Made by a program: the position numbers and the translations under genes
The notes under the pieces: generated by a model
Told to the model about the DNA's origin: nothing
Seen by the model: the letters and a program-made list of their open reading frames with translations, nothing else
The model's database searches: none
Virus record (IMG/VR): IMGVR_UViG_3300008108_000042
Coordinates: 1-64,000 of that record
DNA: 64,000 nt
Strand: one strand, 5' to 3'
From: a virus
Shown here: positions 1 to 64,000 of the stretch, one piece after another
How positions within the stretch are numbered: position 1 is the first letter of the stretch
Layout of the letters: each line of letters opens with the position of its first letter

Positions 1-366
1 TTCCAAACGAATACCAAATGAGCACTGTGATGCTCTACCTGGAATATATCTCATTACTGTTCTGGTCTGTCTGATGACCTTATCCCCAGCAGTTCCACCA
101 ACAGACATGATAATGTTTGCTGCATTTGGGTTATGGATAGCAGCACCAGCGCCCGTAGTTGCTTCATCCCAGACATCAGTTTCCTTTCCAAACTGGAAAG
201 TGTTGAAGAATACTGTTTGGTATGGAGATGTTTTAAATCTACTCTTTGAAGTAAATTGAGGTCTCCAATCCGATTGCTCACCCCAGTGGTCGGCAATATT
301 GACAACCTCAAACAGAGATCTTTCTTGATTTAGAAAATCCTGTGTACTCTTATTCCACTGAGCCAT
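1..366 (-). CDS. Virion structural protein, N-terminal part (gene runs off left edge)
   Basis: The reading frame starts at the ATG at 364-366 and stays open to the window edge (122 codons). The protein begins MAQWNKSTQDFLNQERSLFE and continues through VFFNTFQFGKETDVWDE and QTRTVMRYIPGR. I recognise this start from conserved cyanophage structural proteins of unknown exact role that lie near the gp16/gp17 genes. It is not a large terminase, since no Walker motif or gp17-like start is visible. The start lies 3 nt after the stop of the 109-aa gene upstream, which fits a late operon. The assignment to the virion rests on recalled family likeness and position; the C-terminus is outside the window. 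Confidence 0.7.
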   Translation of the reverse strand, partial: MAQWNKSTQDFLNQERSLFEVVNIADHWGEQSDWRPQFTSKSRFKTSPYQTVFFNTFQFGKETDVWDEATTGAGAAIHNPNAANIIMSVGGTAGDKVIRQTRTVMRYIPGRASQCSFGIRLE

Positions 367-368
367 TA

Positions 369-698
369 TCAGAATGCTCCATACTTATGTGCAGATGTAT
401 CAATATTAACTTTATTTGATTTAGTAATATTTACTCTTGGTTTATATGGAGGATAAATTTGTTGAACCATTGCTCCAGGGTAATCTTGCTGTAGCATCCA
501 TGTCAAATCACCATGATTGGGAATTCCATCTTCAGAAATTATTTCTATTCTGAATAACTCGCCGTTGTAGATAATATCTGCGCTATAAGTTTCTCCAACT
601 GGTTCTGCATTCTTTCCATCAGAATGGACGTGCAGAGTACCGTTGAAGTCTCCAGCAATATTAATAGATTCAGATAAAAATTGTTTGTAAGACTTCAT
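369..698 (-). CDS. Small cyanophage protein between gp16 and the structural gene (unknown function)
   Basis: A 109-aa protein starting MKSYKQFLSE. I chose the ATG at 696-698 because GGAGG lies 5 nt upstream, and because it overlaps the region of the previous gene's stop (700-702). A start five codons earlier has no such site. The N-terminal MKSYKQFLSES stretch resembles the start of several phage virion proteins. The middle (HSDGK, DIIYNGELFRIEI) looks like a small beta-rich domain, and GDLTWMLQQDYPGA is the most distinctive part. No catalytic motif is seen. Its place in the late operon suggests a virion or assembly role, which is inference. Confidence 0.75.
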   Translation of the reverse strand: MKSYKQFLSESINIAGDFNGTLHVHSDGKNAEPVGETYSADIIYNGELFRIEIISEDGIPNHGDLTWMLQQDYPGAMVQQIYPPYKPRVNITKSNKVNIDTSAHKYGAF

Positions 699-699
699 A

Positions 700-1230
700 T
701 CAGCCTCCAACAATTTGTACTTCTTCTACAACAATATTTGCAGCACCAGCAGTAATCTTAACGCATCTATGTGCATATGCTTGAGCGCCAGATCCAGTAT
801 AAGTATAATTACCAGTTGCCGCTGATGAGTTAATATCAGTAGTGATAGTCATTCCAGTAGCAGCAGTAATCTTTTTGCCTGCAGTATCGGCAGACTCAAA
901 TGCATCATCAATTACGCCAGCAGCATCAATAATTGCAATATAATCATTAACACTGAAAGGATGTGTATCTCCTGTTATTCCCGAATTGCGATCACCAAAG
1001 GTATATACTGCAGTGGTAGAATCAGTTGCTGCAGTAATAGCTGCCCTTCCAGGGGTTGATCCCTTAAGCAAAACAGATTCACCTGCCAAAATTTGAATTG
1101 CAGGACCAGCATTAAATTGAACGGTTGATGCTGAAGTAGCACTCACTCTGTAAATACCAGTATTGACAATCTGATATTCTGATTGAGTTGCAGAGATACT
1201 ATTAGTATTCAATACATTTAAAACGGACAT
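700..1230 (-). CDS. Putative virion surface or decoration protein (unknown)
   Basis: A 176-aa protein rich in Ser, Thr, Ala and Gly, with no cysteine-rich or charged segment. Segments such as TVQFNAGPAIQILAGESVLLKG and TYTGSGAQAYAHRCVKITAGAANIVVEEVQ alternate in the way of beta-sandwich virion proteins. It follows the gp16 gene and has its own late promoter motif (GATAAATA at 1262-1269, about 30 nt upstream of the ATG), so it may be made in large amounts. A head decoration or tail role is inferred from composition and location only. Confidence 0.7.
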   Translation of the reverse strand: MSVLNVLNTNSISATQSEYQIVNTGIYRVSATSASTVQFNAGPAIQILAGESVLLKGSTPGRAAITAATDSTTAVYTFGDRNSGITGDTHPFSVNDYIAIIDAAGVIDDAFESADTAGKKITAATGMTITTDINSSAATGNYTYTGSGAQAYAHRCVKITAGAANIVVEEVQIVGG

Positions 1231-1260
1231 GTTAAACTCCGAAGATATTCTTTCCTATTT

Positions 1261-1680
1261 TTATTTATCTAAGGTTTGCTTTTGCTGTTTGATTAATTTT
1301 GATAGTTCAGTAGTAGATCCAACAAATAATGCATTGGTTACATTTGTTGGTCCACTTCTTGGCTTTTCATCAATATCTTTCATTTTCTTTTGAAGATCAA
1401 CAAGTTTATCAGTCACATCTGCAACTTGTTTAATTAAATTGCCAGCAACCTCATATGCTCTAGGATGATCAGTACTTTGAGCAACATCCAATGCACCTTC
1501 AATAGCTCTCTGTCCTTTTTCAATTAGGTCATAAAGATTATTTCTACTATGTTCATAATCTCTCTGTATCTCTGGCTTTTTTTGAGATAGAGGAGTTGGG
1601 TCTTCCTCAACTGTTGGTTCAGTGCTTTCAATATCTGAAGAAATATCAAAAACTTTATTCAATTCATCAAAGGTACTCAT
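1261..1680 (-). CDS. gp16: Terminase small subunit, gp16-like
   Basis: A 139-aa, charged, largely helical protein with the core RAIEGALDVAQSTDHPRAYEVAGNLIKQVADVTDKLVDLQKKMKDI, which matches my knowledge of T4 gp16-type small terminases. These oligomerise and stimulate the gp17 motor during headful DNA packaging. The first 45 residues are acidic and probably disordered; the C-terminal KLIKQQKQTLDK is basic. It overlaps the gp15 stop by an ATGA junction, giving the T4 order 15-16. Confidence 0.85.
   Translation of the reverse strand: MSTFDELNKVFDISSDIESTEPTVEEDPTPLSQKKPEIQRDYEHSRNNLYDLIEKGQRAIEGALDVAQSTDHPRAYEVAGNLIKQVADVTDKLVDLQKKMKDIDEKPRSGPTNVTNALFVGSTTELSKLIKQQKQTLDK
1262..1269 (-). promoter_or_regulatory. 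Late promoter motif GATAAATA
   Basis: On the minus strand this reads GATAAATA, one base off the T4-type late consensus TATAAATA. It overlaps the last codons and stop of the gp16 gene and lies about 32 nt upstream of the 176-aa gene's ATG. Confidence 0.5.
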
Positions 1681-2486
1681 ACGGGTTCATCTTCTCCAGT
1701 TACAGGATTCCAATTTTGTGCATCAGTGAAATCTGAATACAGTTCATCAAATCCAAAATTATCATCTGCGTTTGCTGATAGTGGATCAGGTTGAACTGTA
1801 TATCTAACTTCTCTAGTTGCGTTAGTAACATCTGTCGATGTATAGTAATCAACTTGTGCCTTACGAATAGTCTTGAAGTCTTCATCTTCTGTTCTGATTG
1901 GACCATAATAATAAGTTTTAACATTAAATGACAATGTATAAACTATGGTTCTCCTTTCTGTGAAATCACCCTCATAGTTATCTTCATAGGATACATTCTC
2001 TAAAACAACAGGAATATCTTTAGTTTCATCACTGTTAGGAACCATCTTAACAGTCAAGTTGTAATGAGGTTGAAAATGTGGTAAAATTTGTTCTAAGATT
2101 TGTAAGGCATCATCTTGATTTTTTGCAATGATACCTAGTTCAAATGATAGATTATATGGAACAGGCATGTATTGATGCTTCTGTTTATTATTTGCATCAA
2201 CAACTTTAATTGCTTGAGTTGGAGAAACTTTTCTGCTGCCATCATATGCAAGTCCAGTCATTTCAAAAGAAATTCTTGGAAGAGTAATTTGAATTTTTTG
2301 TGCAGTAATATCAGGTTGCTCTAGAATTCTTGCTAGGAATTTTTGCTTTGGACCATATGCAAGAGGAACTTTCATTACCTCTGTTTTGCTATTTGACGTT
2401 CTTCTCAATTGTATATTGTTGAAAAGAGTACCAAAACCAACAATGGTCTTCTTAGTTAATTCGTGATAAAAATACTGTCCTAACAT
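1677..2486 (-). CDS. gp15: Tail completion / sheath terminator, gp15-like
   Basis: A 269-aa protein starting MLGQYFYHELTKKTIVGFGTLFNNI, typical of T4-like gp15. In T4, gp15 forms a hexamer capping the sheath and tube and links tail to neck. Conserved-looking segments are QKFLARILEQ, YMPVPYNLSFELGI and YTLSFNVKTYYYGPI. The C-terminal 60 residues are acidic. Its start overlaps the gp14 stop in a TAATG junction, so the two are translationally coupled. Confidence 0.9.
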   Translation of the reverse strand: MLGQYFYHELTKKTIVGFGTLFNNIQLRRTSNSKTEVMKVPLAYGPKQKFLARILEQPDITAQKIQITLPRISFEMTGLAYDGSRKVSPTQAIKVVDANNKQKHQYMPVPYNLSFELGIIAKNQDDALQILEQILPHFQPHYNLTVKMVPNSDETKDIPVVLENVSYEDNYEGDFTERRTIVYTLSFNVKTYYYGPIRTEDEDFKTIRKAQVDYYTSTDVTNATREVRYTVQPDPLSANADDNFGFDELYSDFTDAQNWNPVTGEDEPV

Positions 2487-3376
2487 TAGAACTTATCTCC
2501 CATGTTTCCAATTTCCCCAAAGGGATTTTTCTCCGAAAAATCTAAAATCAGATTTCCCTTAGTCTCAAAATATTTATTCATTGCACCTTCAAAACTATCC
2601 ATAGCATAACTATCTAGAATTGTTATAGTCCAGTTTGCAGTGTTGTCTGCGTTTTTAACTGCTTCATTATCTTTAAATGTGCCAGTAAGATCTCTAAGTA
2701 CAAGTTTTCTTGTAGTTGGATTCCAAGAAACAACAACTCCTTGTGCCTGACTAGTCTGACCAGTTACAGTCTGACCAGCAACAAAAGTTCCAGTTCCGCC
2801 TGCTGACATATTTAGACTTAAACTATAAGCAGATTCATCTTCAACTTCATCAACCTCAGTAATTCCAGTATCAAGAGTTTCATCACTATATTCAAATAGT
2901 TCACATCTCAATTCCCATACATATCCTTTACCTAATGGATAAAATGGGGATTGGTGATCAACAAATTTAATTTCAAAAATATCGTTAGACAATGGCATGT
3001 AGATTAAGTCACCTTCATTTGGTCTACCCTCTGCAATTAATGTTGCATTATCATCAACCAAATCTTTAAATCTTTTTCTTGCGATAACAAAAGTTGTCTG
3101 CTCAGCAATACGAATTCCAAATTTTGTATATAAATTTCCTTCTCCTTCTAATCCTTGAGCATTAGGAAAAAATGCTTCAATTTGGTATGAGGATGAAAAT
3201 GTTGACATAGCATCTTCACCAAATAAAGAATCATAATTTGCTAAAGTTCTTGGTATGTAATATACTTCCATACCAAACATTTTAATTTGTTCTACGACTA
3301 GACTTTCTATGAGGTTCTGCTCCCCAGAAGACCCCATAGTAATTCCAGTATTATTGAAGTATGGATTTCTTGGCAT
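2486..3376 (-). CDS. gp14: Neck protein gp14-like with inserted SWNPTT module
   Basis: A 296-aa protein with the gp14 hallmarks VVEQIKMFGMEVYYIPR, FGEDAMSTF and FPNAQGLEGEGNLYTKFGIRI. In T4, gp14 forms a neck ring with gp13 and closes the head after packaging. Residues about 187-253 form an insertion-like module (SAGGTGTFVAGQTVTG ... VVVSWNPTTRKLVL) that is closely echoed in the 8074-, 2404- and 1173-aa tail proteins and in part in gp8. It is followed by the gp14-typical acidic C-terminus. The start is 4 nt past the gp13 stop. Confidence 0.9.
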   Translation of the reverse strand: MPRNPYFNNTGITMGSSGEQNLIESLVVEQIKMFGMEVYYIPRTLANYDSLFGEDAMSTFSSSYQIEAFFPNAQGLEGEGNLYTKFGIRIAEQTTFVIARKRFKDLVDDNATLIAEGRPNEGDLIYMPLSNDIFEIKFVDHQSPFYPLGKGYVWELRCELFEYSDETLDTGITEVDEVEDESAYSLSLNMSAGGTGTFVAGQTVTGQTSQAQGVVVSWNPTTRKLVLRDLTGTFKDNEAVKNADNTANWTITILDSYAMDSFEGAMNKYFETKGNLILDFSEKNPFGEIGNMGDKF

Positions 3377-3380
3377 ATTC

Positions 3381-4187
3381 TTAACCTATCATATCTAATG
3401 GTGGAAGTTCGTATGTCGTTCTTAACTTCTCTTCCAACTTTTCAATTTCAATTAATGCATCTTGGAATATTTTATCTCCATTTAAGGTGACGCCACCTGG
3501 AAGTTGAACGTTGTTGTATTTGGTTAAGTTCTGACCCCACTGCTTTTTAAATAATGCAGTGGTATATTCTTTTAACCAAAGATTATTCCAAGCATCAGAA
3601 ACATCTGCAGGATTTAATGCCCTGTAACAGTCAACTAAAATATAATCTCCTACTCCAATTTCATCCCAGTTGATGTCCAAATATAATTTTCTATCATGAA
3701 CATTAAATCTAGTTCTCTTCCACATACTAGCATTAGTAACAAAATCTAAAGTCTCTAAGTAACTCTTTACCATATAATAATGTAAAACTTGTGCCGAGGT
3801 AAAGGCATAGATATCATTTAAGAAAATTTGATATTTAATATTAAAAATGTTTGCAGGTACAGCATTTGCAGTACTCAATTGAGTATGAACATCATTAATT
3901 CCTAAAATATAATCTGGTACTTCAATGTATGTATTTTGTGTTGAAAAATCAGTTCCAGTAATGTTGGTTGCAGTTTTTGCAGCATCTCTCATTTCCTGAG
4001 TGAACTGAGTTTTTAGCATCATTCTTTCAGATCCATCTCCATGAAATTGCCAAAAATATTGCAATGCCATATCAATAAGATCTTCTAGTTGATCATCGGC
4101 AACATTAATTTCTAGTACTGGTGCTCCCAATCTACGCAAACACCAAGCTTTTAATTCTGCTCTGCTAGCTGGTCTATTCGTTGACAT
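3381..4187 (-). CDS. gp13: Neck protein gp13-like
   Basis: A 268-aa protein with the N-terminal ELKAWCLRRLGAPVLEINV and DDQLEDLIDMALQYFWQFH stretches that are characteristic of gp13-type head completion proteins. WKRTRFNVHDRKLYLDINW in the middle is also family-like. In T4 the gp13 ring attaches directly to the portal after packaging. It is the first gene of the 13-14-15-16 run and lies 13 nt after the stop of the tail fibre gene. Confidence 0.9.
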   Translation of the reverse strand: MSTNRPASRAELKAWCLRRLGAPVLEINVADDQLEDLIDMALQYFWQFHGDGSERMMLKTQFTQEMRDAAKTATNITGTDFSTQNTYIEVPDYILGINDVHTQLSTANAVPANIFNIKYQIFLNDIYAFTSAQVLHYYMVKSYLETLDFVTNASMWKRTRFNVHDRKLYLDINWDEIGVGDYILVDCYRALNPADVSDAWNNLWLKEYTTALFKKQWGQNLTKYNNVQLPGGVTLNGDKIFQDALIEIEKLEEKLRTTYELPPLDMIG

Positions 4188-4200
4188 TTTTCGTTACCTC

Positions 4201-7200
4201 TTATACTGCATCAAATGCATTTGTACTGCTAATTGGATAATTTACTGCTCCACTCGTTAAAGTTTCACCTCGTAAAAATACTCCACTAATCGCATTTACA
4301 CTAATAACTGCTGGAGTATTGACTGAATCATATGCAGTAATTGTTGCTGTAGCACCACTAGTAGATCCAGTTACAGTTGAACCATTAGTATATGTTCCTG
4401 ATCCCCCACCACCGCTGAATGAAATAGTTGGCGCTGAAGTATAATCTGAACCAGAACTAGTAATAACTAAACTTGTTACAACTCCACTACTGAGAACTGC
4501 AGTAGCAGCTGCCCCTGATCCACCGCCTCCAGTGAATGTTACGGTAGGCGCTGATGTATAACCAGAACCTCCAGCAGTAACGTTATATCCAGTAACACCC
4601 ATACTAATTGTTGAAGATGCAGCGGCAGCAGACCCACCGCCTCCACTAAAGGAAACTGAAGGTGCAGAAGTGTATCCAGACCCGCCGCCAGTCAATGTTA
4701 TATTTGAAACATATCCTGTAATTGTCGAGGTTGCAGTAGCACCTGTTCCACCTCCACCACTAAAGGAAACAGCAGGAGCAGAAGTATATCCAGAACCTCC
4801 AGCGGTAACAGTAACGGAAGAGACATTATAACCAATAGTTGCACTAGCCGTAGCACTTGAACCGTCTCCAGTGATTGATACTACAGTTGCGTTAGTATAA
4901 CCAGAACCACCACTATTAACAGTAATACTTGCAATAGCATATCCTAAAGTTACAGTAGCAACTAATCCAGCGCCCCCTGCAACACTAACTGTTGGAGGAA
5001 GTGTATAACCTGAACCACCTGCACTTACTGTGATAGCAGTAATTATACCACTTGCATCAGTTGTTGCTGTAGCAACAGCACCAGATCCACCGCCACCGCC
5101 ACTAAATGTGACTGGCAGTGTGGAACTTGGAGCATATCCTGCTCCACCATTAGTTACTGCAATTGTCTTAACAGAACCACTAGAAGCTAAGTTAGCAGTT
5201 GCTGTAGCACCAGTACCAATACTGAATGAAACTGAAGGTGCAGTTGTATATCCAGAACCACCAGCAGTCACAGTAACACTCTTAACTGCACCTGTACTAG
5301 ATAGAGTAGACGTTGCAGTAGCACCTGTTCCACCTCCACCAGTAAATCCAACTGAAGGTGCTGAAGTGTATCCAGAACCGCCACCAGTTACGGATACAGT
5401 GTTAACATATACGAATACAGATGCTGTAGCAGATGCTCCAGATCCTCCTCCACCACTAAAGGAAACTGAAGGTGCTGAAGTGTATCCAGAACCGCCAGAT
5501 CCTAAAGAAACACTGTTTACTGGTCCACTGATGCTTGAAGTTGCCTTGGCACCAATCGCAGTAATATTAATCTTCATTCCAGTTGTAGAATCAAGATTAT
5601 TCAATAAAGCTTCAAATTGATCATATACAGAATTCATCTTATTCTGCATATCACTAATATAATCACTAATTTTAGATAAAGTGACACTTGGAATATCTGC
5701 AGCAGATAAAGTAGTACCACTTGTTGCTCTACCCTTAGCATCTACAGTAACTTTTGTATAAGTTCCAGCAGTTACTCCACTATTTGCTAGAGTAGTTGAT
5801 ATTGTTGCATTAGCACTACCATTAAAGTTAGCAGAACCTGTTGCATCTCCAGAAAGCGCAATGGTTCTTGTATTTTGTAATGTGGTAGCAGTAGAAGCAT
5901 TACCAGTTAATGCTGCAGTAATTGTTCCTGCTGTAAAATTACCAGAAGCATCGCGTGCTACTAGAGTTGATGCAGTATTTGATGAAGTTGCATTAGTTGC
6001 AATAGTTACTGCAGAAGATCCATTATATGAAGTTCCTGTGAGATAAGTTCCAAATGTTAAAGTATTTAAGTTATTACCTAATGTTACCCCAGAGATTGTA
6101 TTAGCAGCAAGTTTTGATACTGCAATTGCTGCAGTAGAACTAATATTACTATTACTTACTACACCAGCAGAAAGAGTAGTTGCTAGTGCAACGTTTGCAC
6201 CACCATTGAATGATACCGCTGATGCTGTTACATCACCAGTGATACTGAAGTTTCTAGAAGTTTGAAGTGTAGTTGCAGTTGTAGAGTTGCCTGATAATGC
6301 TCCAGAGAACGTTGTTGAAGAAAGTGTACCTGTAGAAGGATTATATGTTAACTTTGTGCTGGAAACTTTTGATGGAAGGTCTCCAGTATTTGCCGTTACG
6401 AAGGTTAGATAATGAGTACTGTTAGTTGCATTATCATCAGTAATTGTGGTATTTGTAGCATTAGTTGCTGTTCCACTCAATGAAGCAGTAATAGTTCCTG
6501 CTGTAAAATTACCAGATGCATTTCTCAGTACAAGAGTTGATGCTGTATTTGCAGAAGTTGCATTTGTACCTAGAGTAACATTTCCAGCAACTCCAGTTGC
6601 ATTACTAACTGTTAGTCCAGATCCAGCAGTAACATCTACTTGTCTAGTTACTGCAGTTCCAGATCCAGTTCGAACAATAATACCAGTAGTTGTTAAGTCT
6701 CTTAGTGCTACTAAATCCGTGTCTACAATCGATGCTGTTAATGTTACATCTGATCCACCATTAACTGAAACACTTCCACTTAAATCGCCACCTAAAGAAA
6801 GAGTTCTAGCAGTCTGCCATGTTGACGCAGTTGTTGCGTTTCCTGAGAGTGCAGCAGTGATAGTCCCAGCACTAAAGTTTCCAGAAGAATCGCGCACCAC
6901 AACAGTACTAACAACATTATTTGATGCTGTATCAAGACCATTTAGGAAGTTTGCATTTAAATTGTTTACCCTTGTGGTAGAAGCAACAACAAATGGAGCA
7001 GTTCCAGTTGTTACAGTTGAAGTTAATTGACCTGAAGTTGTAATTGCCGTGATATTAGTAAGTGCTCTAGCAGAACTAATTACTTGAGTGTTACCTACAA
7101 ATAAACCTCTACTATTGACAATATTAACGTGTTGATTGAAGTCCCAAGAAGTTGTTGAGTTTGTATATGTAATAGTTTTATCCGTCGCCCCGCGAAGTGT

Positions 7201-10200
7201 GATTCCTCCACCGTCAGCTGTGGAATCTGTTGGAGAAGCTACACTACCAAGTTCAATATTTTTATCATCAACTGTAACTGTTGTCGAATTTACAGTTGTT
7301 GTAGTGCCATTAACGGTGACGTTACCAGTAACTGTTAGATCACCACCTACAGTTAAGTTTTGACTTGCTGCTAAGGTTATAGGAGCATTGAATGTTGAAG
7401 TAGCATTAACAGTTAAGGTATCAGATGATGCATCACCTAAAGTGGTATTAGCATTAGCAACTAGGTTTCCAGATAAAGTAGTTACTCCTGTTACTCCTAA
7501 TGTTCCTGCAACTGTAGTGTTTCCAGAAGAAGCTTCAACAAAGAATTTAGGACTGGTTAATCCTGAGGTTGGATTAACATAAACATTTCCAGTAAAAATA
7601 CTTCTCTTATCAACTACAAGACCACCATACGAACGTAGTGCTACATCTGTATCACCGTTGCTATCTGCATCTCTTTGGAAAATAGTACTTGCACTAATGT
7701 TTCCTTTAAAGGAAGCAGAACCACTATATGACTGAGCACCAGCAACATCAATATCACCATAAACTTTTAAAGTTCCAGCAATTAATACATTTTCTCCAAA
7801 AGATGAACCACCTGTTACTCTTAAAGCACCTGCAGCAGTATAGGATGATGGAGTAGTGCTTGCTGCAGTAGCATTAGTGATGGAAGTTACTCCAGTTACT
7901 CCTAAAGTATTATTGACTTGAGTTGCACCATTTAGCGTAACTCCACCAGTAAATGTTGATGTACTAGTTACACCTAGAGTACCAGTGATTGTGGCGTTGT
8001 TATTAACAATTAATGCAGTTCCTGCTCCAGTTAAAGTTAAGTTACCAGCAATGATACCAGCATCAGTTCCAGAAACAACCTCAGATGTATTTGTAACTGC
8101 ACTTAAGAATACATACTTTGATAGATCTGTGTTCCATCCAAAGAACCCTAAACGTGCTTGAGTATCATAGTATCTAAATTGAACACCGCGATCTTTATTA
8201 TCATTTGAAGTTGGTGCTGTATCACCATTAATAGTAATAATGGGGTCATCAATTGTTAAGGTTGTAGCATTAATAGTTCCACTTGCTCCATTTAAAGTAG
8301 TATTGCCAGTAACTATTAAGTCTCCACCTACAGTTAAGTTTTGACTTGCTGCTAAAGTTACAGGAGCATTAAATGTTGAGGTGGCATTAACAGTTAAGGT
8401 ATCAGATGATGCATTACCTAAAGTTGAATTGGCCTCGGCAATTAAATTATTTGTTAATGTTGTAACACCAGTAACACCTAAAGTTCCTGCAATTGTTGTG
8501 TTACCTGATGCAGCAATAACGTTAAATTTATTTGTATTGATATTAAAGTTGCCAGTTAAATCTAAAATTCCAGCAATATCAGTATTTCCACTAGCAGCAG
8601 TAATATTAAATTTATTTGTATTGATAGCAACATCATTGAATAAATTAGTAACTCCTGTTACTGAAAGTGCATTATCTACTCCAACACTTCCTTTAACAGT
8701 TAGAGTTCCTGCAGTGCTATTATCTTGATTAGGATCAAGAATAATATCTCCAGTTGCACTTAAAGTATTTGCTGCAAAGCGAATACTTTCTAAAGTTACA
8801 TAACTATTGGTTGATCCAATAGTAATTTCTTCGTCAGCAGTAATATTTAATAATGCATTTCCTGCACCAGAGTTAGTTGAGGTAATTGCAAGAGTTCTGT
8901 TTGCAGCATTATTACCAGATAGACTTAGTGTAATATTTTCTGCAGATCCTACAGTCAATCCACCACTCTTAATAAAGGTAATATTTTGACTAAACTCAGA
9001 TGGAGTATCAACTGACATTTTGGCGTTAGTGCCGCCAACCTCAAACATTCTAGAACCACCAGAATTAACTTTCAGTTCTGAAATAGTTCTAAAACCATTG
9101 TATGTATTAATTTGATCTAGGTCATAATTTGTTGATGTAGTGCCATCATTAAATGTAATTCTAGAATTCTGAAGTTGTGTGTTATCAACACCACCAGTGG
9201 CAATCGTAACATGACCAGCAGCAGTAACTCCAAAATCTTCTTGATCGAATGATGCTAATCCTTTCTGTGGAGTTACTGAGGAAGCAATAAATTCCCATGA
9301 ACCTGTTGTTCCACTAGTATGCGTAGGTTGAGTTCCACCAGTAATTGCAGCAACAGCTTGATATAGTCTTCCACCATTAACTACTTTATCTCCTCTTGAA
9401 TATGCAGTAGAAACAGACCATGCAGATGCAGTTGTTCCTGATACTGCAGTTGCGATAGGGACTGTTAAAGCTGCAGTAAGTCTTCCCCACTGATCAACAG
9501 TAAATTTGGTTGTATTTACTGTTTGTGTGCCTGTACCTACAGATGTGAGACTTTCAGTATTATAGTCACCAGCAACAACTGTAGTATTAATTAAATCTAG
9601 TGTTGGATTACCTAAAACTCCATTGCCATCAACAACACTAATTCTTCCTGCGGTTCCTGTAACTGTTCTCATCCCAATAGAACCGTCTGCAGTTTTTGCG
9701 TAAATGCCAATGTTGGTATTTTCTGCAATTGCTCTTAAATCTCTATCAAATGGTTGGGCAGATTGACCTTCAACAGTTCCATCTAGTCCATAACCTTGAA
9801 TAGTTGTGGGGTTACTAGCATTGATTACACGACCACCAGAATCAACGGTAACTTTTGTATATGTTCCAGTTGCACTTTCATTTGCTGGATTATAGTGTGG
9901 TAGAGTACTAATTAATCCAAATTTAGTTGAAATAGTTAAGTTGGCAGAACCATCAAAAGTTCCAGAACCAACAGAGTCTCCAATTAATGTAATAAGACGA
10001 GTATTAGCAAGTCTAGTAGCACTTGCAGCATTTCCAATCAGAGATCCAGTGATAACACCTGCTGCAAAGTTACCATCAGCATCTCTTTGTACTAATGTAT
10101 TTGGAGAATTGTCAGTAGCAATTTCTGGCGTAACATATCCCAATAAGTTCCATGGGGTTGCACCATCACCGATTTTAAATCTTCGGGTATTAAGTTCAAT

Positions 10201-10284
10201 TCCAATTTCACCTTGAGCCAAAGTGGGATTAGCATTACTCCACTCAGACGAATCACCTCTTCTTAGTTGTATTCTATTTGCCAT
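4201..10284 (-). CDS. Giant tail fibre protein (Mtd_N-type start, repeat-rich)
   Basis: A 2027-aa protein. Residues 1-50 (MANRIQLRRGDSSEWSNANP, LAQGEIGIELNTRRFKIGDG) match the N-terminal fold shared by Mtd-like and other phage tail fibres, which anchors the fibre to the baseplate. The middle is built of imperfect repeats: TLGVTGVTTL, TLTVNATSTFNAPVTLAA, GNFTAGTITA(A/S)LSG and TYTKVTVDxxGR. Residues about 1590-1965 hold roughly thirteen GSGYTSAPSVSFSGGGG-type units. The last 60 residues leave this pattern and may form the tip. A late promoter (TATAAATA) lies about 47 nt upstream. It takes the T4 gp12/wac position before gp13, so host recognition is the likely role; the receptor is unknown. Confidence 0.85.
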   Translation of the reverse strand: MANRIQLRRGDSSEWSNANPTLAQGEIGIELNTRRFKIGDGATPWNLLGYVTPEIATDNSPNTLVQRDADGNFAAGVITGSLIGNAASATRLANTRLITLIGDSVGSGTFDGSANLTISTKFGLISTLPHYNPANESATGTYTKVTVDSGGRVINASNPTTIQGYGLDGTVEGQSAQPFDRDLRAIAENTNIGIYAKTADGSIGMRTVTGTAGRISVVDGNGVLGNPTLDLINTTVVAGDYNTESLTSVGTGTQTVNTTKFTVDQWGRLTAALTVPIATAVSGTTASAWSVSTAYSRGDKVVNGGRLYQAVAAITGGTQPTHTSGTTGSWEFIASSVTPQKGLASFDQEDFGVTAAGHVTIATGGVDNTQLQNSRITFNDGTTSTNYDLDQINTYNGFRTISELKVNSGGSRMFEVGGTNAKMSVDTPSEFSQNITFIKSGGLTVGSAENITLSLSGNNAANRTLAITSTNSGAGNALLNITADEEITIGSTNSYVTLESIRFAANTLSATGDIILDPNQDNSTAGTLTVKGSVGVDNALSVTGVTNLFNDVAINTNKFNITAASGNTDIAGILDLTGNFNINTNKFNVIAASGNTTIAGTLGVTGVTTLTNNLIAEANSTLGNASSDTLTVNATSTFNAPVTLAASQNLTVGGDLIVTGNTTLNGASGTINATTLTIDDPIITINGDTAPTSNDNKDRGVQFRYYDTQARLGFFGWNTDLSKYVFLSAVTNTSEVVSGTDAGIIAGNLTLTGAGTALIVNNNATITGTLGVTSTSTFTGGVTLNGATQVNNTLGVTGVTSITNATAASTTPSSYTAAGALRVTGGSSFGENVLIAGTLKVYGDIDVAGAQSYSGSASFKGNISASTIFQRDADSNGDTDVALRSYGGLVVDKRSIFTGNVYVNPTSGLTSPKFFVEASSGNTTVAGTLGVTGVTTLSGNLVANANTTLGDASSDTLTVNATSTFNAPITLAASQNLTVGGDLTVTGNVTVNGTTTTVNSTTVTVDDKNIELGSVASPTDSTADGGGITLRGATDKTITYTNSTTSWDFNQHVNIVNSRGLFVGNTQVISSARALTNITAITTSGQLTSTVTTGTAPFVVASTTRVNNLNANFLNGLDTASNNVVSTVVVRDSSGNFSAGTITAALSGNATTASTWQTARTLSLGGDLSGSVSVNGGSDVTLTASIVDTDLVALRDLTTTGIIVRTGSGTAVTRQVDVTAGSGLTVSNATGVAGNVTLGTNATSANTASTLVLRNASGNFTAGTITASLSGTATNATNTTITDDNATNSTHYLTFVTANTGDLPSKVSSTKLTYNPSTGTLSSTTFSGALSGNSTTATTLQTSRNFSITGDVTASAVSFNGGANVALATTLSAGVVSNSNISSTAAIAVSKLAANTISGVTLGNNLNTLTFGTYLTGTSYNGSSAVTIATNATSSNTASTLVARDASGNFTAGTITAALTGNASTATTLQNTRTIALSGDATGSANFNGSANATISTTLANSGVTAGTYTKVTVDAKGRATSGTTLSAADIPSVTLSKISDYISDMQNKMNSVYDQFEALLNNLDSTTGMKINITAIGAKATSSISGPVNSVSLGSGGSGYTSAPSVSFSGGGGSGASATASVFVYVNTVSVTGGGSGYTSAPSVGFTGGGGTGATATSTLSSTGAVKSVTVTAGGSGYTTAPSVSFSIGTGATATANLASSGSVKTIAVTNGGAGYAPSSTLPVTFSGGGGGSGAVATATTDASGIITAITVSAGGSGYTLPPTVSVAGGAGLVATVTLGYAIASITVNSGGSGYTNATVVSITGDGSSATASATIGYNVSSVTVTAGGSGYTSAPAVSFSGGGGTGATATSTITGYVSNITLTGGGSGYTSAPSVSFSGGGGSAAAASSTISMGVTGYNVTAGGSGYTSAPTVTFTGGGGSGAAATAVLSSGVVTSLVITSSGSDYTSAPTISFSGGGGSGTYTNGSTVTGSTSGATATITAYDSVNTPAVISVNAISGVFLRGETLTSGAVNYPISSTNAFDAV
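4395..5515 (-). repeat. About 13 glycine-rich GSGYTS repeats in tail fibre C-terminus
   Basis: Each unit is about 28-30 codons and reads GGSGYTSAPxVSFSGGGGxGAxAxA, followed by a short strand such as VxSVTVTA. Some neighbouring units are nearly identical in DNA, for example the CACTAAAGGAAACTGAAGG segments near 4653 and 5455. This suggests recent expansion by slippage or unequal recombination. The glycine runs give local GC-rich CCACCGCC tracts in otherwise AT-rich DNA. Confidence 0.85.
7343..7445 (-). repeat. Intragenic direct repeat copy 1 in tail fibre gene
   Basis: About 100 nt encoding the NATSTFNAPVTLAASQNLTVGG region, nearly identical in DNA to 8323-8425 some 980 nt away in the same gene. 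The differences are mostly silent or conservative. Confidence 0.8.
8323..8425 (-). repeat. Intragenic direct repeat copy 2 in tail fibre gene
   Basis: Second copy of the ~100-nt repeat at 7343-7445. The high DNA identity points to a duplication of roughly 1 kb inside the fibre gene rather than convergent repeats. Confidence 0.8.
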
Positions 10285-10330
10285 TTGCTCTAGAAATCCT
10301 CTACTATATTTCTATAATTAGTCTCTTATG

Positions 10331-10338
10331 TATTTATA
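10331..10338 (-). promoter_or_regulatory. Late promoter TATAAATA for tail fibre gene
   Basis: The minus strand reads TATAAATA exactly, the T4-type late promoter consensus, about 47 nt upstream of the tail fibre ATG. It directly follows a terminator hairpin, so the fibre gene starts a new transcription unit. Confidence 0.75.
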
Positions 10339-10346
10339 CTATCAAT

Positions 10347-10372
10347 AAAAAAAGGGGAAGTGTATTTCCCCT
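10347..10372 (-). terminator. Intrinsic terminator
   Basis: On the minus strand a 7-bp stem (AGGGGAA / TTCCCCT) with a 6-nt loop is followed by a run of T. It lies 11 nt past the stop of the 67-aa coiled-coil gene. Confidence 0.85.
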
Positions 10373-10382
10373 CACAAACATT

Positions 10383-10586
10383 TCACTCTTCAGATTTTTC
10401 CTCTTCCGTTTCTTCGGGTTGATTTAAATAATTTAGTGTTTCAATCGCTCCAGCTAGTTTCAAAATAGTAATCTCATTTTCTTTAATTTTCTTTGCCAAA
10501 CCTTCATTTTCTTGAAGTAGTGTATTATACTGTTTGGTAAAATCAGCTAACAGCTCTTCAGAACTAGTCTTTTCAATTGCCATCAT
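10383..10586 (-). CDS. Small coiled-coil protein (unknown)
   Basis: A 67-aa acidic protein; residues 10-50 form a heptad-like pattern (LLADFTKQYNTLLQENEGLA, IKENEITILKLAGAIETLN) expected for a coiled coil. The C-terminus is a run of Glu (EETEEEKSEE). It overlaps the preceding 81-aa gene, with AGGAG 5 nt before the first ATG. It is the last gene before a terminator. A chaperone or fibre-assembly helper would fit its place between two fibre-like genes, but that is inference. Confidence 0.75.
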   Translation of the reverse strand: MMAIEKTSSEELLADFTKQYNTLLQENEGLAKKIKENEITILKLAGAIETLNYLNQPEETEEEKSEE

Positions 10587-10818
10587 CAGTTCTCCTTAAT
10601 AATTCTAGTAGTAAATTTTTGATGTCAGAAACATCAGATTGTAACATGTTAACATCACTTCTCAAATTTTGCAACTCTTTTTTTCTTTTTTGATTTGCTT
10701 CATAATTAGACATGTATCTATCATATTCAGTTTTGTCCACATTTAATATTGCACCAGATCTAGCATCTCTGACAAGACCTGCTTCATCTTCAACGGGTAT
10801 TAAAAAATCATCATTCAT
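10573..10818 (-). CDS. Small coiled-coil protein, conserved in T4-like phages (unknown)
   Basis: An 81-aa protein starting MNDDFLIPVEDEAGLVRDAR, with GAILNVDKTEYDRYMSNYEA, a basic hinge (QKRKKEL) and a C-terminal coiled coil (LRSDVNMLQSDVSDIKNLLLELL). Proteins of this layout are common next to structural genes of T4-like phages. It follows the 2404-aa gene by 1 nt and overlaps the next gene. Function unknown; the coiled coil suggests trimer formation or assembly help. Confidence 0.8.
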   Translation of the reverse strand: MNDDFLIPVEDEAGLVRDARSGAILNVDKTEYDRYMSNYEANQKRKKELQNLRSDVNMLQSDVSDIKNLLLELLRRTDDGN

Positions 10819-10819
10819 T

Positions 10820-13800
10820 TTACGTTGCTAAAGCAATACATCTTAAACTTTCAATAATTGGTACAATAGCTTGGTTCTTACTCTTCATAATAATTTTTAC
10901 CTGGAAAGCGGTAAATGCATCACCAGAGAAAGTATATTCATAAGATTTGAACTGAACAGTCTCTGTCGGAATCACAGTTTTATCTGGATTGCCAGTATTA
11001 TTAAATAATTTATAACCAATTTGATCTTCTGGAGTAGTAGATCCAGCTGGAATTACTTTATATAATACTTTAATGTCTGCATCTGGATGTCTCCAAGCAT
11101 CAAACATTACCTTGAGAGATTTAGATTGAATTGTCAATCTTGCCAATCTAGTAATATATATGGCTGCATTTGGATCACCAACTGCAAGAGTTGCGGTTGA
11201 ATCAGTCGTTAAATTATTAATTCTATTAGAAGTTGTAATACAACTTAGTCTATCTAAGTCAATAATTGGAGATAGATATTCACTCTCAGATTGCATAATT
11301 GTTTGAATTAACAATGACTTAGCACCATTATTTCTTGCGTTTTCATTAACTTTTGATGCAATCAAGTATTGCTTATCCAAATAATTTGAAGTATTTAATT
11401 CTACATCAAATAATGTTCCGTCATTAACAAAAGAATTTGTTAGAACAGTTACTCCGTCATTAATTGAAGTACCAGTGACAGCATTTAATCTAGATGAAAT
11501 AGTTGTCTTTGGTACAATTGCTGTCTGAATTTGAGGTGTTATTACTTCAAATGGTACGTTTTGAGTTGCATAAATTTGTGTGGAACCTCCAGTAATGCCA
11601 TTAATACCTACTGAATTTGTAACTAAATCATAAGAATCTAAAGTTGGAGCACTAATTTCAGTGTGTGTTTTATTAATCTCTGTTAGTGGAATACCATCTA
11701 AATTATAACACTCAACTACAGTTCCTTGTTCATGTGCAACAGCAATTGTATTTGCAGCTGCTCTACCTCCAGTCTTAATTGTGATTGTTGTGCCATCAGC
11801 ACTAATAGCAGAATATTGTAAAATTTCATTTTCAATTTTAATATATCCTGGATTACTTTCACTGATAGATAATCCAGCAACTGTTTTGTGGAATGCACTT
11901 GCATCAACTACAGACAAAGTAGTATCAGTTGAACTAATACCAGTTTTTAATGAAGTTGGTGAAATTTCGGAAATCGCTCCAGAAATGGTCACATTATTTA
12001 AAGTATCATGCATACCATGATTGCTATGTGCTATAGTAATTTTCCTACTATATGCTGGATAAGATGGAGCGACGCTAACATAAGCCGTTCTAGTATCACC
12101 AGCATATGTTGGTGTTCCACTAATTGTTCCTGATGCAGCGGATGGTGACGCCTGACTAATAGTTTCAGATGCAGTCCAAGTTGCATTAGTTGCAGTGCTA
12201 TTTGCTCCCAAATATCTAACAACAAGTGTTCTTGTTCCTGCTGTCCAAGATACAACTTCAGCAATCAATCCACTTGTACCACCAGTTATTGTAGCCCCAG
12301 CAACAAAAGTTCCTGTTAAACCAGCAGAATTCAATACTATAGTAGATGTTGCAGAACTACTACGAATTGCATACGTTAATGGTGATCCAGTACCTTGGTT
12401 AAATGCCCCAACAATATCAGTTACTACTAATTGATTTGGTGTTGTAGTATTATTAAATTCTTTAATGGTTGCTTGAGCAGCAGCATTACCAACTTGCCTA
12501 ATTGTAGCACCAGGAGTAAATGTTAAACCTGTAGTATTCAATACTAAAATTTGTTCTGGTTTATAGGTCTTAATTGCATTCTCTTTAAGATTGAGAATTT
12601 GATTGTTGCCAATTCCAAGTTCTGCATTATTAAAGATTGCCGTTCCTTGTGATTTTGTAAATTTAGCTCTATAGATATTAAACTTCAAGTCTTCATATTG
12701 ATCAGCAGTCCACGTTGTTGCGTTCTGAGATTTAAATAGAACACCAGCATATGGCTGTTCAGAAATAGTTCTACTACCACTGATATCGATATCTCCCATT
12801 CTAGAAATCCATACTCTATATTCATTACTATCAGATAACAATACTAAAGAATATTCTACCCCTTTTTGCAAATAAATTGGAGCTTTAAATCTGAAAGTAG
12901 TTGCTAGGGAAGCATTTTCAGAAATTTGAACATCTGATGGATAAATGGTAACATCGGAGAATGGTAAAATTTTATTGGATGGATAACCATTTACCATGGT
13001 ACGAATTTGGCAACTGATAGGAATATTATTATCTCTAGTTGCAAAATATATTTCTGCTTTAGTTACATATACTCCATCATCTTTATCTACTAGGAATGAT
13101 TGTGCTAATGGATCATACCATCCAATTTGTCTAACTTCAGTTCTCGTTGATGTGATAGTTCTTGTATCAGTTACTGTATCCCTGACAATATCAGCATTTC
13201 TAACAGCAAGAATATTTTCTTGTACCGTATCTAAAGTTCCAGAAGCACTATAAGTTGTATCTGCGGAAGAATCTACAGTTCCAGGAACGTAACTATTAAC
13301 TGAACTTGTTGTAAATCTGAGAGCTCTAGTTCCCGTTGGCCATCTTGGATTAGTATCTACAGATGGACTTGGAATAAAGAAAGTTCCATATAATGTCCCC
13401 TTTCTATCACTAATTAATCTTCTATCCTTTACAACTGCTTTAGCACCAGAGGAACCTTGTAAAATTTCACCTACTTTAATATTTCCATAGAAGTTTGCAT
13501 TGACTTGAGTTGCCATTGCTTCAGTATCAATATTTAAATATGCAGTTTGAGATGAATATGTTGAAGGCAATGTACTATCATCATAAGGACTATATACATA
13601 ACCATCATTTGGTGCCACAACTTTTAATTTTACTCCACTAGATAATCCAGTTACAGTCTCACCAATACTAAATGGAATATCATTTGTTCTTGGATCGGTT
13701 GCAGCATTTTTAATTAATTCAATTAATTTAGGAGTGCAATATTGTTCGATTGAATTTTCATCAAAGAACCCATAAACTCTCGTTTTTGGCTTCAATCTTT

Positions 13801-16800
13801 CTACTTCAAATTTAATATTTCTAGAGCGAATATATGGAATTGTTGTTCTAGAAACTAATGAATCTCCTAAACTCTTATTGTCAATTCTAGGTACAACTTT
13901 TGTTCTTACTCCAGTTCTAGCTTGATTTGTAGTTATAGTAAAATCTCTTCTTTCATGCACATATGCGAACCATCCTGTAGGACCTAACCATCTACCTCCA
14001 CCTAAATTTGTATGCGATATATATGTGCTTGTACCAGTTTGCTTTTCACCAGTCCAAGTTGTTTCCCAAGCATTCCATTCAATAGGTGCAAATCCATTTT
14101 GATCAGTATTTAAATTTCTAGATACTGACGAAAAATCTCCTTCAACATTTTCAATTCTTGCAGGAAGTCTCTTAGTTTCAATCCAATCATCACTTGATGG
14201 AGTTAGATCAATTCTTCCAATATATGCAAATACGTTAAATGGGTTTACATTCTCCTGTCTTGATGCATATGGTTGTTTAATTAATAATTCATCAGTAAAT
14301 GGTAAACTTAAAATTGGCCCACTCTTTTGAATATTTGTAGATAATGCACTATTATACTCTAGAGGAACATTTGTGGTATAATGTGAAGGTCTAAGTTGTC
14401 CATTTTTAAAATCTAAGGATGCTTTATATTCTGTACTATTGACATCTCCGATATTATGAGAAGTAAAATCATCAACTACATATCCATTTTTTAATTTATC
14501 GTTGTTGTCATCATCAGTAATTCTCATTGAGTTAGTATCTGCTTCAAGCAAACTCAATGAAGTGTAATATTCTACTTGATTTAATCTTCTTTCAATAGTT
14601 CCAATATCTCGCATTGTATAGCGACGATTATCTTCTTTTTTGAAAATTACATCTCTTTCAGGATCAAATCCATATGGTTTATGGATAAGAATTCCCAACA
14701 ACATGGCATTATTAAGTACATCAGGAACATTTGGATTTTCTGCTGATTTTCCTAATACTGGTTTAAATTCCCCCTCAGAAGTTAGATATAATCTATCAAT
14801 TCTAGAGAGATAATAACTATAATCACAACGGAAATCAGTATCAGGTTTTGGAATATCAAATACTGTTGCTTTTGGATCTGCACTAGTTTGGAACAATCTA
14901 GAAGCAAAATCTAGAGACGAACAATTTACAAAAAATGGACTAGCAATTGTTCCTGCACCACCAACATCTCTTAATGGCTTAACTGCAGGTCTAAAATCTA
15001 AAACATCCCTAAGTTTTTTATCATTAAATTCTGGAATATCTGCATAGTCTAAACCAACATATGACTGAGCACTAAAATAATCACCACTACTTTCATGAGA
15101 GAAATAATCAAATACTACTAATAATTGTCTAACTGGCGCAGGGGCATTACTAAATCTTCTGATTTTACTAATGTTATAGAAGAAACCATTTTGATTTGGA
15201 TCTAATTCATAATATGAAGTAATATTTTTACTTCCTGCATCAATTGAACCATCTGCATCACTCAATAATGCTGAGATATTTTCTCCATTTAGATTAACAC
15301 CAGTGATCGTTTCTCCAAGATTAAAAGAAGTATTATTTAATGGAATATAACTCAATTTTAATGTGGATGAATTGAAATCCACTACTCTTGCTCTGGCACC
15401 AGAAACCGTACCATTAATAATACTACCAGTTGCAAAGAATGTACTTTCAACTAAGATACAAGAAGGAACTCTGGGTACAGCATCATCGGTAGATTCATAG
15501 ACTGCATGTAATTTATATACATCAGGTATACCTAAACTAATTTCATAGTCTTGAATTCTAGTTCCATAAAGATTACTATATGATAATCCATATTTTGCAG
15601 CATCAGTATTAATATAATTAAATGTAGTCTTTGTTACTTTAAAGACTGTCATTTTAATTGAGTTCTTAATTTTTCTATTCAGAACATTTTTTGAAACTGC
15701 AGCAGTAAGTCTTACAACAGTAGCATTAGCTAATCCAGTTACAGTGATTGTAGAACGTGGAGTACCTGAAGTATTGAAAGTTGTATTTCCAACGGTGAGA
15801 TCAATAGTATCTCCAACTGCATAAGTACCAGCTCCACTAATAGCAGTAACAGTTAAGGCATGATTACTTCTACCCAAAGGTTCAAATTGCTCATTTTCAG
15901 ATAGTGAGGTTGCAAAAGACTGACTGACTACGGAAATATTATCAATAGTTCTTCTTACAATCATTGATTCATCACTAATTGATCTTACTGCCTGCTTTGG
16001 CATATCAGTAATTAAGTCACCATTTTCTTTTGCAACAAATAAATATGGTCTTGCCCTCCTTGGAGTAAATGCTGTTCCATTAGTAATTCCACTAGTTGCT
16101 TCATATGAAGCTGTTTGGGGAACAGTAGTATACGCAAAAACAGTTCCAACATTAATTGCAGATTGATTTAATCTAGTGACTCTAGCATATGCAGAAGTTG
16201 AAGCTCCATAAACAACATCTCCAGGTCTTAGTTCAACAGCAAAATTACTTCCAGTTCCACCTTGTATTCTAGTAGTTCCTGTATTAATTGTATAATCAGT
16301 ACCACTTAAACGTTGAATATCATTTAATACTAAATCAGCAGTCATAATAATAGTAGATGACTGATTTTTACATACTACTTGCTTAGAATCAGTCAATTGG
16401 TAATTAAATACACCATTACTAGCAGCAATAGTTCCAACAACTCTACCATCAACTTCAAGAACTTCACCACTTACAAAGTTTCCTGAAACTTGATATAATT
16501 TTATAAGAGTTGATGCACTAACTGCACTTTCAACAAATCCAGTTGCTTTTGAAGTTCTTCCAACAACTTGAGATCCTAAAGCAATGGTACATGCAGCTTG
16601 CGTATTAATAATAGTAAACATTGCTGCATCCATAATATACAGTTTCCAAACTGTGCTAGGATCATTAAATGTAGATGCAGTTGAATCATATTCAATGGAA
16701 ACCGCTCTGGCATATCCGATTAAATTACCAGCAGCATTTCCTTTAGTTACAGTTCCAAGATCTCGTAATTCAATAACGTTATAACTATTCGTTGTAATTC

Positions 16801-18034
16801 CAGTTCCTGTTATTTGTGGAGAACCCCAAAGATTATTAATCTTAAAGTAATTACCTAATTCGAAAGGAACAATACCATTTTGAATACTATTATAATCTCT
16901 TGGTTTTAATAAATCAATATATTTTGGTATTAATGTTTCGGTCCTATAACCTCTAACATATCCTACTCCAGGTCCAACTTCAATCGCATACAAATCATCA
17001 CTTGGAATGGCTTCCTGTGATGTTTTTTGATTGGAAGTAAATACGCCATCATTAAACCCATCATTTAAACTTTCTCTAACTCTAACATCAAAATCATTTA
17101 CTACATAATCGCCACTTTCTTCATAGGTTCTTAATGCAATGGTTTTTTCAATTTCACTATATGCTGTTTTGTCTACAAACTGTTCTACTTTAGCTTGATT
17201 AAGTCTTAGTAGTTCGATGAAATTTTGATCCGCATCGTCATCAACTATTTTTTTGACTAAAGTAGTTTTAAGTTTTAATCTATGTGCCCCTGGTGCAGAA
17301 TAATTTGAAGTTCCTACTGAATTATCATTTAAAGATGCATCATCCTCAGAAGTAATAATTGATTCAGAAATTTCAAGACCAATTCTATATGTTGGATTAT
17401 TATCATACTGATCTAGAATGATATATTCACTTGGAACATCAACTAAAAATCCCCTAATAAAATAAACGCCCTGATTAATATATGCTGCTGATCCAACTCC
17501 TAATGCGTTAGTTGGAATTAATTGTGCAAAAGGACTTCCTGCCTCAATTAAATTAGATGAGAATGTAATATCAGATTCGCAAACTAATTGTTCATTTTCT
17601 AAAAATGATTTTCTATCTCTATTTGTATCTCCAGATTCTAAATATTTTACATAAAATGTAATAAAATCTCTTTCGGATGTATCTGCATCAATACTAAAAA
17701 GAACTTTAGCTTTAACCCCACTAGTTACACCACTAATAGTTTTTCCATGTAAAGATTCTCTATACGCCTCAATAGATGAACCTAAAAATGTTGGCTGTAC
17801 TAAAATGCAATTTAAGTCGAGGTCATATCCAACTTGACCAGGAATAACCATTGCACCTTCTTTAAAGAAGTGCTGCCCCATGTTTTCGATCTGATTTTGT
17901 AAGATCGATTGCATAGTTGTAAGTTCTCTAGCCTGAATAGGATATCCTGGCCTAAAGAGAACTTTATAGTAGTTCTTGGCAGCATCAAAATCGTCATAAT
18001 ATGGGTTTACGTTCAGATTAGTATTCTGTGGCAT
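10820..18034 (-). CDS. Giant baseplate/fibre structural protein, DUF4815 type
   Basis: A 2404-aa protein. The first ~60 residues (NVNPYYDDFDAAKNYYKVLF, RPGYPIQARELTTMQSILQN, QIENMGQHFFKEG) are the DUF4815 signature known from T4-like cyanophage virion proteins. The protein continues with beta-rich segments, an NRRYTMRDIGTIERRLNQVEYY motif near residue 1140 and a SWTAGTRTLVV module at about 1896-1970 that is shared with gp14 and the 8074-aa protein. It sits at the T4 gp9/gp10 position between gp8 and the tail fibre, so it probably links fibres to the baseplate periphery. The DUF call is strong; the exact role is inferred. Confidence 0.85.
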   Translation of the reverse strand: MPQNTNLNVNPYYDDFDAAKNYYKVLFRPGYPIQARELTTMQSILQNQIENMGQHFFKEGAMVIPGQVGYDLDLNCILVQPTFLGSSIEAYRESLHGKTISGVTSGVKAKVLFSIDADTSERDFITFYVKYLESGDTNRDRKSFLENEQLVCESDITFSSNLIEAGSPFAQLIPTNALGVGSAAYINQGVYFIRGFLVDVPSEYIILDQYDNNPTYRIGLEISESIITSEDDASLNDNSVGTSNYSAPGAHRLKLKTTLVKKIVDDDADQNFIELLRLNQAKVEQFVDKTAYSEIEKTIALRTYEESGDYVVNDFDVRVRESLNDGFNDGVFTSNQKTSQEAIPSDDLYAIEVGPGVGYVRGYRTETLIPKYIDLLKPRDYNSIQNGIVPFELGNYFKINNLWGSPQITGTGITTNSYNVIELRDLGTVTKGNAAGNLIGYARAVSIEYDSTASTFNDPSTVWKLYIMDAAMFTIINTQAACTIALGSQVVGRTSKATGFVESAVSASTLIKLYQVSGNFVSGEVLEVDGRVVGTIAASNGVFNYQLTDSKQVVCKNQSSTIIMTADLVLNDIQRLSGTDYTINTGTTRIQGGTGSNFAVELRPGDVVYGASTSAYARVTRLNQSAINVGTVFAYTTVPQTASYEATSGITNGTAFTPRRARPYLFVAKENGDLITDMPKQAVRSISDESMIVRRTIDNISVVSQSFATSLSENEQFEPLGRSNHALTVTAISGAGTYAVGDTIDLTVGNTTFNTSGTPRSTITVTGLANATVVRLTAAVSKNVLNRKIKNSIKMTVFKVTKTTFNYINTDAAKYGLSYSNLYGTRIQDYEISLGIPDVYKLHAVYESTDDAVPRVPSCILVESTFFATGSIINGTVSGARARVVDFNSSTLKLSYIPLNNTSFNLGETITGVNLNGENISALLSDADGSIDAGSKNITSYYELDPNQNGFFYNISKIRRFSNAPAPVRQLLVVFDYFSHESSGDYFSAQSYVGLDYADIPEFNDKKLRDVLDFRPAVKPLRDVGGAGTIASPFFVNCSSLDFASRLFQTSADPKATVFDIPKPDTDFRCDYSYYLSRIDRLYLTSEGEFKPVLGKSAENPNVPDVLNNAMLLGILIHKPYGFDPERDVIFKKEDNRRYTMRDIGTIERRLNQVEYYTSLSLLEADTNSMRITDDDNNDKLKNGYVVDDFTSHNIGDVNSTEYKASLDFKNGQLRPSHYTTNVPLEYNSALSTNIQKSGPILSLPFTDELLIKQPYASRQENVNPFNVFAYIGRIDLTPSSDDWIETKRLPARIENVEGDFSSVSRNLNTDQNGFAPIEWNAWETTWTGEKQTGTSTYISHTNLGGGRWLGPTGWFAYVHERRDFTITTNQARTGVRTKVVPRIDNKSLGDSLVSRTTIPYIRSRNIKFEVERLKPKTRVYGFFDENSIEQYCTPKLIELIKNAATDPRTNDIPFSIGETVTGLSSGVKLKVVAPNDGYVYSPYDDSTLPSTYSSQTAYLNIDTEAMATQVNANFYGNIKVGEILQGSSGAKAVVKDRRLISDRKGTLYGTFFIPSPSVDTNPRWPTGTRALRFTTSSVNSYVPGTVDSSADTTYSASGTLDTVQENILAVRNADIVRDTVTDTRTITSTRTEVRQIGWYDPLAQSFLVDKDDGVYVTKAEIYFATRDNNIPISCQIRTMVNGYPSNKILPFSDVTIYPSDVQISENASLATTFRFKAPIYLQKGVEYSLVLLSDSNEYRVWISRMGDIDISGSRTISEQPYAGVLFKSQNATTWTADQYEDLKFNIYRAKFTKSQGTAIFNNAELGIGNNQILNLKENAIKTYKPEQILVLNTTGLTFTPGATIRQVGNAAAQATIKEFNNTTTPNQLVVTDIVGAFNQGTGSPLTYAIRSSSATSTIVLNSAGLTGTFVAGATITGGTSGLIAEVVSWTAGTRTLVVRYLGANSTATNATWTASETISQASPSAASGTISGTPTYAGDTRTAYVSVAPSYPAYSRKITIAHSNHGMHDTLNNVTISGAISEISPTSLKTGISSTDTTLSVVDASAFHKTVAGLSISESNPGYIKIENEILQYSAISADGTTITIKTGGRAAANTIAVAHEQGTVVECYNLDGIPLTEINKTHTEISAPTLDSYDLVTNSVGINGITGGSTQIYATQNVPFEVITPQIQTAIVPKTTISSRLNAVTGTSINDGVTVLTNSFVNDGTLFDVELNTSNYLDKQYLIASKVNENARNNGAKSLLIQTIMQSESEYLSPIIDLDRLSCITTSNRINNLTTDSTATLAVGDPNAAIYITRLARLTIQSKSLKVMFDAWRHPDADIKVLYKVIPAGSTTPEDQIGYKLFNNTGNPDKTVIPTETVQFKSYEYTFSGDAFTAFQVKIIMKSKNQAIVPIIESLRCIALAT

Positions 18035-18052
18035 TTTGTTAATATCCTACTA

Positions 18053-19585
18053 TTAAAATTCTACAACAACCTTAATGTCTTCGATCTGGTCGTTTGCCCT
18101 GGTAATTGACTTTCTATTATCTATATAGAGAACTTGTGCCGAATTTTTCTTTAATTCAGGCGATGAATATCCAGAAGTGAAACGGGATCCTAGATCATAA
18201 TCAGTATTATTAATTGTTCTCACAGAAGTGTTTTGTCCAAACTGTACATCTGGAGATGCACTAGCACCAGAAGTTAATCCCACAATTGGATTACTTCCTG
18301 TAAATAATGATAAACTACCAGAAATTTCAGGATAAATACCATCAACTTTATTTTGATAGTATCTTAATACTTTTGTTACTGGGTTCCATGAAACAACTTT
18401 TCCTCTTGAAGTAATGGTTTGTCCACCAACTGTTCTTTGTTGCTGGATAGTTTCGTCTGGTTGGTAATTATTTTGAAAAGTTGGCGAGAAGATAACAGCG
18501 TAAGTTCCTGATAAAGTTAAATCTTCAGTTAATTCTTCAGTATTATATTTTTTTGGATTGATAATTAATCCAATTCTACGATAATCGTTATCAATTGGAA
18601 AGTCTCCAGACCCTTCAGAATATGATAATTTGGTATTTACCATAACTCTATATCCACCAAGTTCAATATCTGCCTGAGCACCATGTCCACCAACAGGAGG
18701 AATAATTACATCAATTTGTCCTCCTGTTCCAGTACCAATACCAGCAATATTTGTAGAATCTACGGTAATTCTTCCAAAGGAATAACCTGTTCCCCCAGAT
18801 GTTACTGTAGCTGAGAAGATTTTACCTCCATCGATTGTAATTGAAACTCTACCTCCAGTACCGTCTCCATTAATAGGTACGTTCTCATAAGTTCCATTAT
18901 TATAACCAGCACCAGCAGAAGTAATAACTACAGTATCAATTTCTCCACCAACTGCGTTACTAGAAACCACAGTATCATTAATTACAGGCATGTAATCATT
19001 TGAGAAAAACTTTAGAACCGATGAAACAGGAATAGTATACATATACTTCCAACGATAACCATCAGAGGTTGAAATAACTGAAGTTGACGTTCCTGTTGGT
19101 TCTACAGTTGAAGGTTTTCCATTTGGATCCGATGGAGAAGTTCCATTGAAAATGCACTTATAAACTTGATATGAAGAGTTGACTACATAAAAATCAGATT
19201 CATACAATCTTACAGCACCTGAGGATGCTGTTTTAGTTGGAGAATAATCATGTCTATACATATCATATGTGTATCCCAATCCACCTGTAGTTTTTTCAGG
19301 AGGAACCCATTCAATTCTTCTTACAACTTGAATAACATCTGATGAAAGAACTCTTTTTAGAGAGATCATATCATCATAGATATCAGTAAATTCTGAAAAA
19401 CTATCAATAGCTGCAGGAGGCGTATTTTCATTATCCCATGGTTGAGGTCTTCCAATAAAGAAATATAATCTATCTCTAGTTGAACCTGCATCTAAATCGC
19501 TTTGAGATGCAACTGGTCCCTCTAAAGCTTTGATGAATTTCTTTGCAGAAAATATCCTAAATTGATCAGTTAATAGTGCTGACAT
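18053..19585 (-). CDS. gp8: Baseplate wedge protein gp8-like
   Basis: A 510-aa protein with an N-terminal LTDQFRIFSAKKFIKALEG, RDRLYFFIGRPQPWDNEN, YTYDMYRHDYSP and DGYRWKYMYTIPVSSVLKFF, all typical of cyanophage gp8. T4 gp8 is a dimeric wedge subunit that joins gp7, gp6 and gp10. At 334 aa T4 gp8 is shorter; the extra length here includes GAGYNNGTYENVPINGDG and GGTGYSFGRITV repeats and a KVVSWNPVTKVLRYY module like those in the neighbouring giants. A TATAAATA late promoter lies about 23 nt upstream of the ATG. Confidence 0.88.
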   Translation of the reverse strand: MSALLTDQFRIFSAKKFIKALEGPVASQSDLDAGSTRDRLYFFIGRPQPWDNENTPPAAIDSFSEFTDIYDDMISLKRVLSSDVIQVVRRIEWVPPEKTTGGLGYTYDMYRHDYSPTKTASSGAVRLYESDFYVVNSSYQVYKCIFNGTSPSDPNGKPSTVEPTGTSTSVISTSDGYRWKYMYTIPVSSVLKFFSNDYMPVINDTVVSSNAVGGEIDTVVITSAGAGYNNGTYENVPINGDGTGGRVSITIDGGKIFSATVTSGGTGYSFGRITVDSTNIAGIGTGTGGQIDVIIPPVGGHGAQADIELGGYRVMVNTKLSYSEGSGDFPIDNDYRRIGLIINPKKYNTEELTEDLTLSGTYAVIFSPTFQNNYQPDETIQQQRTVGGQTITSRGKVVSWNPVTKVLRYYQNKVDGIYPEISGSLSLFTGSNPIVGLTSGASASPDVQFGQNTSVRTINNTDYDLGSRFTSGYSSPELKKNSAQVLYIDNRKSITRANDQIEDIKVVVEF

Positions 19586-19607
19586 TGTTATTCTCGTTCC
19601 TCCATAT

Positions 19608-19615
19608 TATTTATA
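19608..19615 (-). promoter_or_regulatory. Late promoter TATAAATA for gp8
   Basis: The minus strand reads TATAAATA 23 nt upstream of the gp8 ATG, in the 38-nt gap between the 1173-aa gene and gp8. A GGAGG-type ribosome site (ATGGAGGAACG) follows. Confidence 0.75.
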
Positions 19616-19623
19616 ACTTAAAT

Positions 19624-22600
19624 TTATAGTGTTGGTTGTTCGATTAGTATGGTTTGATATTCAATATCTTTAATTCTGTAAGAAGCTCCAGATAAATTAC
19701 CAGTTATATTTTCTCCACCTAAAATAGCTTGTACAATAGCTCCAGTTCCTGTTGTATCTCCTGGATCAGGAACTACAATAACTTCTGGAGGATTTTCTGG
19801 ATCGTATCCATAACCACCATCAACAATTGTTGTTGAAGTTAATTGATCTAAAGTTAAAGATGTTGTAGCTGAAGCTGCAAGAAGACCAGTAGTTTCAATA
19901 TCTAAAGTTGGCGCAATAGTATATTGTTGTCCAAAATCCATAACCCTAATATCTACAATGGTAGAATTTTTAGAGAATGTATATAAAGTTCCTACTAGTG
20001 GATCCCCAGTATCATATGGTTGTGGAGACTTAACACGCAAAATTTTATTTGTACTATCCCAAGAAACGACCTCTGCGGTAATACTTGATTGATCTCCAGT
20101 GATAATTTCACCTTCTATAAAATCGACATCAATTGTATTTTCTCTAGATTTTAGATATATGTCTAAAATTGCGGTATGTTCTATACCTTCATCTAATCCA
20201 CCTGCTTCCAAAATAGATGCAATAACTGGATTTGGGTGACCATCTTTAATTTTATCTTGAGTTGTAAGTAGTGTTAGATTTACACCTCCCGTTGTTTCTT
20301 CAATACCATATAGTGTTCCTGGTTTACCTCCATCTAAACTAGTATCACCATCGTATTCAGTACCAGCATTAAATAAATCAGGAATACCATCAACAAATCC
20401 ATTTACAGGAGTATCCTGAAATGCAAAATTTGATAATACTGAAATTGGATCAGTTAATAATGTAACGAATGATCCTATAGTATCTATTAAAATATGAGGT
20501 TTTTGTGCTGACGTTGTAAAATCTGATTTACCTGCATCAAATTGTACAACTGTGCTTCGTTCACTTGCTCTTCCCGCATCAATAAATGCTAGGTCATCTA
20601 CAATAAAATTAATAAACAATTCACCAGTAGATTGCTTCCAATCGTATACAATTCCCTGCTTAGCACCAGCAATATTAACAGTCCTGATAATTCTATCACC
20701 AATATTAAAAATTAAATCTTCTGGTCTTTCGAGAACAATTCTCTGATCATATCTAAAATTATCTCCCCTAACACATCCTGATATAGAATAAGTATCTTTG
20801 GTTGTATAAGTAAAAATTTCATTTTCAATATAAAATTTTCCACTACCCGAAAAGGGATCTGTGGGATTAATATAAATTGTAGTATCAGATCTACCAACAT
20901 CTTTAAGTAGACCAGCTAAAAATCTACTGCCAGAATTTAAATATTGTCTATTTCTATTAACTCTTTTTAATCTTGCCTTTCTGGTTAAAACTATTTTTGG
21001 TGCGGTAGTATACCCTTTTCCACCAGAGGTAATATTTACATTCGTTAGTTCTCCATTAGAAACATCAATTGTTGCTTTTGCACCAACACCATTACCACCT
21101 TCAAAAATAAGATAAGGTGGTATATCATAGTATTCTCCAGGATCTGTAATTTGAATACTAGAAACATATCCAGCATTATCTACATTAATTTTTCCTGCAG
21201 CACCAATTCCACCACCACCTTGTATTATAAGACCAACATCTCCCTCAGTATAATTTTTGCCAGGATTAATAATACTTAAAGAAGTAACACTATTAGTTGA
21301 TACAGATGCAGATGCCCCATTTCCTCCAAATCCACTAATATTAACTGTTGTTGGGCCAAAATATTCATCACCTTGAGATACTAATTGAATATAAGATATC
21401 GCTCCATCAGAAATATTTGCTATAGCTACTGCTGGAGTAGTTGGATTGCCACCTGAAATTTCTAGTGTTGGTGGAGAAGTATAACCTCCTCCCCTATTGA
21501 TAATTTGTATCTCAACTACTTTTCCAGCTAAAACAACAGCACTTAAAACTGCTCCAACACCGCCGCCCCCGTTCGCAACAACTGTTGGTTCGGACTGATA
21601 TCCAGAACCTTGATCAGTGATAGTTATTGTAGAGATTACTTTATCAGATCGTAAAATAGGTTTAGCATTTGCACCATATCCTTGTGTTGCTGCAGCACCT
21701 GTACCAACAGGTGTTGATAAAATTTCAACTCTTAATGGATCATAACCTGCGCCACTATTAATTACTTTTACTGCAACAATTTTATCTTTGAATATAATTG
21801 GTTCTAACACTGCAGGAACACTTGGATTTCCAGCATTCGCAATTCTTAAAATTGGAGGATTACTTACATCATATCCAGAGCCAGCATTTACAACATCTAC
21901 ACTATCAATTCCATTTTCAGTATTAAATGAAGGAATTAATACTGCTCCACTTCCAGGAGTTAATACTGTGGGATCTTCACCAAGTTCAACTGGCGATCCA
22001 TAGTATGTTGGGCCTATTACATATGGATATGTAGGAGTTGTTAGTGAGTTATTAAATGTTGTAAAATATGCATATGTTCCGTTAGGAAAATCTGGAGTAA
22101 CACAATATCTTCCATTATGCTGATCTAAATCACCATATCCCAAAACCCATTCATAATCCTGTACATATTGTCCAGCTTGTCTTATAATTGGTAAAATTTG
22201 TTGATTTGGTGGAGTAGTATTAATAGGATTAATAATATAATATAAATTGTATGAACTTGTTGTTGGTGCTACTGGAGGAACTTTGAAAAATACTTTTATA
22301 ATGTATTCTCCAGGAGATAATCTTTGAACGATACTTTCATCTTTATCTCCTCCAAAAACCGAGTTTGCGATTGGGAAACCTGTTGAAGTTTGGAGCTCTA
22401 GATCAACATCAATTGCGCCTGGATTTAAATCAAGTGTGATAGAAACTACTGATGTTGAAGATACTATAAATCTATAGAATTTTTCTACTCCATCAATACT
22501 ACTAATAATACTCTCTTGGAATTCTATTCTTTGATAAGGTAATGGCGTTACAATTGGCAGAGGATTTTTTAATCTATAACTTGTAGATAAAACTTTTACA

Positions 22601-23145
22601 CCAGAATTTATATTTGTTGGATCTGTATAACCAACAGGACCATATATGGGATACCCATCTAATGCCACACCCAAAATTTTAGAATGTCCATCTTCATGAT
22701 ATAAATCATCATTATAGTAATTTCCTCTACTCAGTTCTTTGTCAACTTCACTCCAACCATTCCAACCTTTTCCTGTATTGTAATGGTATACATTATTTTC
22801 ATCTGGATATCCATCATATTGATCTTTACCAGTAATAAAAGAACTATGCATTTTATCATAGTTAAATCCAGCTGGAGGTAGAGGAGCTCCTTGTTGACCA
22901 GCATTAGGTGAATATATTGGCACACCATTCATTGCAAATCCAACAATTTTATAAGATGTTGGAACAGAAATCGAAGAAGGAATATTAACTCCCCCTCTAT
23001 AAATTATTGTCTGATCAAAACTTTGTTCCTCAACAGTACTTGTGTTGTTTGCATTAGGAAATGCTCCAATCGAATGTAGTGGTAATCCATTCGATTGGAT
23101 TCTCATAAAACTGTTATTATTTTCGAATGTAAAGGTGCCTGCCAT
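19624..23145 (-). CDS. Large structural protein with YHYH domain interrupted by a PPC-like domain
   Basis: A 1173-aa protein. Residues about 60-200 carry the YHYH fold hallmarks (GYPDENNVYHYNTGKG, SKILGVALDGYPIYGPVGYTDP). Residues about 219-306 (FYRFIVSSTSVVSITLDL, DVDLELQ, RLSPGEYIIKVF) look like a bacterial pre-peptidase (PPC-like) beta domain. After it the YHYH pattern resumes (QDYEWVLGYGDLDQHNGRYC, PDFPNGTYAYFTTF). From about 390 to 760 there are many GSGYxxxPxxxxxGGGG repeats, and near 1000-1040 an AEVVSWDSTNKILRV module. It lies between the giant gp7-position gene and gp8, so a baseplate or short-fibre role is likely. Confidence 0.8.
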   Translation of the reverse strand: MAGTFTFENNNSFMRIQSNGLPLHSIGAFPNANNTSTVEEQSFDQTIIYRGGVNIPSSISVPTSYKIVGFAMNGVPIYSPNAGQQGAPLPPAGFNYDKMHSSFITGKDQYDGYPDENNVYHYNTGKGWNGWSEVDKELSRGNYYNDDLYHEDGHSKILGVALDGYPIYGPVGYTDPTNINSGVKVLSTSYRLKNPLPIVTPLPYQRIEFQESIISSIDGVEKFYRFIVSSTSVVSITLDLNPGAIDVDLELQTSTGFPIANSVFGGDKDESIVQRLSPGEYIIKVFFKVPPVAPTTSSYNLYYIINPINTTPPNQQILPIIRQAGQYVQDYEWVLGYGDLDQHNGRYCVTPDFPNGTYAYFTTFNNSLTTPTYPYVIGPTYYGSPVELGEDPTVLTPGSGAVLIPSFNTENGIDSVDVVNAGSGYDVSNPPILRIANAGNPSVPAVLEPIIFKDKIVAVKVINSGAGYDPLRVEILSTPVGTGAAATQGYGANAKPILRSDKVISTITITDQGSGYQSEPTVVANGGGGVGAVLSAVVLAGKVVEIQIINRGGGYTSPPTLEISGGNPTTPAVAIANISDGAISYIQLVSQGDEYFGPTTVNISGFGGNGASASVSTNSVTSLSIINPGKNYTEGDVGLIIQGGGGIGAAGKINVDNAGYVSSIQITDPGEYYDIPPYLIFEGGNGVGAKATIDVSNGELTNVNITSGGKGYTTAPKIVLTRKARLKRVNRNRQYLNSGSRFLAGLLKDVGRSDTTIYINPTDPFSGSGKFYIENEIFTYTTKDTYSISGCVRGDNFRYDQRIVLERPEDLIFNIGDRIIRTVNIAGAKQGIVYDWKQSTGELFINFIVDDLAFIDAGRASERSTVVQFDAGKSDFTTSAQKPHILIDTIGSFVTLLTDPISVLSNFAFQDTPVNGFVDGIPDLFNAGTEYDGDTSLDGGKPGTLYGIEETTGGVNLTLLTTQDKIKDGHPNPVIASILEAGGLDEGIEHTAILDIYLKSRENTIDVDFIEGEIITGDQSSITAEVVSWDSTNKILRVKSPQPYDTGDPLVGTLYTFSKNSTIVDIRVMDFGQQYTIAPTLDIETTGLLAASATTSLTLDQLTSTTIVDGGYGYDPENPPEVIVVPDPGDTTGTGAIVQAILGGENITGNLSGASYRIKDIEYQTILIEQPTL

Positions 23146-23162
23146 TACTCTACTCTTTCCTT

Positions 23163-23170
23163 TATTTATT
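23163..23170 (-). promoter_or_regulatory. Late promoter-like AATAAATA
   Basis: The minus strand reads AATAAATA in the 33-nt gap between the 8074-aa gene and the 1173-aa gene, about 18 nt upstream of the latter's ATG. It has one mismatch to TATAAATA. The spacing is short. Confidence 0.5.
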
Positions 23171-23178
23171 TCTAAAAG

Positions 23179-26100
23179 TTATTCTTCATCTAGACCAAAA
23201 TCACCAAATACATTACCAGTGCCTAATAATAAAGTTGAATTTGGTAATTCTACTGTAGCAGCAATTACTTCAGGGTCTCTATAACCATAACCACCATCAA
23301 CAAGATTGACCGATGATACACCTACTAATGCTTTTAATTGTCCATCAAATCCACCAGTTGAAGTTACAACAACTTCTGGTCTAGATGTGTATCCAGATCC
23401 ACCAGCACTAATTTGTGTTTCTGAAATTAGTCCCTTAGAAATTACTGCCGTTAATACTGCAGATTTACCATATACAGGTCCATCATAATTGTATGTCACG
23501 AGAGAATTTGAAGATTCAATAACAGCAACTGTTCTGTCTTCTGTCTCACCCTCAATTGATAAAATATCATCAGTTTCAACTTCAGGAACTACAACATCTT
23601 GTACAACGTCAGCATCAGAACCAATATATGCAAATCCAATAAATTGACTTCCAGTTCTAGGAACTTCAGTGAAATTAATTCTAGAACCACTTAAATCATA
23701 ACCTTCTCCAGCTTTTTGGATGACACCATTCATGGAAACAATGATATTATTATCAGGTTTTGTTAATGCAGAAGATCCCTCTGTAACTGTTAATGAGTAG
23801 AAAGAATTATTTCGCTTAAGGTTAAAGCTAGATCTTAATGAATCAAATTCAAACGAGATATCATCTAAAATTCTAAGCTTACCTAAGTAAGTTCCAACGA
23901 AACTGGAACCGAATTGAGGAGCTTCGTAGAATGTAATTTTATCACTAAATGTAATGTAAGAAATGCCTGGTTGTTGTAAAATTCCATTAACAAATATTAA
24001 TACATAACCTTCAGTATTTGGGAAGTATTGTATTCCATTATTATATGTTAAATCAAATGTTGTTTGAACTCCATCAAAACCACGGAAATACCTATCTACT
24101 TTACCAAGAACCTGGGTAGTTTTACTGTTATATGAAACATAACCACCACTAGATGTAATCCTACAATAATCATTAAAATTGCCCACTACTGAAGTTAAGA
24201 ATAATTGTTTTGTTGAACCAACTAAAACAACCTTATTAATTGTTGCATATGAATATTGATTATTATATACTTCTTCTAGAGATACAATGGTTGCTTTTCC
24301 AATTACATTTTGAGTTGTAGTATTTTTATTTGCAATCAATGCTCCCTTATCAAAAGTTGTATATGTTATAGTTGAAGGAACATTTGCATAATCAGTAAGA
24401 ATACTGATGTATAAATCAACTAAAGTATTGATGGTGCTTCTAACAGTAGCACAAGAATTAATATTATATGCTGTTGGATAAGCATCATCATATAACACTT
24501 CATCATTAAATACTTGATCAACTGCTGCATAATAATTTGCTAACTCATGTCTAGCATTTTGATAGGATGTTGGTACTGGAATATTATTAATTACATAAGG
24601 TAGTAATGTTTTTAGATATGTTAAACCTGCAATACTTTGCGATTCTTCACCAGCAATTCCATTAGTAATGAAAGTGCCAGTCACTGCATCATAATAATAT
24701 AATGCACTATTCACAACTTTACTATTTCCACCGTATCTTACGTTATGAGCGATTGCATCAATCCAGTATTTAATATCTCTTTCACACTTGACTTCATTTG
24801 TTGACCAAGTACCTACTGTCTCTGTAGGAACACTAGATGTATTTCCTGCATTAAGAGCAGTTGTCATAATCGCGGTAAGAGTAGTAATTGCACTTTGAAC
24901 TTGTGTGCATGAAGATGAGTTTTGGTTTGAACCTGTTGTAGGATCTGCAGAAATTGTTAAATCCTGAACAGGAGTTAATCCTGTATATGTTCCAGTTGGT
25001 AAAGTATTAGTAATCGCTGCCTTCATCAAATCTCTTGCATAATTAAATGCTGCAACAGATTGCGTTACTTCTCCCGCTAAACCATTAGTTAGAAGGGTTG
25101 TAGCGTTGCTAAAGTAGTATAAAGTATTAGTTCTAGTATTTTGATTTCCTCCATCATACAGGTCATTAGCAACCCCTTTGATGAAGTATTCTAGATCTCT
25201 CTTACACTTGTTTTCACCTGTTGTCCAAGTTCCAACATTTCTCTTTGGTAGATTAATTAGACTACCATCTGTTAAAATGCCAGTAAGAATTGCAGTTAAT
25301 GATGTAATAGCACTTTGGACGTTCGAACATGAATTTGTGTTAGTATTTGAACCTGTTGAAGGATCTGCGGTAATTGTTAAATCTGTAGTTGGTAAGTTGT
25401 TTGTTATAGCAAGTTTGCATAGATCTCTAACTTGATTAAATGCATAAATTGACTGAGTTAGTTCTCCTACTAATCCATTAGATAATAATCCACCCGTTGC
25501 TTGATCAAAGTATGCAATAGTTGCATCATAGATATTTGCATTACCACCATCATAAAGATCATTAGCAATCGCATCAATTACATAACCAAGATCTCTACGA
25601 CACTTAGTTTGATCATTATTGGGGAAAACAAATGTTGGATAGGCAGCAATTAAATTATTGATGGTAGTATCAATAATATACTGTCTATTTTTCTTGATTA
25701 GAGTTCCAGCATCTTTAAATCTATTTACCGAAGAAGATGGTAACCAATAATCTTGTGATGTTGGTGTACCAGGATACATAAAGTCTGGATACGTTGCCTT
25801 AATATAACCAGTAGTTTCCTCAATGATATAATCACTGTTTGCATAAATTAAATTACTAGCATCCTTAAATCTACTTACAGATGAAGAAGGAGAATAATCA
25901 CTTTGCGATGCTGGGGTTCCTGGGAACTCAAAGTCTGGATATTGACTCTTAATATATCCACTAACTTCTTTTGCAATAAAATCTTTATTTGAGATTAAAA
26001 GATTTGATGCATCAATATGTGTTCCATCAATACCGATTTCAGTATTTGGTGAGTTGATAGGCAATACGGTATTTTGTGTGTCAGTATGATAGAACTCAAC

Positions 26101-29100
26101 TCTTCTTGATAGTTTAGTAACAGTTCCATAATTTATTGTAGGACTGTCACCAACTACAATACTTCTAACTGCAAATAGTCTACCAGCAGTAATTTCAACT
26201 AAATTATCTAGATTTAATACATTAGTAGTTGGATTCCAACTAGTAACATATGCATTTGCAACTTCTTGAGATTGACTATCTAACAATTTGACAAAATCAT
26301 TTTCTGCAAATGTTCCACTAATACCATTTTCAAAATAAGCTTCAGCATATTCAGTTTCATTAATACCAACAATAGTGCTTTCATCTCCAGTCTTAGTTTC
26401 TGAAATTTCATCAATTAGTGAAATACTATCTCCAATATCAAAATCTGCTAATGATTGATCAACATCAACCGTCATTTTATTAATTTTTCCTGAAATAACA
26501 GTATCACCAGCTGTTAGTGATACTGTTTGACCCTCTTCAACTACTGTAATAATAACTTCATTATCCGAAGAATTAACTGTTTGTGATTCATAAAAATAAC
26601 CTTCGATATTTTCTGTGTCTAAAGTTAATTTTCCACCTGTGTTTGATATAATTGGGGCACTATTATATAATGATTGATCGAGAGTTGCATCTGCACCAGA
26701 AGTTAATCCAGTAAAATATTCACCGTCCTCAATCTGAGAACTAATATCAATTAATTTTAATCTATTAGTAGAACCGACTAATACGGTTGCAATAGAACCA
26801 CTTACATTACCTTCAATGATATCATCAACATCAAATGCACCAGATGTAATTATAACATCCAAGAATAGTGTATTATTTACTACTTCATAACCATAAATTT
26901 CAGCAGTTCCAGATTGTGTAGTGTTTGTAATTTCTTCATTAGTGAACTCTGCCTCAACAGGACTATTTTCCACATCAAATTCTACAGGTATGCGAGTATA
27001 AATTTTCTTAACCTTTGCGGTTCTTTCTATTATTGAAGTAACTTCTGCAATACTACCGCTAGATTGACCATATACATAATTTCCAAGAGTTATTCCACCA
27101 ATAACAGGATTTGGTAGTATACGAGTTCCATAATTAGGAGATGGTAGGGAAACACCATAAGTTTTTGTGACATTTAATGCCAAATACTGTGGAGATGATA
27201 ATGTTGAAGTTAATATTAAAGTTTCCGCAGTAACTTTAGTTGTTGGACCAGCACTAACCGAGATATTTGGATCTGTATATGCATAGAATGTTGTCAATGG
27301 TGAAGGAGATACAAGTGTTTCATTAATTGCTGAAATTGTATAATCTCTAGCTTTGTTGTATGCAGCATTAGTAGCAGTAACATTTTTGTATATGAATGAT
27401 GTTACTGCAGTTCCTGACGAATTTAAATATGCTGATACATAATTCACTATTCCAGAATTTCCGTTAGTTAATAAATCATAAACTAAAGCATCAACATAAT
27501 CATCGAGTGCTGCTTTCGCGTTTGTAATTTCACTTGCAGATAAATTTAAAGTTGTATAAGTATTGGTAATAAATTTATGTGTTTCAGATACTATATACTC
27601 CTTATTATAAAGAGCAAGTTTAGAAGCATCTTGATAGTTTTGTCCTGCTGGTCTCAAGAAAGCAATCATAATATCGTATAAAGTCGCAATAGCAGACTTA
27701 ACATTCGCACATCCACCAACATCATTTGTAATTGTATAATCTCTTACTGGATAACTTATTGGTGTTACAGTTTGATATTGTGCTGTATAAATTTCATTAT
27801 TAATTACTTTTTGTGCCAACTCTTTAATTTTTTGTAAAGTTACAATCGTAGGTAGTAACTCATTTTTGACTGAAGTAATTGATACTCCATCAGCAAGATA
27901 GAATTTTAATCCATCAATAGTATAACCTTGTCCTCCAGTCAATAGATCTAAAATTACTGCATCGATTAGCAGTTTCATATCTCTTTCACACTTAGATTGA
28001 CCAGCAGCCCCGCTGGGGAATGTTAATGCATTATATTGAACATTATTTAACGTATATTTAAATTGACTGATTGTATATGCAACTGCTTCTTTAGCAATAA
28101 AATCTCTATTGAACCAGAGTAAATTGCAAGCATCTCTATATCTTTGTGCTGTAGGAGCAAGAACATCATTAATAACACCCCATAGATAATCAATTCTTGA
28201 AGCAATAGCATCTGCATCAGATTCAATGTTAGTACCTAAGGTACTAATAGGTCTTTCTAAAGTAAATTGAGCATCATAATCAACTAATGTATTCAGTACA
28301 GCTTTTTTGCAAAGATCTCTAACAAAGAAGTGTGCATGTAAACTTTGTAGAAGTTGACCAACTCCAAATTGCTGTGCTTCTCCTGGTTGATAAAGATAAC
28401 GAATTTGCTCGTTAGATGAAATATATGCTTTTGCAGCAGAAATTGAATAATAATCTCCACCAGAAGATAAATCTTGTGCAACTGCAGTAATTAATAATTG
28501 CAAATCTCTTCTGCAAGTACTTGTTCCAGATAGGTTATTGCCAACATCTCCTGGTATTTGGAAATCTTCATAATAATATTTTAATTCATTCGATGCTTCT
28601 TCTGAAATAAACAATGAATTTTTCAAGATAACATCTGCAGCTTCTCTGTATGAATTTAAAGAACTATCAAATGCATCAGTGTAAACAATATTCTGAGCAT
28701 TGATTACTTGCTTTGCCAGAATTGGAACAGTGATTTTTTCAGATACTTCTGCTGTAGTGTAACTAGTTGGTAAAATGATATTTGAGTTGTTAGTACCGTT
28801 AAAATTAAACAATACTAATGTATACGAGTCTTGAACAAACTCAGAAGAAGGTACTGCAAAATTATTAGTATATCTTGCATTTGTTGAAATGCGAAGATCA
28901 TCAATGTAACCAGTAAATCCTGTAGAAACGTTTTGGTATGAGTTGCCAATAGTCAAAGGTCTATTTGCGTAAGTGCGAGTATCGGAGAATGAAGTCGCAA
29001 CACCAACACCGTTTACATAAATTTGAACTTGAGTGTTATTTTTAACAACTGCAACATGTGACCAACTATTGAGTGAAGCTGTAGCGGTGGTGGTCCAATC

Positions 29101-32100
29101 TGTAGCATTATATCTAACAGTAATTGTGCCAGTAGAATTTCTTAATATAGTTAATGCACCTGCATCAGATCCACTATTTCTAAAGTCAAGGAACGTCTGA
29201 GTTGCCGCTGTAGTTGGATAAATCCAACATTCAGTTGTCCAATTTCCAGATCCAAGATTAAATTTTTCAGTATCATTAATATATACCCAATCACTAGAAC
29301 CTAAGGTTCTTAATGATGCACTACCAAATTTAAAGAATGTAGTATTTAAACGAGATGTAGATCCATTGACATTAATTTTCCAGTTAGAAATAGTTTCCCC
29401 AAGTGTAAATGAACCTGTAATTGGTCCTGTATAAATTGTTCTAACTGAAGGATCACTATTTAATAGTGTAGTCTCTGCACCAGAAGTTAATCCATAAATT
29501 TTGGATGATCCTCCGATTACTGGGAAGTATGTTAATCCGCTAATATTTTTATATGAAAGTTTGCTACTATATAAAGTTTCTCCTTCTGTAAAATTGCCTG
29601 TTTTACCATTTACTGATAGTTTGATAGATGTGATAGTTTCATCCATTTCAAAATTGTTAGCATTTAATGCTGTATATTCAATTACATTATCTTCAATTGA
29701 TTGATATTCAATAAAGTTTGTATTTACAGAAACAGTATCATCATTAATATCTACTAACTTAGCAGAAGATTCGCTAATATCATCAACTACAACGTTTGGA
29801 TTTTCTGGATCGACAATTCTATTAAATACTAATCCATTAAATGTTGTTCCAGAATTAATTTGTAATGGTGCGCCATCATTAACTGGAATTCCAGTTACAG
29901 GATCTCTGTATGCCCCAAGGGCAGTAATTTTTACAATTTGTCCACTGCTCTTTCCATAGATATAATCACCACTAACAAGAGCAAATAATCCATTTGGATT
30001 TTGAGGTGTTCCTGTAATTTTACTTAATACAAGGCGATCATCAATTTGTCTAAATGATATTGGTAATCCTGTAGTGTTTAAACATGGTTTATTAACAACA
30101 ATTTCAGTGAAGCTAATAACCTCAACTACTTTTGTATCTTCATCAATTCCAGGTCCAGAAACTTCAGCACCGACAACAATTAAAGGTCTTGTAGGTGGAT
30201 AAGATACATTAGGTAAAGTTTCTAATCCATTTGCTAATCCATTAGTTAGGATTGCCATAGATGTAGCAATTGCTGATGCTTGTGATGCACATGATGGATT
30301 TGTATCATCATCTGGTACTCCTAGGTTGGGGAATGGAGCACCTACAGGTTGTGAAATTGGAGCACTATCAGTATAATACTTACCACTCTGCATAACAAAA
30401 TCTAAATTGCCAGATCCTGATGGAACGGATGTTGTTAATTGTACTTTTGTGCTATCTATAATTTTAAATACCTTGGTATTATTTGGAATTCCAGTTCCAG
30501 TAACTGTCATTCCTTCAATTACATTAACGGTACTTTGATCAACTAGTGTAATTGTTGAAGTACCATTTCTAATAACATTTAATTTTACTTTCCAACTACG
30601 CATTGCAGCAATAGCAAGATTTCTTGCATAATTGAATGCATCAATAGTTTCTTCTAATTGATTGTTAATATGAACAAGAGTTGATCCTCTATAATATGCC
30701 TCAGTAGATTCAATAATTCTATAATTTCCACCATACTCTAAATCGTCAGCAATTGCAGAAATTACATATCCAATATCTCTTGCACAAGTTTGATCACTTA
30801 CAGGAATTACTAAGTCTGGATATTTTGCTTTCACATATCCTAAAGCTTCTTGAGCAATAAAGGTAGAATTTAATCTAAGACCATTAGCAGCATCTGCATT
30901 AACACCATTTTGTCCAGTTACAATACCTGTAGTGGTTGAAGATGGAAGTTTAATAGTAGTTGAACCAAATCCTTGCTGTGTAGTTCCATTTTGTGCAATA
31001 TAAGTGATTGGTGTTGTACCATTAATTACACAAGGATCTAAAGCAAAAATAGTTACGTTACTGTCTTCAACAAGAGCATCCTTACCATTTAGATTTAATA
31101 CAGTTTCATCCTTGGTGAAAATAGTCGATGGATTTGTAACATCTGACCAATTACCAGGATTTCTTAGTGGAAGAGAACTTAGATTTGCTTGCTGAATACA
31201 AGTTGTTAAAATTGTTACTAGAGTAGAAAGTGAATTTCTTACGTCTGTGCAACCAAAAGGATTGGTATTTGAAGAATTTCCTTGTTCTGGTGAAGGATCT
31301 GCAATAATACTTAGATCTTTAACTGTTAATTGATTATTTGCAGCTTGACCTGCCCAATAAGCAACTTTTTGGAAACCGTAAATACTCTGTACTTCTTCTC
31401 CAACTAATCCATTTGCAAGAGGACTACCATCAGCAGTAAAGTAATACTTAGTATTATCCCAAATATTTGAATTACCGCCACTAGAAATATCTGCTGCTAA
31501 AGCAGTTGTAATATAACCCATGTCTCTCTTGCACTTCAATTCTCCAGGAGAATAAGGAGAATTACTAATAATTGTTCCAGGTAGTCCATTCAAGTTGCCA
31601 TTTGTAAGAGCAGTAGTTAGATACAATGACAATGTAGTAATTGTACTTCTAACATTAGCACATGAAGTTGCACTAGTATTTGATCCTGTCGCAGGATCAG
31701 CAGTGATATTAAGATCCTTAAATCCTAACTGATTAGTAACAGCTTGGATCATTAGATCTCTAGCTTGATTAAATGCATAGACTGATTGAGTTTGCTCACC
31801 TAATACACCATTAGTAATTAATGCACCCTGAGATGTAAAGTATGCCTTAATAGCAGTGATAGTATTGATATTGTTACCATCGTATAAATCTTGAGAAATA
31901 GCATCTACAATATAACCAATATCTCTCTTACATTTTGCTTTTGCTGCAAGCACTGATGGACTTTGTAGTTCTGGTAATGCAGTAAGTGTTCCCGCTTGTA
32001 AAGTGCTTGTCAAAATTAATACTAAAGTACTAATTGTTGATTGTACATCAGTACATGCATTTGGATTTCCAGATTGCAAATTAGATTCTAATACGTCCCC

Positions 32101-35100
32101 AACTCCTTCTACAGCTGGACCTGCAGAAATTGAAAGATCTTTATTATACAGTTGATTAGTTGCTGCTTTCTTCATCATGTCACGAGCCATATTGAAGGCA
32201 ACTACAGATTGATCAACTTCTCCATTTACACCATTACTAATTAATGTAGTTCCTGCAGTATTAAAGTATGCTTTAGTTGCAGTGATTGTTGAAGCATTTC
32301 CACCAATTCCAATGTCACTTGCAATAGCATCAACAATATAACCAATGTCTCTACGGCACTTATTTTCACCAGTATTAAATGAACTTGTTCCTTCTGATGG
32401 CAGTGTAGCAACACTTGAAGTGGAAATTGCAGTTGTGACAATAGCAGTTAGAGTGTCAATTGCTGTTCTAACATTAGCACAAGAATTTGGACTTACATTA
32501 CTTTGAGTTAAAGGATCTTCAGTTAAAGTTAAATCTTTAGTGTATAGTTGATTAGTTACCGCCTTCTTCATCATATCACGAGCCATGTTGAAGGATACTA
32601 CAGATTGTGCAGTTTCTCCGACTAGTCCATTTGAAATAGGAGTTCCTTTGTTGAAATATTGTAAAACAAACTTTCTACTATACTTATTGTTCTCTAAGAA
32701 TACATCTAGAGAAATAGCATCAATGAAATACTTAATGTCTCTTAGGCACTTAGATTTGCCAGCTACATATGATCCAGAATTTTCCGTAGGTAAACTTTCA
32801 ATTCCTCCAGTTCCAAATACAGTAGTTATGACACCAATTAATGTATCAATCGCACTTTGAACGTTTGCACAAGAATCAATACTTACATTACTGTTTGTTG
32901 CACTATCCGCAGTTAAAGTTAAATCTTTTACATATAATTGATTAGTTACCGCTTTCTTCATCATATTACGAGCCTGGTTAAATGCTGAAATTGATTGTGC
33001 ATATTCACCAAGTAGTCCATTTGTTAATGGTTGACCATTAACAAAATATTGCTGTGCAAATTTTCTAGTATACTTGTTTCCAAGCATGAATACATCTAGA
33101 GATACTGCATCTACCAAGTAACCAAGATCTCTACGACACTTCAATTCATTAGTCTGATATGAACCAGCATTTTCGATTGGTAGTAGATTTAAATCTCTAG
33201 CAATTAATGTTGTTGTAATTAGATTGGTTAAATTGTCGATTGATGTTCTAACATTTGCACATGATTGTGGAGATTGATTTGAACCGATTAATGGATCTGG
33301 GGTTAAACTTAAATCTTTCACATATAATTGATTAGTAATAGCTGATTTCATCATATCACGAGCCATATTGAAAGCAACTATTGCTTGATCTTCTTCATCT
33401 TGAATACCATTTGTTATAGGTGTGGTTGTAGCTGAGAAATACTGCTCTACAAATTTTCTACTATATTTGTTTCCTTCTAAGAAAATATCTAAAGAAACAG
33501 CATCGATAAAGTGACCAATATCTCTACGGCACTTTAATTCATTAACATTATATTGACCAGCATTTTCAGATGGTAGACTACTAATTGATCCACTACCCAA
33601 CGCAGTAGTTGCGATTAAAGATAGGTTATCAATTAGTGTTCTTACATTAGCGCATGAGTTTGTATTTGTATTTGATCCTGTGTCTGGGTCTGGTGTTATA
33701 GTTAAATCTTTAATAGTTAGTTGATTAGTTAATGCCCTCTTCATCAGAGTTCTAGCCTGATTGAATGCTTCAACAGAAGCTAACTCCTCTCCAACTAAAC
33801 CATTAATAATTGGAACACCATTATTAAAGTACTGTAGAACAAATTGTCTTGTATATTTATTTCCTTCTAAGAACACATCTAGAGAAACAGCATCAACAAA
33901 ATAACCAATATCTCTCTTGCACTTCAACTCTGTTGCCGCAGCTGCAGGATATACATTTAACATGTTATTCCATGCAGTCAGTACAATTTCTGTCTTGTTT
34001 AGTTGAATTAAACGATATGCATCATTAAATCTACTATGAGTATCACTTCTGGTATCACCTGGGAAATAGAAATCTTCAAACTGGACTGCAATCTCTGCCA
34101 GAGATCTATCTGCAATTTCGTCTCTATTTTGCTGAATTAGACGATAAGCATCATTAAATCTACTTGAAGAATTAGATTGAGGATCTCCAGGAAATACAAA
34201 ATCTGGGTGCTCAATTGCTACTTGAGCAAGAGATTTATCTAAAATTTCATCTTTATTCTGTTGGATTAGACGATAAGCATCATTAAATCTACTTTGAGCA
34301 TCTGTTGTTTGATCACCAGGGAATACAAAATCAGGATATTGAGTAGCAATCTCTGCAATAGATCTATCTGCAATTTCATCTCTATTCTGTTGAATTAGAC
34401 GATAGGCATCATTAAATCTACTATGAGTATCTGATTGTACATCTCCTGGATAATAAAAATCTGGATATTGAACAGCAATTTCAGCAAGGGATCTATCAAG
34501 AATTTCTGCTCTATTTGCAAGAATTAAGTTCTTAGCATCTAGATATCTATTTGAAACTAGTGGTTCAATTCCAACAGTTGAACCTGGATCAGCACCAAAA
34601 GTAAATGTTGGGAATTGTGTTTGAATTCTTGCAGATGCAGTATCAATAATTTCTTGGCGATTTGCTTGGATTAAACGATAACCATCTTTAAATCTATAAG
34701 AATTGGTAGGAGCTCCTGGATATACAAAGTCTGGATAGTTTGCAAAAATATAGGATTGTTGATCAGCAAATGCCTCCTTAACAACCTCATCTTTGTTTGC
34801 AACAATTAGTTCACTTGCATTTCTGTATCTTCCGATTGATGGATGATTAAGATTTTGAATTCTTGAAATAGTTGCGATTAATCCAGTAGATGAAGCTCTG
34901 ATTTCTTCTAATTCAATAAATTCATCATAACCTGTTTGAGTGCTTGGAACATAATTACTTACTGTTAGTTTAGTAATACCATTTAAGTTTGTAATTGTGT
35001 GATCGGTTGTCTTTCCAAGTCTATTAGTTCCTAGTGTAGTAATATCAATTCCAACTCCACCTAAAGCATTTGCATAAGTATTTGCTAGTTTAATTCTAGA

Positions 35101-38100
35101 TTCATCCACTCTGATTACATATAAGGTAATGTTGCCAGCTGGAATAGGATCTAGAGGAATTACACCTACAGGTACTGTATAACGAACTTCTGTGCCTGTA
35201 ACAAATGAGTGCTTTCCAATAGTAATTGTATTGCTTAAAATATCAACAACTTGGGATGAAGATCCATCAAATGAAACTGATGGTAAGACACTTTCAGAAC
35301 TAATTACTGAAGCTCTAACTTTTGAAGTTTGACCAACAATAGTACGTCCTAAATCAGGAATAACCCCTGCAATATTCTCAATCCAAATTTCGGATTGGAA
35401 TACCTTATCAATTTCAATCTGAACGTATTTTACAGTTGTCGCAGGTTGTGGAGGATCTGAAAATACAATACCTTGAACAGTTTTGGTAATTGTTTGATTG
35501 GGATTATCAGGATCAGGTTCTGTAATTTGTAGACCATTAACAATTGTATATGCTTTTCCAGGAGCTTGAACAATTCCATTTAAACTAATCAAAAGTTTAT
35601 CAGCACTAACAATTGAATTTGTACCATTAATTGTTAATGGGAATGCAGTTCTAGTTCCATCAAATAAACTAGAAATATCATCAAATTCTTGAACAGTTGA
35701 AGTAATAATTTGTTCAGATGAAGTAAGTCTCTTACTTCTGAATATAACAACCGAATTGTCAAATTCACTATATCTTGGTTCTACAATAGCAAATGATTCT
35801 ACAGTATTGAGGTCTGCAATTTCACCAACACTTACACTTCTAGTAACTTCAATTGAAGGATCATTTTTTCTAGTTTCTTGTACACTATCTAAGACTAGTT
35901 CTCCAAAAACTTGGAATCCAGCTGGATGAGTGTTTTTCTTTATGCTATCTCTCCACTTAGAAATTACAACTTTACTCTTAATAGCATAGGAGAAATTTTG
36001 ATAATAATAACTATCTTGTAATCTTTGAATAATTTCACTTGGTTTTCCAGTATCATCTGCAAATTTTCCAGATGTTTGTGTTACCGCATTGATATTTAAA
36101 ACACCTCTAGCTCTAGAGATATTATCAATAATTCCACTAGACTTCGATACTAATCCTGTTACTTTTTGCCCTTCAATGAATTCACCGCTATAATTTTCTA
36201 ACTTTAGAAGTCTTGGACCAGTTTGCCAACCATTATTTTTAGATACATATCCAAATGCAGTTTGTTCAGATAATGAATTGCCCTGATATACATATTCATC
36301 AGATAAAAATCTAGCTGTTTCAACTATAGCTTCTGCTGTTCCACCAAAACTTTCTGTGAATATAATTAATCTTCCATTTCCACTATTAATTAATGTAATT
36401 GCATCTCCAATTTCAGCTCCTTGTGGAGTTAATGCTATTTTTAGTTGATCTGCATCTAAAGAATTTTCAGATCCTGCAATTGCATAATATGTCTGAGTTG
36501 TAGATAATCTACCAAAACTTGATAATGGCAATTCTGGAGTTCCAATAGTTGTAGTTCCTTCAACGGCAGCAAAAGATATTTCTGCACCATTTGGAATTCC
36601 ATGAGGTGATGAGAATTGTAAGTAATTTAGATCAACGTTAACTACAAATGTGAAAGAAGATTTAAGTGCAACATCTGGAGCTGATGAATATCCAGTTCCA
36701 GGATTCTTGATTTCAATTGCAGAAATTCTGCCATTTTTAATAACAGCTTCAGCTTCTGCTCCCACTCCTCCACCACCTGTAATAATAACAGCAGGTGCAA
36801 CAGTATATCCACTACCAGGGTCAGTTACATTGATTGATCTTAAAATACTTGTATTTAATAACTGTAAGTTTACAGGGAAGTTAATCTCTGGTTTTAATGT
36901 ATAATCATGAGAGTAATCAAATCCAAAGTTATTATTTTTTAATTTTTTAATTTTTCCAATATTAGTACCCTTCAAATATAATGAAGATCCCGATCCTCTA
37001 GGTGGAATAATTACATTAATTTTTCCACCACCACCTTGTAATTGTGGTCCTAAAATACCATCAATACCTTCAATATCAATTGATCCAAATGTATAACCTT
37101 TTCCAGCACTAGTTAAAGATGCTGAGGTGATCTTACCAGTTTCATTTCCAGGTTCTCCTTCCAAGGTAACTTCAAGTTCAATAAATCCACCAACTCCGTC
37201 ACCAATAATAGGAATCTTTGTATATACACCAGGTTCATATTCAGTTCCTTGATTTTCAATTTGTATTCTTTCAATGGTTCTTACTGCGCTAATATCTGTA
37301 ACGACTGGTAATTTCTTATAAAATCCTCCAGGACTTACAAATTCAATATCTGCAATTGGACCATCAGCTGTTGTTGAAGTAGTGACATATGAAGTATTTT
37401 CTGCAATAGCAGGACCTTCTGGTTCAAAAGGTAATTGAATCGAGAATTTATAATCACCACTGGTAACAGTTCCACCAGAAGTAGAATAAACTTTAAATTT
37501 GCCTGCATATGGAGTTGATCTCACAATTGCATATGCATTTTCAGTAACTGGAGATTCATCTCCCAGGTGTGAAGGATCAAAATAATATGTAATACTAGAC
37601 GCTAAGTTATCCACTTTAAAGGTCACTTTTGGTGAACTTCCAGCAGCATCAATACCAGGAGTTCCAATTCTAATAATATTGTTGAATGAATATTCAATTC
37701 TGTTTAAACTATCTCTTGAGAAAGATAGGAAATAACCTAAATTTGATGGATGACTTAAATCGAAGTTGTATTGATGACCATAGATAAAATTAAGTACAGG
37801 AGACTTTGCGTAAATAATAATTCCACTAGCAGCTGCAGGATTAGATGTTGCATCTGCTGGTAAATTAAATGTGAAACTTCTACTTGAAATAATATCATTA
37901 ACTGAAAAACTTCCATCATATTCACTTGGAGAACCTACGCTCCCATTACCTTCAATAAAGATAATATTATCTCTATTCAAATAGTGTGCTGTTTGAGTAC
38001 CAACATAAACTTGATTAGTAGCAGAAATTCCAGATGGAATAATTCTAATAATTTTATCTACAGTTGTAATAACTGTGATGTTCTTAACAAGTCCTAATCC

Positions 38101-41100
38101 AGATATAGTTAAAGTTGTTTTTTCTGTACCAGCAGGACTGGTATTCAATGAAATCTGAGTTACATCTAGAGAAATTAGAGAATTTTTAAAGTAATTAGAT
38201 GTTGTTTGAGTTCCAATATATTCCCAAGTTATAGTGCCATCAGCAGCAGTACCTGATACATGTGTTGGAGCAGTAGATCCTGATGTTCCAGATACTGTAG
38301 AGCGATATACTAGTCCAGTAGTAGTATTCTTAACATACTGATCTGCCGAATAAGATGTATTACCAGTCCAATTTGTTACACTGTATAATTCATTAATTAA
38401 AATATAATAAATTCCTTCAGCAAAATCCTTAAATCTTGCAGCATCATCATTTGGAATTTTTAGAGTAAATGTTCCTGCAGTACCAACTCCAGGAGTTACT
38501 GTTGTTGTTGCAGAAGTGGTTGTTAAACTCCAAAATACGGTTGATTGATTTGCAACTTCATATACTCTTTCTCCTGCAACAAATAGACCATTGTAATTTT
38601 CAACAACTAGTGTCCTTGTTCCAGAGTTCCAAGAAGTAACTACAGCGGTCGATCCGCTGGTAGCACCTTTTACCTTGTTACCAACAGTAAAGTCACCAGT
38701 TCCACCTGCTTGGAAATTTAGTTGCGTTTTAAAACTATAAAGTCTATATTCTTTAATTTCATTTACATCATTAATATTATCTGAAACTAACTCTGATAAC
38801 TCAGTTATAGTTGTTTGATCACTAAAATTAGTTGCATCAGTATTATATGCTACGTACACATACTTATTTACAGTATCTACTTTTGTAATAACTGCATTCT
38901 GAGTTTTTAATCCAGTTGCATATACCTTTTCAGAAATAGTTGCACCTGGAGTAAAGTTTGCAGATTGATTTAATGTAAATCTCTTAACATTTCTAAATTT
39001 GGTTGGAATAGTATTTCTAATATAAAATTTACTACCTTTCTTACAATTAACTTTTAACTTAATACCACCTGGGGTAGGAATAGTAGCAGTTCTAGATGCC
39101 CAAGTATTTACTGATGATGAGCAAGTTACATAGTCTGATTGTAAATTTGAATTTAATTCATTAAAGTCAAGAATAGTTGCGTTATCAACTCCAGGAATAT
39201 AATCCTGTATATCAATTGAAGTATCTTGAACTGTGGATTGAGACCACGCAGAAGCACTACTGTAAATATAATTGTAGGTATAACTTACAGTAGTTACTGT
39301 AGCAGTTCCACTAGGTCCAGTAATAGTCATTCCTGGATAGATTATTGCGCTAGGTGAAGTTAATGTAAGTGTTAACACTGCTCCAACACCAAATCCCGAT
39401 AAACTATACGCTGACACTGCAGCTGATCCACCTGTATATGTAATAGTTTGGTTGTTGGCAAAGGATCCAGAAACAATAGTTGCAACAATATTTGCAAAAG
39501 TACTGTTGTAATTACCTAATTTATTTGCTTCTCTATTTTTATCAATTTTAATTAAAATTCCTTCTTTTGGTACAATAATTCCAGAGGAAAATTGATTGAC
39601 TGTTGCTGTTACTTGTTGTCCAGTTAATGATGATCCAGTATATCTTGCATATGGAGAAAGTCTAAATTCATCCACATATCCATTTAGAGGTTGAGTTGCT
39701 CCATTAGCAGATCCGATATAAATTGGATTTGGAGTCGATACAGTAGTTGCAGTAGATGAGTTAATAATTCTAACACCATTTAGATATACATAATAATTTA
39801 AATTTTCTTTAACTAATGCAATATGATGCCATGTATCAGATGTAAATGCGTTGGATGAAGAATTGCCTAAATTTTCGGCACTTCCTGTTCCTCTAAGTTG
39901 TAAATTAATAACTCCTGTTGCACGAGTATATCTTAGAGTAATATGGTTTGTAGATCCAACATTACCACATGAGAAAAGAACTGGAGTAGTGCCTCCTGTA
40001 GATCCAGATCTGAAAAATCCCTCCAGAGTAAAATTGGTATTTGACATTAAATTGCCAATCGGCGTTGATGCTGCAGGAATTGAGAATGCATCTGTAGAAC
40101 CACTTGGAATGTAAAGAGATGCAGTTCCATGCTTAAATTCTGCAGTACTAATTGTAGATGCTCCTCCGAAGGTAACACCGTTTCTCTTATTGAAACTTGA
40201 GTCTACTACAGAAGTGGAACCATTTACACCATCAAAATGATATAGTATGAAAGTATCTGAATTATAAGCACTATATCCAGATACTAAAGTATCTCCCGAT
40301 GCATCTCCATGAACAGATGTTGGATAGAATGAAAATCCTTTTGTTGTAGAGCTATTAGCATTTTCCGAAGCAAATAATTTACTATTTGAAACTAAATCTC
40401 CATCATAACTCAATTTAATTTGATATGAATATACTTCACTATCTGTAGTAACACTTGTTAAAATTTGTATTTGTCCAAAAATATCAATATTTGATGAAAC
40501 ATATCTTGTCTCTACTGCTGCAACATCCGTACATGAGAATGCTTTATGCCATCTTAAAGTTATAGTATCATATCCTGTATTGGGATATTCTATTTCATTT
40601 GCATTAATAGACATTACTGCAAATTGAGATGCTCCACTGTAATTATAAGTGATGATAATATCATCAAATTCATTAATTCTAAGGGATACATCACTGACAT
40701 CACTAACACAAGTAATATCCTTTATGAAATGTAAATCAATTGCTCGTGTACTTTCATTCCAACTTGCCTTGCCATAAAGTATATTAGTTGGAGCATTTGG
40801 AGTTATAATATCCAAAACTTCTCCAGTAAAATGAATATTGTCTTTGCTATCTATAGCAATAGATGTAATTTTTTCACTATATCCACCAAGAGAAATTTTT
40901 CTTCTCTTAATAACATCTCCATCATTTCTTAAGAATACAAGATAAGCATCCTGTGGAGATACTGAATTAGTATTTGTATATCCTGCAACGAATAAATCAC
41001 CATTTTTATCTGCAGCAATTCCAGTGATTGTATCTTGCCTAATAGCACCGCTAACACCAGATATTTCTTTTTGCCAAGTTAATGTGCATACAAGACCAGT

Positions 41101-44100
41101 AGAATTTTCAGTGTACTTTGCAATCACAATATCTGGATTAAATTGTGTTGTAGTATTTGGTTTTGTTTGACCAACTACAAAAATTTCTTGTCCTTTAACA
41201 ATAATTTTTTGGAAATCAGCATAACGTAAACCTTGACCTGGATATGGAGATGATAAACTCTTTTGCCAAATTAAAGTGCCACTATCATTGTATTTTGCCA
41301 TGATAGCAACAATATTTCCATTAGAATCTGCTGCCTTACCACAAATATAATAATATTTTTCTGAAGTTCCAAATATATCATTAATTACGACATTATTATA
41401 TTGTGTCCAGTGTTTCGCAAAGAAATAATTAGTTTTCTTGTAAATCTGTGGGTGTGAAATTATTAATCTAGGATCAAAAGTATATGAATTACCAGAATTA
41501 ATAATATTAACTTTTTCAATTACTCCTGTAGATTGCAATACTGGTTCTACAATTGCATCAGAACCATCTCCAGAAATTTCAATAGATGGAGGAATGTCAG
41601 AATTATAACCAGTACCAGGTTGTACAATGTCTAATTTTTCAATACCATCAATAACTCTCACTTTATAATCCTTTTGATTTTGGATCATAATAGGTGTAGT
41701 ATCAACAAAAACAGTATCTCCAACTTGTAAATTATGTTCTAAATTAGTTGAAGTACCACCATCATTTTCAGTACAAGTAATTGTTCCGATTGGAGTATCT
41801 CCATCAGATCCACCCAAAGCAAAAGTATATGCACTGATCGTTTTTCCTTCCACTTTAGAAATACGAGCAGAAACTCCATACCCATCAGTATCAGTTTCAT
41901 CAAATACTAATTTGTCTCCTACCTTGTAATTATTTCCAGCATTTTCAATTACATAACCATCAATTTTTGCGGATTCAAATTTAGTAGTAGTATCAATTTC
42001 AATATCTACTCTAGATTCTTCTCTAACTGATGGGAAATAGTCATATAAACCAATTACATCTTCTTGTCTATAAGATGGAATTGCATCAGATAATTCTGCA
42101 ATAGTGTCTCCAAGAAGTGCATTTGATAAACCAAAAGTAATTCTATCACCAGGTTCTAAGATACCTATATCAGATAGATATACCCAATTAACACCTCCAT
42201 CATTATAACCAGATCTTACTGTTGGTTGACTAGCACCAGAAATTGCAGTATTAGAACATCTATATAATTTACCAGTATTAAATCCGTCTCCATCCGAATA
42301 TACTATTTGCCCTGCGGTGTATTGTGTATTTGGTTCCCAACGACCTGCCTCTTTAGTATATGCATAATATCTTAAAGATATAGTATTTTCGATTGGATCA
42401 TATAAATTAACTATTGCTTTAATTTGTCTACTTAATGTAGTACCAATTGTTCTCGTTGAAGTAATTATACTATTTTCAGTAAAATTACCAACAACATTAG
42501 CTAATTCATATGCAATATTAATAAATCCACTTTGATCACTATCTTCTACTTCAAATGTTAAAAGTTCCCCATCTTCAGTAATATAATCCCCAACAATACC
42601 AAATGTTGTTCTGTCTAAATCAGTATCAACATTTTCAAAAGGATCCCTAAATCTTACAACGTCTAGTGGGAGATATGCTTGAATTGAATCTGCAGATAAA
42701 TTCCAAGCATCAACTTGAGAATAATATTTTGGACCAATAACATATGGGAAAGTAGGAATACCTTGCAAATTATCTAGATTTGTAGTATCTTCTACTATAG
42801 TTACAAAGTATGCATATGTTCCTTCTGGGAATTCTGGGGTTTTGCAAAATCTTCCGTTATATTCATCTAAGGTTCCCAAATTATAAGAGAATTCATAATC
42901 TTGGATAAATGATCCAGCTGGATATTCCGAGAGAAGTGGTCCGTCAATTCTTTCTGGAGAAGAAGATGTTAGGCTATCTAGCAACTTGTAACTAGATACC
43001 ATTCTTTCAATAATACTCTTATCATCTGTAGGGTCGGAATAACCATATGGTCCATAAATCGGACTACCATCATAAGCCCAACCTAAGATAGGAGAATGTA
43101 CTAAACCTTCAATTTTTTCTGCTACTTGTCCATTTCTAATTTCTAAGTTATCTCCTAAAACATATCTCAATTGTCTTGGGTCAGACAAATGAGCATAATC
43201 TCCACCAAATTGATTATTTAATCCAGAGAACACATATCCTCTAGATGCATCTAGTTGCTTTTCAAATGCATAGTTGAATATCCATTCAAATACCTTACAT
43301 TCAAATCTTGCACCAGATCCAACAGATTTTAGAACAATTTGAGTTGATCCTTGATTATAATTAATACCTCTGTTTAAAATTTCAATATTCAGAACTTTAC
43401 CAATAGAATCTCCAGAAGTCGAAATAATTGCTCTTGCCTTAGCACCAAAACCATCTCCATAAATTTCAACTTCTGGTGGAGAAGTATATCCAATACCAGC
43501 ATTAATAACCGCAATAGATACAATTCTACCATTATTAACAATAGCTAATGCTTCAGCACCTCTTCCACTAGAAACTTCAATGGTTGGTGCTGCAATATAT
43601 CCTTCTCCATAATTAGTGACATTAATATTTTGAATTGGTCCCCTAACTGAAGCATATGCTGAAGCACCATCGCCACCGCCACCAGAAATACTAATAGTTG
43701 GAGTTGAAGTATAACCTTCTCCACCAAAATCAACAAGAATTTTACTTAGTTTATTGTTAGTAATAACTGCAGTAGCGGATGCACCTGATCCACCTCCTCC
43801 AACGATTGAAATTAGAGGTTGGGAAGTATATCCATCTCCAGCATTTTCAACAATAATTTCCGTAATAGAACCATTTACAACAACATCAGCAGCTGCGCCT
43901 GATCCACCACCGCCAGTAAATACAATATTTGGTGGATTTCCTGCATCATAACCACCACCATTATCCAAAATTTTAATATCACTTAGTTTACCATATTTTA
44001 ATGATTCGCTGGATTTATAGTTCCAAACAGATACTCCATTAATCCAAGAACCTACTGCTCCTGGAGCAGTATCAGTCTTAACTGAAATTGTGTTCTGTGT

Positions 44101-47100
44101 TCTTGGGAATCTCTTTAAATATCTTTGATTACCTGGAAGAAGTGCCGTACCAACAAAGGGTCCAATCTTATAACTTGGAATTCCTGTAGAAGCTACATAA
44201 ACATAATTATCATTAAAATATACGTTTTGTACGTTGCTTGTATAAAGTTGAACAGAATTGTTAATTGAAATGTTATCGCTCTTACCTTTATTAAGATCAA
44301 TTGATACTAATAGTTTTCCAACAGGTAATGTATTAGGATCTCCACTTGCAGGTAATGTATATGTAAATGTAGTATCTGAAATAGATGTTACAGTATATGT
44401 CCCATTATATAAAATAGGAGCTGCTCCATAAATTGTAACTTGATCACCAACTAAAAGACCATGTTTTCTAGTTGTTGTAACTTTTGCTGTTGTATACCCA
44501 ATACCTTCAGGAACAATACTAGATGCTTCAATTAGTTTTTTAACATTATATAACCATGTATTAATAAGAGTATCTGTTGTTGTTGCTCCAATTTTAGTGA
44601 TATTTAATTTATCCCCAGAAAGATAATATCTTCCAGTATCAACAAGTTCAGTACTACCAGCCTCAACAATTCCATAAATTTTCAAAACTACTTCTTGTTG
44701 AGTTCCTTTATTTGCATAAACAAAGAAATTAGATTGCACAGAAGAAGCAGCTTGATGTTCATCTGCTAATCCATTTAATCCTCTGGTACATTCTAAAAAT
44801 TGATTTAGTGTTTTTTCTTTATATGAAATTAATTCTCCATTGATTAGAATTTGACCATTCTTTTCGGGCCATCCAATAGTAGAATCTACAGTAATTACAC
44901 TATCTGTAGTAGTAATTTTTTCACTAAGTTTGGTAGTGTATGGAACTACAAAATTTCCAACTAAAGATTCTTTAGAAATTACAAGTTCAATGACACTACT
45001 ATCAACTACATTAATATTAATATAATTTTCTACTAATGCTGCAGCATATTGAACATTAGTATCGATTGGATCCTCAAGTTGTTCAATTAGAGCATCTTTT
45101 AAATTTTCTATCTGACCAGATATCAAATTTACACGAACAACAGTATCCACAGACCATGTAGCTGCAGATGGTTTAATAATCTGGTCTTTTGGATAAGAAA
45201 CATCAATTTTTTCATTAAAAAGAATTCTGAAAAAATATGAAATAGAATTTTTTGTACCTTTAGAAGAATAAAACTCTTTGATAGTTTTAATAAACTGTGG
45301 TACACTAATTGTTGAAAAGTCTAATGTTGGGAAATATGGAGCAAATTCCTCAATAAATTTTTGAATAATTCTTCTATAGAATAAAGTATCTAAACTTTTT
45401 ACTTCAGTACCTGCTTTATGAGTTGCTGCTAAAGATTGTTTTTCAGATTTAAATAACGCATTTCCTTTTGCATCATAATCATATATGCCACTGACGCCTC
45501 TCTTACAATTTACCAATTTTGATTTAGTGTACTCTGTACCCTTCTCAATAACTCTAAAACCTGTAATTTCATCAAAACCAATATCACAAGATGCCTTTGC
45601 AAATGGAGGCGCTGCGATTACGACAGTTGGTGGATTGAATGGATCATATCCTTCACCAAAATTAGTAATATTAATATCTGTAATTACACCATTAAATACT
45701 GTTGCTTCTGCGGTTGCATTTACTAAAGTTTTATCTCGTAGAGCAAATCCATTATCTCCAATTCTTGTATCTACAATATACACACTTGGAGGAACTTCAT
45801 ATCCAGATCCTCCACTTAATAGTTGTATTTGCGTTACTTGACCATCAGAGTTGACAATAACATCAAGTACTTGAGCACCTACAGGATCAATAATTTCAAC
45901 TCTTGGTGGATTTGTATCACTATATTCTCTACCACCAGATACAACGTTTACTCCAATAACTTCGCCTTCAGTATTTAAAGTTGTGGTTAAAATTGCTTTT
46001 ACTCCAGAAGAAGTTCCTGGAGCATCAACATAAACTTTTGGTGGTGTAGTATAGTTAGCACCTGAAGAACTTAAAGTTACAGATGTAATAGATCCATTAG
46101 TAACAGTAACTGTATCAACTCTAGCTCCACCAGGATTTACAAAAGATAATCTAGGAATATTAATGTAACCACTTCCACTTTCGGTAATTAGAATATTGCT
46201 AACTTTTCCTTCATTATTTACTATTGCTTTTGCTTTTGCGGCAATTCCATTTTCAGGAGCTTCAATTACAATTTTTGGGGGGTTTGTAGATTCATATCCT
46301 TGCCCTGGATCGAGTAAATTAATGGATTTTACTCCACCAATCAATGCCAGTGCTGTTCCACCTTTTCCTGAAGAAGATTCTATTGTAACTTTAGGTGTAA
46401 ATTTAGACGTATAACCAGATCCGCCAGAAGTAACATTAATATTTTCTAGTTCACCAAAATCATTAATTACTGAAATTGCAGAAGCACCACTTCCTGTAGA
46501 TTGAATTAATTGCTCACTTTCAACATAGGTCATCCAAAAATCAGCACCAGCTGCAGGAGCTTGCTTAAAGATAATAGTAGATCCTTGGATAGTAAATCCA
46601 TCCTCTTCCTGAGAATATGCAGTTAAAAGCTTTTTCCCAACAGATACGTTTGCAAAAATATCACTTACAGGAACATAAGGTTGATTATTTAATTTTAATT
46701 CAAACAAAGTTTTGACACCATTAAATTGAGATTTAATGTCATCTATAAACACAACTTCATCTAAACTATATCCTTTCAAATAGAAAATAGAACATGTGGA
46801 AGAATCATCATTTAATTGTCTTGCTCTCGGTGCGGTTGCAAAAACAATAGTATCACCTACAACTGTAAAATCAATTCCTGGCTTCAAATATTCATTATAT
46901 ACTTTTACAATTAAATGATATGCAGATGTTGGGGTAACTGTTAAACCAGAAGAAACTAAATTAAAAATTGTTGTGGTGCCATCATACAAGAAAAATGCAT
47001 TAGCACATTCTTGCCACTTATTTCTATATTCAGTTAAACTTAAAGAATCTGATAGTACTACTTTTGGTGATTTTTGCACACCGCTATAATAAATGACTTC

Positions 47101-47403
47101 ATCATCAATTAATACACTTCCATCAGTATCAATGAATGAATCTGTACTTTGTACTACAATATCAGTAGAATTACTTGCCGCATCTTCAAGTAAAATAGAA
47201 GTATCTTGAAGTGATTGTTTAGTATAAAAATCAACATCAAAATATTCAACTAGTTGGTTGAGTATATTATATGATAGTCCCGTTTTCTCTTGAGATTTAT
47301 AATAAGTCTCAAAGAATTTTTCAAACAGAGGATAATTTTCTCTGATGAAAGATGGTAACTGTGAATTGATACTAAAAGATGCTTTATTTAATTCCTTTGA
47401 CAT
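23179..47403 (-). CDS. 8074-aa mosaic baseplate protein at the gp7 position
   Basis: One uninterrupted frame of 24.2 kb. Residues 1-60 (SFSINSQLPSFIRENYPLFE) and about 700-736 (FIKTIKEFYSSKGTKNSISY, YPKD) are segments I know from myophage baseplate proteins; the position after gp6 matches T4 gp7 (1032 aa). Further blocks by residue: glycine-rich GSGYTS repeats at ~330-600, ~1150-1340 and ~3510-3585; a YHYH domain ~1430-1560 (WAYDGSPIYGPYGYSDP); a propeller-like region ~2000-2370; LamG-like domains ~2385-2590 and ~6025-6200 (WHHIALVKE, SWSHVAVVKN); an SWN module ~2895-2955; 43-aa PGD repeats ~4210-4470; and ~131-aa CRRDIG repeats ~4490-5420, again near 5545, 6300, 6475 and 7260-7670. The end (GxQxxF segments, then GSGYTSRP) resembles fibre joints. 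The gp7 equivalence is inferred from synteny. Confidence 0.85.
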   Translation of the reverse strand: MSKELNKASFSINSQLPSFIRENYPLFEKFFETYYKSQEKTGLSYNILNQLVEYFDVDFYTKQSLQDTSILLEDAASNSTDIVVQSTDSFIDTDGSVLIDDEVIYYSGVQKSPKVVLSDSLSLTEYRNKWQECANAFFLYDGTTTIFNLVSSGLTVTPTSAYHLIVKVYNEYLKPGIDFTVVGDTIVFATAPRARQLNDDSSTCSIFYLKGYSLDEVVFIDDIKSQFNGVKTLFELKLNNQPYVPVSDIFANVSVGKKLLTAYSQEEDGFTIQGSTIIFKQAPAAGADFWMTYVESEQLIQSTGSGASAISVINDFGELENINVTSGGSGYTSKFTPKVTIESSSGKGGTALALIGGVKSINLLDPGQGYESTNPPKIVIEAPENGIAAKAKAIVNNEGKVSNILITESGSGYINIPRLSFVNPGGARVDTVTVTNGSITSVTLSSSGANYTTPPKVYVDAPGTSSGVKAILTTTLNTEGEVIGVNVVSGGREYSDTNPPRVEIIDPVGAQVLDVIVNSDGQVTQIQLLSGGSGYEVPPSVYIVDTRIGDNGFALRDKTLVNATAEATVFNGVITDINITNFGEGYDPFNPPTVVIAAPPFAKASCDIGFDEITGFRVIEKGTEYTKSKLVNCKRGVSGIYDYDAKGNALFKSEKQSLAATHKAGTEVKSLDTLFYRRIIQKFIEEFAPYFPTLDFSTISVPQFIKTIKEFYSSKGTKNSISYFFRILFNEKIDVSYPKDQIIKPSAATWSVDTVVRVNLISGQIENLKDALIEQLEDPIDTNVQYAAALVENYININVVDSSVIELVISKESLVGNFVVPYTTKLSEKITTTDSVITVDSTIGWPEKNGQILINGELISYKEKTLNQFLECTRGLNGLADEHQAASSVQSNFFVYANKGTQQEVVLKIYGIVEAGSTELVDTGRYYLSGDKLNITKIGATTTDTLINTWLYNVKKLIEASSIVPEGIGYTTAKVTTTRKHGLLVGDQVTIYGAAPILYNGTYTVTSISDTTFTYTLPASGDPNTLPVGKLLVSIDLNKGKSDNISINNSVQLYTSNVQNVYFNDNYVYVASTGIPSYKIGPFVGTALLPGNQRYLKRFPRTQNTISVKTDTAPGAVGSWINGVSVWNYKSSESLKYGKLSDIKILDNGGGYDAGNPPNIVFTGGGGSGAAADVVVNGSITEIIVENAGDGYTSQPLISIVGGGGSGASATAVITNNKLSKILVDFGGEGYTSTPTISISGGGGDGASAYASVRGPIQNINVTNYGEGYIAAPTIEVSSGRGAEALAIVNNGRIVSIAVINAGIGYTSPPEVEIYGDGFGAKARAIISTSGDSIGKVLNIEILNRGINYNQGSTQIVLKSVGSGARFECKVFEWIFNYAFEKQLDASRGYVFSGLNNQFGGDYAHLSDPRQLRYVLGDNLEIRNGQVAEKIEGLVHSPILGWAYDGSPIYGPYGYSDPTDDKSIIERMVSSYKLLDSLTSSSPERIDGPLLSEYPAGSFIQDYEFSYNLGTLDEYNGRFCKTPEFPEGTYAYFVTIVEDTTNLDNLQGIPTFPYVIGPKYYSQVDAWNLSADSIQAYLPLDVVRFRDPFENVDTDLDRTTFGIVGDYITEDGELLTFEVEDSDQSGFINIAYELANVVGNFTENSIITSTRTIGTTLSRQIKAIVNLYDPIENTISLRYYAYTKEAGRWEPNTQYTAGQIVYSDGDGFNTGKLYRCSNTAISGASQPTVRSGYNDGGVNWVYLSDIGILEPGDRITFGLSNALLGDTIAELSDAIPSYRQEDVIGLYDYFPSVREESRVDIEIDTTTKFESAKIDGYVIENAGNNYKVGDKLVFDETDTDGYGVSARISKVEGKTISAYTFALGGSDGDTPIGTITCTENDGGTSTNLEHNLQVGDTVFVDTTPIMIQNQKDYKVRVIDGIEKLDIVQPGTGYNSDIPPSIEISGDGSDAIVEPVLQSTGVIEKVNIINSGNSYTFDPRLIISHPQIYKKTNYFFAKHWTQYNNVVINDIFGTSEKYYYICGKAADSNGNIVAIMAKYNDSGTLIWQKSLSSPYPGQGLRYADFQKIIVKGQEIFVVGQTKPNTTTQFNPDIVIAKYTENSTGLVCTLTWQKEISGVSGAIRQDTITGIAADKNGDLFVAGYTNTNSVSPQDAYLVFLRNDGDVIKRRKISLGGYSEKITSIAIDSKDNIHFTGEVLDIITPNAPTNILYGKASWNESTRAIDLHFIKDITCVSDVSDVSLRINEFDDIIITYNYSGASQFAVMSINANEIEYPNTGYDTITLRWHKAFSCTDVAAVETRYVSSNIDIFGQIQILTSVTTDSEVYSYQIKLSYDGDLVSNSKLFASENANSSTTKGFSFYPTSVHGDASGDTLVSGYSAYNSDTFILYHFDGVNGSTSVVDSSFNKRNGVTFGGASTISTAEFKHGTASLYIPSGSTDAFSIPAASTPIGNLMSNTNFTLEGFFRSGSTGGTTPVLFSCGNVGSTNHITLRYTRATGVINLQLRGTGSAENLGNSSSNAFTSDTWHHIALVKENLNYYVYLNGVRIINSSTATTVSTPNPIYIGSANGATQPLNGYVDEFRLSPYARYTGSSLTGQQVTATVNQFSSGIIVPKEGILIKIDKNREANKLGNYNSTFANIVATIVSGSFANNQTITYTGGSAAVSAYSLSGFGVGAVLTLTLTSPSAIIYPGMTITGPSGTATVTTVSYTYNYIYSSASAWSQSTVQDTSIDIQDYIPGVDNATILDFNELNSNLQSDYVTCSSSVNTWASRTATIPTPGGIKLKVNCKKGSKFYIRNTIPTKFRNVKRFTLNQSANFTPGATISEKVYATGLKTQNAVITKVDTVNKYVYVAYNTDATNFSDQTTITELSELVSDNINDVNEIKEYRLYSFKTQLNFQAGGTGDFTVGNKVKGATSGSTAVVTSWNSGTRTLVVENYNGLFVAGERVYEVANQSTVFWSLTTTSATTTVTPGVGTAGTFTLKIPNDDAARFKDFAEGIYYILINELYSVTNWTGNTSYSADQYVKNTTTGLVYRSTVSGTSGSTAPTHVSGTAADGTITWEYIGTQTTSNYFKNSLISLDVTQISLNTSPAGTEKTTLTISGLGLVKNITVITTVDKIIRIIPSGISATNQVYVGTQTAHYLNRDNIIFIEGNGSVGSPSEYDGSFSVNDIISSRSFTFNLPADATSNPAAASGIIIYAKSPVLNFIYGHQYNFDLSHPSNLGYFLSFSRDSLNRIEYSFNNIIRIGTPGIDAAGSSPKVTFKVDNLASSITYYFDPSHLGDESPVTENAYAIVRSTPYAGKFKVYSTSGGTVTSGDYKFSIQLPFEPEGPAIAENTSYVTTSTTADGPIADIEFVSPGGFYKKLPVVTDISAVRTIERIQIENQGTEYEPGVYTKIPIIGDGVGGFIELEVTLEGEPGNETGKITSASLTSAGKGYTFGSIDIEGIDGILGPQLQGGGGKINVIIPPRGSGSSLYLKGTNIGKIKKLKNNNFGFDYSHDYTLKPEINFPVNLQLLNTSILRSINVTDPGSGYTVAPAVIITGGGGVGAEAEAVIKNGRISAIEIKNPGTGYSSAPDVALKSSFTFVVNVDLNYLQFSSPHGIPNGAEISFAAVEGTTTIGTPELPLSSFGRLSTTQTYYAIAGSENSLDADQLKIALTPQGAEIGDAITLINSGNGRLIIFTESFGGTAEAIVETARFLSDEYVYQGNSLSEQTAFGYVSKNNGWQTGPRLLKLENYSGEFIEGQKVTGLVSKSSGIIDNISRARGVLNINAVTQTSGKFADDTGKPSEIIQRLQDSYYYQNFSYAIKSKVVISKWRDSIKKNTHPAGFQVFGELVLDSVQETRKNDPSIEVTRSVSVGEIADLNTVESFAIVEPRYSEFDNSVVIFRSKRLTSSEQIITSTVQEFDDISSLFDGTRTAFPLTINGTNSIVSADKLLISLNGIVQAPGKAYTIVNGLQITEPDPDNPNQTITKTVQGIVFSDPPQPATTVKYVQIEIDKVFQSEIWIENIAGVIPDLGRTIVGQTSKVRASVISSESVLPSVSFDGSSSQVVDILSNTITIGKHSFVTGTEVRYTVPVGVIPLDPIPAGNITLYVIRVDESRIKLANTYANALGGVGIDITTLGTNRLGKTTDHTITNLNGITKLTVSNYVPSTQTGYDEFIELEEIRASSTGLIATISRIQNLNHPSIGRYRNASELIVANKDEVVKEAFADQQSYIFANYPDFVYPGAPTNSYRFKDGYRLIQANRQEIIDTASARIQTQFPTFTFGADPGSTVGIEPLVSNRYLDAKNLILANRAEILDRSLAEIAVQYPDFYYPGDVQSDTHSRFNDAYRLIQQNRDEIADRSIAEIATQYPDFVFPGDQTTDAQSRFNDAYRLIQQNKDEILDKSLAQVAIEHPDFVFPGDPQSNSSSRFNDAYRLIQQNRDEIADRSLAEIAVQFEDFYFPGDTRSDTHSRFNDAYRLIQLNKTEIVLTAWNNMLNVYPAAAATELKCKRDIGYFVDAVSLDVFLEGNKYTRQFVLQYFNNGVPIINGLVGEELASVEAFNQARTLMKRALTNQLTIKDLTITPDPDTGSNTNTNSCANVRTLIDNLSLIATTALGSGSISSLPSENAGQYNVNELKCRRDIGHFIDAVSLDIFLEGNKYSRKFVEQYFSATTTPITNGIQDEEDQAIVAFNMARDMMKSAITNQLYVKDLSLTPDPLIGSNQSPQSCANVRTSIDNLTNLITTTLIARDLNLLPIENAGSYQTNELKCRRDLGYLVDAVSLDVFMLGNKYTRKFAQQYFVNGQPLTNGLLGEYAQSISAFNQARNMMKKAVTNQLYVKDLTLTADSATNSNVSIDSCANVQSAIDTLIGVITTVFGTGGIESLPTENSGSYVAGKSKCLRDIKYFIDAISLDVFLENNKYSRKFVLQYFNKGTPISNGLVGETAQSVVSFNMARDMMKKAVTNQLYTKDLTLTEDPLTQSNVSPNSCANVRTAIDTLTAIVTTAISTSSVATLPSEGTSSFNTGENKCRRDIGYIVDAIASDIGIGGNASTITATKAYFNTAGTTLISNGVNGEVDQSVVAFNMARDMMKKAATNQLYNKDLSISAGPAVEGVGDVLESNLQSGNPNACTDVQSTISTLVLILTSTLQAGTLTALPELQSPSVLAAKAKCKRDIGYIVDAISQDLYDGNNINTITAIKAYFTSQGALITNGVLGEQTQSVYAFNQARDLMIQAVTNQLGFKDLNITADPATGSNTSATSCANVRSTITTLSLYLTTALTNGNLNGLPGTIISNSPYSPGELKCKRDMGYITTALAADISSGGNSNIWDNTKYYFTADGSPLANGLVGEEVQSIYGFQKVAYWAGQAANNQLTVKDLSIIADPSPEQGNSSNTNPFGCTDVRNSLSTLVTILTTCIQQANLSSLPLRNPGNWSDVTNPSTIFTKDETVLNLNGKDALVEDSNVTIFALDPCVINGTTPITYIAQNGTTQQGFGSTTIKLPSSTTTGIVTGQNGVNADAANGLRLNSTFIAQEALGYVKAKYPDLVIPVSDQTCARDIGYVISAIADDLEYGGNYRIIESTEAYYRGSTLVHINNQLEETIDAFNYARNLAIAAMRSWKVKLNVIRNGTSTITLVDQSTVNVIEGMTVTGTGIPNNTKVFKIIDSTKVQLTTSVPSGSGNLDFVMQSGKYYTDSAPISQPVGAPFPNLGVPDDDTNPSCASQASAIATSMAILTNGLANGLETLPNVSYPPTRPLIVVGAEVSGPGIDEDTKVVEVISFTEIVVNKPCLNTTGLPISFRQIDDRLVLSKITGTPQNPNGLFALVSGDYIYGKSSGQIVKITALGAYRDPVTGIPVNDGAPLQINSGTTFNGLVFNRIVDPENPNVVVDDISESSAKLVDINDDTVSVNTNFIEYQSIEDNVIEYTALNANNFEMDETITSIKLSVNGKTGNFTEGETLYSSKLSYKNISGLTYFPVIGGSSKIYGLTSGAETTLLNSDPSVRTIYTGPITGSFTLGETISNWKINVNGSTSRLNTTFFKFGSASLRTLGSSDWVYINDTEKFNLGSGNWTTECWIYPTTAATQTFLDFRNSGSDAGALTILRNSTGTITVRYNATDWTTTATASLNSWSHVAVVKNNTQVQIYVNGVGVATSFSDTRTYANRPLTIGNSYQNVSTGFTGYIDDLRISTNARYTNNFAVPSSEFVQDSYTLVLFNFNGTNNSNIILPTSYTTAEVSEKITVPILAKQVINAQNIVYTDAFDSSLNSYREAADVILKNSLFISEEASNELKYYYEDFQIPGDVGNNLSGTSTCRRDLQLLITAVAQDLSSGGDYYSISAAKAYISSNEQIRYLYQPGEAQQFGVGQLLQSLHAHFFVRDLCKKAVLNTLVDYDAQFTLERPISTLGTNIESDADAIASRIDYLWGVINDVLAPTAQRYRDACNLLWFNRDFIAKEAVAYTISQFKYTLNNVQYNALTFPSGAAGQSKCERDMKLLIDAVILDLLTGGQGYTIDGLKFYLADGVSITSVKNELLPTIVTLQKIKELAQKVINNEIYTAQYQTVTPISYPVRDYTITNDVGGCANVKSAIATLYDIMIAFLRPAGQNYQDASKLALYNKEYIVSETHKFITNTYTTLNLSASEITNAKAALDDYVDALVYDLLTNGNSGIVNYVSAYLNSSGTAVTSFIYKNVTATNAAYNKARDYTISAINETLVSPSPLTTFYAYTDPNISVSAGPTTKVTAETLILTSTLSSPQYLALNVTKTYGVSLPSPNYGTRILPNPVIGGITLGNYVYGQSSGSIAEVTSIIERTAKVKKIYTRIPVEFDVENSPVEAEFTNEEITNTTQSGTAEIYGYEVVNNTLFLDVIITSGAFDVDDIIEGNVSGSIATVLVGSTNRLKLIDISSQIEDGEYFTGLTSGADATLDQSLYNSAPIISNTGGKLTLDTENIEGYFYESQTVNSSDNEVIITVVEEGQTVSLTAGDTVISGKINKMTVDVDQSLADFDIGDSISLIDEISETKTGDESTIVGINETEYAEAYFENGISGTFAENDFVKLLDSQSQEVANAYVTSWNPTTNVLNLDNLVEITAGRLFAVRSIVVGDSPTINYGTVTKLSRRVEFYHTDTQNTVLPINSPNTEIGIDGTHIDASNLLISNKDFIAKEVSGYIKSQYPDFEFPGTPASQSDYSPSSSVSRFKDASNLIYANSDYIIEETTGYIKATYPDFMYPGTPTSQDYWLPSSSVNRFKDAGTLIKKNRQYIIDTTINNLIAAYPTFVFPNNDQTKCRRDLGYVIDAIANDLYDGGNANIYDATIAYFDQATGGLLSNGLVGELTQSIYAFNQVRDLCKLAITNNLPTTDLTITADPSTGSNTNTNSCSNVQSAITSLTAILTGILTDGSLINLPKRNVGTWTTGENKCKRDLEYFIKGVANDLYDGGNQNTRTNTLYYFSNATTLLTNGLAGEVTQSVAAFNYARDLMKAAITNTLPTGTYTGLTPVQDLTISADPTTGSNQNSSSCTQVQSAITTLTAIMTTALNAGNTSSVPTETVGTWSTNEVKCERDIKYWIDAIAHNVRYGGNSKVVNSALYYYDAVTGTFITNGIAGEESQSIAGLTYLKTLLPYVINNIPVPTSYQNARHELANYYAAVDQVFNDEVLYDDAYPTAYNINSCATVRSTINTLVDLYISILTDYANVPSTITYTTFDKGALIANKNTTTQNVIGKATIVSLEEVYNNQYSYATINKVVLVGSTKQLFLTSVVGNFNDYCRITSSGGYVSYNSKTTQVLGKVDRYFRGFDGVQTTFDLTYNNGIQYFPNTEGYVLIFVNGILQQPGISYITFSDKITFYEAPQFGSSFVGTYLGKLRILDDISFEFDSLRSSFNLKRNNSFYSLTVTEGSSALTKPDNNIIVSMNGVIQKAGEGYDLSGSRINFTEVPRTGSQFIGFAYIGSDADVVQDVVVPEVETDDILSIEGETEDRTVAVIESSNSLVTYNYDGPVYGKSAVLTAVISKGLISETQISAGGSGYTSRPEVVVTSTGGFDGQLKALVGVSSVNLVDGGYGYRDPEVIAATVELPNSTLLLGTGNVFGDFGLDEE
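24400..25625 (-). repeat. Second cluster of ~131-aa CRRDIG repeats (3 copies)
   Basis: Three tandem units begin at KCRRDLGYVIDAIANDL, KCKRDLEYFIKGVANDL and KCERDIKYWIDAIAHNV, about 400 nt apart. Each continues through a TNGLxGExxQSxxAFN core and, in the first two, an SNxNxxSCxxVQSAITTLTAI core. They are separated from the main array by about 2 kaa of other sequence and are preceded by two copies of the YPDFxxPG repeat. Confidence 0.8.
31150..33930 (-). repeat. Main tandem array of seven ~131-aa CRRDIG repeats
   Basis: Seven units with starts spaced about 390-430 nt apart (near 33925, 33535, 33140, 32750, 32360, 31935 and 31530). The shared pattern is KCxRDIGYxxDAxSxDxxxxGN, then a short YF segment, TNGxxGExxQSxxAFNxARDMMKKA, TNQLYxKDLTLTxDPxxxSN, and SCANVRTxIDTL. 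Two cysteines per unit (KC-RD and SCANV) are invariant. The predicted content is mostly helical, unlike the beta-rich rest of the protein. Confidence 0.9.
33990..34775 (-). repeat. Array of 43-aa RFNDAYRLIQ...PGD repeats
   Basis: Four near-identical 129-nt units and two or three diverged ones. The unit is RFNDAYRLIQQNRDEIADRS, then xAEIAxQYPDFxFPGDxxxDxxS. It directly precedes the main CRRDIG array, and the last unit runs into the first CRRDIG copy. A helix of about 25 residues followed by an aromatic-proline loop is the simplest reading. Confidence 0.9.
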
Positions 47404-47415
47404 TTCTTCCCCTTA

Positions 47416-49431
47416 TTAGAAGCAAGTACTATCTGATGTAAGCGTTGGCACTGTGACCGTTAAATCAACCGTATTAGTAATTGGTGCAACTTCAGCAATG
47501 ATATTAGGATCTAAGAATGAGAAATCAAGATTGACACCAACTGGAGATACATTCACATCTGGATATGTAATATTTAATACGGTTCCTGGGTCAGGAGTTA
47601 AAATAGTACCAATATTTGATGGTATTGCTGTGACAGTAATTGTCCCATTAGATACTACATTTATTGGTGCTTTCGTTATATTTATAGATCCAAAACACAT
47701 CTTTCCTGTTGAATAATCGACAAATCCTGCCTTCTTATTAGTGTATACTTTTTTTGCATTTTCTAAGTAATATACTCTAAGATTCCCATAACCATCATCC
47801 TCAAAATATTGAGGAGTAGTTGGTAGATCTTTAGTATAAAATACAGAACTTCTTACTACGCTTGGCAAAACTGCTGAACAAGTTGGATCTAAAGTACCCA
47901 ACAAATTATCAACACTATCACCAAGGATACCGCCAAGTCCAGCATTTACTTGATAAAAAGGATTTCCAAAATTTAAACAATAAGTTTCAATCTGATCGAA
48001 GTTTGGAGAAAATCTTCTTGATATTGATAATTGAGCTTGCGTTGATTCGAATGCTTTATTGGAGTCATCAATTGACTTTATTAACTTAGATAATTGAAAA
48101 TTATTATTGAATTGATTTAGTCCTTCCTGTTTAGCAAATTCTTTAATGATATCATTGATATTAGTTTCTAAATCACTTTCAGATAAATTAGTTTTATATG
48201 ATTGATAATAAGTTAATGATCTTAAGTTTATGTACATTACATCTGCATCCAATACTTCAATATCAATAGATGCCATTGAATAGTTTCTTAAATCTTTAAC
48301 AATTGTTTTCTTAGTTAAATTGTTTAGTTTCGTTCCTGTTTTAGTACGAATGACAAGATAAACTTTTCCATATACAGGTGGAGAAACAGTTTCTCCACCA
48401 TATGCAACCACTGATTCAATATTTGCATATACTTTTCTTGCAAGAGTTTCATAATCTGTTGCTGTAACTGCTCTATACTGTGTAGAATAATATCTTGGTG
48501 CTATGAATTTGATGGATTCTAATGTTTCTTCATCACTACCAAACTGTGATTTATCATTTGTTGTTAGTATACAACTTGATAGAGATATTACCCTATCAAA
48601 AGAATCCAAGACTTTTCCTAAAAATACAAACTCAACAATATCATTTGCTGGAGCTCCATTTGTTTTAATATATTGCAATTCAACAAGTTCATTATTTGAT
48701 AGTTCTCTCCCCACAATACCATCACCAAAAATAATTTCATATCTCTTATCTTCTGTTTCTTGTAAGAAATAATTTCTTGATGATGCATCAATTTCAGTAA
48801 TATTTTCAGCAAGAGTGTAAAGATCTACTTGTTGTGATTGTTTATTCGCTCTTATCTGAACTCTAAGCGTAGAGGTATCAACTTTATCATTTGGGATAAT
48901 GTATTTTTGATCTTGATTTTTGTTTACAAGGTAATTAAAAGTTAATAAAGATCCTTCATATATGATAAAAGCATTAAAAGTTGCCGTCCCATCAATATTA
49001 TTAACAGTTGTGGAGATATTATCAGGAATTACAAAAGTATATGATGTTCCATCAGTTCCAGTGCCACTAGCAACCAGACCTTTATATAAAGTTATAAATG
49101 TTGGAAATTCTCCATTATTCCCCTTTTCAGTCTGAACTACTAACTTAACACAAGCTTTTGCTGCAACAATTGATCTTGGAGTATAATTTAGTAGTTTTGC
49201 AAGACTTACTACATTATCTCTGATTGTTGAACTACTTAAAAATAGTTCATTTACACTCATATTTGCATTAAATGCAGTATAATAAGTGTTATATGCTAAC
49301 ATGTCTAGCATATATGACAATGTAGAACCAGTAAAATCGTAATCTGTGAACTCTTCTTTGGTTCTCAGATAAGATTTTATGGATTCTCTAATCTCAAAAA
49401 AGTCTAAGGCAGTAAGATTTGAAGGAAGCAT
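47416..49431 (-). CDS. gp6: Baseplate wedge protein gp6-like
   Basis: A 671-aa protein, close to T4 gp6 (660 aa). The N-terminus (LPSNLTALDFFEIRESIKSY, DYDFTGSTLSYMLDMLAYNT, NMSVNELFLSSSTIRDNV) is the conserved gp6/gpJ-family baseplate signature. YEIIFGDGIVGREL and ATDYETLARKVYANIESV are also family motifs. gp6 forms the continuous ring of the baseplate that connects wedges. It overlaps gp25 by one base and precedes the giant gene by 12 nt. Confidence 0.93.
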   Translation of the reverse strand: MLPSNLTALDFFEIRESIKSYLRTKEEFTDYDFTGSTLSYMLDMLAYNTYYTAFNANMSVNELFLSSSTIRDNVVSLAKLLNYTPRSIVAAKACVKLVVQTEKGNNGEFPTFITLYKGLVASGTGTDGTSYTFVIPDNISTTVNNIDGTATFNAFIIYEGSLLTFNYLVNKNQDQKYIIPNDKVDTSTLRVQIRANKQSQQVDLYTLAENITEIDASSRNYFLQETEDKRYEIIFGDGIVGRELSNNELVELQYIKTNGAPANDIVEFVFLGKVLDSFDRVISLSSCILTTNDKSQFGSDEETLESIKFIAPRYYSTQYRAVTATDYETLARKVYANIESVVAYGGETVSPPVYGKVYLVIRTKTGTKLNNLTKKTIVKDLRNYSMASIDIEVLDADVMYINLRSLTYYQSYKTNLSESDLETNINDIIKEFAKQEGLNQFNNNFQLSKLIKSIDDSNKAFESTQAQLSISRRFSPNFDQIETYCLNFGNPFYQVNAGLGGILGDSVDNLLGTLDPTCSAVLPSVVRSSVFYTKDLPTTPQYFEDDGYGNLRVYYLENAKKVYTNKKAGFVDYSTGKMCFGSINITKAPINVVSNGTITVTAIPSNIGTILTPDPGTVLNITYPDVNVSPVGVNLDFSFLDPNIIAEVAPITNTVDLTVTVPTLTSDSTCF

Positions 49432-49865
49432 TATTCAGCTCTCTTTAAAATGAAGTCTATTGATTGAACTATTGGTTGTCCTACAATTGTATAGGTTATT
49501 TCAACGTCCAACTCATTACTATCTTCATAACCAGTAACAATCACATCAGAAATAATTATTCTCGAATCAAAATTATTAACAGTATTTATGATCTCATCCC
49601 TAATTTCTGTGACTAAAATGGGATCTAGAGGTTCAAATAATAAATTATATACTTTACTACCAACATTAGGTTGAAATAGTTTTGTGCCAAGACCAGTTAA
49701 AACTAAATTTTTGATAGCATTTTTTATAGCTTCTTCATTTTTTAATGAAATTGCATCTTTAGTTGAGTAATTCACGCCTAAAGACATAGCAATATCTCTA
49801 AATGCTTTGCTCGTTAGAGTACCAGAAGCTGAATATCTATCAAATTTTTCTGATCTTACGGTCAT
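49431..49865 (-). CDS. gp25: Baseplate wedge protein gp25-like
   Basis: A 144-aa protein of the GPW/gp25 family, near T4 gp25 in length (132 aa). The motif AIKNAIKNLVLTGLGTKLFQ, PNVGSKVYNLLFEPLDPI is the family core, including an LFxP-type sheath-contact region. gp25 is the part of the wedge that touches the first sheath ring. It overlaps the gp6 start, giving a tight 25-6 pair. Confidence 0.93.
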   Translation of the reverse strand: MTVRSEKFDRYSASGTLTSKAFRDIAMSLGVNYSTKDAISLKNEEAIKNAIKNLVLTGLGTKLFQPNVGSKVYNLLFEPLDPILVTEIRDEIINTVNNFDSRIIISDVIVTGYEDSNELDVEITYTIVGQPIVQSIDFILKRAE

Positions 49866-49866
49866 T

Positions 49867-50061
49867 TTATTCGTGCCATCTCTCTACGAAATCATCAAAT
49901 CCATATGAACCACCGCAAGGTCTAGAATAACGGTCTTCTGGCACATTATATCTAAAAGATTTTAGGTATCTTTCGCTACCATAATCAGTTATTAGGCATT
50001 TTGTACCTAAATCTTCATACATTATATCAAAATTACGATCTGGATTTGGGGAAATTGCCAT
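49867..50061 (-). CDS. Small late protein upstream of gp25 (unknown)
   Basis: A 64-aa protein if started at the ATG at 50059-50061, which has AGGAG 5 nt upstream; a GTG start nine codons earlier lacks a good site. The sequence AISPNPDRNFDIMYEDLGTK and YLKSFRYNVPEDRYSRPCGG is conserved-looking and ends in FDDFVERWHE. It is 1 nt from the gp25 gene and heads the gp25-gp6-giant operon. A baseplate-assembly role is possible; I do not recognise the family. Confidence 0.75.
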   Translation of the reverse strand: MAISPNPDRNFDIMYEDLGTKCLITDYGSERYLKSFRYNVPEDRYSRPCGGSYGFDDFVERWHE

Positions 50062-50122
50062 TTTTGCTCCTTTCGAACTGATTTTCACCAGAACTTTTAA
50101 GGGAGGTTGCTATCTCCATCAT

Positions 50123-50130
50123 TATTTATC
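50123..50130 (-). promoter_or_regulatory. Late promoter motif GATAAATA
   Basis: The minus strand reads GATAAATA about 62 nt upstream of the 64-aa gene's ATG and just after a terminator. It is the likely start point for the gp25-gp6-gp7-position late operon. Confidence 0.6.
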
Positions 50131-50145
50131 ACTGTTTTTGGCATG

Positions 50146-50173
50146 AAAAAAGGTATCTGAATTCAGATACCCT
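50146..50173 (-). terminator. Strong intrinsic terminator (perfect palindrome plus T run)
   Basis: A perfect 20-nt palindrome at 50152-50171 (GGTATCTGAA and its complement) followed on the minus strand by six T at 50146-50151. It ends the unit carrying the 48-aa basic protein and separates it from the late operon downstream. Confidence 0.9.
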
Positions 50174-50181
50174 TAAAAATA

Positions 50182-50328
50182 TTAATTTCCTTGCCCACGA
50201 TAACGCTTTTTGCGTCCATTGCGTGAGGTTGCTGCCAAATTTGTATTTTTACTACGTCCCTGACTAGTAATTTTTGGTTTACCAGGAACATAATTTGTCT
50301 TAACTAGACCAATTTTTGATTTTGCCAT
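50182..50328 (-). CDS. 48-aa basic protein (unknown, conserved-looking in cyanophages)
   Basis: Starts MAKSKIGLVKTNYVPGKPKI and ends in the very basic SRNGRKKRYRGQGN. Net charge is strongly positive, so nucleic-acid binding is plausible. I recall small proteins with the same VPGKPK and KKxYRGQG ends in other cyanophages. It has a private sigma70-like promoter (50352-50380) and terminator (50146-50173), in contrast to the late-promoter genes around it. Confidence 0.8.
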   Translation of the reverse strand: MAKSKIGLVKTNYVPGKPKITSQGRSKNTNLAATSRNGRKKRYRGQGN

Positions 50329-50351
50329 ATAAAAAACCTAAAGACTATAAG

Positions 50352-50380
50352 ATTTTACCATAAATTTTTGAAAATGTCAA
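50352..50380 (-). promoter_or_regulatory. Sigma70-like promoter for the 48-aa basic protein
   Basis: On the minus strand TTGACA (50375-50380) and TAAAAT (50352-50357) are spaced by exactly 17 nt. It overlaps the end of the PAAR gene. The 15-nt upstream box seen at the early promoters in the right part of the window is absent here. Confidence 0.75.
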
Positions 50381-50949
50381 TCCCCAACAAAGACATCTAC
50401 GGCACCTCCACCAATTAAACTTAAACAACCAACATGCATACCATTTAAAGGATCACCAACTCGACATAATCGTTTTTTATTTACAAATACACTCTTTCCA
50501 GTTGATACTGCTTTTCTTTCATGACCAATGCCATTCTTATCTTCTACTACTAATGATACACTACAATTGCATGTGGTAGGTGGTGTTGTGGGGGGATTAC
50601 CTGGACAAGTAGTAATCACAGTATTCATTGTTGGCGATATATGATATGTCAATAAGTCTTGATCCAGAATAGGTACAATTTTATTAATTAATACTACTCC
50701 TTGTAAAGCAGATCCTACAACTGCTGGAGGCATAGGCACAAGTGGAGTTGGCGGCCAATAGCATTGAGCATTTTTTTGCACTAATGGAAGCTTAATTGCT
50801 GGATCCCCACAAGCGGCTGTGAGGCATAATGAACTCTGAGTAGGATGTTGTGCTAAAGGACCGCCAGCAGCAGCGCCTATTCCATGCCCAGTACAAGATC
50901 CTCTATAAATTCCTGCAGGTTTTTTTAAACTACATGCTTCTGCTGCCAT
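50377..50949 (-). CDS. PAAR-like baseplate spike tip protein
   Basis: A 190-aa protein rich in Gly, Pro and Cys. The C-terminal part (KSVFVNKKRLCRVGDPLNGM, LSLIGGGAVDVFVGD) and the N-terminal GHGIGAAAGGP fit a PAAR or PAAR-like spike tip, which caps the central tail spike and pierces the host envelope. About a dozen cysteines and several histidines could bind metal as in other spike tips. Start choice: AGGAGT upstream of ATG. It precedes gp25/gp6 as expected for a baseplate hub component. No gp5 lysozyme is present in the window. Confidence 0.75.
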   Translation of the reverse strand: MAAEACSLKKPAGIYRGSCTGHGIGAAAGGPLAQHPTQSSLCLTAACGDPAIKLPLVQKNAQCYWPPTPLVPMPPAVVGSALQGVVLINKIVPILDQDLLTYHISPTMNTVITTCPGNPPTTPPTTCNCSVSLVVEDKNGIGHERKAVSTGKSVFVNKKRLCRVGDPLNGMHVGCLSLIGGGAVDVFVGD

Positions 50950-50961
50950 ATTTTACTCCTA

Positions 50962-53112
50962 TTAATTGCAGATTGCTGGAAATGGATTGCCATATGCATT
51001 AACTGTTTGACCCCATAATACTGCTTCATTTGAAAAATTATGATGAATACCAATTGTGCCACTAATTGTATAGTCTACGCATCCTGTGCCACTATAAGAT
51101 GTAGTTACAGTTGAATATGTTGCTCCACCTGTATATGGTGTTGTTCCAACCCCTGTGACCGTTCCAGCGCAAGCTGGTGACGTTCCCGTAAAGGTACTAA
51201 AAATATTTATAGGTCCATTAGCAGAAACAGTTAATGTACTTCCACTTACACTCAATACAGTAGCTATAGTTCCATTATTGAATGTTAGAGTTTGATTTAT
51301 TGCATTACTACCAGAAGTTAATGATACTGTAATTGATGTAGATACTGCTCCAATACAAGTTGAACAGTTATCGTTAGTAACGTCTACTACCATAGTGACA
51401 TTTATACTGGCAGTCTCTCTAGAATCTGGAGAATAATCAATCATATTATATTTTGTATCACTTGTAGCACAAGGAAGATCAAACCAAGATCCAACAGTAC
51501 TATAAACTTTTCTAGCTCTTACTGATACAGTTTTACTTTCATCATCACTAATTGCTTGATAATAACTATCATTAGCAGAATTTGAACCAGGAACAACTTG
51601 ATCAGTATAGATTTTACCTAACTTTGGTACTGTATCTGTTAATGTTTTAGATACACTTGGATCAATATACTGAGGTTTTATTTTTTCAGCAAGATCTTTT
51701 CTCAATCCTGTTCTGCCAACTCTTCTAGTTTTTATTTCAATTGGATCTTCTTCAACAGTGAATGGTGGAATACCATATTCAACCTTAATCTCACTATATC
51801 CAGGTTCAAGCCTTTCTAAGAATTCTTCTTTAGAATAACCATAATAGTTTCTTGCATTAGGAGTTGCATCATAAGCATTTAAAAATTCTTTATGGATTTC
51901 TTTTGCATCTCTTTTTTCTGATGCGATATCTATCCTTGTTTGATTTGTTGATGAAACAAAAGCAGCTGGTGGTGATGCATCAAGATATCCAGATCCAGGA
52001 TATACGACTTTAACAGATAATAGACTACCACCTACCCATTGCCCTTCCAATTTTGCAAAATCCCCACCAGTATTGGGTGGATCAATACCAATTGGAGGAC
52101 GATTATTTAATTTATCAAATCCAGATCCACCAGTGATTACTGTTACTCCAGTTACATATCCATTTACTACTGATACTGATAATTCAGGTTCAATAACTTC
52201 ACCCCAAGGATATCCATTTTCAACAGTTGCTTTCGTATACCAAATAGTTTTATTTCTAAATTCATATAATCCAACAAGTACACATTTATCTGTAATTCCT
52301 TTTCCTGCTTTGACTGTTGCTGTAGCTGTAGCAGATGAAATTGATTGATTATATGTAAAATTAGATCCAGATCCACTCAAGTAAAGTACATGCATATTGA
52401 TGGATGTATCAGTTGTAAAGACCTGTGATATTGTCCATCCATTGATTACTTGACCGACTTGAAAACGAGTTGCAGCGGTGCCACCATAACCATTCGAATA
52501 AGTAATAGCAACTCTTAGATCATTTGTACCTACAGTTCTAATTAATGGAAATGGATCTTTTTCTCCTGCATCAGTTAATTTGCCATCTGTAGTAGTATAA
52601 GTTAATCCTACACTTATGGGAGGACATAAAACACCAGTTCCAGGAGTTGTAATCTTTGTTGCTCCATTACAACCATAGTAACCTTTAGTAAGTGTGGTAG
52701 CAGTCGTTCCCCCTGTAGGAGGAGCTCCCCCAACACCAGGAGTTGCACCAGTTGTAGTACTGCTAGTAGTAGTTTGCAAACATGGCCATCCACCTACATG
52801 AGATGATAAGTCCCACAGATAATACCACCATTGTGAAGATTCGATTGGAGTAAAACTCAATGCTGAAGGTGCTGCATCAAACACTCTTGAACGAATAGTT
52901 CCAGTTCCACCAGAATAGGTATCATCAACATATGGATAAACGACACAATCCGTTTCATGTCCTGGATATGGATCATACCCATAACGAGTGTACAAACTCT
53001 CTGGAGACATTACTTTAGTGATTGCAATACCACTTGAATAAGCTACACCAGTATAGGTAAATCCATTACTTGTGAATGTTCCGTTACTAGGTACAACGCA
53101 TGTCGCAACCAT
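50962..53112 (-). CDS. Large tail/baseplate structural protein (716 aa, unknown)
   Basis: Starts MVATCVVPSNGTFTSNGFTY. The first 200 residues are rich in Tyr, Trp and Gly (PESLYTRYGYDPYPGHETDC, ESSQWWYYLWDLSSHVGGW). The middle holds a GGSGFDKLNNRPPIG glycine repeat like those of the giant tail proteins, then a mixed segment (AKEIHKEFLNAYDATPNARN, GYSKEEFLERLEPGYSEIKV). The last 150 residues are Ser/Thr-rich beta repeats. It sits between the oxygenase-like gene and the PAAR tip gene, so a place in the central baseplate is likely. I cannot name the family. Confidence 0.75.
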   Translation of the reverse strand: MVATCVVPSNGTFTSNGFTYTGVAYSSGIAITKVMSPESLYTRYGYDPYPGHETDCVVYPYVDDTYSGGTGTIRSRVFDAAPSALSFTPIESSQWWYYLWDLSSHVGGWPCLQTTTSSTTTGATPGVGGAPPTGGTTATTLTKGYYGCNGATKITTPGTGVLCPPISVGLTYTTTDGKLTDAGEKDPFPLIRTVGTNDLRVAITYSNGYGGTAATRFQVGQVINGWTISQVFTTDTSINMHVLYLSGSGSNFTYNQSISSATATATVKAGKGITDKCVLVGLYEFRNKTIWYTKATVENGYPWGEVIEPELSVSVVNGYVTGVTVITGGSGFDKLNNRPPIGIDPPNTGGDFAKLEGQWVGGSLLSVKVVYPGSGYLDASPPAAFVSSTNQTRIDIASEKRDAKEIHKEFLNAYDATPNARNYYGYSKEEFLERLEPGYSEIKVEYGIPPFTVEEDPIEIKTRRVGRTGLRKDLAEKIKPQYIDPSVSKTLTDTVPKLGKIYTDQVVPGSNSANDSYYQAISDDESKTVSVRARKVYSTVGSWFDLPCATSDTKYNMIDYSPDSRETASINVTMVVDVTNDNCSTCIGAVSTSITVSLTSGSNAINQTLTFNNGTIATVLSVSGSTLTVSANGPINIFSTFTGTSPACAGTVTGVGTTPYTGGATYSTVTTSYSGTGCVDYTISGTIGIHHNFSNEAVLWGQTVNAYGNPFPAICN

Positions 53113-53114
53113 TA

Positions 53115-53315
53115 CTACTTGCCGCTATCAAATATAATTTCTTCAATCCTATTTAGTCTGGCATAGATGGCATCTAGTGCTTCAGCAAGATAGATATGTT
53201 TACTACTACCAGGAGGTCGATACTGCAAACTCTCCTTGGTAATGACTGGAATATTCCCTACAACAACTCGTAGATCTTCCAATCCCTTTTTAATCTCTGC
53301 TACTTGTTCTTCCAT
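53115..53315 (-). CDS. Small structural-operon protein (unknown)
   Basis: A 66-aa protein from the ATG at 53313-53315, which overlaps the stop of the upstream gene (TGATG). The longer frame would start inside that gene. It begins with a short amphipathic helix (EEQVAEIKKGLEDLRVVVG), then LQYRPPGSSKHIYLAEALDA and a second helix (IYARLNRIEEIIF). Two helices around a proline turn suggest a small adaptor. Confidence 0.75.
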   Translation of the reverse strand: MEEQVAEIKKGLEDLRVVVGNIPVITKESLQYRPPGSSKHIYLAEALDAIYARLNRIEEIIFDSGK

Positions 53316-53989
53316 CAGTTTTTTACTCCAATTAAAGAATAACGTGGTTCGTTCACATACCAATCTCTCTCAAGAAACGCGGAATGAAACAGATTTCCAT
53401 CGTAGATAACGAGACGATTATACTTCATTTCCGAAAGATAATACATACACCACTTATCATCCTCAACAATAGTCTCCCATTCCGTTTCTTTATCAGAACT
53501 ATTCTTAACTGCACTCTCAATTTCTGCCTGAATCGCGGCGGGGGTCCTTTTCCAGTTAGTATATAACTTCTTATACGCATAAAATCCCGTGCCACCTTGA
53601 CAATCCTGATTTAACCAAAGATTTGCTACGGTATCAGTATAGTCTACATGCGGGAGATTATTCCTAAATCGCGCAGGCATACTGCCAGAATAGATGTTAG
53701 TTGCCCAGGTAAAGAAGGTTTCTTCTCTAAAGAAATCATTCAGAAAGTTGTTGATATTATACAACCAACCTCTCGTAATATGTTGACGACTACCTGGTGA
53801 TAAATCAAAGTTAAACTCTGAGTTAATAAACGCAGGGAAATACTCAAGGAACTCCCTACAATCTTCAGGGTGGGAGAGGAAGTCATCAAAATAATACCAG
53901 TCAGCACCTAACACACTCTCTTTGTAGAAAGTATGTTTGGGATTAATCTGAGTGGCATGATCAACAAATGCTTTTGATAAAAAATTCAT
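53315..53989 (-). CDS. 2OG-Fe(II) oxygenase-like protein
   Basis: A 224-aa protein. The motif H114-x-D116 (LPHVDY) with the distal H202 (DGNLFHSAF) and R216 fits the iron- and 2-oxoglutarate-binding set of 2OG-Fe(II) dioxygenases, and NLWLNQDCQGGTGFYAY resembles the double-stranded beta-helix core strand. Such proteins are frequent in T4-like cyanophages; possible substrates are proteins (prolyl or other hydroxylation) or nucleic acids. It is joined to its neighbours by overlaps on both sides (ATGA and TGATG), so it is co-expressed with baseplate genes. Substrate is unknown. Confidence 0.72.
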   Translation of the reverse strand: MNFLSKAFVDHATQINPKHTFYKESVLGADWYYFDDFLSHPEDCREFLEYFPAFINSEFNFDLSPGSRQHITRGWLYNINNFLNDFFREETFFTWATNIYSGSMPARFRNNLPHVDYTDTVANLWLNQDCQGGTGFYAYKKLYTNWKRTPAAIQAEIESAVKNSSDKETEWETIVEDDKWCMYYLSEMKYNRLVIYDGNLFHSAFLERDWYVNEPRYSLIGVKN

Positions 53990-54147
53990 TCTTCAACTTT
54001 TGTTAAAATAATAGTGTCTTCATCAAGTGAATATGAGATAACATCGCCTTCTAACCATCCCAATTCTTCAATGAGATCATCTGGTAATTTTACAAATAAA
54101 TCTCCACTATCGTCTTCTTCTAAATTAAGTGTATATTTTTTTGACAT
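53986..54147 (-). CDS. AbrB/MazE-like small protein, copy 2
   Basis: A 53-aa protein: a variable start, then DLFVKLPDDLIEELGWLEGD and VISYSLDEDTIILTKVEE. The pattern (V)xLPxxLxxxLGWxEGDxx, beta strand, I(I)LxK is that of swapped-hairpin AbrB-type DNA-binding domains and MazE-like antitoxins. Its stop overlaps the next ATG (ATGA). It may be a transcription regulator; no toxin partner is visible. Homologous to the 77-aa protein just upstream. Confidence 0.7.
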   Translation of the reverse strand: MSKKYTLNLEEDDSGDLFVKLPDDLIEELGWLEGDVISYSLDEDTIILTKVEE

Positions 54148-54155
54148 AAGATCTC

Positions 54156-54389
54156 CTAAAAATCGTCGATTTTTAAAGTGACGGTCTTACAATCATAATC
54201 TATCATGAATAAGATTTCCTTATTGTCTAACCATTCTAGTTTTTCTAGAATGTCTTTTGGTATCATGGTTAATAACTCATCATCCTCAGTATAACAATAT
54301 GCAATCTTATCTGTTAGATTATTTAATTCTTCCTCTGTTACACTAGTATCTTTTACTTCTACTGAACTAATATCAATTGTTTCATCCAT
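54156..54389 (-). CDS. AbrB/MazE-like small protein, copy 1 (acidic N-terminal extension)
   Basis: A 77-aa protein. The C-terminal 45 residues (LLTMIPKDILEKLEWLDNKE, ILFMIDYDCKTVTLKIDDF) align with the next gene's AbrB-like domain. The glycines of the GWxEGD turn are replaced (EWLDNKE), so DNA binding may be lost or changed. The first 30 residues are acidic (MDETIDISSVEVKDTSVTEE). Confidence 0.7.
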   Translation of the reverse strand: MDETIDISSVEVKDTSVTEEELNNLTDKIAYCYTEDDELLTMIPKDILEKLEWLDNKEILFMIDYDCKTVTLKIDDF

Positions 54390-54390
54390 A

Positions 54391-54558
54391 TCAAATACTC
54401 CATACTGTCTGTAGTTTTAATTCTACTAAAAGTTCACCTGCCTGTCCAGAGACATCAGGATCTACATGAGTATTCTCTGTTTGTTCTAGAAGAGAAAACA
54501 GATAATCTAATTCTTTCTGAGATAACGTAATGTTATGAAGTTTAATTTTCTTTGTCAT
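54391..54558 (-). CDS. Small helical protein (55 aa, unknown)
   Basis: Starts MTKKIKLHNITLSQKELDYL and ends ELLVELKLQTVWSI. The pattern (ITLSQKELDYLFSLLEQTE) looks like a short two-helix protein of a kind common in cyanophage genomes. It ends 2 nt before the 77-aa gene's ATG. Confidence 0.7.
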   Translation of the reverse strand: MTKKIKLHNITLSQKELDYLFSLLEQTENTHVDPDVSGQAGELLVELKLQTVWSI

Positions 54559-54560
54559 GA

Positions 54561-54968
54561 TTAGTTACAAACTGAAGATCCAAGTGCAAAACCAAGAGGT
54601 AATGACCATCGAAGCGCCTCGTTTTTACTCAACGCCCCAGCAATTGCAGCACCATATGCCCCACTAGTGAGACTATTGCACTTTCGTTGCTGTTGTATAT
54701 ATGGAGGATTTTGTGGAATTTGTTGAGGATAATAACCCTGAGATCTACAGGGAACTCTCTCTACTCCATACGATACACGCCCTGGCACCCAGTTGCCATA
54801 TGGATCGTAGAACCCAGGAGAATACCTCTCAGTAGGGATCTCGACCATGCATCCAGTGTGATAGTACCCCCCAGTGTTATAGTTCCTCATTTGTGCATTT
54901 GCAGGGGTCATCAACCCTACAGACCCAAAAATTACCGCGAAAAAAATTTTGAAATCCTTGATTGCCAT
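54561..54968 (-). CDS. Exported protein with signal peptide (unknown)
   Basis: A 135-aa protein from the ATG at 54966-54968, giving a classic signal peptide: MAIKDFK, a hydrophobic stretch (IFFAVIFGSVGLM) and a TPANAQ cleavage site after residue ~26. The mature part is Tyr-, Pro- and Gln-rich (GYYPQQIPQNPPYIQQQRKC) and has four cysteines. The end carries a small-residue segment (SGAYGAAIAGALSKNEALRW). It may act in the host periplasm or envelope. GGGGAAAAACAC precedes the start. Confidence 0.75.
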   Translation of the reverse strand: MAIKDFKIFFAVIFGSVGLMTPANAQMRNYNTGGYYHTGCMVEIPTERYSPGFYDPYGNWVPGRVSYGVERVPCRSQGYYPQQIPQNPPYIQQQRKCNSLTSGAYGAAIAGALSKNEALRWSLPLGFALGSSVCN

Positions 54969-55254
54969 TTGTGTTTTTCCCCTGAGAGTATAATTGAAAG
55001 ACATTCTTGTAGACACATCCAAATATAACTGATCTCTTCTATGAATGTCGTCTTTGTAGACATCTGTTACCTACGAAAAAATTTTTGATTATCGATATAT
55101 TTAGAGGGTGCTTTAGGGACCGTTATAGATTACATAGGACCCGAAAGATTATATAAAGGGGGGGTATATACTGCCTCTAAGTATAACTAACTCCTCTGCC
55201 TCTGTGTATAACTCAGAGGGGCACAGATGCCCCTCCAAGATCACTCTAACTCAT
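54969..55254 (-). other. Non-coding stretch at the early/late boundary
   Basis: About 285 bp with no convincing gene. On the minus strand it holds, in order: the GC-rich hairpin at 55216-55235; two direct copies of GTTATACxxAGAGGCAG about 25 nt apart; a C7 tract; a CTAAATA late-like motif at 55098-55104; two related GATGTxTCTACAA segments; and a TATACT -10-like hexamer just before the 135-aa gene. It probably holds the start signals for the boundary genes. Confidence 0.6.
55216..55235 (-). terminator. GC-rich hairpin, possible terminator
   Basis: An 8-bp perfect stem (GAGGGGCA / TGCCCCTC) with a 4-nt loop, 20 nt past the stop of the 50-aa gene. It has no T run, so it may instead be an RNA-stabilising or processing hairpin. 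Confidence 0.5.
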
Positions 55255-55407
55255 TCAGAAGTCGATATATTCCAGAGTGGGAACATTGCCCTCAGAGGTA
55301 TTCTCAGAGGTGCTCACACTGTCAGAGGTGAGGGAATCGAGAATAGAGAGAATTTCCTCCCCGTTGTTACCTTGGCGCAGCATCGAGATCATCACTTGCT
55401 TAGACAT
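55255..55407 (-). CDS. 50-aa conserved-looking cyanophage protein (unknown)
   Basis: Starts MSKQVMISMLRQGNNGEEIL, followed by SILDSLTSDSVSTSENTSEG and LEYIDF. I recall the MSKQVMISMLRQGNxGxEIL start from several cyanophages; it reads as a short helix-turn-helix-like segment with a disordered tail. The tail is encoded by repeated ACCTCTGA units. A CTAAATA motif lies about 45 nt upstream. Confidence 0.75.
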   Translation of the reverse strand: MSKQVMISMLRQGNNGEEILSILDSLTSDSVSTSENTSEGNVPTLEYIDF

Positions 55408-55451
55408 AATGTGTTCGGTTCGTTGTTAGTTAGTGTGTGTTTGAAGAGGTA

Positions 55452-55458
55452 TATTTAG
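55452..55458 (-). promoter_or_regulatory. Late promoter-like CTAAATA
   Basis: The minus strand reads CACTAAATATACC in the gap after the 92-aa gene. A 6-bp inverted repeat (TGACCC / GGGTCA) lies directly upstream and may be a weak terminator. Confidence 0.4.
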
Positions 55459-55486
55459 TGACCCCATCTCTCCAGGGTCAGATATA

Positions 55487-55765
55487 TCAGAGATCTTGCA
55501 TCATTTCATTCATTTCGTCGGCATTGATCTTAGGATCGTTCCACTTAACGCCGTCCTTTGTTTTAACAAGATGGCGACCAATTTGCCCATCAATCATACA
55601 ACGAACAAACTTATCCCAAGGCGTTTCGTTATCACCACAGAACTCAACACATGCTTTGGCAGTGTTATAGAGAAACTCATCATTGCCAATCCACAGTGCT
55701 ACATTCCAGGTCTCATAATTTGCCCAACCGTTGTAACCTTTGTCGATGGTGTTGGTGATAGTCAT
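55487..55765 (-). CDS. DUF7249-like small protein
   Basis: A 92-aa protein starting MTITNTIDKGYNGWANYETW, NVALWIGNDEFLYNTAKACV. The NGWxNYETWNVALWIxND motif is characteristic of a small family widespread in cyanophages and some bacteria. Function unknown. It is transcribed from its own boxed promoter (55811-55864). Confidence 0.8.
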   Translation of the reverse strand: MTITNTIDKGYNGWANYETWNVALWIGNDEFLYNTAKACVEFCGDNETPWDKFVRCMIDGQIGRHLVKTKDGVKWNDPKINADEMNEMMQDL

Positions 55766-55810
55766 TTGAGGTGATTTGTGTGTGGGGTCTCTCTCAACCC
55801 CTGTGATAGT

Positions 55811-55864
55811 AGTATGGCAGCAAATGGGGGGAAAGTCAAGGGGTTATCTATCAGTGCTGCTTAT
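55811..55864 (-). promoter_or_regulatory. Early promoter P1 with upstream box
   Basis: -35 TTGACT (55834-55839), 17-nt spacer, -10 CATACT (55811-55816). The box ATAAGCAGCACTGAT lies at 55850-55864, exactly 10 nt upstream of the -35. It drives the DUF7249-like gene. Confidence 0.8.
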
Positions 55865-56054
55865 GGGTCAAATAAGAGGGTCTGATAGGTATATTTTGTG
55901 TGGGTCTGGGTAAAATCACTTGACAAGTCGATAAATAACTGCTAAGGTCTACATCAACTCCGCCTATTTTCTGATCATTCTCTCTATACACATCACGAAC
56001 ATATATTTTTTTAGGTATTTCTTTTTCCACAACTTTTTCCACAGAAATTAACAC
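55851..56054 (-). CDS. Hypothetical protein with GTG start (67 aa)
   Basis: An open frame starting with GTG at 56052-56054, next to the stop of the 41-aa gene (56048-56050). The start VLISVEKVVEKEIPKKIYVR is a charged, repetitive segment; the end (IRPSYLTHKQH) is encoded by the upstream box of promoter P1, as several other gene ends here run into these boxes. Codon pattern is plausible, but the non-ATG start makes this call moderate. Confidence 0.5.
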   Translation of the reverse strand: MLISVEKVVEKEIPKKIYVRDVYRENDQKIGGVDVDLSSYLSTCQVILPRPTQNIPIRPSYLTHKQH

Positions 56055-56102
56055 AAATTGTGGAAAACTTCCGCAACTAACATAGAAACATAGTTTTCCA
56101 CA
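56023..56102. other. Cluster of four TTTTCCACA nonamers (DnaA-box-like)
   Basis: Perfect TTTTCCACA occurs on the plus strand at 56023-56031, 56035-56043 and 56094-56102, and on the minus strand at 56059-56067. This fits the bacterial DnaA-box pattern TTWTNCACA, and TTTTCCACA is the form I associate with cyanobacteria. All lie inside small coding frames; two arise from a VEKxVEK protein repeat, so chance is not excluded. Confidence 0.5.
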
Positions 56103-56173
56103 TCCGCATCATCTAGAAACAAAAGTTCTTCTAACACGATTTCATCTAGTGGGAGATCTTCAGAGAATGACAT
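56048..56173 (-). CDS. 41-aa acidic protein (unknown)
   Basis: Starts MSFSEDLPLDEIVLEELLFL and ends AEVFHNLC. It overlaps the end of the 92-aa gene by 14 nt in another frame and reads as one amphipathic acidic helix pair. The overlap and lack of a strong ribosome site suggest coupling to the upstream gene. Confidence 0.6.
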   Translation of the reverse strand: MSFSEDLPLDEIVLEELLFLDDADVENYVSMLVAEVFHNLC

Positions 56174-56438
56174 CAGGATCAGCACCAACAGATTTAATCA
56201 TTTCAGAGACATCTTCATCATCATAGTATAAACGAAGTTCTGCAATCAGTTCATCTTGTTCTAGTCCTGAGACATTATTTACAATCGTATCGAATACAAA
56301 TTGTTCCATCGTTTTCATGTCCATGCTATCAACCAACTGAGTTGCATAGTTATCAACGAGGTCAGAGAGTTGTGCTTCGGTCAGCATAGTTTTAGAGGGT
56401 TCAGATTTAAGGACTTCAATGTAAAGATCTTCAGTCAT
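56160..56438 (-). CDS. Acidic helical protein (92 aa, unknown)
   Basis: Starts MTEDLYIEVLKSEPSKTMLT, then EAQLSDLVDNYATQLVDSMD, FVFDTIVNNVSGLEQDELIA and LRLYYDDEDVSEMIKSVGAD. Composition is acidic and helical throughout with no known motif. The layout is familiar from cyanophage hypothetical proteins. It overlaps the 34-aa gene by 8 nt. Confidence 0.72.
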   Translation of the reverse strand: MTEDLYIEVLKSEPSKTMLTEAQLSDLVDNYATQLVDSMDMKTMEQFVFDTIVNNVSGLEQDELIAELRLYYDDEDVSEMIKSVGADPDVIL

Positions 56439-56535
56439 CTTTCTTCTTAGTTGTTGAATTGTGAGAAAAAAGTATAGGACGAATCTGTTTAGTATTGGTG
56501 CGAATTGCGTTTGTTTGACGTTGTTGACGGGACAT
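56431..56535 (-). CDS. 34-aa basic protein (unknown)
   Basis: Starts MSRQQRQTNAIRTNTKQIRP and ends NSTTKKKDD. Very basic and Gln/Thr-rich, probably disordered. Its stop lies inside the start region of the next gene and its start is 2 nt after the stop of the 49-aa membrane protein gene, so it fits the tight packing here. Confidence 0.55.
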   Translation of the reverse strand: MSRQQRQTNAIRTNTKQIRPILFSHNSTTKKKDD

Positions 56536-56537
56536 GA

Positions 56538-56687
56538 TTAGTTGCCTTGAATGATGTCAGCAGCAGTGTGAAGTACCTCTCCTGTTGTATATCGTACCGA
56601 GGGATTGAAGATAAACAACAGGAGGAAGATTAGACCTAGAACTTTCATCTTATCAGGTGACTTGAAAGTGAGAGTTTTAGAGGACAT
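56538..56687 (-). CDS. Small membrane protein (49 aa)
   Basis: Starts MSSKTLTFKSPDKMKVLGLI; one hydrophobic segment (VLGLIFLLLFIFN) followed by a soluble tail (YTTGEVLHTAADIIQGN). An internal ATG at MKVLG would give a 36-aa version, which matches how I recall similar cyanophage proteins starting. It begins 2 nt past the 104-aa gene's stop. Likely in the host inner membrane. Confidence 0.68.
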   Translation of the reverse strand: MSSKTLTFKSPDKMKVLGLIFLLLFIFNPSVRYTTGEVLHTAADIIQGN

Positions 56688-56689
56688 CT

Positions 56690-57004
56690 TCAGTTCAGAC
56701 GCATACCAGAGAAGAAAGGAATCGTCATGCCATTGTAACGAATGAACCACTTAAAGTCTTTCTGAAAGACATACTCACCAGGGCAACCATGCTCGGCAAG
56801 AATAGCATTGAGGCGGGACTTTGTGGTAACAGTTTGCCAACCACCATCGAAAAGTTCAATCCAAGTTTCACCAATGCGAGCGATCAGATTACCATGCAGG
56901 TACACATCGCTGGAGTTAGTATAAGAAATGACTTCGGTATTCTTACACTTCCAATCTTTGCCGTTGGTGATAGCAGTGTTCATTTGGCGTTCGATTTGGC
57001 GCAT
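56690..57004 (-). CDS. 104-aa hypothetical protein
   Basis: Starts MRQIERQMNTAITNGKDWKC. The middle (YLHGNLIARIGETWIELFDG, GWQTVTTKSRLNAIL) suggests a small beta-rich domain, and the end has KWFIRYNGMTIPFFSG. I recall similar proteins in other cyanophage early clusters. It is the first gene after boxed promoter P2; CAGGAAAC in the shared leader acts as its ribosome site. Confidence 0.75.
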   Translation of the reverse strand: MRQIERQMNTAITNGKDWKCKNTEVISYTNSSDVYLHGNLIARIGETWIELFDGGWQTVTTKSRLNAILAEHGCPGEYVFQKDFKWFIRYNGMTIPFFSGMRLN

Positions 57005-57030
57005 TTGAGGCGTTTCCTGATTACCTTGTA

Positions 57031-57084
57031 AGGATAGAACGGATCGGGCAGAAAGTCAAGCGTTTTGAGATTAGTGTTGCTTAT
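57031..57084 (-). promoter_or_regulatory. Early promoter P2 with upstream box and shared leader
   Basis: -35 TTGACT (57054-57059), 17-nt spacer, -10 TATCCT (57031-57036), box ATAAGCAACACTAAT (57070-57084) 10 nt upstream of the -35. Downstream is the leader CTTACAAGGTAATCAGGAAA, which is shared with P3 and, in large part, P7. Confidence 0.85.
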
Positions 57085-57102
57085 CAGACTGATTAGCAAC
57101 GA

Positions 57103-57270
57103 TTATCGATTCTTATATTGACAATCAGGGGAAAACTCTTTAATCTGTTCGCAGATTTGTGCCTGACGTTGTTTGTATGCATCAAACATTTTGTTATCAC
57201 GTTGGATCAGAAATACGTTCCAACCGAGAATAGCAGCAAATGCAAGTGTGGCGTAAAGATAGAGTTTCAT
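57103..57270 (-). CDS. Small membrane-anchored protein (55 aa)
   Basis: Starts MKLYLYATLAFAAILGWNVF, an N-terminal membrane anchor, followed by a charged helix (QRDNKMFDAYKQRQAQICEQ). Ends SPDCQYKNR with two cysteines. Function unknown. Confidence 0.7.
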   Translation of the reverse strand: MKLYLYATLAFAAILGWNVFLIQRDNKMFDAYKQRQAQICEQIKEFSPDCQYKNR

Positions 57271-57289
57271 GATTCAATTTAGAATTAAA

Positions 57290-57562
57290 TTAAACGAGGC
57301 AAAGTGCAGGAGCAGGTTGAACCAAATAGGAGAAACGTGTTGCCGTTACAGATGCACCAGCAAGACCAATCTCATCTACAATCTCCCACTCATCTTCCAT
57401 CTCACGAATTACAACATAACCGAAAGTTCCTGCGATTGGCATTTGCTCAAGACCACAACGTTCTGCCTGTCGTTGAGTGCTAAAACGCTCTTTACGATTC
57501 CACCAACCGAGACGATTTACGTCTTCAGAAGGTCCGAAACTGATGCAAATGTATTCAGGCAT
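57290..57562 (-). CDS. 90-aa hypothetical protein
   Basis: Starts MPEYICISFGPSEDVNRLGW and runs through RKERFSTQRQAERCGLEQMP and GTFGYVVIREMEDEWEIVDE. An alpha/beta pattern with several aromatic residues; no catalytic motif seen. It follows the 53-aa gene by 3 nt. Confidence 0.72.
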   Translation of the reverse strand: MPEYICISFGPSEDVNRLGWWNRKERFSTQRQAERCGLEQMPIAGTFGYVVIREMEDEWEIVDEIGLAGASVTATRFSYLVQPAPALCLV

Positions 57563-57565
57563 GAT

Positions 57566-57727
57566 TTACACAGAAGGAGTAACGTTGATCTCTTTAATGT
57601 TCAACCCACAGAGTTGATTGTAGACCCGATTGAGAATAAGTTTGTCGGCGGTCTTTGCCTTTGATTTCTCATACCAAATGGTCACACATCCATCGTAGGT
57701 CTCAACACGAACACGATAGTTTTTCAT
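57566..57727 (-). CDS. 53-aa hypothetical protein
   Basis: Starts MKNYRVRVETYDGCVTIWYE; a short beta hairpin, a helix (KSKAKTADKLILNRVYNQLC) and a final strand (LNIKEINVTPSV). A small beta-alpha-beta fold is likely. Its ATG overlaps the stop of the 60-aa gene. Confidence 0.7.
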   Translation of the reverse strand: MKNYRVRVETYDGCVTIWYEKSKAKTADKLILNRVYNQLCGLNIKEINVTPSV

Positions 57728-57906
57728 GCGTTGTCGATTAGATCTTGTTCAATCTGGTGAAGTGTACTTACTGTCCAGTTCTCAGGATTACCATGAGGAG
57801 CATACAGTTGACTATAGCGAAGACCATAAAGATCAGGATTTAGATGTTGCAACTGTTCAAGAGTTTCAGCGATCTTAACGCTGATTTGGTGTTGATAATC
57901 ACTCAT
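57724..57906 (-). CDS. 60-aa hypothetical protein
   Basis: Starts MSDYQHQISVKIAETLEQLQ. Helical at both ends, with a central GLRYSQLYAPHGNPENW loop. The stop overlaps the next ATG (ATGA-type coupling). Confidence 0.68.
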   Translation of the reverse strand: MSDYQHQISVKIAETLEQLQHLNPDLYGLRYSQLYAPHGNPENWTVSTLHQIEQDLIDNA

Positions 57907-57909
57907 GAT

Positions 57910-58074
57910 TCAGTAGTTAGAAACAACGGTGAAGATGATGCCAGTTTCGTTATAACGAAGAGTCACATCACAGTAATACTCTTCAGACAGATTGTAGGCG
58001 AGATCGTATGCCTTATCCATGTCAGTGGTAGTGTTCTCCCACGGTGCAGCGGGGCAAAGAACATCAACTCGCAT
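57910..58074 (-). CDS. 54-aa hypothetical protein
   Basis: Starts MRVDVLCPAAPWENTTTDMD. A helix (KAYDLAYNLSEEY) and two strands (CDVTLRYNETGIIFTVVSN) suggest a small compact domain. First gene after promoter P3, with CAGGAAAC as ribosome site. Confidence 0.7.
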   Translation of the reverse strand: MRVDVLCPAAPWENTTTDMDKAYDLAYNLSEEYYCDVTLRYNETGIIFTVVSNY

Positions 58075-58100
58075 TTGTTTCGTTTCCTGATTACCTTGTA

Positions 58101-58154
58101 AGGATAGGACGGATCACGCCAAAAGTCAAGCGTTTTGAGATTAGTGTTGCTTAT
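58101..58154 (-). promoter_or_regulatory. Early promoter P3 with upstream box and shared leader
   Basis: -35 TTGACT (58124-58129), 17-nt spacer, -10 TATCCT (58101-58106), box ATAAGCAACACTAAT (58140-58154). Nearly identical to P2 over some 75 nt, including the leader. The box supplies the stop codon of the 79-aa gene upstream. Confidence 0.85.
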
Positions 58155-58390
58155 CGAAGAATGTGCCGATAATCAATTTCCCTAATCAACCAACCTGATT
58201 GTGTTGCAATCTCTTCGCACAGTTCGTATGCTATATCAGCATCATCTGCATCGTTGTTTAGATCTAACTCAAAGATCTGTCCAATATAACGAGAGGGCAA
58301 AAACTCTTCAGTTTCAAGTTGATCTTGCTCACTCCAATCGTCATCATCAAGTGAACAATCAAATGCGATGTCAGTAACTTGAACTTGCAT
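58151..58390 (-). CDS. Acidic 79-aa hypothetical protein
   Basis: Starts MQVQVTDIAFDCSLDDDDWS and continues EEFLPSRYIGQIFELDLNND, ADIAYELCEEIATQSGWLIR and EIDYRHILR. Acidic first half; the second half looks like a small alpha/beta domain. I recall similar sequences in cyanophage genomes. The stop lies in the P3 box. Confidence 0.73.
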   Translation of the reverse strand: MQVQVTDIAFDCSLDDDDWSEQDQLETEEFLPSRYIGQIFELDLNNDADDADIAYELCEEIATQSGWLIREIDYRHILR

Positions 58391-58392
58391 GA

Positions 58393-58521
58393 TTATTTGC
58401 GGAGAGGAGAATTGAAATAACGACGGAAAGCAGTAACAAGAATGATACCCGTCGAAATAACACCAACGAGACCAAGGAAGGTAACAGCATCGCCGCTGAA
58501 AGTGTAAGTATCAGGGTTCAT
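58393..58521 (-). CDS. 42-aa single-span membrane protein
   Basis: Starts MNPDTYTFSGDAVTFLGLVG, hydrophobic through VISTGIILVTAF, ends RRYFNSPLRK. Positive-inside rule gives N-out, C-in. Its ATG overlaps the stop of the 80-aa gene (TGATG). Confidence 0.7.
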   Translation of the reverse strand: MNPDTYTFSGDAVTFLGLVGVISTGIILVTAFRRYFNSPLRK

Positions 58522-58763
58522 CAAAGTCCTCCTGCTTGATTAACAAATGATTTAGCATCGCAAACTGTATCAAAGTATGCGATAGTTTCAAGATCAACAG
58601 CAGCAGCACCTGCAGCGAGATCTATATTCTTTACCTTACGAAGTTCGAATCCTTCGAGAACACCACCATAAATCTCACCAATATATTGTCCATCGAGAAA
58701 GATCCATTCTTGATAGTTAGGATCTGCCATGTTGCGCTCGTATGCAATAGAATTGTTGTTCAT
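58521..58763 (-). CDS. 80-aa hypothetical protein
   Basis: From the ATG at 58761-58763 (AAGG 8 nt upstream), the protein starts MNNNSIAYERNMADPNYQEW. It continues IFLDGQYIGEIYGGVLEGFE and LAAGAAAVDLETIAYFDTVC. A TTG start three codons earlier is less likely. Beta strands followed by a helix (DAKSFVNQAGG). Function unknown. Confidence 0.7.
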   Translation of the reverse strand: MNNNSIAYERNMADPNYQEWIFLDGQYIGEIYGGVLEGFELRKVKNIDLAAGAAAVDLETIAYFDTVCDAKSFVNQAGGL

Positions 58764-58768
58764 GATAA

Positions 58769-58915
58769 TCAACCTTGAGAAGCGTAGGACATCATTGCAA
58801 TCACTTTATCGTACAGTTTCTCTACATCAACACCAACAGTTTCGGACACTTCTTGCCAATCATCATGAAAAGTGATAAGATCAGCGATTGCGGAAAGTTC
58901 GTCTGGAGTGAACAT
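58769..58915 (-). CDS. 48-aa acidic helical protein
   Basis: Starts MFTPDELSAIADLITFHDDW, then QEVSETVGVDVEKLYDKVIA. Two helices; first gene after promoter P4. Function unknown. Confidence 0.68.
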   Translation of the reverse strand: MFTPDELSAIADLITFHDDWQEVSETVGVDVEKLYDKVIAMMSYASQG

Positions 58916-58938
58916 TTGTTTTCTTTGCTTACCTTGTA

Positions 58939-58992
58939 AGGATAGAACGGATTGCGGGAAAAGTCAAGCGTTTTGAGATTAGCGTTTCTTAT
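58939..58992 (-). promoter_or_regulatory. Early promoter P4 with upstream box
   Basis: -35 TTGACT (58962-58967), 17-nt spacer, -10 TATCCT (58939-58944), box variant ATAAGAAACGCTAAT (58978-58992). The initial leader (TTACAAGGTA) matches P2 and P3. Confidence 0.82.
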
Positions 58993-59015
58993 GGGTTAGA
59001 TAAGAGACTCAAATG

Positions 59016-59594
59016 TCAGTTTTCCAGCATTTCAGTGATAATAGGACCGAGCACATCTTGAAAGAAAGTGAAGAACTCAGTAGACGTAAATGGTACGTTT
59101 CCAAGTGTATCAATCATCCAATTTACACCATACACAGTGATACCTTTCTTGCCATACTTCTTGATCACACTAGTCGGAACTTCAGCAATACAGGGCACAA
59201 AATACCCAAACTGCACAGGCAAATTATACTTTGCTTCCACTGCTTCCTTTACATCGAGCACCTTCTGATTAGATGCTGGATTCTTCTCACTATCGAAGTT
59301 CAGATTACACTTGCTTTCAAGATATTGAATTGCACCACTTTTAGCAAAGAGATGATCTAACTGACGCTCACGCCCATTTACATCAATTCGATTGCTTTCT
59401 TCGATGAGATTAACTGAACAATCGCTAATTACCTTGTTCCAGAAGATTTCAAGTTGATTGCCTAATTGAATGAGCACACCATTTTGTGATACTTTATCAC
59501 CCAATCCTGCTGCTGCCAGCAAATAACTTTCCGTCTTTTTACGCTCAATTTGCAACACCAAGGGAAGCAGATTGTCAGTGAGATAGTTGTTCAT
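59016..59594 (-). CDS. Putative PD-(D/E)XK-type nuclease
   Basis: A 192-aa protein. The segment RERQLD80HLFAKSGAIQYLE93SK95CNLNF has the spacing and hydrophobic pattern of a PD-(D/E)XK active site (D ... ExK), with E49 in the preceding helix as a possible further ligand. The C-terminal half (LPVQFGYFVPCIAEVP, YGVNWMIDTLG) is compatible with the remaining core strands. It could be a restriction-type or host-DNA-degrading nuclease. No methyltransferase partner is seen. The family is not one I can name, so function is inferred from the motif. Confidence 0.6.
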   Translation of the reverse strand: MNNYLTDNLLPLVLQIERKKTESYLLAAAGLGDKVSQNGVLIQLGNQLEIFWNKVISDCSVNLIEESNRIDVNGRERQLDHLFAKSGAIQYLESKCNLNFDSEKNPASNQKVLDVKEAVEAKYNLPVQFGYFVPCIAEVPTSVIKKYGKKGITVYGVNWMIDTLGNVPFTSTEFFTFFQDVLGPIITEMLEN

Positions 59595-59615
59595 TTGTGG
59601 TGATAATGAGGGTTT

Positions 59616-59738
59616 TCAGTCGTTCCAATACTCATCATATTCTTCTTCCGACATAGCAAACACCTTTGCAATCTCTTCACGATCTTCTTCACTAATGTCG
59701 AAGATTTCGCCTTGCATGTCAGCAATTTCGTCCCACAT
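59616..59738 (-). CDS. 40-aa strongly acidic protein
   Basis: Starts MWDEIADMQGEIFDISEEDR and ends AMSEEEYDEYWND; about a third of residues are Asp or Glu. First gene after promoter P5 and directly before the nuclease-like gene. Such acidic mini-proteins can mimic DNA, but nothing shows this here. Confidence 0.65.
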   Translation of the reverse strand: MWDEIADMQGEIFDISEEDREEIAKVFAMSEEEYDEYWND

Positions 59739-59762
59739 GTGCTTTGTTTCGATTACTTTGTA

Positions 59763-59816
59763 ATGATAGAACGGATTGCCCCAAAAGTCAACCCCTGAAA
59801 GATCAGTGTTGCTTAT
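59763..59816 (-). promoter_or_regulatory. Early promoter P5 with upstream box
   Basis: -35 AGTCAA on the plus strand, TTGACT on the minus (59786-59791); 17-nt spacer; -10 TATCAT (59763-59768); box ATAAGCAACACTGAT (59802-59816). Drives the 40-aa gene and the nuclease-like gene. Confidence 0.8.
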
Positions 59817-59819
59817 GGG

Positions 59820-60713
59820 TCACCATGCCTTTGCCAAGTTAAAGTTATTGAAACTAAAGACTTGACGATTGACTAGTTTGAGCGTACCATAATCGTTCGA
59901 CATCACATAACCTTCGTGATCCGCAATTTGTCCATCAATATAACAGCAAACTCCGTATTCAGGAATAATCAAGTTCATGAAATCTTGCTTGATAGACATA
60001 ATCATGCGGTAAAATGCGAACAATGCGACATCATAACCAGTTTCTTCCGCAAGTGCTGCGGGGTCAATATCTTTGCCTTCACGAATATAACGATTGAGCA
60101 CAATCTTGAGATCTTTTGCTTGCTTTTCAGTCACAAAATCAACAGCAGCAGACAAGAACATTGCACTGCAAACTTTACGTTGCAGTGCAACATTTGCAAT
60201 AGGATCTACCTGAGCACCAAACTTGACAAAATAGACTTTATCATTGCTGATCAGTTCAGGTACATCAAACGATGCAACTACATCACGAAGATTATCACCA
60301 GTGTACGAAGTATGGCAAGCAATGATAAACTGTTGCTTGATGATATTGTCAAACTTATAGGTGATAGTATTAGGGCGATAGGTATCATCACCACCGAAAC
60401 CAATAAAATCACCTTGCACAATACCTTTGATGCGAGGCAGACAATCAAATGCTACATGCAAAATATCAGCAACTTTACCCTCATGGTTAGCATCAATCAA
60501 CTCATGAGAATAGTTGATCTTGATTTTCTTTTTATTGAAGACAGATTTAGTACCAACGAAGAACTTTCCAGTTTCAGGATCAGTGCCAAACACAATAGCA
60601 GGAGCACCATCCCATTTGATGCTAACTTTGCCAGAATGAGTGAACCAATCCAGCACTGACATATCGCCAGTGAGAATAAGATCTTCAGGATGTTCGAGAT
60701 GGGTGTTTTTCAT
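59820..60713 (-). CDS. Predicted ATP-dependent RNA/DNA ligase-like nucleotidyltransferase
   Basis: A 297-aa protein with covalent nucleotidyltransferase motifs in order: motif I K33-W-D-G (VSIKWDGAPAIVFG), FVGTKS at 52-57, a motif III-like GDFIGFGG at 101-108, motif IV E267-G-Y-V and motif V LK279LV. K33 would be the adenylated lysine. Motif IV EGYV resembles T4 RNA ligase 1. The N-terminal HLEHPEDLILTGD is a conserved-looking stretch in phage relatives. An RNA ligase (for example tRNA repair) or a nick ligase are both possible; no C-terminal domain of known type is seen. Its ATG starts 7 nt after the -10 of P6, so the transcript may be leaderless. Confidence 0.72.
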   Translation of the reverse strand: MKNTHLEHPEDLILTGDMSVLDWFTHSGKVSIKWDGAPAIVFGTDPETGKFFVGTKSVFNKKKIKINYSHELIDANHEGKVADILHVAFDCLPRIKGIVQGDFIGFGGDDTYRPNTITYKFDNIIKQQFIIACHTSYTGDNLRDVVASFDVPELISNDKVYFVKFGAQVDPIANVALQRKVCSAMFLSAAVDFVTEKQAKDLKIVLNRYIREGKDIDPAALAEETGYDVALFAFYRMIMSIKQDFMNLIIPEYGVCCYIDGQIADHEGYVMSNDYGTLKLVNRQVFSFNNFNLAKAW

Positions 60714-60719
60714 GCTTTA

Positions 60720-60773
60720 AGTATGGCACACAATCAGGCAAAAGTCAACCCCTGAATGATCAGCGTTGCTTAT
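60720..60773 (-). promoter_or_regulatory. Early promoter P6 with upstream box
   Basis: -35 TTGACT (60743-60748), 17-nt spacer, -10 CATACT (60720-60725), box ATAAGCAACGCTGAT (60759-60773). Only 6 nt separate the -10 from the ATG of the ligase-like gene. The box shares bases with the stop of the gene upstream. Confidence 0.8.
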
Positions 60774-61048
60774 CAGACAGAATAGGTCAACTTATCTTTT
60801 AACTTTTGCATCGCACTGTAGGGTGTAGTTTTATTCAGATCAACTACACTTCCAACGGTTGTGCTATTCTTTGGTGCGTGGAATTGTTTTGTCTTGGTGT
60901 TGTAGAATCCCCAGATACAACGACATTCATCACCCAAATTGTAATCAAACCTACGATCAAAATAAATCCAGATTGCAATAACATTGCTCTTAAAGTCTGT
61001 GCGCTCATAGTGATAACCTTCGGGTGCTTTATGAAATAATAGTTTCAT
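60773..61048 (-). CDS. 91-aa hypothetical protein, cyanophage type
   Basis: Starts MKLLFHKAPEGYHYERTDFK and includes IAIWIYFDRRFDYNLGDECR, CIWGFYNTKTKQFHAPKNST and a final basic helix. I recall this GFYNTKTKxxxAPxNSxxVG pattern from other cyanophage early regions. The start overlaps the 47-aa gene's stop (ATGA). Confidence 0.75.
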   Translation of the reverse strand: MKLLFHKAPEGYHYERTDFKSNVIAIWIYFDRRFDYNLGDECRCIWGFYNTKTKQFHAPKNSTTVGSVVDLNKTTPYSAMQKLKDKLTYSV

Positions 61049-61188
61049 GTGAATACTGCTGTAACTCCTATCACTTTAGCAGTAGGATTGCGAGCAAGTG
61101 CAGTACGCTTAGCATCAGCATAATCTCGTGCTTCAACTATCTCATCGAACACTTTGCCAGCAACATATAACTGAACTTTGCACTTCAT
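61045..61188 (-). CDS. 47-aa hypothetical protein
   Basis: Starts MKCKVQLYVAGKVFDEIVEA, then RDYADAKRTALARNPTAKVI, ending GVTAVFT. A beta-beta-alpha-beta mini-domain (strand, EARDYADAKRTAL helix, strand) like other phage mini-proteins. ATGA overlaps on both sides. Confidence 0.72.
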   Translation of the reverse strand: MKCKVQLYVAGKVFDEIVEARDYADAKRTALARNPTAKVIGVTAVFT

Positions 61189-61367
61189 CGTGTTTGATTA
61201 CGATACTTTCTCTTGACATATTTGCTCACAATATTATCAATCACAGGATACCATGGTTCTTTATTGCTAGGGTATCCAAGTTGCCGTGCTTCAGTGAGCA
61301 ACATCATGATGCAGTTCTCTTCTTCTTGAGTGAGATTGAGGTAATTGATAATACTAGTTTCAATCAT
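61185..61367 (-). CDS. 60-aa hypothetical protein
   Basis: Starts MIETSIINYLNLTQEEENCI, continues MMLLTEARQLGYPSNKEPWY, ends KYVKRKYRNQTR. Helical with a basic C-terminus. Shares one base with the 76-aa gene's end and overlaps the 47-aa gene (ATGA). Confidence 0.72.
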   Translation of the reverse strand: MIETSIINYLNLTQEEENCIMMLLTEARQLGYPSNKEPWYPVIDNIVSKYVKRKYRNQTR

Positions 61368-61597
61368 CAGTAGTGTGCTTCAGAGTAATCGAGTTGTGCA
61401 GAGTATTCTGCAATTTTATCGAAACACTTTTTACGCATTTCGGTATCAGCACCTTGCATAAATGAGAAGCAATACTTCATACGCTGTTCAGGATGTGCAT
61501 TGATGCGAGCAATCTCTGCCTTCGATTTGTTGTATGCGGCATTATATGCAAACATTTCACGATCTTCGATGCTCATGGTGTGAAACTTGCGGTTCAT
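61367..61597 (-). CDS. 76-aa hypothetical protein
   Basis: Starts MNRKFHTMSIEDREMFAYNA, with AYNKSKAEIARINAHPEQRM and ADTEMRKKCFDKIAEYSAQL. All-helical and charged. First gene after promoter P7, using the shared CAGGAAAC ribosome site; heads the 76-60-47-91-aa run. Confidence 0.74.
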   Translation of the reverse strand: MNRKFHTMSIEDREMFAYNAAYNKSKAEIARINAHPEQRMKYCFSFMQGADTEMRKKCFDKIAEYSAQLDYSEAHY

Positions 61598-61619
61598 GTC
61601 GTTTCCTGATTACCTTGTA

Positions 61620-61673
61620 ATAATAAGGCAAAAGGGGGCAGATGTCAACCCCCTATTGATCAGCGTTACTTAT
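61620..61673 (-). promoter_or_regulatory. Early promoter P7 with upstream box and shared leader
   Basis: -35 TTGACA (61643-61648), 17-nt spacer, -10 TATTAT (61620-61625), box ATAAGTAACGCTGAT (61659-61673). The leader TTACAAGGTAATCAGGAAAC matches P2 and P3. Confidence 0.85.
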
Positions 61674-61690
61674 GAGTATGATAAAGTATT

Positions 61691-61813
61691 TTAATATGTC
61701 ATATTGTCATCAATTCTATAGTCTTCAGGATCACCGATGGTATCATCTTCCATCACATCATCAATCCAATCACGATTAAGTTCATCGCATTGAATGTCAT
61801 CAAAAATGTTCAT
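61691..61813 (-). CDS. 40-aa acidic mini-protein
   Basis: Starts MNIFDDIQCDELNRDWIDDV, then MEDDTIGDPEDYRIDDNMTY. Strongly acidic. ATGA overlap with the basic 43-aa gene before it. Confidence 0.65.
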   Translation of the reverse strand: MNIFDDIQCDELNRDWIDDVMEDDTIGDPEDYRIDDNMTY

Positions 61814-61941
61814 GATTGTTTCTTTAATTTCTGAATAAATTGGTTACGTTGTTTCTTGAGTTGACGTGTTCGAGCAGAACGTTTAGGAGATTTATCGTTT
61901 CTCCCTTGTTTTCTCGGTGTTTCGTGTGATTTGAGGTGCAT
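61810..61941 (-). CDS. 43-aa very basic mini-protein
   Basis: Starts MHLKSHETPRKQGRNDKSPK, then RSARTRQLKKQRNQFIQKLK. Nearly half of residues are Lys, Arg or His; a nucleic-acid-binding peptide is plausible. Coupled to the acidic 40-aa gene by an ATGA overlap. Confidence 0.65.
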   Translation of the reverse strand: MHLKSHETPRKQGRNDKSPKRSARTRQLKKQRNQFIQKLKKQS

Positions 61942-61946
61942 TGTTC

Positions 61947-62096
61947 TTACTCATAGTCATAATCTATGATATAATCTATACTATAATCATCATATTCAAT
62001 TTCATATTCTTCATCTGTTATGATTGGTTCTCTAAACTCTTTAACCCATTCAGAGAGAGATACTGTTGTAGAATACGGATTGAACTTGTTATACAT
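61947..62096 (-). CDS. 49-aa acidic mini-protein with Asp/Tyr-rich tail
   Basis: Starts MYNKFNPYSTTVSLSEWVKE and ends in an unusual acidic-aromatic tail (DDYSIDYIIDYDYE). It lies 10 nt after the 58-aa gene and 5 nt before the 43-aa gene. Confidence 0.65.
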   Translation of the reverse strand: MYNKFNPYSTTVSLSEWVKEFREPIITDEEYEIEYDDYSIDYIIDYDYE

Positions 62097-62106
62097 GAGT
62101 TAGTCC

Positions 62107-62283
62107 TCAACGTTGATAATCTTCTTCAGAGAACTCATCATAGATCTTTTCTAGTTTTCGTTGGCGATTATTCTGTTTTTTAACATCATAACTGAACTCA
62201 TCATGGAAACGAAACCTAGTAGAAACTTTGTTTCGATGTGACTTTGGAGTATAGTCACTGTTACGACGGAAAGTTTTACCCAT
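62107..62283 (-). CDS. 58-aa basic mini-protein
   Basis: Starts MGKTFRRNSDYTPKSHRNKV, continues STRFRFHDEFSYDVKKQNNR, ends with an acidic DEFSEEDYQR. First of four mini-genes in a row after the promoter at 62356-62384. Function unknown. Confidence 0.65.
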   Translation of the reverse strand: MGKTFRRNSDYTPKSHRNKVSTRFRFHDEFSYDVKKQNNRQRKLEKIYDEFSEEDYQR

Positions 62284-62355
62284 GTTTAATGTGATTTAAG
62301 CAATGTAAAGTACAATTTATTTAGACGACATGCAATCATTTTTGATTGCCTAGAC

Positions 62356-62384
62356 ATCATAGACCTCTTGCCAGTTGTTGTCAA
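62356..62384 (-). promoter_or_regulatory. Sigma70-like promoter P9 for the mini-gene run
   Basis: -35 TTGACA (62379-62384), 17-nt spacer, -10 TATGAT (62356-62361). No box at the usual 10-nt distance; a partial match (ATCAGCGGGTTGC, plus strand) lies 11 nt further upstream, inside the helicase stop. A small hairpin (62332-62349) and a CTAAATA motif (62318-62324) follow before the 58-aa gene. Confidence 0.7.
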
Positions 62385-62406
62385 TAGGTCCAGTTTGGAA
62401 AGTGGA

Positions 62407-63636
62407 TCAGCGGGTTGCCACACTGATAGCAGGCAGACCTTGCACGAAGATGGTGTCAACAACCCCTTGCAATCTCTTGGCAATAGCACTACCATAGTTG
62501 GTGAACACTGGCACGATCACACTACCAAACTGTTTGCGATACAGATGACATGCACCTGCAGGAATACGACCAGCAGCAATATCCTTGGCATCATCTTTGT
62601 CCATACGGATAACACGACCGACAGTTTGTGCCATCTCGATGATAGGCATTTGACGCAACATGATGCAGTTGGTGAGACCAGGAACGTTGATACCTTCGGA
62701 AAGAATACTATAGTGAAGGAGCACAAACTTCTTGGATTTGTCTTTGCCCCACTCAGTCAGAGTGTCAAAGAACTTCTCACGATTGACCTTGGTACGATTA
62801 ACATAGGCACCGTGCTTAGAAGTGATGTGAAGGATGCCAAATCCACGCTCTTCAAGTTCCCTAAGAATGTCAGAGTTAGTGAGCATGTTCCACATCACTT
62901 TGGTGCTGGGAGCAGCAACGAGCACCTTAGGATTGCCCTCCAGAGTGTCAAGAATGTCAACAATCATGTTACGATCTGCCTCAGCAGCAGTACGCTTATC
63001 ACGGGTGATGTCTACTTTGTAGGTATCAACTTGTGGAGGAATGATGCAACCAGTGTCAATCAGTTCTTTAGCAGCAACGTTGTGAATAATGTTGCCGTAG
63101 ATGCTAACGTTGTTCATGCCGTTAGCATTAGGATTGGTATGATGTTTGGGAGTTGCAGTGAAGAAATACTTGCTATCTGCAGACATCGAAGTAGCAGCAA
63201 CAGCAATAAAGTGAGACTTTTGAGTAGAATTGTGTGCCTCGTCGAAGTATGCTACATCAACATTCACACCAGCATCAACAACACGACCCAGAGAATGATA
63301 GGTAGTGAAGATGATACGATTGGTGCCTGCATGTTGAGTAACCCAATCCGCAATCTTGTCGGATTTGGTAGTAGAATAGTGATGTGTCTCACCACTATGA
63401 ACGTGCATCACATTTGCAGAGGTGATAAACTCAAGAAACTCTGCAGAGAGTTGCTCAGCAAGCAGAATACGAGGTGCTACAACAACAGCAACCTGACCAG
63501 GATTCTGCACAAAACGTTGCAGCAAGTTCATGATCATAACAAGAGTTTTCCCACCACCAGTAGGAAAAATAATTTGCCCAATATCGTGCTGGTTCATTGC
63601 ATCGAGAGCACGAGATTGATGTAGACGTAATTTCAT
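62407..63636 (-). CDS. Superfamily II DNA/RNA helicase
   Basis: A 409-aa protein if started at MKLRLHQSRALDAM. An upstream ATG at 63652-63654 would lie at the predicted transcription start of P8, so I prefer the internal one. Motifs: Q-like LHQSRALDAM, Walker A PTGGGKT at 25-31, Ia APRILLAEQL, DEAH at 132-135, TATPK at 160-164, and motif VI QTVGRVIRMD near the C-terminus. This is the layout of UvsW/type III restriction-like SF2 helicases. T4 UvsW (503 aa) is longer, with an extra N-terminal domain. A role in recombination or replication restart is likely; phages of this type often carry UvsW separately, so I leave the symbol blank. Confidence 0.88.
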   Translation of the reverse strand: MKLRLHQSRALDAMNQHDIGQIIFPTGGGKTLVMIMNLLQRFVQNPGQVAVVVAPRILLAEQLSAEFLEFITSANVMHVHSGETHHYSTTKSDKIADWVTQHAGTNRIIFTTYHSLGRVVDAGVNVDVAYFDEAHNSTQKSHFIAVAATSMSADSKYFFTATPKHHTNPNANGMNNVSIYGNIIHNVAAKELIDTGCIIPPQVDTYKVDITRDKRTAAEADRNMIVDILDTLEGNPKVLVAAPSTKVMWNMLTNSDILRELEERGFGILHITSKHGAYVNRTKVNREKFFDTLTEWGKDKSKKFVLLHYSILSEGINVPGLTNCIMLRQMPIIEMAQTVGRVIRMDKDDAKDIAAGRIPAGACHLYRKQFGSVIVPVFTNYGSAIAKRLQGVVDTIFVQGLPAISVATR

Positions 63637-63657
63637 AACAAAGTCGATCACCATGTA

Positions 63658-63711
63658 AATATCCCATAAAAAAGAGGGTTTGTCAACCCCCTATTGATCA
63701 GTAAAACTAAT
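63658..63711 (-). promoter_or_regulatory. Early promoter P8 with degenerate upstream box
   Basis: -35 TTGACA (63681-63686), 17-nt spacer, -10 GATATT (63658-63663). The box position (63697-63711) reads ATTAGTTTTACTGAT, a degenerate form that keeps the CTGAT end and the 10-nt distance. The CAATAGGGGG linker is identical to that of P7. Confidence 0.7.
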
Positions 63712-64000
63712 CATCAACATTAAATATCTTTATCAAATCTTGCTTTTCATCATATTTTCCCATTAATTTATCATTTATGCTACACCATTGTAGCAGTTTA
63801 TCCTCACAAAAATATGCTTCTTCTCCATATTTTTGTCTTAGCATTTCTTCGTAACTATCATATGAACTTCGTCTGTACATATAATGACCATACAAATGCG
63901 TTTCTAATCTATGGCAGATTACACACAACTGTTCGCAATTCTTCAACTCTAATTGAAGTTTTTCATATAATTTTTTCTTTTTATTAGGATCGTCTACACG
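63707..64000 (-). CDS. HNH endonuclease-like protein, C-terminal part (gene runs off right edge)
   Basis: The frame is open from the right window edge for 97 codons. LKNCEQLCVICHRLETHLYG is the final part of an HNH zinc-finger domain (C-x2-CH-x3-T). It is followed by a Tyr/Glu-rich tail (MYRRSSYDSYEEMLRQKYGE). The first part of the domain is beyond the edge. It could be a homing endonuclease or a packaging-related HNH protein. Its stop lies in the P8 box. Confidence 0.65.
   Translation of the reverse strand, partial: RVDDPNKKKKLYEKLQLELKNCEQLCVICHRLETHLYGHYMYRRSSYDSYEEMLRQKYGEEAYFCEDKLLQWCSINDKLMGKYDEKQDLIKIFNVDD

Follow-up and report, generated by a model that had tools for sequence, protein, structure and literature searches.

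The question raised by this locus is which protein reads a 15-nt box that recurs before eight promoters (P1-P8) in a 64,000-nt stretch of viral DNA (hereafter the window; positions 1 to 64,000 of IMG/VR record IMGVR_UViG_3300008108_000042). All eight lie on the minus strand, at coordinates that agree with a preliminary description (Table 1), and each consists of the box, 10 nt, TTGAC(T/A), 17 nt and a -10 hexamer. The -35 carries TTGAC in 8/8 promoters; the -10 hexamers are CATACT, TATCCT (three), TATCAT, CATACT, TATTAT and the weak GATATT of P8. The shared box reported in that description was confirmed in the sequence: box-N10-TTGAC with at most three mismatches occurs 7 times in the window, where 100 shuffles give an expectation of 0.08. 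The P1 and P4 boxes have one mismatch each, and the P8 box is beyond the three-mismatch limit but still keeps the dyad. P2 nearly duplicates P3 (91% across 86 bp), and the gene family behind P6 was matched in 469 phage records. ORFs terminate inside the box at P1, P3 and P8 and one more overlaps the P6 box by 1 base, as had been noticed for several gene stops; the ORFs ending in the P1 and P8 boxes use GTG and TTG as start codons and are perhaps not real genes.

Table 1. Box promoters, partner dyads and genes behind promoters in the window (offsets in bp from the box; scores as dyad positions matched)
Feature	Coordinates	Strand	Box or dyad	-35	-10	Remark
P1	55811..55864	(-)	55850-55864 (ATAAGCAGCACTGAT)	55834-55839	55811-55816	
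P1 partner dyad	55872..55886	(-)	ATCAGACCCTCTTAT			-22, 9/10
P2	57031..57084	(-)	57070-57084 (ATAAGCAACACTAAT)	57054-57059	57031-57036	
P2 partner dyad	57092..57106	(-)				-22, 8/10
P2 further partner dyad	57102-57116	(-)				-32, 8/10
P3	58101..58154	(-)	58140-58154 (ATAAGCAACACTAAT)	58124-58129	58101-58106	
P3 partner dyad	58172..58186	(-)	ATTAGGGAAATTGAT			-32, 7/10
P4	58939..58992	(-)	58978-58992 (ATAAGAAACGCTAAT)	58962-58967	58939-58944	
P4 partner dyad	59000..59014	(-)	ATTTGAGTCTCTTAT			-22, 8/10
P5	59763..59816	(-)	59802-59816 (ATAAGCAACACTGAT)	59786-59791	59763-59768	
P5 partner dyad	59834..59848	(-)	ATAACTTTAACTTGG			-32, 7/10
P6	60720..60773	(-)	60759-60773 (ATAAGCAACGCTGAT)	60743-60748	60720-60725	
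P6 partner dyad	60781..60795	(-)	ATAAGTTGACCTATT			-22, 8/10
P7	61620..61673	(-)	61659-61673 (ATAAGTAACGCTGAT)	61643-61648	61620-61625	
P7 partner dyad	61681..61695	(-)				-22, 7/10
P8	63658..63711	(-)	63697-63711 (ATTAGTTTTACTGAT)	63681-63686	63658-63663	-10 GATATT, weak
P8 partner dyad	63719..63733	(-)				-22, 7/10
Gene behind P1	55487..55765	(-)				DUF7249
Gene behind P2	56690..57004	(-)				Kyano_Gp96 (PF23790)
Gene behind P6	59820..60713	(-)				DUF6267 / phrog_455, function unknown
Gene behind P8	62407..63654	(-)				DNA helicase (phrog_16)

The box is an imperfect palindrome with the dyad ATNAG-N5-CTNAT. AT.AG.....CT.AT is matched 12 times in the record of 68,760 bases: by the eight boxes, by the partner site at 55872-55886 and by three copies inside ORFs (11924, 14513 and 54209). 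Nine of the 12 are at promoters, and frequent occurrence away from promoters, the objection raised beforehand, was not seen in this phage. Across all viruses, 88 of the 102 listed matches to the bare exact 15-mer had no TTGAC within 60 nt; these were newly fetched loci, the box-N10-TTGAC loci having been collected separately beforehand, and some of those without TTGAC (L058, L070, L074, L097 and L152) have a weak -35 plus -10 instead. The composition also agrees with the earlier view that this is not a normal UP element: no A/T tracts stand directly before the -35 in P1-P8, the 10-nt spacer is G- or C-rich beside the -35, and the box has conserved G and C positions.

In 63 selected related promoters, the gap between box and TTGAC is 10 nt in 41 and 11 nt in 22; the search pattern was itself restricted to these two gaps, and the same peaks emerged when all gaps from 5 to 35 were scanned. 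The invariant 10-nt spacing described earlier therefore holds within the window, but not in relatives. A matrix of phage promoters, scanned over gaps 5-35, gave matches at 10/11 nt in G010, a 176.7-kb contig matching bases 1-65760 of the window's record (12), S-CREM1 (9) and S-H38 (7), with nulls of 0.75, 0.75 and 0.25; G003, G004, G009, G011 and G015 gave 26, 9, 5, 9 and 6 (nulls 2.75, 0.50, 0.75, 0.25 and 0), the matrix having been trained in part on loci from these five records and from S-CREM1, with none from G010 or S-H38. There are about 5-25 box promoters per phage. With the same matrix Syn9, S-PM2, S-RIP1 and Bellamy gave only 1, 1, 0 and 0 matches, and in Syn9, S-PM2 and Bellamy box promoters did not exceed chance even in relaxed scans. 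ATAAG-type patterns, which variants could escape, found no such promoters in P-SSM2, S-SM2, S-BM3, S-SRM01, S-CRM01 and others. MA10, from the same host strain as the box-bearing S-H38, has only two matches, neither with a promoter. Box presence does not track phage relatedness: by strong hits only, the median identity to G010 is 45.7-47.7% for the box-bearing G003, G009 and G011 and 54.2-58.4% for the box-lacking Syn9, Bellamy and S-PM2.

A second dyad lies exactly 22 or 32 bp upstream of the box in 8/8 window promoters, at both distances in P2. Among the 63 related promoters it was found at -22 in 22, at -32 in 11 and at either in 32, with a mean of 0.37 for other offsets. S-CREM1 and S-H38 together have it at 7/13 promoters (13 of 16 scan hits, three weak S-CREM1 hits being dropped), and G003 at only 4/25. 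Two phased sites per promoter are the habit of LysR regulators.

The counterpart of this module was found in Cyanobiaceae, used as the likely host family. SATAAGN5CTTATS has 74 sites in 121 genomes, against 23 for the reversed pattern. Of 20 sites fetched by non-random choice, 18 were outside any ORF of at least 100 aa, 7 preceded a BMC-domain gene (csoS1) by 110-113 bp and 3 preceded a Fer2 ferredoxin gene by 128-139 bp. A csoS1 match was present in 57 genomes, of which 50 were fetched and 41 were readable; all 41 upstreams have a dyad of 8-10/10 followed by TTGAC 42-44 nt on, exactly 43 nt in 39. The RuBisCO/carboxysome operon of the likely hosts, in which rbcL follows csoS1, carries the same site. 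Nearer the gene by 22 bp is a conserved half-site, which reaches at least 7/10 in just 1/41 and whose mean score of 5.05 at gap 21 is little higher than that of the runner-up, 4.54 at gap 30. A matrix from the 41 host sites alone recovered boxes separated by 10/11 nt from the TTGAC of a promoter in 8/8 box-bearing phage records tested (G010 10, S-CREM1 7, S-H38 6, G003 23, G004 8, G009 4, G011 6 and G015 5; nulls at most 0.07), gaps 32/33 being occupied too in 6/8, and none at gap 10/11 in Syn9, S-PM2, Bellamy and S-RIP1. The complete phage arrangement (box, 10/11 nt, TTGAC and -10) was found in 0/201 Cyanobiaceae genomes; for the phage-like core ATAAGNAACNCTNATS, 61 genomes contain 7 sites, fewer than the 13 of a control.

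The dyad resembles the operator of RbcR, which regulates the genes for RuBisCO and the carboxysome: the consensus of Bolay 2022, as reported in the cited part of PMC13249358, is ATTA(G/A)-N5-(C/T)TAAT, and its T-N11-A is present in 8/8 window boxes (T at 2, A at 14). These boxes match 8-9 of 10 arm positions of ATAAGN5CTTAT (8/8); arm position 3 in the 63 related promoters is A in 50, C in 7 and T in 6, whereas the published consensus has T. The LysR domain PF00126 was found in 54/61 Cyanobiaceae genomes (exactly one in 44, more in 10, none in 7) and in 0/11 phage records; for Prochlorococcus MED4, the relevant part of PMC6778093 lists RbcR as the sole LysR-type regulator. The host LysR protein does not pass the cut-off of any NCBIfam model that would name it; its best matches are other LysR families, with CbbR fourth. 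Against the RbcR reading, the upstream regions of 10 orthologues of this gene (up to 350 bp) contain no such box (best 6-7/10), although RbcR regulates its own gene in Synechocystis according to the cited part of PMC13249358.

Taken from the sequences themselves, the boxes, dyad, paired spacing, host counterpart, consensus fit and LysR gene distribution suggest that the boxes are probably operators for an activator of the LysR type supplied by the host, with RbcR as the most likely candidate; they would have been moved one helical turn nearer the promoter and would activate presumed early phage genes. We infer that the host LysR gene encodes RbcR and would bind these sites. The promoter-proximal dyad, with its centre near -53/-54, would be occupied by one dimer, and the distal dyad, lying 22 or 32 bp further upstream and centred near -75/-76 or -85/-86, by another, as in a LysR-type tetramer; the host csoS1 site is centred at -86 (transcription start assumed 7 nt after the -10). 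On that helix face the bound activator would aid the host RNA polymerase, carrying the primary sigma factor, on injected phage DNA, at a small-ORF region that is presumably early, and a phage factor would be unnecessary. The phage module would thus correspond to the csoS1 module shifted one helical turn towards the -35. Of the two possibilities offered beforehand, the predicted activator site is favoured by the constant helical spacing, the symmetry of the dyad, the pairing of sites and the weak -35s behind the box in relatives; an altered alpha/sigma contact of RNA polymerase need not be invoked, because the csoS1 promoter of the host is preceded by this dyad as well, a half-site lies at the same 22 bp and the RbcR consensus fits. 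Three further observations speak against RbcR: the hosts of box-lacking phages should have it too, yet Syn9, S-PM2 and Bellamy show no excess of such promoters over chance; the phage box is one turn nearer the -35 than the host box; and the activator may not be essential, because the phage -35 is near consensus.

A phage-encoded DNA-binding protein activating middle promoters, analogous to T4 MotA or P2 Ogr, would fit the spacing, the dyad and the phage-only 10/11-nt arrangement, but appears unlikely. No protein was shared by 7/7 box-bearing records (two of them fragments) and 0/3 box-lacking phages, although small diverged ones could escape; the best candidate, a 58-aa protein, is in 5/7 and absent from S-H38. 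The Arc-annotated phrog_730 is present in the box-lacking Syn9 and was not found in the box-bearing G003, G004 and G009. Pfam found no helix-turn-helix family in 101 G010 proteins (including most of 10 window ORFs), the transcription-related matches in G010 being sigma-70 region 2 and the late coactivator. Moreover, the matrix from host sites alone recovers the phage boxes, and the 11 phage records searched lack the LysR domain. P2 Ogr and P4 delta sites, near -55, are likewise dyad operators on sigma-70 promoters; their factor is phage-encoded and their sequence differs, whereas the phrog_730, shared-protein and LysR searches revealed no shared dedicated regulator here. A T4 MotA middle promoter, with a MotA box near -30 replacing the -35, does not match TTGAC in 8/8. 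T4 early (UP-like region) and middle promoters are also host sigma-70 promoters in a T4-like phage (partly from PMC5780444), but here a LysR-type dyad is present instead of A-tracts or a MotA box. The same source, in the part cited, supports a dedicated activator in that marine T4-like cyanophages have no T4-like middle promoters and miss motA and/or asiA.

The boxes might instead be mainly decoys, with replicating phage DNA titrating RbcR off RuBisCO and carboxysome genes and stopping carbon fixation. G010 has about 10 promoter boxes, many with a second dyad, and G003 has 25; G010 also encodes a CP12-domain gene, and CP12 restrains the Calvin cycle. Decoys would not need a fixed promoter spacing, and the 10/11-nt rule argues for a transcriptional function, which makes this quite improbable as the main role; a decoy effect may act in addition. 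Repression of the phage promoters by RbcR, with the brake released in a given metabolic state, would suit sites nearer than the host's and -35/-10 elements good enough unaided, and RbcR is able to repress when its site lies some 10 nt before the start (PMC13249358, in the part cited). This too is very doubtful: a site centred at -53 is clear of the -35 and -10, and the weak -35s behind the box in some relatives (TTGCC, TTCCC) are expected for activation, which we infer to be the likelier mode. That no factor binds, and that the box was simply left over when promoters were duplicated and genes shuffled, is hardly credible; P2 and P3 would fit, but the 63 non-redundant promoters keep constant arms while spacer and flanks vary, the partner sites lie at exact helical distances, and the box is common to distant phages.

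RbcR operators of cyanobacteria (Bolay 2022, via the cited part of PMC13249358) are thus alike in the dyad ATNAG-N5-CTNAT and in its place before csoS1 with a TTGAC promoter in Cyanobiaceae. They differ in position, the activating site being at about -90 (csoS1 about -86) and the phage main site at -53/-54; in the phage the proximal site is strongest and the module is reiterated before many genes. If the RbcR reading is true, all Cyanobiaceae are predicted to have an operator at their csoS1 promoter, the use of the host RuBisCO activator by phage promoters could be tested with a single protein and a single DNA motif, and the motif is a sequence tag for phages using it. The effectors of the algal RbcR are RuBP, 3-PGA and NADPH (PMC13249358, part cited); early timing and a metabolite response of the phage promoters are predicted. 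Tentatively, a set of cyanophages might place a presumed early gene region under the host carbon-fixation regulator, so that takeover senses the carbon/redox state, and the same sites might titrate RbcR and lower RuBisCO and carboxysome synthesis. The box arrangement could then tie virus gene expression to the host photosynthetic state. Host photosynthesis and the expression of cyanophage genes would be directly linked at the molecular level, which would offer a testable reason why infection depends on light. Host nutrient-regulator sites have been predicted in cyanophage genomes before (Sullivan 2010, PMC3037559); the cited part of that paper is confined to Pho boxes and NtcA sites and works through pstS as its example, whereas the present sites form a fixed module over a promoter set.

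Eight sigma70-like promoters (P1-P8) had been described in the window, and all of them were confirmed on the minus strand, each with a 15-nt box, 10 nt, TTGAC(T/A), 17 nt and a -10 hexamer. When the boxes were compared, they formed an imperfect dyad, ATNAG-N5-CTNAT. The search for the box with N10 and TTGAC at up to 3 mismatches gave 7 matches in the window vs 0.08 in shuffles; P8 falls outside this limit and departs from the consensus of the preliminary description, yet it retains the dyad. The box alone, without the -35, was found 39 times in the window at up to 3 mismatches, vs 21 expected. Allowing up to 2 mismatches gave 12 occurrences in the full 68,760-base record, and the promoters account for 8. 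The exact box-N10-TTGAC pattern was found in 46 stretches of viral contigs. A UP element was ruled out by composition. The early timing of the promoters is presumed from their small-ORF setting. The phage is T4-like, judging from its T4 gp59, UvsY and late coactivator families, and the closest named phage is Synechococcus phage S-CREM1, which infects Synechococcus CB0101.

Coordinates of the promoters and other features in the window and in related phage records
Feature	Record	Coordinates	Remark
P1	window	55811-55864	minus strand
P2	window	57031-57084	minus strand
P3	window	58101-58154	minus strand
P4	window	58939-58992	minus strand
P5	window	59763-59816	minus strand
P6	window	60720-60773	minus strand
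P7	window	61620-61673	minus strand
P8	window	63658-63711	minus strand
Hairpin at P7	window	61630-61665	-35 in loop
Hairpin at P8	window	63665-63700	-35 in loop
Head-to-head boxes	window	57070-57106	22 bp apart, facing weak plus-strand promoter
Head-to-head boxes	G011	117100-117136	22 bp apart, divergent promoters
Head-to-head boxes	G009	85422-85458	22 bp apart, divergent promoters
Open reading frame	window	23179-47403	8,074 aa
Long ORF	S-CREM1	98218-114486	annotated 'baseplate wedge subunit'; beyond S-CREM1's own copy of the small-ORF region
glnA riboswitch	S-CREM1 (OP535465)	164232-164330	annotated
Match to contig G010	virus record	1-65760	99.998%; G010 is a 176,692-base IMG/VR contig

At P7 and P8, and at the fetched loci L058, L061 and L074, a hairpin formed by a G-run and a C-run precedes a stretch of T's (for example, GGGGG TTGACATCTG CCCCC TTTT) and carries the -35 in its loop. 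The promoter thus appears to be overlapped by a terminator belonging to the upstream unit.

A set of 63 non-redundant promoters was collected from S-CREM1 and related contigs. In this set G/C usually borders the dyad at either end, position 3 is variable, and the -35/-10 spacer is 17 nt in 59 promoters and 18 nt in 4. The set was picked for the box and a gap (box to -35) of 10 or 11 nt and therefore cannot prove the spacing, which is tested by matrix scans of whole phages. The phage-promoter matrix was run over gaps of 5-35, with first-order Markov sequences (four per genome) as nulls. The remaining 29 gaps summed were closer to the nulls (18 vs 13.75 in G010, 18 vs 8.25 in G011 and 19 vs 11.75 in G009), and the excess at other gaps in some phages comes in part from partner sites at 32/33. 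Among the matches at gaps 10 and 11, one in G010 has TTGAAG and one points away from P2; one in G003 has TTGGCA as its -35. The boxes of S-CREM1 include those at 76423, 83375 and 85652.

Matches of the phage-promoter matrix and of the matrix built from host csoS1 sites in phage records with and without the box
Phage	Phage matrix, gaps 10/11	Null	Host matrix, gaps 10/11	Host matrix, gaps 32/33
G010	12	0.75	10	6
S-CREM1	9	0.75	7	1
S-H38	7	0.25	6	3
G003	26	2.75	23	0
G004	9	0.50	8	4
G009	5	0.75	4	4
G011	9	0.25	6	3
G015	6	0	5	0
Syn9 (no box)	1		0	
S-PM2 (no box)	1		0	
S-RIP1 (no box)	0		0	
Bellamy (no box)	0		0	

Isolated box-like matches in P-HM2, S-SCSM1, S-SKS1, S-SRM01 and S-SCSM2R have no such promoter behind them, and the same was seen for MA10, where one of two matches was inspected. 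A dyad 22 nt before the -35 upstream of a cobS/MoxR gene was excluded, since it overlaps coding sequence in three phages. At six fetched loci (L002, with a variant; L009 near 6031; L017 near 4421; L041; L046; L110) a TTTTGTATCACCACGAACTAC-like element replaces TTGAC after the box. In several of these a -10 follows the box at a distance of about 54 nt, roughly two turns beyond the usual position, and the loci may form a second promoter class.

A second dyad (partner site) was looked for by scoring ten arm positions at each upstream offset, and 7/10 or better was accepted. It was present at -22 in 22 of the 63 promoters, at -32 in 11, and at either in 32; the mean for other offsets was 0.37. All eight window promoters have a partner site, as do 7/13 in S-CREM1 and S-H38, but only 4/25 in G003. 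The offsets equal two and three helical turns, which points to a binding protein that would act as two dimers and disfavours chance or duplication.

None of 201 Cyanobiaceae genomes contains the box with 10/11 nt, TTGAC and a -10, and host promoters in the same strict form as the phage ones were therefore rejected. The phage-like consensus with an AAC centre gave 7 sites in 61 genomes vs 13 for the control. None of the 14 genome matches to the box search has TATNNT or CATNNT at a distance of 17 nt downstream of the -35; L166 has GATAAT, at 16 nt. Five are from Prochlorococcus, of which L156 and L165 run antisense within ORFs that match Porin_4 and the other three have the same flanks. The perfect dyad SATAAG-N5-CTTATS was enriched in 121 Cyanobiaceae genomes (74 sites vs 23 reversed controls). 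Twenty of the 74 sites were fetched, picked for recurring sequence or long contigs rather than at random, and 18 lie outside any ORF of at least 100 aa. Seven are 110-113 bp upstream of the BMC-domain shell gene csoS1, three (L330, L332 and L340) are 128-139 bp upstream of the Fer2 ferredoxin gene petF, which may also belong to the host regulon, and five adjoin a CbiX gene; these names come from a Pfam check of one example each. Rfam and tRNA searches of 15 of the 20 loci gave no match. The box beside cbiX (L329, L334, L338, L339 and L342) is perfect, and in at least the first four of these loci TTTTCCAC-like repeats that resemble DnaA boxes follow within 100 bp.

A csoS1 match was found in 57 of 61 Cyanobiaceae genomes; 50 upstream regions were fetched, 9 were dropped for a start-codon pattern mismatch, and 41 were analysed. 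All 41 have the dyad (8-10 of 10 arm positions); the TTGAC downstream of it lies at a distance of 42-44 nt, and at exactly 43 nt in 39 of them. Another conserved element, GTGAT, stops 21 nt short of TTGAC. On this reading GTGAT would be a half-site on the proximal side, offset by 22 bp from the distal site; the element reaches 7/10 in only 1/41, and its mean score of 5.05 is not much higher than the 4.54 at gap 30. Counted upstream from the -35, the host sites would lie at 43 and 21 nt, compared with 32/33 and 10/11 nt for the phage pairs, and both would then be one 22-bp pair that is shifted by one turn towards the -35 in the phages. In phage promoters with a -32 partner, the distal site is at 42/43, the host position. 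An independent matrix was built from the 41 host csoS1 sites only and applied to the phages with the promoter pattern TTGAC-N16-18-(T/C)ANNNT. Its nulls at gap 10/11 were at most 0.07, and the other 50 gaps combined gave 0-7 matches in the eight phages with the box.

These results suggest that the boxes are probably operators for a host LysR-type regulator, most likely RbcR. A phage-encoded factor was considered first. The best phyletic fit was a 58-aa protein in 5/7 box-bearing records, and no protein was common to all seven (two of them fragments) and absent from three phages without the box. The Arc-annotated phrog_730 occurs in Syn9, which has no box, and was not found in the box-bearing G003, G004 and G009; no LysR domain was detected in 11 phage records. 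A MotA-type or phage-specific activator was rejected on this phyletic profile, the phrog_730 distribution and the Pfam scans. Moreover, the box does not track phage descent, because the box-bearing G003, G009 and G011 (median identity to G010 over strong matches, 45.7-47.7%) are more distant than Syn9, Bellamy and S-PM2 (54.2-58.4%). The phylogeny and the perfect-dyad search in hosts made a host factor the likelier reading.

LysR-type sites have the form T-N11-A, which ATAAG-N5-CTTAT shows. Of 61 Cyanobiaceae genomes, 44 have exactly one LysR domain, 10 have more than one and 7 have none. Twelve copies were fetched; ten of them are orthologous (the reference and nine at 78.6-87.5% identity to it), and the other two are 28% identical to the reference. 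No NCBIfam model above cut-off names this protein, and its putative name, RbcR, rests on its uniqueness and its target. In Synechocystis, rbcR is reported to be essential. According to a 2026 review citing Bolay 2022 (PMC13249358), the Synechocystis RbcR consensus is ATTA(G/A)-N5-(C/T)TAAT, the activating position is about 90 nt before the start, and the targets are RuBisCO, carboxysome and carbon-uptake genes. The centre of the host csoS1 site is at -86, assuming a start 7 nt after the -10. For Prochlorococcus MED4, PMC6778093 lists one LysR-type regulator, RbcR. The LysR gene has no box upstream in the 10 orthologues. Many cyanophages are without the box although their hosts should have RbcR; for example, MA10 has no box promoters although it was isolated on the same strain as the box-bearing S-H38.

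Activation of the phage promoters by RbcR is preferred, because the predicted site keeps to one face of the helix upstream of the -35, and because the box is kept with weak -35s such as TTGCC and TTCCC in relatives. Repression is possible but less likely, and titration of RbcR by the phage boxes may be a second effect. Pho and NtcA sites were predicted earlier as host-regulator sites at cyanophage genes (PMC3037559). For RbcR, no such report was found in the accessible parts of the literature on cyanophage promoters, host-factor phage promoters, cyanophage RbcR/LysR and Prochlorococcus RbcR. Among the proteins scanned with Pfam, G010 encodes a CP12-domain protein. CP12 is an inhibitor of the Calvin cycle, and its presence fits a phage interest in host carbon fixation.
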